NCBI GenBank assembly: GCA_024276995.1
Contig: JAJRWB010000019.1
Coordinates: 1-31,768 of the forward strand
Source: Candidatus Eiseniibacteriota bacterium
GTDB lineage: Bacteria; Orphanbacterota; Orphanbacteria; Orphanbacterales; Orphanbacteraceae
Direction of reading: 5' to 3'
Length of the DNA stretch: 31,768 nucleotides
In this document: one piece after another, positions 1-31,768 of the stretch
Numbering within the stretch: position 1 is the stretch's first letter
Layout of the letters: the number at the start of each line of letters is the position of its first letter
Notes under the pieces: generated by a model
Told to the model about the DNA's origin: nothing
Databases searched by the model: none
The model's input: the letters and a program-made list of their open reading frames with translations, nothing else
Program-made: the position numbers and the translations under genes

Positions 1-96
1 ATCAACAAGCCGACGGCGGTGACCGTCGAGGAATCGAAGAGCGAGAAGAAGGAGGAGATGGCAACCAACTCGGAGGAGCTAGTCGTCGTACAGTAA
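1..96 (+). CDS. C-terminal end of an unidentified protein (partial)
   Basis: Frame 1 is open from the window edge to a TAA at 94-96 and encodes the last 31 residues of a protein whose start lies outside the window. The tail is charged and Lys/Glu-rich (ESKSEKKEEM) and ends ELVVVQ. No domain can be recognised. It converges on the MerR gene with only 7 bases between the two stop codons, which supports a real gene end rather than a chance frame. Function unknown. Confidence 0.45.
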   Translation: MNKPTAVTVEESKSEKKEEMATNSEELVVVQ

Positions 97-103
97 ACTC
101 ATG

Positions 104-535
104 TCAAAGGTGTCTCAAAGTTGTTGACATGTTCCGCAGCAGCGTATCGAGGCTTTTCTCTTCGATGTCGAACTCGCGGTCTTTCTCCATGGCGCTCTCC
201 TTTTCGAACTCGATGATCGATTGAATGGAGCGGGAGATATCGCCGTACCGGTCGAGGGCGCTCTCCACCTGCTTGAGCTTTTTTTCGAGCTGAACGAGCA
301 TGTCCGACTCGTCGTCACATCCGTCGAGAAGCTCCTTGATCTCCACCAGCGAGAAATCGAACTCCCTGAGCACCTTGATACTCCGGGCTGTTTCGCAGTT
401 GACCTCGTCGTAGTACCGGTAGCCCGACGAGGCGTCTACTTCCGCCGGTACCAGGATCCCCTTCTCGTGATACAGGCGAAGCGTCTTGATCGACAGGGAC
501 GTGATCAAAGAGAACTCACCGATTCTGAATCGCAT
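104..535 (-). CDS. MerR-family transcriptional regulator (short form)
   Basis: A 143-residue cytoplasmic DNA-binding protein. Residues 1-70 match the MerR winged helix: an RIGEFSLITSLSIKTLRLYHEKGIL-like start, then the SGYRYYDE wing motif and a second helix pair ending VEIKELLD. Residues 75-130 form the heptad-rich dimerisation helix usual after this domain. Nothing follows it: there is no GyrI-like or metal-binding effector domain (BmrR-type proteins are about 270 residues) and no cysteine pair like those of CueR or ZntR. The inducer cannot be predicted. The start codon has a GAAGG-type ribosome site. It is probably autoregulated from the dyad and long-spacer promoter at 574-615. The family call is firm; the target is unknown. 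Confidence 0.88.
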   Translation of the reverse strand: MRFRIGEFSLITSLSIKTLRLYHEKGILVPAEVDASSGYRYYDEVNCETARSIKVLREFDFSLVEIKELLDGCDDESDMLVQLEKKLKQVESALDRYGDISRSIQSIIEFEKESAMEKDREFDIEEKSLDTLLRNMSTTLRHL

Positions 536-573
536 AACCCGCCTTCACTGTGACAGGAACGAAGTTGACCGAC

Positions 574-615
574 CCTCTATTGGTACTGTAGAGGCCGCCC
601 CAGGGGGAGAGTCAA
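574..615 (-). promoter_or_regulatory. Candidate MerR-type promoter with operator dyad
   Basis: On the minus strand TTGACT (615-610) and TACAGT (590-585) are 19 bases apart, the stretched spacing typical of MerR-activated promoters. A perfect inverted repeat, CCTCTA-N9-TAGAGG at 574-594, covers the -10 region. It lies about 40 bases upstream of the MerR start, so autoregulation is the natural reading. The dyad is centred further downstream than in classic MerR operators, so the call is tentative. Confidence 0.4.
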
Positions 616-694
616 GGGCCTGCAGGAGGAAATCTAAGAAATATACGGTGGCGGACGAAGTCTCCGGAAAGTCGGAGCGGTTCCACCTGACGCG

Positions 695-1120
695 TTACCT
701 GACGAGAACCATTCTCTTCGTCTCATCGTACGCGCCCGCCCGCAGGCGGTAGAAATAGACGCCCGATGGAACCGGCGTTCCACGATCGTCCCTTCCATCC
801 CAGACGAACCGGTTCGTTCCGGCGGGCATCGTTCCCAGGGAGTAGAGCCGAATCCGCCTCCCCTCGACGCTGTAGATCGCGAGGCTCGCCGGCCCTTCTT
901 GCGGAAGTTCGAACCGGATCGTCGTGGACGGGTTGAACGGGTTCGGCGTGTTCTGGTCGAGGGCGAAACGGTGCGACCGTTCCGGCACGGAAACTCCCGT
1001 GGCGACCTCTCCCGTGCCGGTGAGCGTGATCGTTCCGCAGGCCGTCCCGCCTGTCTCAACCGTGCAACGGTACGCCTCGACGACCGTCGGAGCGAACCAG
1101 GCGGTCACGACGAGCGAATC
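695..1120 (-). CDS. Multihaem cytochrome, C-terminal part with FlgD-like/T9SS-like tail (frameshifted)
   Basis: This is the last part of the cytochrome that begins at 3764, readable only after a frame change near 1120. It encodes a short beta domain (DSLVVTAWFAPTVVEAYRC) and then an Ig-like tail beginning LDQNTPNPFNPSTTIRFELP and ending SGVYFYRLRAG...KRMVLVR, followed by TAA. That tail is the FlgD-Ig/type-IX-like sorting module seen at the C-terminus of secreted proteins of FCB bacteria, and the metallophosphoesterase at 19345-21147 carries the same module. It implies export across the outer membrane or attachment to the cell surface. The frame switch needs one extra G between 1120 and 1121 (GTG-GAT). 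The frame itself continues upstream without a start codon that makes sense. Confidence 0.75.
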   Translation of the reverse strand, partial: DSLVVTAWFAPTVVEAYRCTVETGGTACGTITLTGTGEVATGVSVPERSHRFALDQNTPNPFNPSTTIRFELPQEGPASLAIYSVEGRRIRLYSLGTMPAGTNRFVWDGRDDRGTPVPSGVYFYRLRAGAYDETKRMVLVR

Positions 1121-3162
1121 ACGCCGGTGATCGTTCGCGGGTTGTTGCCGCCCACGTCGGTCAGGAGAAAACCACCGGGCACGAGACCTCCCGTTTTCTC
1201 TCTGTCGGTCCAGACGCTGTCCTCGAAGGCGACGATCAGCTCGCGGCTCCCTTCCATGCCGCTGATGTTGTCGATTTCCGGTGTTCCCGCCGGACGGCTC
1301 GGCTCCTGCCAGAGGTTCGTGCCGCCGCTCTCGGTCACGTGGATGATCCGGTGGATCGAGTTCGCTTCGTGGCACGACGCGTTGCCGCAGCTCATCCCCG
1401 CGTGTTGCGCCCCGTAATAGTAATGGCAACCGTTGCAGAACGAATTCCAGTTGCCGCCGTCGCTGCAGTTTTCCCCGTCGGGGCTCGAGTTCCCTCCCGT
1501 GCCGCAGTCGCCGTTGGCGCTGACATTGAACCGATCCCGGATGATCGAGCCGCGATTCGACCCGTGCGCTTCATGGCAGTCGGTGCACGACAACACGAAG
1601 TTGATCCCCGCGTTCCTCTGCACCGAATCGTACGGCCAGCGCATGAAGTGATACGCGCCGCGCCCTCTCGATACGCCCGGCTCGGAGAAGATCGGATCGG
1701 GGTTTCCGGCGCTTCCGTACTTGTACGGATCGCCCCAGGCGGACGGCCGGTTCGCAGCGCCGAGGCCGTGCTGCGCCCCGCATTCGACCCGCTGGTCGGG
1801 GGGATCGATGCTGTTGTCGGTGCAATCGATCCCCTGCCCCCAGTTGACCGGTGGGTCGGCGTCGCTCATCCGGTACGTGTGGCAGTCGAGACAGAGTGTC
1901 GTGTAATCGGGAAGCACGTCTCCGGCGAACTCCCACTCCCATCCGCTCCCCGCCTTGGGAGGCTGGTAGACCGCCGGCTGGTCGAAGGAGATCACCTCGC
2001 CTCGCGCGGTGCTGTAATACCAGCCCCCGCTCCCCGACCCGCGCTCCGCGAAGTCGTCCATCTTCTCCCCCAGGTCATCGCCCCACACTTCGGTGACCGG
2101 GAAGTTGTCGTCATTGCCGGCGAACCGGGTCACCGGGCTCCTGTTCCCCTCTTGTGCATCCCAGTACCTACCGTTGACCAGGTGCACGTTGTGACACGAG
2201 ACGCACTCGAGGGTGTACGACTCCCCCCCCTTGGAGAAGACCGTGCCGTGGTCGTGCTTCTGTGGCATGGCGAACGCCTGCTCGATGTCGTCGGCGAGCG
2301 AGTATCCGCCCGGACGGTTGTTCGACAGGGCGTCATTGCGGATCACGCCGTCGGTGTGACAGGAATAACAGAGGTTCTCATCTTCCGCCCGGGTCATGCC
2401 TGTAAACGGTCCCGCGCCGCCGTGGACGTCGTGGCATGCGGTGCAGAGCGTGCCCCCGTGAGAGGAGGCCTCGTAGTCGCCGGAAGCGGTGTAGAACGAT
2501 GGATCGGCGTCGGCGGCGCCGCCCGGCGCATGGCAGTTACTGCAGTTCGTCTTCCCCTGGTCGTTTTCGAAGCCGGGCCTGAGACGATTGGTGGTGCCGG
2601 CGACATCGTCGATGTGGGGCTGCGACGGGAGGCCGTCGTGGCAGACGGTGTACGACGCGACACCGGCGGCGGGATTCCCGGGAGCGGGCGCGCTCTGCCA
2701 GCTCATCGCCGGGTAGGCGCCGAAGACGGCGGACCGCCCGTGACCCGTCACATAGAATCCGAAGGTGGCGTTGTTGCCCGTCACATTCGAGGCGTACACC
2801 CCTCCCGTGAGGACGCCGTTGCTGTACGCCGGTACGTCGTCATGGCAAGTAGCGCACCACCGCTCCCTTCCCGGTGCGAGTTCGCCATCGGCGGCGTAGA
2901 CTCCGTTGCGCCAGTTCTCTTTCAGCTCACCGCCGTTTCCGTATTTCGCTCCCACGTCCGGGTCGTTGACGCCGTCGAACGCCCCGGACGGGCTGTGGCA
3001 GTTGTCGCACACATCGGTTGCGACAAGATCGTACGGCGGCTCCCCCGCGCCCGACGCGAAGGCGGGGAAATTCAGCGTGTCGTGGCACGCGGCGCAATCG
3101 AGAAACGGGCCGCGAAGATCGTCACCGTCGATTTCGGTGTGCGTGGAGTGGCTCGCGAATGC
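1105..3162 (-). CDS. Multihaem c-type cytochrome, central part (frameshifted)
   Basis: This is the central part of a secreted multihaem cytochrome. It carries ten CxxCH haem-binding motifs (CAACH, CDNCH, CATCH, CSNCH, CTACH, CYSCH, CVSCH, CLDCH, CTDCH, CNGCH), one CX4CH (CGNASCH), and one degraded site, YTVCH, where TAC replaces a Cys codon. Scattered single histidines could serve as distal ligands. The length and spacing fit the doubled CxxCH/cytochrome c7-type domains of extracellular electron-transfer or respiratory multihaem proteins; the exact partner or substrate is unknown. The frame is open upstream of the GTG at 3012 and reads coherently to about 3162, where it joins the N-terminal frame. 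At its 3' end it runs out of frame into TGA at 1105, while homology continues in another frame. Haem attachment would occur outside the cytoplasm. Confidence 0.85.
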   Translation of the reverse strand, partial: AFASHSTHTEIDGDDLRGPFLDCAACHDTLNFPAFASGAGEPPYDLVATDVCDNCHSPSGAFDGVNDPDVGAKYGNGGELKENWRNGVYAADGELAPGRERWCATCHDDVPAYSNGVLTGGVYASNVTGNNATFGFYVTGHGRSAVFGAYPAMSWQSAPAPGNPAAGVASYTVCHDGLPSQPHIDDVAGTTNRLRPGFENDQGKTNCSNCHAPGGAADADPSFYTASGDYEASSHGGTLCTACHDVHGGAGPFTGMTRAEDENLCYSCHTDGVIRNDALSNNRPGGYSLADDIEQAFAMPQKHDHGTVFSKGGESYTLECVSCHNVHLVNGRYWDAQEGNRSPVTRFAGNDDNFPVTEVWGDDLGEKMDDFAERGSGSGGWYYSTARGEVISFDQPAVYQPPKAGSGWEWEFAGDVLPDYTTLCLDCHTYRMSDADPPVNWGQGIDCTDNSIDPPDQRVECGAQHGLGAANRPSAWGDPYKYGSAGNPDPIFSEPGVSRGRGAYHFMRWPYDSVQRNAGINFVLSCTDCHEAHGSNRGSIIRDRFNVSANGDCGTGGNSSPDGENCSDGGNWNSFCNGCHYYYGAQHAGMSCGNASCHEANSIHRIIHVTESGGTNLWQEPSRPAGTPEIDNISGMEGSRELIVAFEDSVWTDREKTGGLVPGGFLLTDVGGNNPRTITGVIRSS

Positions 3163-3764
3163 CCCCCGCCCCTCCGAAAGAGGCCGGGCGCGTACTCGTA
3201 ACCGGCGTCATGACCGTGGCACGAGATGCACGCCGCGCCGGCGCCGTGCTGCTCCGGGATATGCTGATAGTGGCACGGGACGCATGCCACCGTCGATGTC
3301 GGCAAGTGCTCCTCGGGCGGTTCCACGGCGGCGGGCGCGGTGGCGCCGTCATGACAGTAGAAGCATAAAGCTCTCTTTTCGAGATCGGTCCCGTACGGCA
3401 TGAAGACGTACGGAGGCGTTCCGGGTCCGGGGACGTGACAGTGCACGCAGTCGCCGATGGGAAACCCCTCGACCCGGTAGACGCCGGTCACGGGATTCCC
3501 GTGGGCGCCTTCCTCGAAGCCGGGAACGTCATGGCACTGATCGCAGAATGTTTCCGGCACCTGGGACGAATCTCCCGTGCCGGAAAAGCTCAGAAGACCA
3601 CATTCGCCCTCAGCGTCTTCGAATGTTACGACCTGGTGACCGCCGGAAAGGAAGACATTCGCACGGTCGGCCGACCGGTCCGAAGAGGCGGCAAGGGATT
3701 GTTCCGCCGCGACAAGGCACGTGGACAGAACCAGCAGCAAGGCATGAATCGAAACTCGACGCAT
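3072..3764 (-). CDS. Multihaem c-type cytochrome, N-terminal part with signal peptide (frameshifted)
   Basis: This is the start of the cytochrome. ATG at 3764 follows a GGGGAGA ribosome site. Residues 1-26 form a Sec signal peptide (MRRVSIHALLLVLSTCLVAA...). Five CxxCH motifs follow: CDQCH, CVHCH, CFYCH, CVPCH and CISCH. After about residue 199 this frame turns into low-complexity arginine/threonine-rich sequence without haem motifs, while the neighbouring frame gives GAFASHSTHTEIDG and then CAACH. The switch falls at a run of six C (3162-3167; six G in the coding strand), and one extra G restores a single protein of about 1020 residues with 15 CxxCH motifs. The run length makes a base-calling error plausible, but a real frameshift mutation cannot be excluded. 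Confidence 0.85.
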   Translation of the reverse strand: MRRVSIHALLLVLSTCLVAAEQSLAASSDRSADRANVFLSGGHQVVTFEDAEGECGLLSFSGTGDSSQVPETFCDQCHDVPGFEEGAHGNPVTGVYRVEGFPIGDCVHCHVPGPGTPPYVFMPYGTDLEKRALCFYCHDGATAPAAVEPPEEHLPTSTVACVPCHYQHIPEQHGAGAACISCHGHDAGYEYAPGLFRRGGGHSRATPRTPKSTVTIFAARFSIAPRATTR

Positions 3765-3825
3765 TGTCTTTCTCCCCGGTCCGTGGAGCTCGTTACGGGC
3801 AGAGAATCCAAGCGATCTTTACATT

Positions 3826-3831
3826 ATTATA
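3826..3831 (-). promoter_or_regulatory. Candidate -10 box of the cytochrome promoter
   Basis: A perfect TATAAT on the minus strand lies about 60 bases upstream of the cytochrome start, inside an unusually A/T-rich stretch (3820-3880) of this G/C-rich window. No convincing -35 hexamer sits at 16-18 bases. The same stretch separates the divergent cytochrome and GH130 operons and probably holds both promoters. Confidence 0.4.
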
Positions 3832-3882
3832 TCAGATTCAGAAAAAAATAATAGAAGCGCGACTAATATTTTTAAGTGAAGT

Positions 3883-3914
3883 CGGGACCTCCGTTATTCT
3901 CCAGGCTGGTCCCG
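3883..3914 (+). other. Hairpin in the leader of the GH130 operon
   Basis: A perfect 7-base inverted repeat, CGGGACC (3883-3889) and GGTCCCG (3908-3914), has an 18-base loop. It lies between the A/T-rich promoter region and the first gene of the carbohydrate operon (start 4031). No U-run follows, so it is not an obvious terminator. It could be an operator or a leader structure. Confidence 0.25.
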
Positions 3915-4030
3915 GCGTGATCGGTGGTGTACCATAGCCGAATCGGGATTCCAGAAAGTCCTCCCGCAGCACCTCGACCGCGGGAGCAGCTTCCGCGGTT
4001 GCCCGTTGCGGGACGCAAGGAGCCATCCGA

Positions 4031-5530
4031 ATGAGCGTTGAACCGCGACCCGTCAGAGTGGTGCGCAGACCGTACAAGTTCCTCTCGGACAACACGCGCG
4101 TTATCGCGCAGCCTTTGCAATCTCAGAGGGTCGACGGGGGGCCGACCACCGGCTTGATGAAGAGAGTTCTGGATCTGCCGGAAGACGAGGTCCGCCTTCT
4201 GTTGGCCGAAGTAAGAGAGGAATACTCTCACCGCCATCGCGATTTTGAAGAATTGCTCAGGCGACACTTCACCGAGAGAATCGCGCCGGTTCTTCCCGAC
4301 GCCGATTCGCTCTCTTCGGATCGCAAGCTGCTGCTCGCCGCCTATTTCACCAAGGAATACTCGGTCGAATCGGCGGCATTGTTCAACCCCTCCATTGTTC
4401 CCCATCCAAACCAGAGCGGCGTGCCCGAGGGCGGCCTGCGCTTCATCATGAGTTTCCGCGCCACCGGAGAGGGACACATCTCGTCGATCGTCTTCCGCAG
4501 CGGAATCATCACGTCCGACGGCAAGATCTCGATCGACCCGGCCAACCAGTACAGCGAAACACCCGAGATCCGAAAGGACGCCGTCTACGACAAACACCTT
4601 TTCGAATTGAAGCTCAACGAGATGGGCGCATGCAACGAAGTCACGGCGCTGATCTTCCAGCGCCTGGCCGAGCATTTCACATTCGACGAGCTTCTTGACG
4701 AAATGGCGGAAGTGGAAAAGGAGGAGATTCTCGGAAAGAGAATCCTCTCGCAGACCTTCGAAACGATGACGTGGCTGGCCCGCTCAAACTATGAACTGAA
4801 GTTCCGCGCTGATCGGATGATCTCCGAGCGCGTGATCTTCCCCGTTTCCGCAAATGAACGCAACGGCATCGAGGACGCCCGGTTCGTGCGCTTCGTGGAC
4901 GACGACGGAACGGTCATCTACTATGCGACCTATACCGCCTTCAGCGGTGACCAGATCCTACCGCAATTGATCGAAACGAAGGACTTCATCCGTTTCAAGA
5001 TCATCACGCTCAACGGAAAGGCCGTCCAGAACAAGGGGATGGCGCTGTTTCCGCGCAAGATCAGCGGAAGATACGCCATGATCTCCCGTCAGGATGGCGT
5101 CAACCTACACATCATGTATTCCGACCACCTCCACTTCTGGCAGGAGGCGCGCATCATTCAGCGCCCGCAAAAGCCGTGGGAACTCACACAGATCGGCAAT
5201 TGCGGCTCGCCTGTCGAGACCGAGGCGGGTTGGTTGCTGCTGACCCACGGCGTCGGGCCGATGCGGGAATACTCCATCGGCGTTCTGTTGCTCGACCTGC
5301 ACGACCCGTCGAAAGTCATTGCACGCCTGGACGAACCGCTTATGTCGCCGAATGAACACGAACGGGAAGGATATGTTCCCAATGTCGTTTACACGTGCGG
5401 GTACCTGGTTCACGGGAGTCAGATGATCATTCCATACGCGATGTCGGACACGGCATGTGCCATTGCAAGCCTCTCGGTATCGGACCTGCTCGAGAGCCTG
5501 CTCGCCGGTTCGTCCGATCGCACGAGCTGA
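4031..5530 (+). CDS. GH130-family glycoside hydrolase/phosphorylase (long form)
   Basis: A 499-residue protein with the five-bladed beta-propeller signature of GH130, the family of beta-mannoside phosphorylases and beta-1,2-mannosidases. Residues 1-110 form a helical N-terminal extension. The propeller begins near AALFNPSIVPHPNQ (116-127). The conserved EDxR motif is EDAR at 281-284, with Asp282 the probable catalytic acid. Later blades carry SPVETEAGWLLLTHGVG and a C-terminal YVPNVVYTCG motif. No signal peptide is visible, so it should act in the cytoplasm. The start follows AAGGAG with 9 bases spacing. It leads an operon with two GT4 glycosyltransferases and a second GH130, which suggests turnover or recycling of a mannose-containing glycan. 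Phosphorylase versus hydrolase cannot be settled by eye. Confidence 0.82.
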   Translation: MSVEPRPVRVVRRPYKFLSDNTRVIAQPLQSQRVDGGPTTGLMKRVLDLPEDEVRLLLAEVREEYSHRHRDFEELLRRHFTERIAPVLPDADSLSSDRKLLLAAYFTKEYSVESAALFNPSIVPHPNQSGVPEGGLRFIMSFRATGEGHISSIVFRSGIITSDGKISIDPANQYSETPEIRKDAVYDKHLFELKLNEMGACNEVTALIFQRLAEHFTFDELLDEMAEVEKEEILGKRILSQTFETMTWLARSNYELKFRADRMISERVIFPVSANERNGIEDARFVRFVDDDGTVIYYATYTAFSGDQILPQLIETKDFIRFKIITLNGKAVQNKGMALFPRKISGRYAMISRQDGVNLHIMYSDHLHFWQEARIIQRPQKPWELTQIGNCGSPVETEAGWLLLTHGVGPMREYSIGVLLLDLHDPSKVIARLDEPLMSPNEHEREGYVPNVVYTCGYLVHGSQMIIPYAMSDTACAIASLSVSDLLESLLAGSSDRTS

Positions 5531-5580
5531 ATGAACCCCGCAATTGGGTTTTCCCGCCGAGTTGATTGAGGAGAAGACAT

Positions 5581-7881
5581 GTGGAAACGTCGAAAAAAAG
5601 TGCGCCAAGACCCCGCTCAGTAATCGTTATTGGCAACTATCTGCCCAGAAAATGCGGCATCGCCACGTACACCACCGATATCAGCGAGGCGCTCGCCGGT
5701 GAGATCGGTTCTCGCGGCAGTGTCGTTGCCGTTGCGATGGACGACCTGCCCGAAGGGTATCCGTATCCCGATCGGGTCAGGTTCCAAGTGCGCGCCAATC
5801 GGCAGGCCGACTACCTTCGCGCGACCGATTACATCAACGTCCGCCAGTTTGAGATCGCTCTCCTCCAGCACGAATTCGGAATCTTCGGTGGAAAGAGCGG
5901 GGCTTACGTTCTCTTCCTGATCAAGTCCCTGAGAATGCCCGTGATTACCACCCTCCACACCGTGCTTCAGGAACCTACCGACGAGCAGCGTGGCGTCATC
6001 CACAGCCTGGCCGAATACTCGGATTATCTGATCGTGCTGAGCGGGAAAGCGCGCGAAATCCTTTGCGAAGTCTATGGGATTCCCGGGGAGAAAATCGTCC
6101 ATATCCCGCATGGCATTCCGGATATTCCGTTCCTCCAACCCGATACCGTCAAACATCAATTCGGGATCGAAGGGCGAAAGCTTATCCTGACATTCGGCCT
6201 TCTCGGTCCGGGCAAGGGGATCGAGGTGATGCTCAGGGCCCTGCCCGACATCATCGAAAAGCATCCCGACGTCATCTACCTGATCCTGGGCGCCACGCAC
6301 CCGAATATCAAGAGAACCGACGGCGACAAGTATCGCCACGACCTCCAGATCATGGTCAGCCAGCTTGGTATCGGGGACCATGTTCTGTTTCATGACCAGT
6401 TCGTCTCTCTCGACATGCTGTGCCGCTATCTGAGCGCCGCCGACATCTACTGCTCCCCGTATCCCGGGCGGGATCAGATCATCTCGGGTACACTGGCTTA
6501 CGCGATGGGCGCGGGAACGGCGATCGTCTCCACGCCATATTGGTATGCCGAGGAAATGCTGGCCGATGGACGCGGCCGGCTTGTACCGTTCAATGATTCG
6601 GAGGCGTTCGCACGTGAAATCACGGCTCTTCTGCACGATGATGAGGGACGCGCGGCGTTGCGCTCGCGTGCCTATCAGCATTGCAGGCCCATGGTATGGA
6701 AACAGGTGGCGCGCGCCCATATCGAGCTGATGCAACGCTCCCTCGACAATCGCCTCCAGATGCCCAGACCTCTTCCGGTTGAGGCCACGGTTCCGACCAA
6801 ACCGCGTTTTCCCAGGCTCATCGAGAAGCTTCCCGAGGCGGACCTGCGCCACCTGCGCAGGATGACCGACGATACCGGTCTTCTGCAGCACGCCATTCAT
6901 TCCACGCCTCGTCGTTGTGACGGCTATTGTGTCGACGACAATGCGCGGGCCTTGATCTTTACGAGTATGTATCATGCCGTTTCGAAAGATGAGAGCATTA
7001 TACGGCTGACCCATATTTACCTCGCCTTTCTCTACGACGCATTCAATACCGCCACCGGGCGTTTTCGCAATTTCCTGTCTTTCGATCGCAGATGGATGGA
7101 AGATATTGGGAGCGAAGACTCCCACGGCCGGGCGCTTTGGGGCCTGGGCGAGACCGTAAGGTACGCACCGGAAGATGCGGTGCTCAACGTGGCCACGGAA
7201 CTCTTCATCGCCGGGCTCGACGCCACAAAGGCCTTCACTTCACCGCGGGCCATCGCCTTTACGCTCATCGGCATCCATTCCTACATGACGGTTTACGGAG
7301 GCGACGCCGCGGCTCGACGGCTGCGCGTCACGCTTGCCAACCGGATTCATGACCAGTTCGAGCGCAATGCCGGTGAAGATTGGCCCTGGTGCGAAGAGAC
7401 GCTGACGTACTGCAACGGGAAGCTGCCCCACGCGATGCTGTTGTCCGGACAATGGATCCCCGATCCGAAAATGCGGGAGAACGGGATTCGTTCGCTGCGC
7501 TGGTTGCTCGATCAGCAGACCGCGCCTGAAGGCCATTTTTCGATCCTGGGAAATCAGCAGCCCTTCTCCCGTGACGGCCGGCGTTCTTTCTTCGACCAGC
7601 AACCGGTGGAATTGCTCGGCCTGATCGGCGCCTGTGCCGAAGCGTATCGCTCCACCGGCGAAAGCGAGTGGCTCGATCATTGCGAGCGTTGCATGCGCTG
7701 GTTCCTGGGCGATAACGACATCAACACGCCGATCTATGACCATAAGACCGGTGGCTGCTTCGACGGACTGCAATTCGACGGTCCGAACCTGAACCAGGGC
7801 GCAGAGTCGACCCTTTCCTGGTTGATCTCGTTGATGACAATGTACGATATCCTGTCGGAGGCACTCCTGGATGACGGCTGA
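5581..7881 (+). CDS. GT4 glycosyltransferase fused to an all-helical glycosidase-like domain
   Basis: A 766-residue two-domain enzyme. Residues 10-400 are a GT-B fold GT4 glycosyltransferase (IGNYLPRKCGIATYT at the N-terminus, HIPHGIPD, LTFGLLGPGKGIEVML). The usual EX7E motif is replaced by IISGTLAYAMGAGTAIV, as in a recognised GT4 subset. Residues 415-766 are a separate helical domain with DDNARAL, SEDSHGRALWGLGE, WPWCEETLTYCNGKLPHAM and GPNLNQGAESTLSWL, resembling an (alpha/alpha)-barrel of the glycosidase/epimerase type. I chose GTG at 5581 because GAGGAGA lies 5-6 bases upstream; an in-frame TTG at 5566 would leave no ribosome site. It overlaps the next gene by 11 bases. The link to GH130 suggests mannosyl transfer, but the helical domain's role is unknown. 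Confidence 0.8.
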   Translation: METSKKSAPRPRSVIVIGNYLPRKCGIATYTTDISEALAGEIGSRGSVVAVAMDDLPEGYPYPDRVRFQVRANRQADYLRATDYINVRQFEIALLQHEFGIFGGKSGAYVLFLIKSLRMPVITTLHTVLQEPTDEQRGVIHSLAEYSDYLIVLSGKAREILCEVYGIPGEKIVHIPHGIPDIPFLQPDTVKHQFGIEGRKLILTFGLLGPGKGIEVMLRALPDIIEKHPDVIYLILGATHPNIKRTDGDKYRHDLQIMVSQLGIGDHVLFHDQFVSLDMLCRYLSAADIYCSPYPGRDQIISGTLAYAMGAGTAIVSTPYWYAEEMLADGRGRLVPFNDSEAFAREITALLHDDEGRAALRSRAYQHCRPMVWKQVARAHIELMQRSLDNRLQMPRPLPVEATVPTKPRFPRLIEKLPEADLRHLRRMTDDTGLLQHAIHSTPRRCDGYCVDDNARALIFTSMYHAVSKDESIIRLTHIYLAFLYDAFNTATGRFRNFLSFDRRWMEDIGSEDSHGRALWGLGETVRYAPEDAVLNVATELFIAGLDATKAFTSPRAIAFTLIGIHSYMTVYGGDAAARRLRVTLANRIHDQFERNAGEDWPWCEETLTYCNGKLPHAMLLSGQWIPDPKMRENGIRSLRWLLDQQTAPEGHFSILGNQQPFSRDGRRSFFDQQPVELLGLIGACAEAYRSTGESEWLDHCERCMRWFLGDNDINTPIYDHKTGGCFDGLQFDGPNLNQGAESTLSWLISLMTMYDILSEALLDDG

Positions 7882-9013
7882 TCCGCGACACAGAAGTTCG
7901 GTGAAGGCCGTGAGCGACTCTTCCGAAACATTGAGAATCGCGATGCTGGCACCGGTCAGCTGGCCTGTGCCCCCCAGGAGTTACGGCCCATGGGAACAGG
8001 TTGTCGCGAATCTTACCGAAGGGTTGGTCAAACAAGGCCACGATGTGACGCTCTTTGCCGCACGCGGCTCAAAGACGCGCGCCAGGCTGGTCGAAACCGT
8101 TCCACACCCCTTTTCGCTCTGGCCTGAGGATGAGTTAAGCCGCCCGCAGCAATTCGATTCGAGCAGCGGCCTGCTCGATGGGCCACCGCATTTGCGCGCG
8201 CTCGAACAGCAGCACATCGCCATCTGCATGGAAGCCGCCCGGGAGGGCGATTTCGATATTGTGCATTCCCATCTCCACGTTCATGCCCTGATCTTCAGCC
8301 GCCTCATACCCTGCCCCATGCTTACGACGCTGCACGGCAGCGCCTGGGTGCAGGCGGATCATGCGATTCTGAATCGCTACAAGGACCGGCCGTTCGCTTC
8401 CATCTCCGATTCGGAACGCGCTTTCAAGCCCGATCTGAATTATGTTGCGACCGTGTACAACGGAATCGATACGGAGGCCTACGGGTATTGTGATTCGAAA
8501 GAGGATTACCTGCTGTTCAGTGGCCGCTTCGCACCCGAAAAAGGGGCCGCAGAATCGGTGCAGATTGCTCTTCGTTCCGGCATGCCGCTCAAGATGGCGG
8601 GGATGATCGAAGAGAAATACCAAGACTACTTTGAAACGGCCGTTCAGCCGTACGTCGACAGCAGAAATATAATGTATTTAGGGTTGTTGTCGCAAGAAGA
8701 ACTCGTACCCCTGTATCAGAAAGCAAGAGGCCTGGTATGTCCCATCAAGTGGGCGGAACCGTTCGGGCTGGCCGTGGCGGAGGCTCAGTCCTGTGGTACG
8801 CCGATCCTCGGTGCCCGAAGAGGCGCATTCGTGGAAACGGTGCAGGAAGGAAGAACGGGATTTCTGTTTGATAAGGTTGACGAAGCGGTGGGGCTCGTTC
8901 AACGATTAGGTGGGATTGAGCCGGCCGCCTGCAGGCACAATGCCGAAATGCGATTCTCCTCGAGTGTAATGGCGGGCGCATACGAGAAGGTCTACCATAT
9001 GTTGCTGAGATGA
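7871..9013 (+). CDS. GT4-family glycosyltransferase
   Basis: A 380-residue GT-B retaining glycosyltransferase that would move a sugar from a nucleotide donor to an unknown acceptor. The N-terminal Rossmann domain has LAPVSWPVPPRSYGPWE (the glycine-rich acceptor-side loop) and IVHSHLHVHALIF. The C-terminal donor-binding domain has LLFSGRFAPEKG and a complete EX7E motif, EPFGLAVAE, followed by AQSCGTPILGARRGA. There is no membrane segment or signal peptide, so it is cytoplasmic or peripheral. The ATG at 7871 overlaps the end of the preceding fused enzyme by 11 bases, so the two are translationally coupled and probably work in the same pathway. The acceptor and sugar are not predictable from sequence alone. 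Confidence 0.88.
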   Translation: MTADPRHRSSVKAVSDSSETLRIAMLAPVSWPVPPRSYGPWEQVVANLTEGLVKQGHDVTLFAARGSKTRARLVETVPHPFSLWPEDELSRPQQFDSSSGLLDGPPHLRALEQQHIAICMEAAREGDFDIVHSHLHVHALIFSRLIPCPMLTTLHGSAWVQADHAILNRYKDRPFASISDSERAFKPDLNYVATVYNGIDTEAYGYCDSKEDYLLFSGRFAPEKGAAESVQIALRSGMPLKMAGMIEEKYQDYFETAVQPYVDSRNIMYLGLLSQEELVPLYQKARGLVCPIKWAEPFGLAVAEAQSCGTPILGARRGAFVETVQEGRTGFLFDKVDEAVGLVQRLGGIEPAACRHNAEMRFSSSVMAGAYEKVYHMLLR

Positions 9014-9099
9014 ATCGGTGAGAAAACCTGCCGCGCACATGTCGGCGATGTATTGACGGTGATCGACTGCACAAGCCAATGAGAAATATCGGAGCTGCC

Positions 9100-10035
9100 A
9101 TGAAATCGATCGTTCAAAGGTATAAACACAATCCGATCCTGACGAAACAGGACGTCCCTTACTGCGTGGAAACCGTCCACAATGCGGGGATGGCGAAATG
9201 TCGGGATCGATATATCATGCTGTTTCGTTCGCACCTTCGAAACGGGAGGAGCATCATTGGTCTGGCGGAAAGTGAAGATGGATTCCGCTTCAACGTGCGA
9301 TCGGAGCCTTTCCTGACGCCTGAGAAAAACGGCCTGTTCGGCGAGTACTAAGAGTATGGCGTCGAAGATTGCCGTATCACCGAAATGGACGGCGAGTTCC
9401 TGCTGACGTACAGCGCGTATTCACGAAACGGGGTCAGGATCGCCCTGGCGAAGACGAAGGATTTCAAGTCTGTCGAGCGTGTCGCGCTTATCAGTCAGGC
9501 GGATATGCGCAATGTGGTCATCTTCCCGGAAAAAATCGAGGGGCGGTATGCGCGGCTGGACCGTCCTCATTCGCGGATCTCCCCATGGGCGATCTGGATC
9601 AGCTACTCGCCCGATCTCGTTCATTGGGGTGAATCGCAGCTGGTCATGAGACCGCTGCAGTATCATTGGGATGAAATGAAGATCGGTCCCGGCGCACCGC
9701 CGATCAAGACCGACAAGGGATGGCTGCATATCTATCACGGTGTTTTCCAAACAATGGACGGATCCATCTACCGACTGGGCGCGGCGCTACATGACCTGAA
9801 GAACCCGGCAAGAATCATTGGAGTGGCGGATGATTGGATCCTCCAGCCGGTGGACCCATGGGAAACAACCGGCTACGTTCACAACGTGGTGTTCACCTGT
9901 GGCTGCATTCCGGAAGCTGACGGCACCGTGAGGATCTATTGGGGTGGCGCCGACACGGTGATGTGCACAGGCTCGGCCGGGATCGATGATCTGGTGGATC
10001 TGTGTGTGAATCACTCCCGCCCCGCCAAGGCGTAG
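9100..10035 (+). pseudogene. GH130-family protein interrupted by in-frame TAA
   Basis: Two same-frame pieces together give a normal 311-residue GH130 protein. It has NPILTKQDVPY near residue 11, FGEY[stop]EYGVEDCRIT around residue 84 (EDCR is the conserved EDxR with the probable catalytic Asp), KIGPGAPPIKTDKGWLHIYHGV, and a YVHNVVFTCG tail; it ends at TAG. The TAA at 9349-9351 is the only defect, and both sides align to the family without a gap. A single base change from CAA or GAA would explain it. I prefer ATG at 9100, with GGAG five bases upstream, over the ATG at 9079. If the stop is real, the shorter 3' reading from 9385 lacks the first propeller blade and probably would not fold. It is the last gene of the operon. 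Confidence 0.75.
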
Positions 10036-10059
10036 GCACTGTTTCTGTGGCATCACGAA

Positions 10060-10086
10060 GGACGGCGCGAAACACCCGCGCCGTCC
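10060..10086. terminator. Perfect hairpin between convergent genes
   Basis: GGACGGCGCG (10060-10069) pairs perfectly with CGCGCCGTCC (10077-10086) across a 7-base loop. It lies between the convergent GH130 gene (stop 10035) and LamG gene (stop 10125), so it can serve as a two-way terminator. No long T-run follows on either strand. Confidence 0.6.
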
Positions 10087-10124
10087 CTGGTTCGTGTATG
10101 AATCGATATGAATGGTCCGGAGAC

Positions 10125-10898
10125 TTACCGAAAAAGCGACTTCACGCTTCCCCACGTGACCGCCTCGACGGCGGTGAACGGACCTTCGCACCCGTCGATA
10201 TGCGCAATCTCCGCTTCGCTCAGCGCGTAGTCAAATATGCGAACATCATCTAGTGTACCGTCGAGGAAATTCGTGTTTCCCCACACGTAGGAGACGCCGC
10301 CCAGTTCGAGGCCGTGCTGGTCGTACTGGATCGGCAACTCGTAGGGCATGCTGCTTTCCAGGACACCGTTGATGTAAAGACGCATCTCGGACCCGCCGAA
10401 CGTGCCGGCGACGAAATACCAGACCCCCGTCTGCACGGTGGTGGTCGAGTAGAGGATACCGTCGGCGGAGTTTCCCGACCCCTGATTCAGACTGAAGACG
10501 ATCTTCTGGGAATCGATCATGGCGAACATCGCGTAGCTGTTATCATTCGTCAGATAGCGCTTCCGAATGATCGACTTGGTGTTCGAGGGAAGGTCGAACG
10601 TGTTGAGCCGGAATGTCGCCGCCAGGGTGACCTCGGACGGTTCGAGACTGGGGGCGTAGGCGACGTCGATCCAATCCATGTCGCCGTCGAAGCAGGCGGC
10701 GGAAGTATCCACGCCGGCGCTGTCCGCGCACAGTTGCGTATCTCCCTGGGGCGTTCCATTATTTCCGTTTCCGGATGAATCGGCGAATGAGCCGCTGAAT
10801 GAATAGCAGGCAACCGGCGGCGGAGACTAAGCCACGGCAGAGGCAACGGAAAGAGCAAGAACGCCAGTCAGCAAGAGAATACACATAGTTCTCATCAT
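10125..10898 (-). pseudogene. Secreted LamG-like jelly-roll protein interrupted by in-frame TAG
   Basis: Read from ATG at 10898 (GGAGG upstream) the frame gives a signal peptide (MMRTMCILLLTGVLALSVASAVA), a TAG at 10829-10827 exactly where the mature protein should begin, then SPPPVACYSFSGSFADSSGN and a complete concanavalin/LamG fold. The latter has ATFRLN, SIIRKRY, WYFVAGTFGGSEMRLYINGV, and the closing GTLDDVRIFDYALSEAEIAHI. CAG-to-TAG would explain the stop, since Gln is common after AVA. The ATG at 10712 allows a shorter product without a signal peptide. The protein should bind glycans or another surface ligand after export. It ends in TWGSVKSLFR, which may be a sorting tag. It is the first gene downstream of the sigma-54 promoter at 11058-11073. 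Confidence 0.7.
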
Positions 10899-10996
10899 CT
10901 TCTTTCTACCTCCATTGATCTGTTGGGTGCCGGGGTACAATCCTGTGCGGTGTGCAAGGCATCGAACCGGTTCTCTCCTATCGGGTACGGGGAGAC

Positions 10997-11008
10997 TCAA
11001 TCGGGCAT
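10997..11008 (-). other. Three-codon open frame with a full-length Shine-Dalgarno in the LamG leader
   Basis: AAGGAGGTGA (11020-11011, minus strand) precedes ATG CCC GAT TGA. This ten-base match to the anti-Shine-Dalgarno is the strongest ribosome site noticed in the window, yet only Met-Pro-Asp is encoded. After the TGA the same frame continues for 33 codons and stops in a 4-base overlap with the LamG start (ATGA). It could be a leader peptide or a small gene broken by a TGA. Confidence 0.3.
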
Positions 11009-11057
11009 CTTCACCTCCTTGAAAGATCGATCTGTTTTCGGCCGTTTTTTTCGCTAT

Positions 11058-11073
11058 TGCAGAGATCGTGCCA
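11058..11073 (-). promoter_or_regulatory. Sigma-54 (-24/-12) promoter for the LamG gene
   Basis: TGGCACGATCTCTGCA on the minus strand matches the RpoN consensus TGGCAC-G-N4-TTGCW at all but one fixed position, with the obligatory GG-N10-GC spacing. Transcription would start near 11047 and run about 150 bases to the LamG start codon. An NtrC-type regulator is encoded immediately upstream (11244-12623). The 10899-11243 interval holds no long gene; its content is this promoter, two upstream dyads and a short leader frame. Confidence 0.78.
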
Positions 11074-11155
11074 TCGGCGGGACGACATGGAGGCCGGAGC
11101 AGGGATCGGGTGGGGCCTTACTTGTCAAGGAGTTGGAACGGCGGCTCGTCTCCGG

Positions 11156-11215
11156 GACGATCGGAAATCGTCGGAAAAACCTCCGCCCGGAAACAAGCGT
11201 GTTCTTCCGCGAACA
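11156..11215 (-). promoter_or_regulatory. Two dyads, candidate enhancer sites for the NtrC-type regulator
   Basis: GACGATTTCCGATCGTC (11172-11156) is a 6-5-6 perfect inverted repeat. TGTTCGCGGAAGAACA (11215-11200) is a 5-6-5 perfect inverted repeat. They lie about 85-140 bases upstream of the -24/-12 promoter, the normal distance for sigma-54 activator sites that act by DNA looping. The two sequences differ from each other, so at most one may be the true site. Confidence 0.45.
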
Positions 11216-11243
11216 TTCCTGATCGCCGGAAGGAAGCCGGGCG

Positions 11244-12623
11244 CTATTCTCCTCCCGGCCCGTGCTTTCGCAGAAACCGGCGGACCGTCTCCGGGACGAC
11301 ACCGGTCAGGTCGGCGACACGCTTGATGTCGACGGGCCTCGCCCGGCGAAGATCGCCGCCGACACGTGCAAAAGCCCTCTCGTAGAAGGATCGCTCGAAG
11401 GCCTGCAGGACACGGGTCTTTTCGGTTTCGTAGTGGAAGCCCGCGGGGGGATCGTCTGTGGGAAGATCGAACGCCTCCGGTCCGAGAACCAGCGAATCTC
11501 CCCGGTAGACCAGTGCGCGCATGATCGTGTTCCGGAGTTCCCGGGCATTGCCCCTCGCCCACGAGTATCCTTGAAGGTGCGCCATCCCCTCCCGGGAGAT
11601 GACGACATTCTCGATTCTCATATCCTCCGCGATCTGTGAAAGGAAATGCCCCGCGAGATCGGGAATGCAGTCCGGATGCCTTCTCAAGGGGGGAAGATGG
11701 AGTGAGATCACCAGCAGACGCTGGTAGAGGTCGTTTCGAAACATTCCGCGCCCCACCATTTCTCCCAGATCCCGATTCGTGGCCGCGACGATTCGAAGAT
11801 CGACCGGGATTTGCTCGTACGAGCCGACGGGACGGATCTTCTTCTCATCGATCGCCTTCAGGAGAAGCGCCTGACTGTCGGTATGCAGATCTCCGATTTC
11901 GTCGATGAAGAGCGTACCTCCGCAGGCCGATTCGAACAGCCCCTTGCGGTCCCGGTCCGCACCCGTGAAGATCCCCTTTTGGTAGCCGAAAAGCTCGGCC
12001 TTCGCCGTATCACCGGTGATGGTGGCGGAGTTGACATCGACGAAAGGGCCGGACGTACCGCTGCTGAGATGATGGATTTCCTTCGCAAGAAGACTTTTTC
12101 CCGTCCCGCTCTCGCCGGTGATCAGGACGGTCATGTTCGGAACGCTCGCGACCTTTCGCACCTTTCGCTCGATCTCCCGCATGGCGGGTGACAGGAAGAG
12201 GAAGGCACCCCGTTCGCTGCGCAGCTCCTTCCGGAGACTCCGCGTTCTTCCCACGATCTTGAAGCAGCTCTTCAGCTTGGCGACGATCTCGTTTCGTCCC
12301 GCCGACTTGCGAATGTAGTAGAGTGCGCCCCGATCCACGGCTTTCGCCTCCGTTTCCGCGGAATGATGCTGTGTCACCATGATGACGGGAAGGTCGGGAT
12401 CGGTCTGCTTGATCGAAGTGAGAATCGAGATACCGTCCTCTTTCCCTTCGAATATCAGATCGAGAATGACCGCATGCGGCGGGTTGACCGCGATCTCCCG
12501 GATCCCTTCCTCGCCGTAACGGACATGACGCACCTCGAAGTCGGGTGTGAGAATCGCGGCGAGATCCTCGGCGAAATCCGGTTCATCGTCGATAATGAGA
12601 ACGGCGGGGTTCGTCGCGTTCAT
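11244..12623 (-). CDS. NtrC-family sigma-54-dependent response regulator
   Basis: A 459-residue three-domain regulator. The receiver (1-125) has the acidic pair D12/D13, phospho-acceptor D55 (VILDL), T84 and K106. The AAA+ domain (about 142-370) has Walker A GESGTGKS (170-177), Walker B GTLFIDE (236-242), arginine-finger region FRNDLYQRL (295-303) and WARGNARELRN. The C-terminus carries an HTH (DIKRVADLTGVVPETVRRFL, 432-451). The sigma-54 contact loop reads GIFTGA (217-222) instead of GAFTGA. Its ATG overlaps the sensor-kinase stop by 4 bases, so the pair is translationally coupled. The likely target is the sigma-54 promoter directly downstream. Family and partner are clear; the regulon is inferred. 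Confidence 0.93.
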   Translation of the reverse strand: MNATNPAVLIIDDEPDFAEDLAAILTPDFEVRHVRYGEEGIREIAVNPPHAVILDLIFEGKEDGISILTSIKQTDPDLPVIMVTQHHSAETEAKAVDRGALYYIRKSAGRNEIVAKLKSCFKIVGRTRSLRKELRSERGAFLFLSPAMREIERKVRKVASVPNMTVLITGESGTGKSLLAKEIHHLSSGTSGPFVDVNSATITGDTAKAELFGYQKGIFTGADRDRKGLFESACGGTLFIDEIGDLHTDSQALLLKAIDEKKIRPVGSYEQIPVDLRIVAATNRDLGEMVGRGMFRNDLYQRLLVISLHLPPLRRHPDCIPDLAGHFLSQIAEDMRIENVVISREGMAHLQGYSWARGNARELRNTIMRALVYRGDSLVLGPEAFDLPTDDPPAGFHYETEKTRVLQAFERSFYERAFARVGGDLRRARPVDIKRVADLTGVVPETVRRFLRKHGPGGE

Positions 12624-15600
12624 CGATGTTTCTCCTTTTTCGACGCGGATCCGATCGCGTTTCCGCGGCGTGAAGAATCGGGAACGATACCTGATTCGAG
12701 TGTACGCAAAGTCACGGAGATTACGGTCCCCTTTTCCCGGGATGACGATACGATCGCGATCGTTCCGTCATAGAGTTCGAGACGGCGTCGTGCATAGGGA
12801 AGCCCCCGGCCATGTGTCCGGGGATCGGTCGATCGGAACCGGAAGAGCTGATCCGGGTCGCTGCTTTGGAATCCTGTGCCCGAGTCCCTGATCTGAAGAA
12901 CGAGAAGACCTCCGAGCGGTTCCGCGGCGATGGAGACGAATGGGGGCCGGGATGAGGCATTCGCCATGGCCGCCCGCGCCCCGTTGGTGATGAGATTTTC
13001 CAGGATATTCGACAGTTCGCCCGGCACGACGAAGACGGGGGGGAGATCGCCGGGAATGGAGCAAGCGATGCGAACGGCTCCGTGCTTCTCCACTACGCGA
13101 TCCACGGCGGCGGCGATTTCCGCGGCCGCCTCCGTCCGGAATCTTTCGCCGAGAACCGCGAAGAGACGATCGACAACCCCGGTAATCTCCTCGATCCGAT
13201 CGGACAGGTCGACAAGTCTGCGCTCCGCCCCGGCGAGCGATTCGCCGAGCGCGGCGAGATCGAATTCGATCGGTGTCTCGCCGAACAGTTCCCGCATCGC
13301 CGACTCGATCCCGTTCATACCGTCGTCGAACTCTTCGGCAAGCTTGTTTCCGAGGTCGGCCCGGGGAAGAAGCCGGGAAATCCTGTGCATCTGGGGTTGG
13401 ATGACGTCGCCGTAGGAGTCGAGGCGTTTCTTCAGCCGCGGCCCGACAAAGCGGATATCCGAGCCTTCGCATACGCTCCGGCAAAGGGACGCGACCCCCG
13501 CCAGGTACTTCAGCCAGCTCGCATGCGAGAAACCATCGATCGCCTCCAGAAGCTGGAGACGCGCCTCGTCGATGTCCCTACCCGACCGGGCGAATTCCCC
13601 TTTGCGAGAGGAGACGAGATACGCGGCGGCCGCACCGAACCCTATTCCGCCCAACATGCCCGCGAGTCCGATCCACCCCCTCCGAACCGCCGAAGGATCG
13701 CGCGGCCAGAAGAAAGCGGATGAAGCCACGGCCAGGATTGAAGGAACGACGATCAGAAGGGCGGCTTTTCGTGCCGCACCGTCAAGGCGGCTCCCGGGCT
13801 CAACAGGGAATCCGGGTGATACGGAGCGATTGGCGAAAAGGACGGCTCCGAAGAGAAGGCCCACCACGATCGCCCCGGGCAGCAGTGTCGGCCAGCCGGC
13901 CGAGGAGAGCGCCATCGACAATGCGCGTTCCCGGACCTCGATGAGACTCGCCAGGCGCCCCCACAGACCGGGAAAAGCGGGCTCGATGACGTCGATGTGA
14001 TCTCCGGGACGCAGGTTCTTTCGTACGACAGGCGATTCCGGGCGACTCGGGAACGTGACGATCAGATCGAATGGACCCTGCGAAGGGCATCCGAAGATCG
14101 CTTCGCTCCAGCTCGAACGGGCCGATCCCGCACCGATCTGCCGATAGCCGATCCGTTCGCCGTCACCGAAGAGTTCGACATGCGTGCCGTCCGCGCGAGC
14201 GACCCCGTGCCGATCGAGAACAAGCACCTTGATCGAAGAGCGATCCGCCCCCGGATTCTCGAAGATCGCCACGCGGTTTTCGCCTTGAACGATGGCGATA
14301 AGATCCGGGTCGCCGTCGTTTTCGACGTCGAAACTGGCCACCCGACTCGCCGGCGGCATTCGCTGCAACCAGTATTCGGGGTCGGATACTTGAAAGCGGC
14401 CGGTACCGTCATTCTCCAGATAGACGTTCTTCGGTGGAGGGCGCGCGTACCAGTTGTTGCAGGTGAAGAAAAGATCCAGATCGCCGTCGAGATCGAAGTC
14501 CTGGAATACCGGCTGCTGCGCATGGGCGCTTGGAACCGATCGAATCCGATTGCTCACATCGGCGAACCTTCCGCCGTCGTTCCGATAAAGGAGACTGTGA
14601 TCGTGTGTCACATCCGGTTCATTCTCGTGATTGCGTATGTCGACGGAGATGAACAGATCCAGGTCGCCGTCGTTGTCGATATCTCCGAATGCTGCGCCGG
14701 TCTGGTGGGTTCCGATCTCGGGAAACCAGTCCGACGTCGCGCAGATCAGGCTGTCACCGTCTCTGAGAAACAAGTCCGTATTCGTGCAGAACAGGTCGAT
14801 GTCGTTGTCACGATCGATGTCGATCGGGATCGATCGGGTTCGGTATCCTCTCCGTCGTTCGGGCTCCGGATAAGGGGGGAGGGGAATCGACCGAAAAACT
14901 CCCGGCCGGTCGTGGACATAGATCGAATCGTAGACCAAGCCGTTGTACCGGATGAGCAGGAGTTCCGGTGAGGGGGTGCCGCACAGGTCGGCCGCCACCA
15001 GCCTTGCCGGTCGATTCCGTTCCACATTCGGCGGAGCGGGACACGCGATTCGCCGAAACCGACCCGCCCCCATGCCCCTGTAGATTCTCAACGAATCGCC
15101 GCTGAACCCCAGCAGATCCGGAAACCCGTCCCGGTCAAGATCGGCGACCGCCGGTTGGCGGAGTGATGTCGCTCCCTCCAGATCGAGTTTCACGCGTTCT
15201 CCCGGAACGTCCTTTCCCTCCCAAAGCCCGGTCCATAGTACCGGCATCGTGTTTCGGTAAAGGAGCAGAACATCCGGCTTCCGATCGCCCGTGAGATCGG
15301 CGACCAGGAAGTCGTCTTCCGGCGGGGTGACCAGGTGAGAGGACTCCGCACGGCTCATATCGTCGACGAATCCCGGAGGACCGATCCGAATCTCATCGAC
15401 ATACGCGATCTGATTCTTCGGAAACCAGAAGAATATCTCGAGAGAATCCAGCATTAGGCTGTCTGGAAACCCATCCTGGAAAATCGGCGCCCCGTATGGT
15501 TTCGACAGGCTCTCCACGTGACGGCAGAATTGTTGAGAGGGGTCGTCATAGGGCCACGCCCCTCGCTCATAGAGGGAATGACTCGCCCAGGAAAGGCACA

Positions 15601-16027
15601 ACGGTTTGGAACTCGATCCGACATGGAGCCAAAGAGCCAACCCGACACCATCGCTTTCTCTCTTATCCCCGATCCACCACGACCAGGAGACCCTCGTCGA
15701 GTCATTAACGAAAAGAGGAGGATCGAGCGCGTAGCGAAGCGATACTTGTTCATTGTTAACGTATAGATCCTCATCCCAGGTTCGAACGTTGCAGAACAGA
15801 GATCTTTCGCCGACAAGGCGACTCCCCTCATCGATGGAATACTCGATCAGGCCCTCGTCTCCCGCTCTCGGATGCCACCCGGCGAGTGAACCGTTCTCGA
15901 AACCAAGATGTAGAACGTGATCCTCCGCATAAGCATGGGACGCCAAGCTGATTACGACCACCGCCGGCGCCAGAAGGGGAATCGCGCCTCCCCACCGGAA
16001 TGACTTCACGATATCGGTACAGGTCAA
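12620..16027 (-). CDS. Giant sensor histidine kinase with jelly-roll, FG-GAP and UnbV sensor domains
   Basis: About 1135 residues. A signal sequence (ending near AYA, 34) leads to a jelly-roll-like domain (37-215). An FG-GAP/VCBS propeller follows (240-593) with Ca-binding loops DIDNDGDLDLF and DFDLDGDLDLFF, then an UnbV/ASPIC domain (about 598-682). Three membrane helices (713-732, 754-774, 785-805) precede a long helical region with FSHAS, whose His (835) is the best phospho-acceptor candidate. The HATPase domain has N-box NILENLITNGARAA (1007-1020), DSGTGF (1048-1053) and GRGLPYARRRLELYDG (1073-1088). I chose TTG at 16027, behind GAGGATAAGG; GTG at 16009 gives a neater signal peptide but has no ribosome site. 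The output is the overlapping NtrC-type regulator. The ligand is unknown; a glycan or surface protein is plausible. Confidence 0.85.
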   Translation of the reverse strand: MTCTDIVKSFRWGGAIPLLAPAVVVISLASHAYAEDHVLHLGFENGSLAGWHPRAGDEGLIEYSIDEGSRLVGERSLFCNVRTWDEDLYVNNEQVSLRYALDPPLFVNDSTRVSWSWWIGDKRESDGVGLALWLHVGSSSKPLCLSWASHSLYERGAWPYDDPSQQFCRHVESLSKPYGAPIFQDGFPDSLMLDSLEIFFWFPKNQIAYVDEIRIGPPGFVDDMSRAESSHLVTPPEDDFLVADLTGDRKPDVLLLYRNTMPVLWTGLWEGKDVPGERVKLDLEGATSLRQPAVADLDRDGFPDLLGFSGDSLRIYRGMGAGRFRRIACPAPPNVERNRPARLVAADLCGTPSPELLLIRYNGLVYDSIYVHDRPGVFRSIPLPPYPEPERRRGYRTRSIPIDIDRDNDIDLFCTNTDLFLRDGDSLICATSDWFPEIGTHQTGAAFGDIDNDGDLDLFISVDIRNHENEPDVTHDHSLLYRNDGGRFADVSNRIRSVPSAHAQQPVFQDFDLDGDLDLFFTCNNWYARPPPKNVYLENDGTGRFQVSDPEYWLQRMPPASRVASFDVENDGDPDLIAIVQGENRVAIFENPGADRSSIKVLVLDRHGVARADGTHVELFGDGERIGYRQIGAGSARSSWSEAIFGCPSQGPFDLIVTFPSRPESPVVRKNLRPGDHIDVIEPAFPGLWGRLASLIEVRERALSMALSSAGWPTLLPGAIVVGLLFGAVLFANRSVSPGFPVEPGSRLDGAARKAALLIVVPSILAVASSAFFWPRDPSAVRRGWIGLAGMLGGIGFGAAAAYLVSSRKGEFARSGRDIDEARLQLLEAIDGFSHASWLKYLAGVASLCRSVCEGSDIRFVGPRLKKRLDSYGDVIQPQMHRISRLLPRADLGNKLAEEFDDGMNGIESAMRELFGETPIEFDLAALGESLAGAERRLVDLSDRIEEITGVVDRLFAVLGERFRTEAAAEIAAAVDRVVEKHGAVRIACSIPGDLPPVFVVPGELSNILENLITNGARAAMANASSRPPFVSIAAEPLGGLLVLQIRDSGTGFQSSDPDQLFRFRSTDPRTHGRGLPYARRRLELYDGTIAIVSSSREKGTVISVTLRTLESGIVPDSSRRGNAIGSASKKEKHR

Positions 16028-16087
16028 GGAAACCTTATCCTCGCTCCGGTGGATGGGTGAATGCAGGTTGATTGCAAGAAGAAGAAT

Positions 16088-16093
16088 ATCATA
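16088..16093 (-). promoter_or_regulatory. Candidate -10 box upstream of the sensor kinase
   Basis: TATGAT on the minus strand lies about 60 bases upstream of the chosen TTG start, in a locally A/T-rich stretch. No clear -35 box was found. The gene is divergent from the zinc operon, whose promoter begins at 16200. Confidence 0.25.
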
Positions 16094-16199
16094 AACATCC
16101 ACCCTTCGCGGAGAGCCGAGAACCATGGCGAAACTCGGGCGGGCCGTACGAGGCGATCTCCAGGCCACGGACTCCCGCCGGGCGCGTCACAGTTTTTCC

Positions 16200-16252
16200 T
16201 TGACGGCACACCGATTATGAATACAATATATGAGCAGATGAGCAGATGTTCA
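16200..16252 (+). promoter_or_regulatory. Sigma-70-type promoter with SmtB/ArsR-type operator
   Basis: TTGACG (16200-16205) and TACAAT (16222-16227) are 16 bases apart. The inverted repeat TGAGCA-GA-TGTTCA (16239-16252) has the 6-2-6 layout of SmtB/ZiaR/CzrA operators (compare TGAACA-N2-TATTCA). A direct copy of TGAGCAGA sits just before it (16231-16238). The operator covers the expected start site, so bound apo-regulator would block transcription and zinc would relieve it. Confidence 0.72.
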
Positions 16253-16271
16253 TCCATCGAGAGGAGTCGTG

Positions 16272-16565
16272 ATGACACCGATCCAGGAAGAACAGGCCCT
16301 CCGGCTCGCGGAGCTGTTCGGCGTGTTGAGCGATCCGAGCCGCGTGCGCATCATCGCCGCCCTGCTCGAGGGGGAGACGAACGTCGGTACGCTGGCGCGG
16401 ATCGTGGGGATCAGCGAATCCGCCGTGTCGCACCAGCTGCGAACACTGCGACAGATGCGCCTGGTGAAGGCCCACCGGCAGGGACGGTGGATCTCCTACA
16501 CCCTCGACGACACCCATGTCGCCGACCTCTTTCAACGCAGCCTCGATCATATTTCTCACGGGTAG
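16272..16565 (+). CDS. ArsR/SmtB-family zinc-type metal sensor repressor
   Basis: A 97-residue winged-helix repressor. Residues 10-75 carry the fold (FGVLSDPSRVRIIAALLEGE, then recognition helix SESAVSHQLRTLR and wing VKAHRQGRWISYTL). The C-terminal helix has D80, H82, H93 and H96 in the pattern DxH-X10-HxxH, exactly the alpha-5 zinc site of SmtB and CzrA. There is no CxC of the ArsR/CadC alpha-3 site. So it should sense Zn(II) (or Co(II)) and lose DNA affinity on binding. I chose ATG at 16272, with GAGGAG five bases upstream. It is followed after 38 bases by the P1B ATPase it presumably controls and preceded by a matching operator. Confidence 0.9.
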   Translation: MTPIQEEQALRLAELFGVLSDPSRVRIIAALLEGETNVGTLARIVGISESAVSHQLRTLRQMRLVKAHRQGRWISYTLDDTHVADLFQRSLDHISHG

Positions 16566-16603
16566 GGCGGCGTTCGCCCGCCGCCACGGGACGGGATCGC
16601 GCG

Positions 16604-19015
16604 ATGGCAGACAAAACCGTAGAGATCGACATTCCCCTGCTCATGCCGGAAATCGAAGATGGGAATGACGACTGCCTGATCCGGCTGCAGGACGGTCTGC
16701 GCGGTTGCCACGGAGTTTCGCATGTTCACCTGAACCGCGAAACCGCACCTCCTTCCCTCTGTGTCCATTTCGATCCGAACTTGGTTTCCCTCGGAACGGT
16801 GCGCCGCCTGGCGCAGGAAACCGGATCGGGTCTCGCCAACCGATATCGCCATGAGCGCATTCCCTTCGAGGGGATGGACCACGCCGATGAAGCACCTTTC
16901 GTGCGCCGAAAACTGGAGAGTCTTCCGGGGATGCTCCATGCCGATGTGAGCTATGCCGCGGGACTGATCTTTCTCGCCTATGACACCGAGGTCCTGCGGC
17001 CGGAAACGATCGCCGGACGGATGCACGATTCCGGCGTCCGACCGATCGGATGGGGCGATGCCGATCGCGCCTCCGACGATGCCGCCGCTCACGAAGGCCA
17101 CGATCACGGAAGCGCGCCGGCTTTTCTGCCCCACTGGGTCCGGGAACGCTGGACACTGCTCCTGGTCGGAATCGCGGGAGTTCTGCTGCTCACCGGCTGG
17201 CTCGGTGCGGCCCTATTCGACTTCCCGCCGCAGGTGGCACTGGTATTCTTCCTCCTTTCCTACCTGAGCGGCGGCTATGACATCGCCACCCACGCGATCC
17301 CCGGCCTCTTCCGGGGGAAGTTCGACACCGACGTGCTCATGCTCGCCGCCGCCGTGGGCGCCGCGATTCTCGGTGAGTGGCGTGAGGGTGCCTTCCTCCT
17401 CTTCCTCTTCAGCCTCGGTCACGCCGGCGAACACCATGCCCTCGACCGCGCCCGCAACGCGGTCAACGCTCTCGGCGAAATGATGCCCCGGACCGCGCGT
17501 CTGAAAATCGACGGGAAACTCGTCGAGCGTCCCGTGGAAAGCGTGCGGATCGACGATGTGGTCCTCGTCCGCCCGGGCGATCGGATACCGGTGGACGGAC
17601 GGATCGTGGCCGGCGAAAGCGGCGTCGATCAAAGCCCGGTTACAGGCGAGAGCGTGCCGGTGGCCAAGTCGGCGGGCGACGAGGTGTTCGCCGGCACGAT
17701 CAACCAGGATGCCGCCCTGGAGATCGCGGTCACCCGCCTGGCGCGGGACAATACGCTCAGCCGTGTCATGCAGATGGTCGCCGAAGCCCAGAGCCGGCAA
17801 AGCCCGACGCAGCAGTTCACCGAGAGGTTCACGCGCAGGTTCGTGCCCGCCGTGCTGATCTTCGTGCTGGCGGCCGTCGTCATCCCCCCTCTGACCGGAT
17901 GGATGCCTCTGCGCGAAAGCTTCTATCGCGGAATGCTGCTGCTGGTGGCCGCTTCCCCCTGCGCGCTGGCGCTGGGAACGCCCGCCTCGGTGTTGGCGGG
18001 GATCGCCCGGGCCGCGCGTATGGGCGTGCTGATCAAAGGGGGTGTCCATCTCGAGAACCTGGGTGCCCTGAAGGCGATCGCTTTCGATAAGACCGGTACG
18101 CTGACTTCCGGGGATTTCACTCTCAGCGACATTCTGCCTCGCGGCGATGCGACCGAGGAAGAGTTGCTACGCGTTGCCGGCGCCTTGGAACAAAGTTCCG
18201 GTCATCCCCTCGCCCTGGCGGTGGTCGACGCGGCACGTGACAGGGATTTGTCTTTGCCGATGGCGGAGGGACTGGAAAACGTCTCCGGTCGCGGCGTGCA
18301 CGGTCTCGTTGCCGGAGGCCGGGCACAGGTCGGTTCGCTCCGTCTGTTCGGTGAAATGCCGGGAATCGACGTTCCCGAAGAGATCGTGTCGGCCGTGACT
18401 GCGCTCGAAGGGGAGGGAAAGACGACGATGATCGTCCGCCACGGCGAAGCCTTTCTCGGCATCCTGGCGCTGGCCGATGCGCCCCGCCCGCGCGCGAAGG
18501 AGATTCTGCGATCCCTGCGGGAACTGGGGGTGCGCAAGCTGGTGATGCTCACCGGAGACAATCCGGAGGTGGCGCGTCGTATCGGCGTTAGCGTCGAAAT
18601 CACCGACGTGCGGGCCGGGCTTCTCCCGGAAGATAAACTGAACGCCATCCGCACGATGAAGGAAGAGTACGGTGCCATCGCGATGGTCGGCGACGGTGTG
18701 AACGACGCCCCGGCTCTGGCCACCGCCACCGTCGGCATCGCCATGGGCGGGGCGGGGACGGCCGTCGCGCTCGAGACCGCCGACGTCGCGCTGATGGCGG
18801 ACAGCTTAGACAAGCTCCCCTTCGCGGTCGGACTCAGCCGCGCCAGCCGCATCGTCATTCGACAGAATCTGGGCGTCTCCCTCGGTGTGATCGCCCTGCT
18901 GATCGTCAGTTCGGTCTTAGGCTGGCTCGAGTTGAGCTGGGCGGTCGTCCTGCACGAGGGGAGCAGCCTGGTCGTGGTGATGAATGCCCTGCGATTGCTG
19001 CGATACGGTGAGTAG
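16604..19015 (+). CDS. zntA: P1B-type heavy-metal (zinc-type) efflux ATPase
   Basis: An 803-residue inner-membrane pump that exports Zn(II)/Cd(II)/Pb(II) using ATP. All core motifs are present: TGES (347-350), SPC in helix 6 (451-453), DKTGT with the phosphorylated Asp (495-499), SGHPLA, and MVGDGVNDAP. The last helix has HEGSSLVVVMNALRLL, typical of ZntA/CadA. The N-terminus holds two diverged HMA-like folds (about 20-75 and 95-150) that lack the metal-binding CxxC. A His-rich linker (HEGHDHG, 163-169) follows instead. The SPC and HEG signatures favour zinc-group specificity over copper (CPC). It follows its SmtB-type regulator and probably shares its promoter. A methyltransferase remnant begins 11 bases after its stop. 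Confidence 0.92.
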   Translation: MADKTVEIDIPLLMPEIEDGNDDCLIRLQDGLRGCHGVSHVHLNRETAPPSLCVHFDPNLVSLGTVRRLAQETGSGLANRYRHERIPFEGMDHADEAPFVRRKLESLPGMLHADVSYAAGLIFLAYDTEVLRPETIAGRMHDSGVRPIGWGDADRASDDAAAHEGHDHGSAPAFLPHWVRERWTLLLVGIAGVLLLTGWLGAALFDFPPQVALVFFLLSYLSGGYDIATHAIPGLFRGKFDTDVLMLAAAVGAAILGEWREGAFLLFLFSLGHAGEHHALDRARNAVNALGEMMPRTARLKIDGKLVERPVESVRIDDVVLVRPGDRIPVDGRIVAGESGVDQSPVTGESVPVAKSAGDEVFAGTINQDAALEIAVTRLARDNTLSRVMQMVAEAQSRQSPTQQFTERFTRRFVPAVLIFVLAAVVIPPLTGWMPLRESFYRGMLLLVAASPCALALGTPASVLAGIARAARMGVLIKGGVHLENLGALKAIAFDKTGTLTSGDFTLSDILPRGDATEEELLRVAGALEQSSGHPLALAVVDAARDRDLSLPMAEGLENVSGRGVHGLVAGGRAQVGSLRLFGEMPGIDVPEEIVSAVTALEGEGKTTMIVRHGEAFLGILALADAPRPRAKEILRSLRELGVRKLVMLTGDNPEVARRIGVSVEITDVRAGLLPEDKLNAIRTMKEEYGAIAMVGDGVNDAPALATATVGIAMGGAGTAVALETADVALMADSLDKLPFAVGLSRASRIVIRQNLGVSLGVIALLIVSSVLGWLELSWAVVLHEGSSLVVVMNALRLLRYGE

Positions 19016-19026
19016 AGGGGGCCTCC

Positions 19027-19317
19027 ATGAGTGGCAGACCGGTTCGCGTACTGAAGTGTGCGCTAATCCGCGCCGTGCAATCGGCCCGGACGGTTCGAGG
19101 AGAAGCCGGCTCTCCCTGGGTGCGGCGTTTCTAGGCGCTACTCGCCCCGTTTTATGACCAAACCTTTCTCAACATGCCGGGATACCGGCGATCGGCGGCC
19201 GACCTGATCGGATGCTTGGGCGTGCGTGCCGGTGAGGCCGCCCTTGACGTCGGTTGCGACACCGGGCTGTTGACCTTGCCCCTGGCGGAGCGGGCACGAC
19301 GTCTTCCGTCTGGTAAC
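19027..19317 (+). pseudogene. Remnant of a class I SAM-dependent methyltransferase
   Basis: Starting at ATG 19027, behind GAGGGGG, one frame reads 35 codons, a TAG at 19132-19134, and then LLAPFYDQTFLNMPGYRR and AALDVGCDTGLLTLPLAERARR. The latter is the N-terminal helix and motif I (LDxGCxTG) of UbiE/ArsM-like SAM methyltransferases. The resemblance stops near 19305. The remaining frame runs antisense into the end of the metallophosphoesterase gene, so about two thirds of the enzyme is missing. It lies immediately after the zinc ATPase and was probably the third gene of that operon. This fills the otherwise gene-free 19016-19344 stretch. Confidence 0.6.
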
Positions 19318-19344
19318 CGCCCTAAAGTGAATCGCCGTGCACGA

Positions 19345-21147
19345 TCATCTCGCCAGAACGATCTTCCTGGTACGGACCTCCCCCCCGGCGCGCAGACGGA
19401 CGAGGTAGATTCCGGACGGCGCCGCGTTTCCATCGCGGTCCTCACCGTTCCAACCGACCGTGTGGCGGCCCGCGGCGAGAGGGGCGTCGAGAAGAGTTCG
19501 GACCTCTCTCCCCCGGGAATCGAAAACCGTGACATCCACCCGGGCGGCTTCGGGAAGATCGAACCGCAGATTCGTCGCGGGGTTGAACGGATTGGGATAG
19601 TTCCACCCCAGAGCAAGTGTTCTTGGAACCGGTTGAGCGCTCCCCTCTTCCACCACGGTCGAACCGAGATCGATTGTCACCGTCTGCGTACCCGACGGTT
19701 GAATATCCACACCCACATCGTACACATCGGTCGAACCGGACCGGTCGACCTGCAGGAGCGTGCCTCCCGTTACGTCGGCGTTTCCCCCGTCCTTCGGCAT
19801 GACGAACCGGACCAGGCCGTTCTCGAATCTCACTCCCTGGTTGTTGGTGATTTCCGCCTGCACCGATAGATTCGTCCCGTCATTCGCGGGTGTGAAAACG
19901 ACGTCGAGATTCGATCCCGACAAGCCCGCGGAGAGCGGCGCGAGCGGCGTGAGTGTTCCGTTCGACACGCGGACCATGCGGTACGCGCGCTCACCGTCAC
20001 AGACCTTGGCGATGGCGAGATCGAACGGAGGCGACGCGATGCTTCCCGAGCTGCTGTGGATATGGCCCCAAAGCGCCATGTCGGCGCCGAGAGCGCCCAG
20101 GTCGATCTGCGAAGAGAAATCGTAGTGGTAGAAGAGGACGTGGGACGCGCTTCCCGAAGATGAGGCGATCTCATCCTGGAGCCACTGAAACTGTGCGGTA
20201 CGGAAACTTTCCCCGCCGTAGATCGACGATCGCCAGTTGTCATAGTTGATATATGCCTCGAGACCGATGTAGCGCACCGACCCGTAGTCGAACGAGTAGT
20301 TCTGCGTGTACCACGGCGCACCCGATGGAGGACTGTCGAGCCGCTTCCAGCCGAAGAAACGCCACCACTCCCGCCTCGCCGTTCCGTCGGGCGGAGGCGT
20401 GTCGCTCCAACCGCCGATGTCGTGATTTCCCGAGACGAGATAGACGGGCACATCGAACTCGGTGAGCAGCTTCTGTGCACGCGTGAAATACCTGGCGCCC
20501 AGATACTCCTCGAGTTCACCTTCGTTGATGTAGTCCCCCGTGATCAGCACGAATTCCGGATTGATGTAGCGGATGTCGTCGATCACCGCCCGGAGGTCTT
20601 CGATTTCCGTCGTATCGTTCGCCCATCCCGACTCGTAGTAATACTTGTGCGTAGGTAGGTGGGTATCCGAAATCTGAAGAAAATAGTAATCGTCCCTGAA
20701 GCCGGAGATGACTTTGACGGCGTGCCGTGTGGTGTCCGTTTCGATTCCCGTGCCGCCGACGATTAGATCGAAAAGATCGTAAACGGGAACGGGGGGCACA
20801 ACGGCGGACAAGGTCCACCAGAGAGTCGAAGGATCGTACGATTCCGCCACGATGGTGAGAGGTATCGATACCGATCCACGGCGGATGCTCGCCGTCCAGC
20901 CCGTGGTGGCGGGATCGGCGTCGCACTCGATCGGCAGTGTGTCGCCGACGAGCACGATGGCGGGGATATTCAGGAGCGGGCGCTGAATGACGGTGAGCGT
21001 GTCTCCGATGGGGATCACAGCGGTTTTCGCCGGATACTCCGAGGAGAGGCCTGTGCCCGATGCCGGGTTCGCGATAGCGGCACAGATGGAAACGGCGAAA
21101 AGAGACCGGACGGCGAGAAGGATGAGGATCGGATGCATTCGCTTCAT
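19345..21147 (-). CDS. Secreted calcineurin-like metallophosphoesterase with FlgD-like/T9SS-like tail
   Basis: A 600-residue exported hydrolase of phosphomono- or diesters. Residues 1-26 form a signal peptide. Residues 35-148 look like a beta-sandwich domain. The dimetal catalytic domain (about 155-390) has D161-T-H163 (QISDTHL), GDY (204-206), GNHD (240-243), a His in FYHYD and GHIH. A beta domain follows, then the C-terminal tail with LGWNYPNPFNPATNLRFDLP and SGIYLVRLRAGGEVRTRKIVLAR, the same sorting module found on the cytochrome at 695-1120. It therefore probably ends up outside the outer membrane. The substrate is unknown (nucleotide, phospholipid or phosphoglycan). It is complete, with no frame break. 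Confidence 0.88.
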   Translation of the reverse strand: MKRMHPILILLAVRSLFAVSICAAIANPASGTGLSSEYPAKTAVIPIGDTLTVIQRPLLNIPAIVLVGDTLPIECDADPATTGWTASIRRGSVSIPLTIVAESYDPSTLWWTLSAVVPPVPVYDLFDLIVGGTGIETDTTRHAVKVISGFRDDYYFLQISDTHLPTHKYYYESGWANDTTEIEDLRAVIDDIRYINPEFVLITGDYINEGELEEYLGARYFTRAQKLLTEFDVPVYLVSGNHDIGGWSDTPPPDGTARREWWRFFGWKRLDSPPSGAPWYTQNYSFDYGSVRYIGLEAYINYDNWRSSIYGGESFRTAQFQWLQDEIASSSGSASHVLFYHYDFSSQIDLGALGADMALWGHIHSSSGSIASPPFDLAIAKVCDGERAYRMVRVSNGTLTPLAPLSAGLSGSNLDVVFTPANDGTNLSVQAEITNNQGVRFENGLVRFVMPKDGGNADVTGGTLLQVDRSGSTDVYDVGVDIQPSGTQTVTIDLGSTVVEEGSAQPVPRTLALGWNYPNPFNPATNLRFDLPEAARVDVTVFDSRGREVRTLLDAPLAAGRHTVGWNGEDRDGNAAPSGIYLVRLRAGGEVRTRKIVLAR

Positions 21148-21203
21148 GGTGTCTCCGATGAAAGACGGTGGCCGTGTGTTACATTACGTTCCGGGGTCAT
21201 TCC

Positions 21204-21209
21204 ATTATA
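21204..21209 (-). promoter_or_regulatory. Candidate -10 box of the metallophosphoesterase promoter
   Basis: A perfect TATAAT on the minus strand (within TTATGTTATAATGG) lies about 57 bases before the start codon at 21147. The spot is A/T-rich against its surroundings. No convincing -35 hexamer is visible. It separates this gene from the membrane protein upstream, so the two are not clearly one operon. Confidence 0.4.
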
Positions 21210-21254
21210 ACATAAGAGATGCTCGAAACGGGACAATCGGGCGTGCGGCGAGGA

Positions 21255-22913
21255 TCAACGATCATGTGACGGTTCCTCCCGCGAAGGGGGCGGGCGGAGT
21301 CGGATCAACGCCGAGTTCCGGTCGCGGGCCAGAAGATCATACGCCGCTCCGACACGGCCGACTTCCACTTCATAGAACATCACGAAAGGGGTGCCGAACT
21401 TCCGGGCATAGAAGGGGAGTGATTCCGGTTCGCTGCCGACGAAGACGCCGGTTCGGTCCTGCATGCCGCCGATCACCTTGTTCATACCCCGCTTGTTCGG
21501 CTCGACGACGAGCACCGTCCCCCCCTTCGAGACGTGCTCCTCGATGAACGGCTTCGGGTCGATGGTCGGCGTGTTATCGATCTTGTTCCACTTGATCATC
21601 AGCGGCACGGAAACGAGGAGCAGAAGGATTGCCGGCAGCGCGTTCCGGGCGGAACGGACCAGAACGATGACGCCCGCACCGATCGCCAGGGTGACGACGG
21701 CGGGCGGCATCCAATGCGGGGATTCCCATCTCATCGCGAAGAAGAGATCCCCGGCGACGAGCGCCGCCAAGACGAGGCCCCATGAATACAGGTCGCGCGG
21801 CTTCGAGAAGAACCGCGCCATCGCGACCCCCGCTCCGGCGCAAAGAGCGAAGGAGGAAGCGAGAATGATCCTCGTCGGGTCGATGAAACCGAGGGTGAAG
21901 AGCAATCCCCCACCACCCCACCAAACCGGAAAGAAGTACTTTTCCTCCCTCACGAGAAGGAGGAGACCGAGAATCCCCATGATGCCGAAGCCGAAGATAT
22001 CGACGAGAAGGGGTCCTTTCGGGCCGAAGAAGGGAAGGATAACTAGGGCACCGGGCAGAAAGCGGCGAAACCACGGTTTCGGTCCGGCGGTGAAGGCGAT
22101 CGCGGCGCAGGCCGCCAGGGCCGGCGGCACGGCGGCGCTCTTCGCGGGGAGGAGGCTTTCGCCGAGCCTTTCGATGAAGATCCCGACATTTCCGGTGTAA
22201 TCGTAGAAGGGCCAAAGAAAAGCGAGGGCGTAGCCGGTGAGAGTGACCAAGCCGAATCGAATCGCGAACCGCCGGCCAAGCCGTTTTCGAAAGACGGCGA
22301 GATGGATGACCACCACGAGCCAGTAATAGAGGGAAGTCCCGATGTGCGTGATGAGAAGAAGCGCCTGGGTGAGAAGAAGAGGCACGAAGAACACCGGTCG
22401 ATCGGCGACGCGATGGAGGAAGTAGAGCGAGAAGAGGACGAGGGAGTACGCCATTCCCTGGGGATAGAAATACGAATATGCGTCCACCAACGAATACGTT
22501 CCCGACCAGAGTACGCGCCCCCACAGGAAGAGCATCGCGAAAAGGATGTAGCGCACCGTGACGGCGGGGAAGTGGCACCGGAAAAAGAGCCGAGCGGCGG
22601 ATAGAAAAACGAGGGCGTTGACCACGGCGAGTGCCACGAGGAGGTGGAGCGGATCGACATCGAGACGGTGATGGATCGCCGCGACGATCACGTATGCGGG
22701 ATTGGCGTAGCGCCCCGGATCTTCCCCGTTCCACTCGAGAGCGCGGATGGTCGCGAGATATGAATAGCCGTCCCAGTTTCTCCGGAGAAAGTGTCCACTG
22801 AAGTAGGAGAGAAGAATCCCTGCGATCAGGAGAGTGAAGAGAGAGGGAACCCACCAGCGTCCCGGCGCACGGGGCGAAGCCACGCTCCGGAACGATCTAG
22901 AGGAGTCGGGCAT
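21255..22913 (-). CDS. Polytopic GT-C-like membrane protein
   Basis: A 552-residue inner-membrane protein with about 12-14 hydrophobic helices spread over residues 20-460 and a soluble C-terminal domain (about 465-552, VEEHVSKGGTVLVVEPNK-like region to the end). Directly after helix 1 comes an acidic, aromatic loop (RRNWDGYSYLATI) like the catalytic first periplasmic loop of GT-C glycosyltransferases (ArnT/PMT-type), which use lipid-linked sugar donors. No family can be named with certainty. The frame is open far upstream, but hydrophobic sequence only starts after ATG 22913, which I take as the start; its ribosome site is weak. A candidate TATAAT lies 76 bases upstream. Confidence 0.65.
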   Translation of the reverse strand: MPDSSRSFRSVASPRAPGRWWVPSLFTLLIAGILLSYFSGHFLRRNWDGYSYLATIRALEWNGEDPGRYANPAYVIVAAIHHRLDVDPLHLLVALAVVNALVFLSAARLFFRCHFPAVTVRYILFAMLFLWGRVLWSGTYSLVDAYSYFYPQGMAYSLVLFSLYFLHRVADRPVFFVPLLLTQALLLITHIGTSLYYWLVVVIHLAVFRKRLGRRFAIRFGLVTLTGYALAFLWPFYDYTGNVGIFIERLGESLLPAKSAAVPPALAACAAIAFTAGPKPWFRRFLPGALVILPFFGPKGPLLVDIFGFGIMGILGLLLLVREEKYFFPVWWGGGGLLFTLGFIDPTRIILASSFALCAGAGVAMARFFSKPRDLYSWGLVLAALVAGDLFFAMRWESPHWMPPAVVTLAIGAGVIVLVRSARNALPAILLLLVSVPLMIKWNKIDNTPTIDPKPFIEEHVSKGGTVLVVEPNKRGMNKVIGGMQDRTGVFVGSEPESLPFYARKFGTPFVMFYEVEVGRVGAAYDLLARDRNSALIRLRPPPSREEPSHDR

Positions 22914-22988
22914 GGGAATCGCTTCGCCTTTCGAAGAACCGCGGAGAGTGCCCTGGAATCGGCCCGGGAGCCGGATCGTGACTTCTCG

Positions 22989-22994
22989 ATTATA
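22989..22994 (-). promoter_or_regulatory. Candidate -10 box of the GT-C-like gene
   Basis: A perfect TATAAT on the minus strand (GGTTATAATCG) lies 76 bases before ATG 22913 in an otherwise G/C-rich intergenic stretch (22914-23176). No -35 match was found. The rest of that stretch shows nothing I can name. Confidence 0.35.
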
Positions 22995-23176
22995 ACCCGA
23001 CCGGAGCGATCGAACCAGAAAGTCGTGACCGGCCGGGACACGCTCCGGCGACGATCGGGAGGGTCTCCACCTTTCCGGGCGCGCCGACTCACGGATGGCG
23101 CCCGCCTGCCGATAAGCGGGGAAGGGAAGGCCCCGGACGCGGGGTACCTCGACCACCTTCCGCCATGGAGGATGCG

Positions 23177-23569
23177 ATGCTCGTCCGGATTCACAGCGCG
23201 AATGTAAGTCTCGACAGAAATCAGAGGGCGAGGCTCGAATCGCGGTTCCGCATCGCCGTCGATCCGGTGGCCGATCGGATCCGATGGGCGGGAATCCAGA
23301 TCGGCCTTTGCAGGGATCGTGCAGGCACGGAGGAGTACCGATGCCGCATCACCATGACGCTGCGCTCGGCAGGCGTACTCTTCATCGAGCAGGGCGCGCC
23401 CGATCTTCACCGTGCCGTGTCTCGCGGCGCCATGAAGGCGCGGCGTGCAGCACTGAGCCGCGCCGCGGCACGCGATCTTCGCCGGAATCCGCTCTACGAG
23501 GCGGAAGTTCACTATGTGGATGAGAATATTCCGGCACTTCCCACCGACCGCGTGCCCGCCGGACGGTAG
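23177..23569 (+). CDS. HPF/RaiA-like ribosome-associated protein, copy 1
   Basis: A 130-residue small basic protein. The order strand-helix-strand-strand-strand-helix fits the HPF/RaiA (sigma-54 modulation) fold: MLVRIHSANVSLD, a helix to about 38, WAGIQIGLCRD, EYRCRITMTL, GVLFIEQGAPDLHRAV, then an Arg/Ala-rich helix. In that family the protein binds the 30S decoding centre and silences ribosomes under stress. I chose ATG 23177, with GGAGG six bases upstream, over 23165. A related gene follows after 134 bases. It lacks the C-terminal dimerisation domain of long HPF. The paralogy with the next gene is visible (shared WxGxxLG/GIxIGL strand, Ala-rich last helix) but identity is low. Confidence 0.62.
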   Translation: MLVRIHSANVSLDRNQRARLESRFRIAVDPVADRIRWAGIQIGLCRDRAGTEEYRCRITMTLRSAGVLFIEQGAPDLHRAVSRGAMKARRAALSRAAARDLRRNPLYEAEVHYVDENIPALPTDRVPAGR

Positions 23570-23574
23570 GAAAC

Positions 23575-23588
23575 CGGCTTCGAAGCCG
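23575..23588 (+). terminator. Palindrome with T-run after the first HPF-like gene
   Basis: CGGCTTCGAAGCCG is a perfect 14-base palindrome six bases after the stop, followed by CGCTTTTCC. A short stem with a UUCG-like turn and four T is a weak intrinsic terminator or processing hairpin, and could set different levels for the two paralogues. Confidence 0.4.
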
Positions 23589-23703
23589 CGCTTTTCCTCA
23601 TCTCCCACTTGCCAACCGTCCGAATATGAACCACATTACAATCAGGAGCACCGCCCCAACGGAGACCCCGGCGATCGAGCGATGTGCACGCCGGGAGGAA
23701 TTC

Positions 23704-24141
23704 ATGCAGGTACACGTTTACAGCCCCTCACGTGACCTCGACAGGGAGATCCACGAAATGGTGACCCGCCGCTTCGGATTCGCCCTCGACCGCCTGGCGG
23801 AGGAGGTCGGCTGGGTCGGCGTAAGGCTGGGAGAATCGTCGCCGGAAGCGGCCGGCAGGAGCTGCCAGGTGAAGATCACCCTCGCGGGCGGACCGACCCT
23901 CTGCATCGAGGAAATCGGTAGGACATTGGCCGCGGCGGTCGACCGGGCCGCCCACCGGGCCGAGGAGGCGGTCACCCGACACCTCGCCACTCCCCGGCGA
24001 AGCGCCGCGCGCCGCCACGTGGGCGACCTGGCGCGTTTCGAAACGCCTCCGAACGACACGGGCGTTGAAGTAAGCCACGTCGATCGTCTCGCCGATCCCC
24101 GTTCCCGTCGCCACCGGAGGGGGGAACGTCTCCCCTGCTGA
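23704..24141 (+). CDS. HPF/RaiA-like ribosome-associated protein, copy 2
   Basis: A 145-residue protein of the same predicted fold as its upstream neighbour: MQVHVYSPSRDLDREIHEMV (strand and helix), WVGVRLGES, RSCQVKITLAGG, TLCIEEIGRTLAAAVDRAAHRAEEAV, then a basic tail (residues 100-145, many Arg/His) that the first copy lacks. ATG 23704 follows GGAGG with five bases spacing, which decides the start over the ATG at 23626. As an HPF/RaiA relative it would act on ribosomes in the cytoplasm, but the sequence is diverged enough that a different binding partner is possible. Tandem, non-identical copies suggest old duplication and specialisation. Confidence 0.6.
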   Translation: MQVHVYSPSRDLDREIHEMVTRRFGFALDRLAEEVGWVGVRLGESSPEAAGRSCQVKITLAGGPTLCIEEIGRTLAAAVDRAAHRAEEAVTRHLATPRRSAARRHVGDLARFETPPNDTGVEVSHVDRLADPRSRRHRRGERLPC

Positions 24142-24266
24142 GACGCGACGGGGTCACGATCGGTTCGAAGCCGGCGTGTCCGACCCGGACGCGCAGTCGC
24201 CCTATGCCTTGATTTTCAAGACCTTATGATAGCCGGGATGTCTTGCGCGCGGCCCGCTTCGAGCGA

Positions 24267-25073
24267 TTATTCCAGATCGAGATCGGCGAGTTCCTCCTCG
24301 GTGAGGCCGAAGAAATGGCCCAGCTCGTGGTAGACGGTGATCGCGATCTCCCGCACGAGTTCGGCGCGGCTTTCGGCGACACGCTCGATGTTATGGCGGA
24401 AGATATGGATCGTATCCGGCTCGGCCGGCGATCCCTCGGAACGCTCCGGAAGAGGGACACCCCGGTAGAGCCCGAGAATCGAGGGGTCGAAGGGAGGATC
24501 CTCTTCGATGAGGATCTCCTCGTCCGGAACAGCATCGATCACGATGGCCACGTTCTTCTCGGCCACCGCCTCGCGGAACTTGTCGGGAAGATCGGCGATC
24601 GCCTCTTCCACCGCCGCGGCGAAATCCTCCTCGTCCACGCGAAACGGTTTCGGGAAGGCCTCCTCGTCCATGAGATTCGCACGCGCCGCGAGGCGGTCGG
24701 CGTCACCCAGCCGCCCCGACCGTTCGGCGAGACGGCTCAGCACATCGAGCGCCTCGGCGCGTGTTTCATGTTTCAATGAATCTTTCGCGTATCGATGGGC
24801 GCCGAAGAAATCGCAGAGCGAGAATCGAATCCGTGCCAAGGCCGCCAGAAAATCGGCGGAGCGCGGCTCGAGTGCGACCGCCTTTTCGTACGAGGCGCTC
24901 GCGTCGAGCACCATGCCGATCGCCCAGTTCGCGTCGCCGCGCAGGGCGAACAGCTCGGCGCAATCGGGATACTCCCTCTGCGCCTTGTCGAGAAGACGGA
25001 ACACGTGATCGAAGCGGCCGTCGTCCAGGTCGTCCTCGACGGCGTCGATCCAGCTTTCGAGGGGTCTCGTCAT
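24267..25073 (-). CDS. TPR-like protein with a C-terminal zincin metallopeptidase domain
   Basis: A 268-residue cytoplasmic protein. Residues 10-140 are alpha-helical with TPR-like pairs (FRLLDKAQREYPDCAELFALRGDANWAIG, then ASYEKAVALEPRSADFLAALARI). Residues 155-268 match the small 'possible zinc metallopeptidase' (zincin) family: FAAAVEEAIADLPDKFREAV, GLYRGVPLPER, and the zinc motif HELGH (H249, E250, H253) with FFGLTEEEL after it. No natural substrate is known for this family. No signal peptide. The ATG lies very close to a GGGGAGGG ribosome site. It follows the S9 peptidase after 30 bases on the same strand, so the two are probably co-transcribed. Confidence 0.85.
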   Translation of the reverse strand: MTRPLESWIDAVEDDLDDGRFDHVFRLLDKAQREYPDCAELFALRGDANWAIGMVLDASASYEKAVALEPRSADFLAALARIRFSLCDFFGAHRYAKDSLKHETRAEALDVLSRLAERSGRLGDADRLAARANLMDEEAFPKPFRVDEEDFAAAVEEAIADLPDKFREAVAEKNVAIVIDAVPDEEILIEEDPPFDPSILGLYRGVPLPERSEGSPAEPDTIHIFRHNIERVAESRAELVREIAITVYHELGHFFGLTEEELADLDLE

Positions 25074-25103
25074 TCCCTCCCCGCACGGGCGACCGGCGAT
25101 CCT

Positions 25104-27098
25104 TTACAGATACCGCTCGAACCAGTCGACGATCCGTTCGAGTCTTTCGAGGCGGTTCGCCGGCGATCCGCCCCGCGAGAGACCGTGGGACTCCCCTTCG
25201 AAGAGCACCATCTCGGTGGTCCTCCCGAGGAGCTTCAAACTGGTGAACAGCTCGAGCGCCTGCGGCGCGGGGCAGCGCAGATCGTGCTCGCTCTGGATAA
25301 TGAGGAGCGGCGTCTTCATCCTTGCGACATAATAGTTCGGCGAGAGCTTCAGGTAGTGGAGCGGTTTCTCCCACGGCGCACCGCCCAGCTCGAACTTCAG
25401 ATCCCATCCGTAATCGGAGGCGCCGAACTGGATCAGCCAGTTCCCAAGGGCGCGCTGCGTCACGGCCGCTTTGAAACGGTTCGTGTGGCCCACCGCCCAC
25501 GTGGTCATGAAGCCGCCGTACGATCCGCCGAGAATGCCGAGCCGCTTCGAATCGACATAACGACGACGGGCCATCGATTCGGTCACCGCCATGATGTCGG
25601 CGTAATCGAGCTTTCCCCAGTTCCCCTCGATGCAGTTCATGTATTTCAGTCCGCGGCCGCTCGAACCGCGAGGATTTGAAAAGACGACGACGTACCCTTC
25701 GGCCGCGAGAAGGTGCATTTCGTGGAAGAAGGTGTAGCCGTACTGGCACATCGGCCCGCCATGCACTTCGATGAGACACGGGTACTTCCGGTTCTTCCGA
25801 AAACCGGGCGGCTTCAGGATCCACCCCTGGATGCGCATCGATCCGTTGCGGAACGCCACTTCCTCCGGTTCGGTGAGATCGAGAGAATTGAAGAATGCGT
25901 CGTTCAGGCGGCTGAGGCGCCTCGGCGGCGCGGTGGAGCCGTCCAGGTCGAACGAGAAGATGTCGCCCGCACTCATCATCTCGCCGATCACGGCCGCGGC
26001 CCGGCCGGTGGACGACGCGACGGCGAAATCGGTGACGTTCACATCGCCCCCCAGCTCGAGACGCATCTTCCCGCCCATCGTGCTCACAGACCAGACATGG
26101 CAGGAGCCCTCCCCTTCATGGAGGAAGGCGAGGCGCTCCTCGACGCCATCGTGATACCGGTAGATCGGCCCCGAGAAGCCGCCGAGCGTGTCGGTGACCA
26201 CCATGTTCATCGTCCAGTTCGTCACGTCGGGGGTGAGCACCGTCTCGGCGCCGCCCGCGGCGGGAATCCTTCGAAGCGGGACGGTGTGGCGTATCCACTC
26301 GCCCGGCTTCATATGGTTCCCCTTGAAGAAGATCGTCTTCCCGTCGGCCGACCAGGCGAGACCCTCACGCAGGCCGCGCGAACGCGTGATCTTGCGCAGC
26401 CTCTTCCCGTCGGCGCCGATCGTGTAGATATCGGAGGGGAACATGTGGATGTCGCGCTCGGGATCGGGAAGATCATTCATAAGCAAAGCGATCCGACGCC
26501 CGTCGGGCGACCACGCCGCGCCGGTGACGTCGTTCTCGCCGCCGGCGAGAACACGCACTCTTCCGGAAGGGAACGATGCGACGCAGAGGCGCCAGCGCGC
26601 CCCCTTGTACCACCCCATGCCGTCGAGCTTGTGCTGGAGCCGGGTCAGGTGCTTGTACGCCGGTTTCTTCTTCTTCTCCTTCTCATCCTCCTTCGCAACG
26701 GACCGGTGCAAGAAGAGAAGTGCGCGACCGTCGGGCGACCAGGAGAGGCCGGTGACCGGCCCGCCGCCGAGACGGGTGAGCCGCGTCGCTTCCCCGCCGT
26801 CCGCGGCGATCACCCAGATATCGGGAACCTCCTTCTCCCTGTCGGAGATGAAGGCGATCGCGCTTCCCCTCGGATTCCAGCGCGGCTCGGAATCGTTCGC
26901 CTTCCCTGTCGTAAGCGCCGTCGGCCGTCCGCCGCCGGTGGAGAGACGGAAAAGCCGATGGTAGTACCTGTTGTTCTTTCCGTCGGTGATCCTGACGGAA
27001 TAGACCGCCCGTTTTCCGTCGGGGGAGATATCGACCGACTGGGGAACGCGGATCCGGTGGAGATCCGCGGCGCCGATTTTTCTCTTTCGTTTCGCCAT
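25104..27098 (-). CDS. S9-family prolyl oligopeptidase/acylaminoacyl-peptidase
   Basis: A 664-residue serine peptidase that would cleave short peptides in the cytoplasm (no signal peptide). Residues 1-400 form the gating beta-propeller with TolB/PD40-type blades (DISPDGKRAVYSV, PRWNPRGSAIAFISD, LSWSPDGRALLFL, AAWSPDGRRIALL, LAWSADGKTIFF). A Lys/Glu-rich insertion (about 133-145) interrupts one blade. The alpha/beta-hydrolase domain has nucleophile S526 in GGSYGG, D606 in QSEHD and H638 in GESHG, a full triad in family order. ATG 27098 follows AGGAG with 9 bases spacing. It is probably transcribed with the downstream zincin. Family confident; peptide preference unknown. Confidence 0.92.
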   Translation of the reverse strand: MAKRKRKIGAADLHRIRVPQSVDISPDGKRAVYSVRITDGKNNRYYHRLFRLSTGGGRPTALTTGKANDSEPRWNPRGSAIAFISDREKEVPDIWVIAADGGEATRLTRLGGGPVTGLSWSPDGRALLFLHRSVAKEDEKEKKKKPAYKHLTRLQHKLDGMGWYKGARWRLCVASFPSGRVRVLAGGENDVTGAAWSPDGRRIALLMNDLPDPERDIHMFPSDIYTIGADGKRLRKITRSRGLREGLAWSADGKTIFFKGNHMKPGEWIRHTVPLRRIPAAGGAETVLTPDVTNWTMNMVVTDTLGGFSGPIYRYHDGVEERLAFLHEGEGSCHVWSVSTMGGKMRLELGGDVNVTDFAVASSTGRAAAVIGEMMSAGDIFSFDLDGSTAPPRRLSRLNDAFFNSLDLTEPEEVAFRNGSMRIQGWILKPPGFRKNRKYPCLIEVHGGPMCQYGYTFFHEMHLLAAEGYVVVFSNPRGSSGRGLKYMNCIEGNWGKLDYADIMAVTESMARRRYVDSKRLGILGGSYGGFMTTWAVGHTNRFKAAVTQRALGNWLIQFGASDYGWDLKFELGGAPWEKPLHYLKLSPNYYVARMKTPLLIIQSEHDLRCPAPQALELFTSLKLLGRTTEMVLFEGESHGLSRGGSPANRLERLERIVDWFERYL

Positions 27099-27239
27099 AG
27101 ATGATCGCTCCTGATCGATTTCCTGCCGTCCCGAGCGACGATCAGCATAGGTGAAACAAGACGCGAGTGCCAGAGGGAAAGGCGGGCAGGGCGATTGTGC
27201 CGTGGAGCCGGGACGAAGGGAACGCGGCTCTCGCCTGCG

Positions 27240-28133
27240 TCACGACGTCAGGTCGATAAATATCCCCGCCGCCTCCTCGTGGTACTGGAGGTGCGTGTAG
27301 AACCCGTCATGTCCCGCTTCATTGTCCTCCACGAGCCTTTCCACCACCCCCCCAAAGTCGATGATCACGTCTCTCGTGTTGCGCATGAACCCGATCTGGT
27401 TCACTTCCCCGGCGTACAGGTAGAAACGGCTTCCGTCGAACGGCTTGTAGCCGTAATCACCGTTGTACAGCTTCGTGGTGAACTCCTCTCCCACCGACAT
27501 GTCACTCGGCTCCGGTCTCATTCCGCCGTCGTGGCTGATCGTCAACACGAGGCGGTTATTCCCGCTGGCCCTGTCGAGATAGGTCACTTCGAAACTGATT
27601 TCCGAGCCGAGGCTCCAACCGCGATAGGCACACTTGGTGAGCTGTGCATCGTACTTGTATTCCATGTACCGGAGCGCCACATCCATGAATTCATAGAACT
27701 GGGCTCCCGAATACATCGCATCGCCGACGCCGGTCCACCACTGGATCGTGACCACGGCATAGCCGTGGTCCTTGGCGAACGGAAGTTCCGATCCCATCTC
27801 CCGGTACGCGTTTCCCCCGTGGCCGTGCGCGACGACCATGACACGCCTTGCATCCATCGAGGAATAGCCGTCGGGAACCCAGAGCACGAAGAACGTATTC
27901 ATCGGCTCCAGGTTGACCACCTTCGCGCCCGATTCGATGGCGTCCGCGTAGGGTGTGGGCACCTGATCGCTGATGCCGAGAATATCGTCATCCGTTTCGA
28001 CGAGTGTCGACAAATCGATTCCGCTGCCGTCGCCCCCCGTATCGACGGGGGAATCCCCACCGTTGCCACACCCCGCAAGCCAGATCGCCGTCACCATGGA
28101 GATGATGAAAACGTATGTCCGGCACCTGTGCAT
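27240..28133 (-). CDS. Alpha/beta-hydrolase-like lipoprotein
   Basis: A 297-residue exported protein. Residues 1-22 are a lipoprotein signal with lipobox LAGC (Cys22), followed by a Gly/Ser/Asp-rich linker. The body looks like an alpha/beta hydrolase: NTFFVLWVPDGY, VMVVAHGHGGNAYR (oxyanion-type loop), YAVVTIQWW, the nucleophile elbow GWSLG (Ser174) and a C-terminal AGHDGF (His275). This is the layout of feruloyl-esterase/PHB-depolymerase-like enzymes, but the exact family is not certain. I chose ATG 28133, with GGAGG eight bases upstream; the more upstream ATG codons lack a ribosome site and would spoil the signal peptide. It lies 38 bases after rubrerythrin on the same strand. Confidence 0.75.
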   Translation of the reverse strand: MHRCRTYVFIISMVTAIWLAGCGNGGDSPVDTGGDGSGIDLSTLVETDDDILGISDQVPTPYADAIESGAKVVNLEPMNTFFVLWVPDGYSSMDARRVMVVAHGHGGNAYREMGSELPFAKDHGYAVVTIQWWTGVGDAMYSGAQFYEFMDVALRYMEYKYDAQLTKCAYRGWSLGSEISFEVTYLDRASGNNRLVLTISHDGGMRPEPSDMSVGEEFTTKLYNGDYGYKPFDGSRFYLYAGEVNQIGFMRNTRDVIIDFGGVVERLVEDNEAGHDGFYTHLQYHEEAAGIFIDLTS

Positions 28134-28171
28134 CGCACTGTCCTCCATCGCCGGGGTGATCGATCCTCCGA

Positions 28172-28750
28172 CTACCAGTTTTCTCCCAGCAGTTCGAAAT
28201 AGGCCTGGGGATGTAAACACGCGGGGCAGACCTTCGGCGCCTCTTCCGCTTCGTGAAGGTAGCCGCAGTTCAGGCAGCGCCAGACCATTTTCCCGTTCCT
28301 CCTGAAAACTTTTCCCGCTTCGAGATTGGCGGCAAGATCCGTGTACCGCTTACCGTGCTGCTTTTCGGAAACGGATATCGCCTTGAACGCCGCCGCGACC
28401 TGGGTGAAACCTTCCTCCTCGGCTACCTTCGCGAAGGCCGGATACATCTTCGTCCACTCGTGCTCCTCGCCGGCCGCGGCCGCCTTCAAATTCTCGAGGG
28501 TGGTTCCGATTCTTCCGGCGGGAAATGTTTCCGTGATCTCGACATCGCCCCCTTCGAGAAACTTGAAAAACCTCTTGGCGTGCTCTTTCTCCTGGTTCGC
28601 CGTTTCTTCGAAGACGCCCGCGATCTGGACGAGACCTTCCTTCCTGGCGGCGCCGGCAAAAAACGTGTACCGGTTCCTCGCCTGCGACTCGCCCGCGAAC
28701 GCGGCGAGCAGGTTCTTCTCTGTCTGTGTGCCTTTGATCGACTTCGACAT
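28172..28750 (-). CDS. rbr: Rubrerythrin
   Basis: A 192-residue cytoplasmic peroxidase that reduces hydrogen peroxide to water in anaerobes and microaerophiles. The diiron four-helix domain has E21 (AGESQARNRY), E54/H57 (EKEH), E95-E98 (GEEHEW) and E129/H132 (SEKQH). The C-terminal rubredoxin-type centre has C159/C162 (CLNC) and C175/C178 (CPAC). All iron ligands are present. ATG 28750 follows GGAGG with six bases spacing; the frame is open further upstream, but that part has no family resemblance. It suggests a lifestyle with low oxygen, consistent with multihaem electron transfer nearby. It may be co-transcribed with the downstream lipoprotein. Confidence 0.96.
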   Translation of the reverse strand: MSKSIKGTQTEKNLLAAFAGESQARNRYTFFAGAARKEGLVQIAGVFEETANQEKEHAKRFFKFLEGGDVEITETFPAGRIGTTLENLKAAAAGEEHEWTKMYPAFAKVAEEEGFTQVAAAFKAISVSEKQHGKRYTDLAANLEAGKVFRRNGKMVWRCLNCGYLHEAEEAPKVCPACLHPQAYFELLGENW

Positions 28751-28813
28751 ATGCTTCCTCCGGTGATCGGGTGTGCTTCGTACGCCGGGGATACGACGGA
28801 ATACTTCAGAACC

Positions 28814-28832
28814 GCCTTCGGTTTTCGAAGGC
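28814..28832. other. Perfect hairpin in the rubrerythrin leader
   Basis: GCCTTCG (28814-28820) and CGAAGGC (28826-28832) form a perfect 7-base stem with a 5-base loop (GTTTT on the + strand). It is about 65 bases upstream of the rubrerythrin start and downstream of a possible TATGAT box. It could be a leader structure. The rest of 28751-28971 shows nothing I can name. Confidence 0.3.
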
Positions 28833-28971
28833 TTTGCCGAGTTGCCGTTCACAGGTTCGATCATACCGTAAACGGAGGTGTGCGTTCCATGGCGACGTAC
28901 GAGGCCCGGCCGGGAAGCGGGCTATACGGGATGCCCCCCGCGCGGCCCTCTCCCCAACCCCTGTTTCGCAT

Positions 28972-30348
28972 TCAGTCCCCCTTCCCCCCCACCACACTCA
29001 CCCCCACCAGTGCCCCGCACGACACCATCATCGCCGGCAACACCGTCCCAATCCCCGTCGCCCCCTCGAACCCTCCCACCTTCCACGCTACCGCCGCCAC
29101 GACACCCGCCACCATCCCCGACAACGCCCCCTGCCGTGTCGCCCCCTTCCACAGCAACGCCGCCACGAGGGCCGGCGTGATCCCCACCCCGTAGATCGTG
29201 TAGGCGAAGAGCGCCACCCGGAAGAAGGCGCTCGACCGGAAGGCGAGCACGAGCGCCGCGAGACCGAGCACGATCACGGCGACCCGCCCGGCGAGCACCA
29301 GCTCGCGCGGCCCGGCGGCGGGGCGCGCGAAGCGGTGATAAACGTCGCGTACGAGCGACGTGGCCGGGGCGAGCAGATACGAATCGGCGGTGGAGACCAC
29401 CACGGCGAGCAACGCCGATACGAGAAGCGCCCCAAGCGGTGCCGGCAAGAGGCGGAACGCCGTTTCCACGATCACGTGCGCCGGATCGTCGAGATCGGGA
29501 AGAAGCGCCCGCCCGGCGAGGGCGAGAGCGATGATCGCCGTTTCGACGACCAGAATTCCGACGAGGAACCACGCCACCGCCCGGCGCGCCCCCCCGGCAT
29601 CGCGGGCGCTGAAGAAACGCTGGTACATGTTGGCGTCGCCGAGAACGAGGAGAAACGGAGGCAGCAGAATGGCGGCGTAATCGAGCGGTCCGTACGACCC
29701 GGTGACGCTCATCAGATCGTGCGGGAGATGAGCCGCCAGGCGCGCGACACCGCCCGCGTGGAACACGAGAAAGGCCAGCGCCCCACCGATGCCCACCGAC
29801 ATGATCATACCGTTCGCCACGTCGGTGTAGGCCACCGAGTACATCCCGGCAAGAGCGGTGTAGAGAATGACGAACGCCGCAACCGCGATGATCGCTCCGC
29901 CTTCCGCCCACTCCCCGGGAAGAATCCTCTCCACCACCGCGGCACCGGCGCGATACTGGTACGACACGATGATCAGGTAGGCGAGAACGAGGGTGATCGT
30001 GCCGATCACGCGGGCCGCCGGCCCGAAACGCTCCTCCAGAATGTCCTGAATGGTGAACGAGCCTGACCGACGCGCTTTTCCCGCCAGAAAATAGAGGGCC
30101 GCCACCCCGAGCACGCCGCCGAGGGGAACGACGAACGCCGCGATCCCCGTGCGATACGCCTCCTCCGCGTTCCCGAAGATGCTCCCCGTGCCGATCCAGG
30201 TGGCAAGGAGAGTACCGAAAAGCACCATCGGCGATAGCGACCGCCCGGCGAGGGAGAAATCCTCTTGCGACCGGATCCGCCGGGCCTTACAGGCCCCGAC
30301 GCCGATGAGCGCCCCCAGGTAGACCGCCGCCGTAACTCCAAAAAACAC
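28972..30348 (-). CDS. Sodium/solute symporter (SSS family)
   Basis: A 458-residue inner-membrane transporter that would couple solute uptake to sodium entry. It has about 12-13 hydrophobic helices and the SSS signatures: RSQEDFSLAGRSLSPMVLFGTLLATWIGTGS near the N-terminus (the sodium-site helix with its unwound segment), then LGDANMYQRFFSARD, and LVSALLAVVVSTADSYLLAPATSLVRDVY (the second sodium-site helix with the Ser-Thr-Ala-Asp-Ser run). The start is GTG 30348, with GGGAGA six bases upstream. The C-terminus is truncated relative to PutP-type members. The substrate (amino acid, sugar, carboxylate) cannot be told. It is divergent from the cyclophilin gene. Confidence 0.9.
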   Translation of the reverse strand: MFFGVTAAVYLGALIGVGACKARRIRSQEDFSLAGRSLSPMVLFGTLLATWIGTGSIFGNAEEAYRTGIAAFVVPLGGVLGVAALYFLAGKARRSGSFTIQDILEERFGPAARVIGTITLVLAYLIIVSYQYRAGAAVVERILPGEWAEGGAIIAVAAFVILYTALAGMYSVAYTDVANGMIMSVGIGGALAFLVFHAGGVARLAAHLPHDLMSVTGSYGPLDYAAILLPPFLLVLGDANMYQRFFSARDAGGARRAVAWFLVGILVVETAIIALALAGRALLPDLDDPAHVIVETAFRLLPAPLGALLVSALLAVVVSTADSYLLAPATSLVRDVYHRFARPAAGPRELVLAGRVAVIVLGLAALVLAFRSSAFFRVALFAYTIYGVGITPALVAALLWKGATRQGALSGMVAGVVAAVAWKVGGFEGATGIGTVLPAMMVSCGALVGVSVVGGKGD

Positions 30349-30435
30349 AAGCTTTCTCCCATCCCGGCTTCGACCGGACCGGACACCCAGTATACCCCAC
30401 GCCCGGATCGGCCCGTAGCCCCATCCCCGATGCAG

Positions 30436-30464
30436 TTGTCTGGAACACGACCGTCTGGTATTGT
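30436..30464 (+). promoter_or_regulatory. Candidate sigma-70-type promoter for the cyclophilin gene
   Basis: TTGTCT (30436-30441) and TATTGT (30459-30464) are exactly 17 bases apart, each differing from consensus at two positions. They lie about 65 bases before the ATG at 30529 in the divergent intergenic region. The rest of the region shows nothing I can name. Confidence 0.4.
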
Positions 30465-30528
30465 GTTTAACCTGCGGCTGAGCGGAGGCCTGTGCAATCG
30501 ATTTCCCGATTCGCTAAGGAGACAATGA

Positions 30529-31149
30529 ATGAAACAACTGGTAAGAGCGGCCGGTGTGACGCTCCTCCTCCTCGTCTGGGGCGGCATCGCCTTTTCGCAG
30601 GCTGTCGAGAAGCAGGACGCGGATCCCGCCGGGAAGGGAAAGAAACTGGAAAACCCGAAAGTGCTGATGAAGACTTCCATGGGGGACATTACGCTGGAAC
30701 TCTTCCGGGATAAGGCGCCGATCACGGTGGAGAACTTCCTTGGCTATGTGGCGGACAACTTCTACGACGGCACGGTGTTTCACCGCGTCATCCCCGGCTT
30801 CATGATCCAGGGAGGCGGATTCACCGCCGACCTCGTTCGGAAGAAGCCGAAACCGCCGATCAAGAACGAGGCGAACAACGGCCTCGAGAACAAGCGGGGG
30901 ACCATCGCGATGGCACGCCTCCAGGCGCCCAACACCGCGAGTTGCCAATTCTTCATCAACGTGGTGGACAACGATTTCCTTAACTACTTCGACGAGAGCA
31001 AGTGGGGATATTGTGTTTTCGGCAAAGTGGTGAAGGGGATGGACGTGGTGGACAAGATCAAGGATGTGAAGACGGGCAGGAAAGAACCTCTTCCTTCCGA
31101 TGTGCCGCTCGAGACGGTGCTCATCGAGTCGGTGAAGCTGCTCGAATAA
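30529..31149 (+). CDS. Exported cyclophilin-type peptidyl-prolyl isomerase
   Basis: A 206-residue folding catalyst that interconverts cis and trans X-Pro bonds. Residues 1-24 form a Sec signal peptide ([25 protein letters not shown]), so it acts in the periplasm or beyond. A short charged linker leads to the cyclophilin fold from about residue 42: [27 protein letters not shown], the active-site run [19 protein letters not shown] (catalytic Arg in FHRV, Phe in FMIQ), GTIAMAR, CQFFINV and [14 protein letters not shown]. All family motifs are intact. ATG 30529 follows AAGGAG. A two-way terminator hairpin lies downstream. Confidence 0.95.
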
Positions 31150-31183
31150 GGTTTCCGGCGGAAGCGAAATCGGGATCTTGGAG

Positions 31184-31210
31184 GAGGGACGACCCGAAAG
31201 GCCGTCCCTC
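31184..31210. terminator. Two-way terminator hairpin
   Basis: GAGGGACG (31184-31191) pairs with CGTCCCTC (31203-31210); an inner CC-GAAA-GG gives a stable tetraloop. TTT follows on the + strand. It lies between the convergent cyclophilin (stop 31149) and YceI (stop 31248) genes. Confidence 0.7.
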
Positions 31211-31247
31211 TTTGAATGATCACACCGGGCCGACCACCCGGGACGGC

Positions 31248-31768
31248 TCAGCCCTTGACCGCCTCGAGAGCGATATCGATATTCACGTCGTTCCCGATGA
31301 GCGGCGGACGGTACTTCATGTCGGCCCAGCCGATGCCGAACACCTCGCGGGTCACCGTGAGACGGCCCTCGATACCGATCCGCCGGTTCCCCCACATGTC
31401 GTCCACGGGACCGTTCAGTTTGAAGTAGATCACCACATCCTTTTCCACGCCGTGCATCGAGAGCTTGCCGCCCAGCATGAACCCGTCGTTCGTCGCCTTC
31501 ACGGAGGTGCTCTTGAAATGAATGGCGGGATACTTCTCCACGTAGAGAAACTCGGAACTTTTGATGTGGGCGTCCCTCTTCTCGTCGCTCGTGGTGATGC
31601 TCGACGTCTCGACATCGAATTCCACCTAGCCGCCCGTCACGTTCGTTCCGTCGAAATCGATGTTGCCGGCGAACTTCTTGAAGCTTCCGCGCACCTTGGA
31701 GATTCCCATGTGGGAGATGGTGAAACCGATCGACGAGTGTGCGGGATCGATCTTCCACGTGTCTGCGC
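31248..31768 (-). pseudogene. YceI-family protein, cut by window edge and interrupted by in-frame TAG
   Basis: This is a lipocalin-like periplasmic protein of the YceI family, which binds long isoprenoid or lipid chains. The first readable part (from the window edge to 31629) gives DTWKIDPAHSSIGFTISHMG and RGSFKKFAGNIDFDGTNVTGG. Then a TAG stands at 31628-31626, and the same frame goes on with VEFDVETSSITTSDEKRDAHI, KYPAIHFKST, GKLSMHGVEKDV and the final KYRPPLIGNDVNIDIALEAVKG. Family alignment is continuous across the stop, so CAG-to-TAG is the simplest explanation. A GTG at 31625 could start a shortened product lacking strand 1-3, which would not form the barrel. The signal peptide lies outside the window. 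Confidence 0.75.

Follow-up and report, generated by a model that had tools for sequence, protein, structure and literature searches.

The question raised by this locus is whether a membrane sensor kinase, an NtrC-type regulator and the gene of an exported LamG-type protein, found together in a 31,768-nucleotide stretch (the window) of a Candidatus Eiseniibacteriota genome, constitute a single regulatory unit. All features described here lie on the (-) strand, in the order kinase, regulator, two dyads, predicted sigma-54 site, LamG gene and hairpin, and the kinase and regulator genes share an ATGA overlap at 12620-12623. Both frames, their overlap and the RpoN-type site were found where the preliminary description had placed them. 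Several features support its core idea, in which the kinase acts through the regulator and a sigma-54 promoter on an exported jelly-roll protein: where the promoter lies, its score and its geometry, the presence of rpoN, and the strong hairpin closing the LamG unit.

We favour, with somewhat more confidence than doubt, a PilSR-like sigma-54 switch controlling one LamG-type tagged cargo protein. In such a switch, the membrane kinase, with its large periplasmic jelly-roll and FG-GAP/ASPIC-like sensor, would phosphorylate the adjacent regulator, which would bind DNA ahead of the -24/-12 promoter (11058-11073). This promoter would drive a single-gene unit encoding the secreted LamG-type protein, which its C-terminal SWGxVKxLFR tag would probably direct to the matrix or the surface of the cell. 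The sequence itself shows the order of the genes, their domains, the quality and geometry of the promoter, rpoN, the hairpin at the end of the unit, and the tag with its spread; the ligand and the feedback loop suggested earlier are speculation.

The kinase (12620-16027) is an open frame of 1135 aa with a TTG start at 16027 and an alternative GTG at 16009. Its Pfam matches include FG-GAP_3 (E 4e-26) and HATPase_c (E 3e-11), the latter identifying it as a sensor histidine kinase. A putative jelly-roll region (residues 36-225, 15353-15922), proposed from sequence only and matched by no Pfam model up to E 10, is followed by an FG-GAP propeller (residues ~230-600) and an ASPIC/UnbV-like stretch (601-690), together spanning 13958-15340. 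Over 308 aligned positions this region is 31% identical to an FG-GAP protein from a different lineage, the similarity extending to residue 688. Three transmembrane helices predicted by hydropathy (residues 710-738, 750-776 and 786-806; 13610-13900) precede the cytoplasmic kinase core (12704-13525), which contains HATPase_c (residues 1004-1108) with N, G1 and G2 boxes assigned by position to residues 1007, 1048 and 1073. No HisKA model matches the protein and no H-box is recognisable; H835 (13523-13525) is a candidate phospho-acceptor. No full-length relative of the sensor was found in 386 genomes, and FG-GAP-kinase fusions were found neither in 60 genomes nor later in the 386; one candidate fusion of 1076 aa turned out to be a PAS-type kinase. 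Similarity of the kinase to PilS is weak and does not exceed that to other kinases, and its interpretation as a PilS paralogue was rejected. AlphaFold models were unusable (pLDDT 36 for LamG and 33 for the sensor, the latter a single-sequence model).

The regulator (11244-12623, 459 aa, TAG stop codon) combines a receiver (Response_reg, E 1e-19) with an AAA+ domain (Sigma54_activat, E 9e-57; both Pfam), as in two-component sigma-54 activators of the NtrC family, with GIFTGA instead of GAFTGA in the loop and an atypical C-terminal helix-turn-helix that scores weakly in Pfam and is not of the Fis type there. Its closest relatives are PilR-type regulators of the phylum, with near end-to-end alignment; a scan of genome contigs with the regulator as query gave only distant receivers and NtrC proteins. 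The genome encodes at least 27 NtrC-type proteins, any of which could serve the LamG promoter. It is conceivable, though in our view unlikely, that the promoter is genuine but served by one of these other activators, the adjacent pair controlling mainly distant genes; three related tagged genes in the phylum have sigma-54 promoters and no such regulator in the stretches read around them. What speaks for the neighbouring regulator is its adjacency and the same geometry as at pilR-pilA, a locus whose own adjacent regulator is known from other bacteria to be the activator (PMC6058289).

Two dyads, unlike each other and with arms of 6 and 5 bp, lie between the regulator and the promoter: GACGAT-N5-ATCGTC at 11156-11172, spanning bases 99 to 83 ahead of the sigma-54 site, and the more distal TGTTC-N6-GAACA at 11200-11215. 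Both are exact, as previously claimed, but neither stands out as a clear operator, since dyads of this kind occur at the frequency expected from shuffled sequence (P about 0.2-0.4). The proximal one lies near the position of a dyad conserved at pilR-pilA (-107/-109) and is a possible operator. The suggestion that further sigma-54 promoters might carry either dyad was not borne out: the other exact copies in the genome fall inside long open frames, and the 3 kb read around them contain no sigma-54 site. Nor was the neighbourhood found to be conserved, as six family-level relatives, none of them of the same genus, yielded no orthologue for any of the three genes (kinase, regulator, LamG).

The LamG gene (10125-10898) has a genuine signal peptide (10830-10898) and a Laminin_G_3 domain (10203-10685), but is not the open frame described earlier: codon 24, directly after the signal peptide, is TAG (10827-10829). 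Decay of the gene, with a real TAG that leaves the module without its output or with a 23-residue peptide only, would fit this stop, and no orthologue is available to reveal selection. We nevertheless regard decay as improbable, as the remaining 233 codons are free of further stops and retain their coding bias, the domain and the tag. Similar single stops occur inside the GH130, YceI, FlgK, PMM and dehydrogenase genes of this genome, all three stop types (TAG, TAA, TGA) interrupt core genes of the assembly, while 240 kb of sequence from relatives contained none; a sequence error is therefore likelier than decay, and the TAG probably arose as a consensus error in the draft assembly. The idea that TAG is recoded and read as an amino acid was rejected as the leading one, since core-type genes are interrupted by TAA and TGA as well and relatives show no such interruptions; the regulator's own frame, moreover, ends in TAG.

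The leader of the gene contains a strong ribosome-binding sequence, AAGGAGGTGA, and a three-codon frame, ATGCCCGATTGA (10997-11020); no notable fold or structured element was found in the leader RNA. The unit is closed by a strong hairpin (10051-10100, main stem 10059-10087; -30.3 kcal/mol, z -4.5).

The predicted sigma-54 promoter, TGGCACGATCTCTGCA (11058-11073), was identified by a weighted scan together with gene context; it has a near-consensus GG-N10-GC, a gene downstream in the right orientation, and an rpoN in the genome, present as a single copy (E 2e-62) as had been anticipated. It ranks 6th among all sites in 410 kb. Since 11 of the 11 top-class sites in these 410 kb are intergenic, and flgF-, fliA- and fliW-like flagellar genes are among their targets, we judge the sigma-54 sites of this genome to be real, and the one upstream of LamG convincing. 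The weighted scan with gene context beats chance, but the strict pattern alone does not (4 matches genome-wide versus 3 in a reversed control). That the site is a chance match, with LamG read from another promoter, is very improbable: the strict-pattern counts and the 160 bases to the LamG ATG (33-90 for most other strong sites) would agree with it, but the site has a high weighted score, is intergenic, correctly oriented and PilR-like in spacing, and no sigma-70-like site is reported upstream of LamG.

As regards the PilSR-like switch, the observations that count against it are the interrupted LamG frame, the lack of orthologues in six relatives, the chance-level dyads, the missing HisKA, GIFTGA and the atypical DNA-binding end, the abundance of NtrC-type proteins, and the lack of sigma-54 enrichment among tag genes described below.

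The C-terminus of LamG, TAVEAVTWGSVKSLFR (10128-10175), belongs to a family of tags defined by the pattern TATEExSWGxVKxLFR-COOH, which ends on the stop codon. A strict pattern has 20 matches in this genome and, across seven genomes of the phylum, 169, compared with 0 in reversed controls; among the loci read, a stop follows directly in 50 cases and is missing in none. Tagged proteins span several unrelated domain families, some with choice-of-anchor domains, and signal peptides are present in 73 of the 77 tagged ORFs, so that the motif has the distribution of a C-terminal sorting tag, at the extreme C-terminus of many unrelated exported proteins. The tails match no model in Pfam or NCBIfam, and we know of no processing enzyme for the tag. 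Sigma-54 sites are not significantly enriched near tag genes (4/72 versus 9/259, P 0.31), and the LamG described here is the only LamG_3 match with a sigma-54 promoter. LamG leads to a tag on more than 100 exported proteins in a phylum about which little is known; the tag offers a concrete handle on surface building in these bacteria and opens a direct way to search for the sorting machinery.

The claim that no system of such composition had been described overlooked pilSR-pilA, which occurs with the same geometry (pilS-pilR-sigma54-pilA) in the same genome (C25) and in six relatives. In Pseudomonas, PilR and sigma-54 activate pilA, and interaction of PilS with PilA gives autoregulation (PMC6058289). 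In both loci a kinase and an NtrC-type regulator are followed, on the one strand, by a sigma-54 promoter that precedes a gene for an exported surface protein, and the spacing is the same: from PilR-type regulator to sigma-54 site, followed by pilA, there are 136-194 bases in seven genomes of the phylum, and 170 bases here. The true pilBTC-S-R-A locus is that at C25, and the pair at 11244-16027 is a separate paralogue. In contrast to PilS, which is a multi-TM/PAS protein, the sensor has a large periplasmic jelly-roll and propeller; the output is a tagged LamG-type protein and no pilin, and the pilA dyad TCGCA-N3-TGCGA is absent. The layout is therefore not unprecedented; the sensor is unusual, and the C-terminal tag is new. 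The pilSR-pilA layout appears here in a second use, with another sensor and another surface protein, so that the output of the sensor can be named and tested.

The analogy with PrsK-PrsR and PEP-CTERM proteins, drawn in the preliminary description, is strengthened because LamG carries a lineage-wide C-terminal tag; that system likewise has an NtrC-type pair and sigma-54 promoters of single-gene units for C-terminally tagged exported proteins (PMC1569441), and pepA is RpoN-dependent (PMC9850573). The pair does not belong to PrsK-PrsR, however: the regulator scores 270 bits against the 503-bit cut-off of TIGR02915, the PrsK model does not recognise the kinase, and the cargo tag differs, having neither PEP nor a TM helix, while most tagged genes have no sigma-54 site. 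With PEP-CTERM, GlyGly-CTERM, MYXO-CTERM and the Por secretion tail, the tag shares a short conserved extreme C-terminus on otherwise unrelated exported proteins, and choice-of-anchor domains in some cargo; unlike these sorting tags, it has no TM helix and no terminal basic run. We tentatively suggest, as a reading somewhat short of an even chance, that SWGxVKxLFR marks proteins for a so far undescribed sorting system of the phylum and that the module is a dedicated envelope sensor placing one cargo under sigma-54, the two together being comparable to PrsKR/PEP-CTERM yet independent of it.

The sensor kinase of the module, the whole of which lies on the minus strand, was found at 12620-16027 as previously described, in a frame running from a TTG at 16027 to a stop at 12620, and includes FG-GAP repeats and a HATPase_c domain. 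It consists, in order, of a signal peptide, a jelly-roll-like region without a match in Pfam, an FG-GAP propeller that passes into a segment similar to the ASPIC/UnbV end of CRTAC-type proteins (ASPIC being a name absent from the Pfam output), three hydrophobic helices and a cytoplasmic kinase core. Propeller and ASPIC-like segment align with an FG-GAP protein from another lineage (31% over 308 aligned positions), and no full-length relative of the sensor was found among 386 genomes. The dimerisation region matched no model; H835 is its sole nameable candidate phospho-acceptor. Divergent from the kinase, an ArsR-type regulator (16272-16565) and a P-type metal ATPase adjoin it (16061-19015, plus strand).

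The NtrC-type regulator (11244-12623, minus strand) contains the expected receiver and sigma-54 activation domains, and its gene overlaps that of the kinase by ATGA. Its closest matches are PilR proteins, both in all six relatives from the phylum and as the best paralogue in the window genome, with approximately 35-41% identity in almost end-to-end alignments. Conservation of the neighbourhood, raised in the preliminary description, was not observed, as orthologues of kinase, regulator and LamG are absent from all six relatives. Since none of these shares the genus, the module may be restricted to genus or species.

A sigma-54 promoter-like sequence, TGGCACGATCTCTGCA, was located by pattern match at 11058-11073 (minus strand), and the genome has one rpoN gene, both in line with the preliminary description. 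The strict 16-base pattern gave four matches in the whole genome versus three in the reversed control, so these letters alone prove little. Clearer evidence is provided by a weighted scan with gene context of 410 kb, selected partly around NtrC-type regulators: all 11 sites scoring at least 14 are intergenic, only about a quarter of this sequence being intergenic by rough gene calls. Several of these sites stand before a pilin region or flagellar genes (flgF, fliA and fliW, so named by their sequence). In the ranking, which is approximate because the weights follow the generally known consensus and genes were called crudely, the window site comes sixth.

The two dyads (11156-11172 and 11200-11215) are exact inverted repeats, unrelated to each other, and lie where reported, but occur at chance-level frequency and on their own are not evidence for operators. 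The 170-base region holds four inverted repeats with arms of at least 5 and a spacer of at most 8 (shuffled mean 2.3, P 0.22), and one with arms of six (0.66 shuffled, P 0.41). The suggested genome scan for further pairs of dyad and sigma-54 site yielded few other exact copies, which lie inside long open frames, with no sigma-54 site in the flanks fetched. A comparison is offered by the locus at C25 of the window genome, with the order pilB, pilT, pilC, pilS, pilR, sigma-54 site, pilA (names from sequence). In seven genomes, 136-194 bases separate the pilR stop from the sigma-54 site, a range that includes the 170 bases of the module. Of the seven pilR-pilA regions (L075 and L095-L100), six contain a perfect dyad TCGCA-N3-TGCGA, 107-109 bases ahead of the sigma-54 site, whereas the copy in the remaining one is imperfect; this dyad is likely the PilR operator of the phylum. 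The 11156-11172 dyad, at -99 to -83 relative to the sigma-54 site, is near the position of the pilA dyad, which despite the different letters lends modest support to it as a putative operator.

The LamG gene (10125-10898, minus strand) does encode the described domain and signal peptide, but its frame is not open: a TAG at 10827-10829 stands immediately behind the predicted signal peptide, followed by 233 codons without another stop and with a clear Laminin_G_3 domain. A scan of 410 kb of the window genome for stops with in-frame coding sequence before and after them revealed single stops, of all three kinds, within genes recognised by Pfam on both sides, namely GH130 (window 9349), YceI (window 31628), FlgK, phosphomannomutase and D-2-hydroxyacid dehydrogenase; a sigma-54 activator gene, judged by sequence, is likewise interrupted. 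The positions are window 10827 (LamG), 9349 and 31628 and, in other loci, L073:6331, L075:10583, L081:1482 and L071:14448. An identical scan of 240 kb of relatives found no comparable stops, which were seen only in the window genome. A low base-error rate, or strain mixture, in the assembly is the likely explanation, and LamG is therefore probably intact in the organism. Convergent on this gene is a glycan cluster (4031-10035, plus strand) with two GH130 phosphorylase-type genes and two glycosyltransferases. A perfect ribosome-binding sequence with a three-codon frame, ATGCCCGATTGA, occurs at 10997-11020, about 40 bases past the expected LamG transcript start.

The part of these findings likely to surprise the specialist is the C-terminal tag of LamG, TAVEAVTWGSVKSLFR (10125-10175), whose terminal WGSVKSLFR is shared by a LamG protein of a relative. 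The strict DNA pattern W-G-x-[IVM]-K-x-[LMIVF]-[FY]-R-stop was found at 169 sites in the seven genomes, 20 of them in the window genome, and at none in the reversed control. In the loci read, most of them fetched for carrying the motif, a stop directly follows the strict protein motif in 50 cases and in none is it otherwise. The consensus of 77 distinct tails is T-A-T-E-E-[ST]-S-W-G-x-[VI]-K-x-L-F-R, in which positions before the W are conserved (62 of the 77 tails have the E, 63 the S) though outside the search pattern. A signal peptide is predicted, by a simple hydropathy rule, in 73 of the 77 tagged ORFs. These proteins span various families, i.e. beta-helix, CHRD, 3-keto-disaccharide hydrolase and pullulanase X25, as well as choice-of-anchor W, X and J domains, which by their name accompany varying anchors. 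The tails gave no match to Pfam and NCBIfam up to E 10, a test weakened by the very short queries; none were found in a small sample of 423 kb from other lineages, and a literature search with the tag strings gave no match. We propose that TATEExSWGxVKxLFR-COOH, a putative C-terminal sorting or anchoring signal, is a candidate new protein-sorting signal, carried by exported proteins across this lineage. The tag was also seen at L160-L191, and at L181 (G004:C21:220000-230000) and L185 (G001:C2:1219000-1233000) short tagged genes stand in tandem, four to five in each array, resembling an expanded surface-protein family.

Tagged genes are not under sigma-54 control as a rule, such sites having been found at four of 72. 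Three loci from three genomes (L168, L151 and L156) encode tagged proteins with similar ends and have strong sigma-54 sites 62-187 bases upstream, with no adjoining NtrC-type regulator in the stretches read.

Most likely, the module is a PilSR-like switch in which a different periplasmic sensor would control the output of a tagged surface protein. Its nearest parallel is the PilSR-pilA system of the same genome; activation of pilA by PilR with sigma-54 is established, and in Pseudomonas a PilS-PilA interaction serves autoregulation of the pilin (PMC6058289), by analogy with which a feedback loop is conceivable here. The preliminary description named no system with exactly this composition; the switch would work like PilSR-pilA and PrsKR-PEP-CTERM. 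The module nevertheless belongs to neither system, since its regulator scores 270 bits against the PrsR model, far under the cut-off of 503, and the pilSR locus lies elsewhere in the genome.
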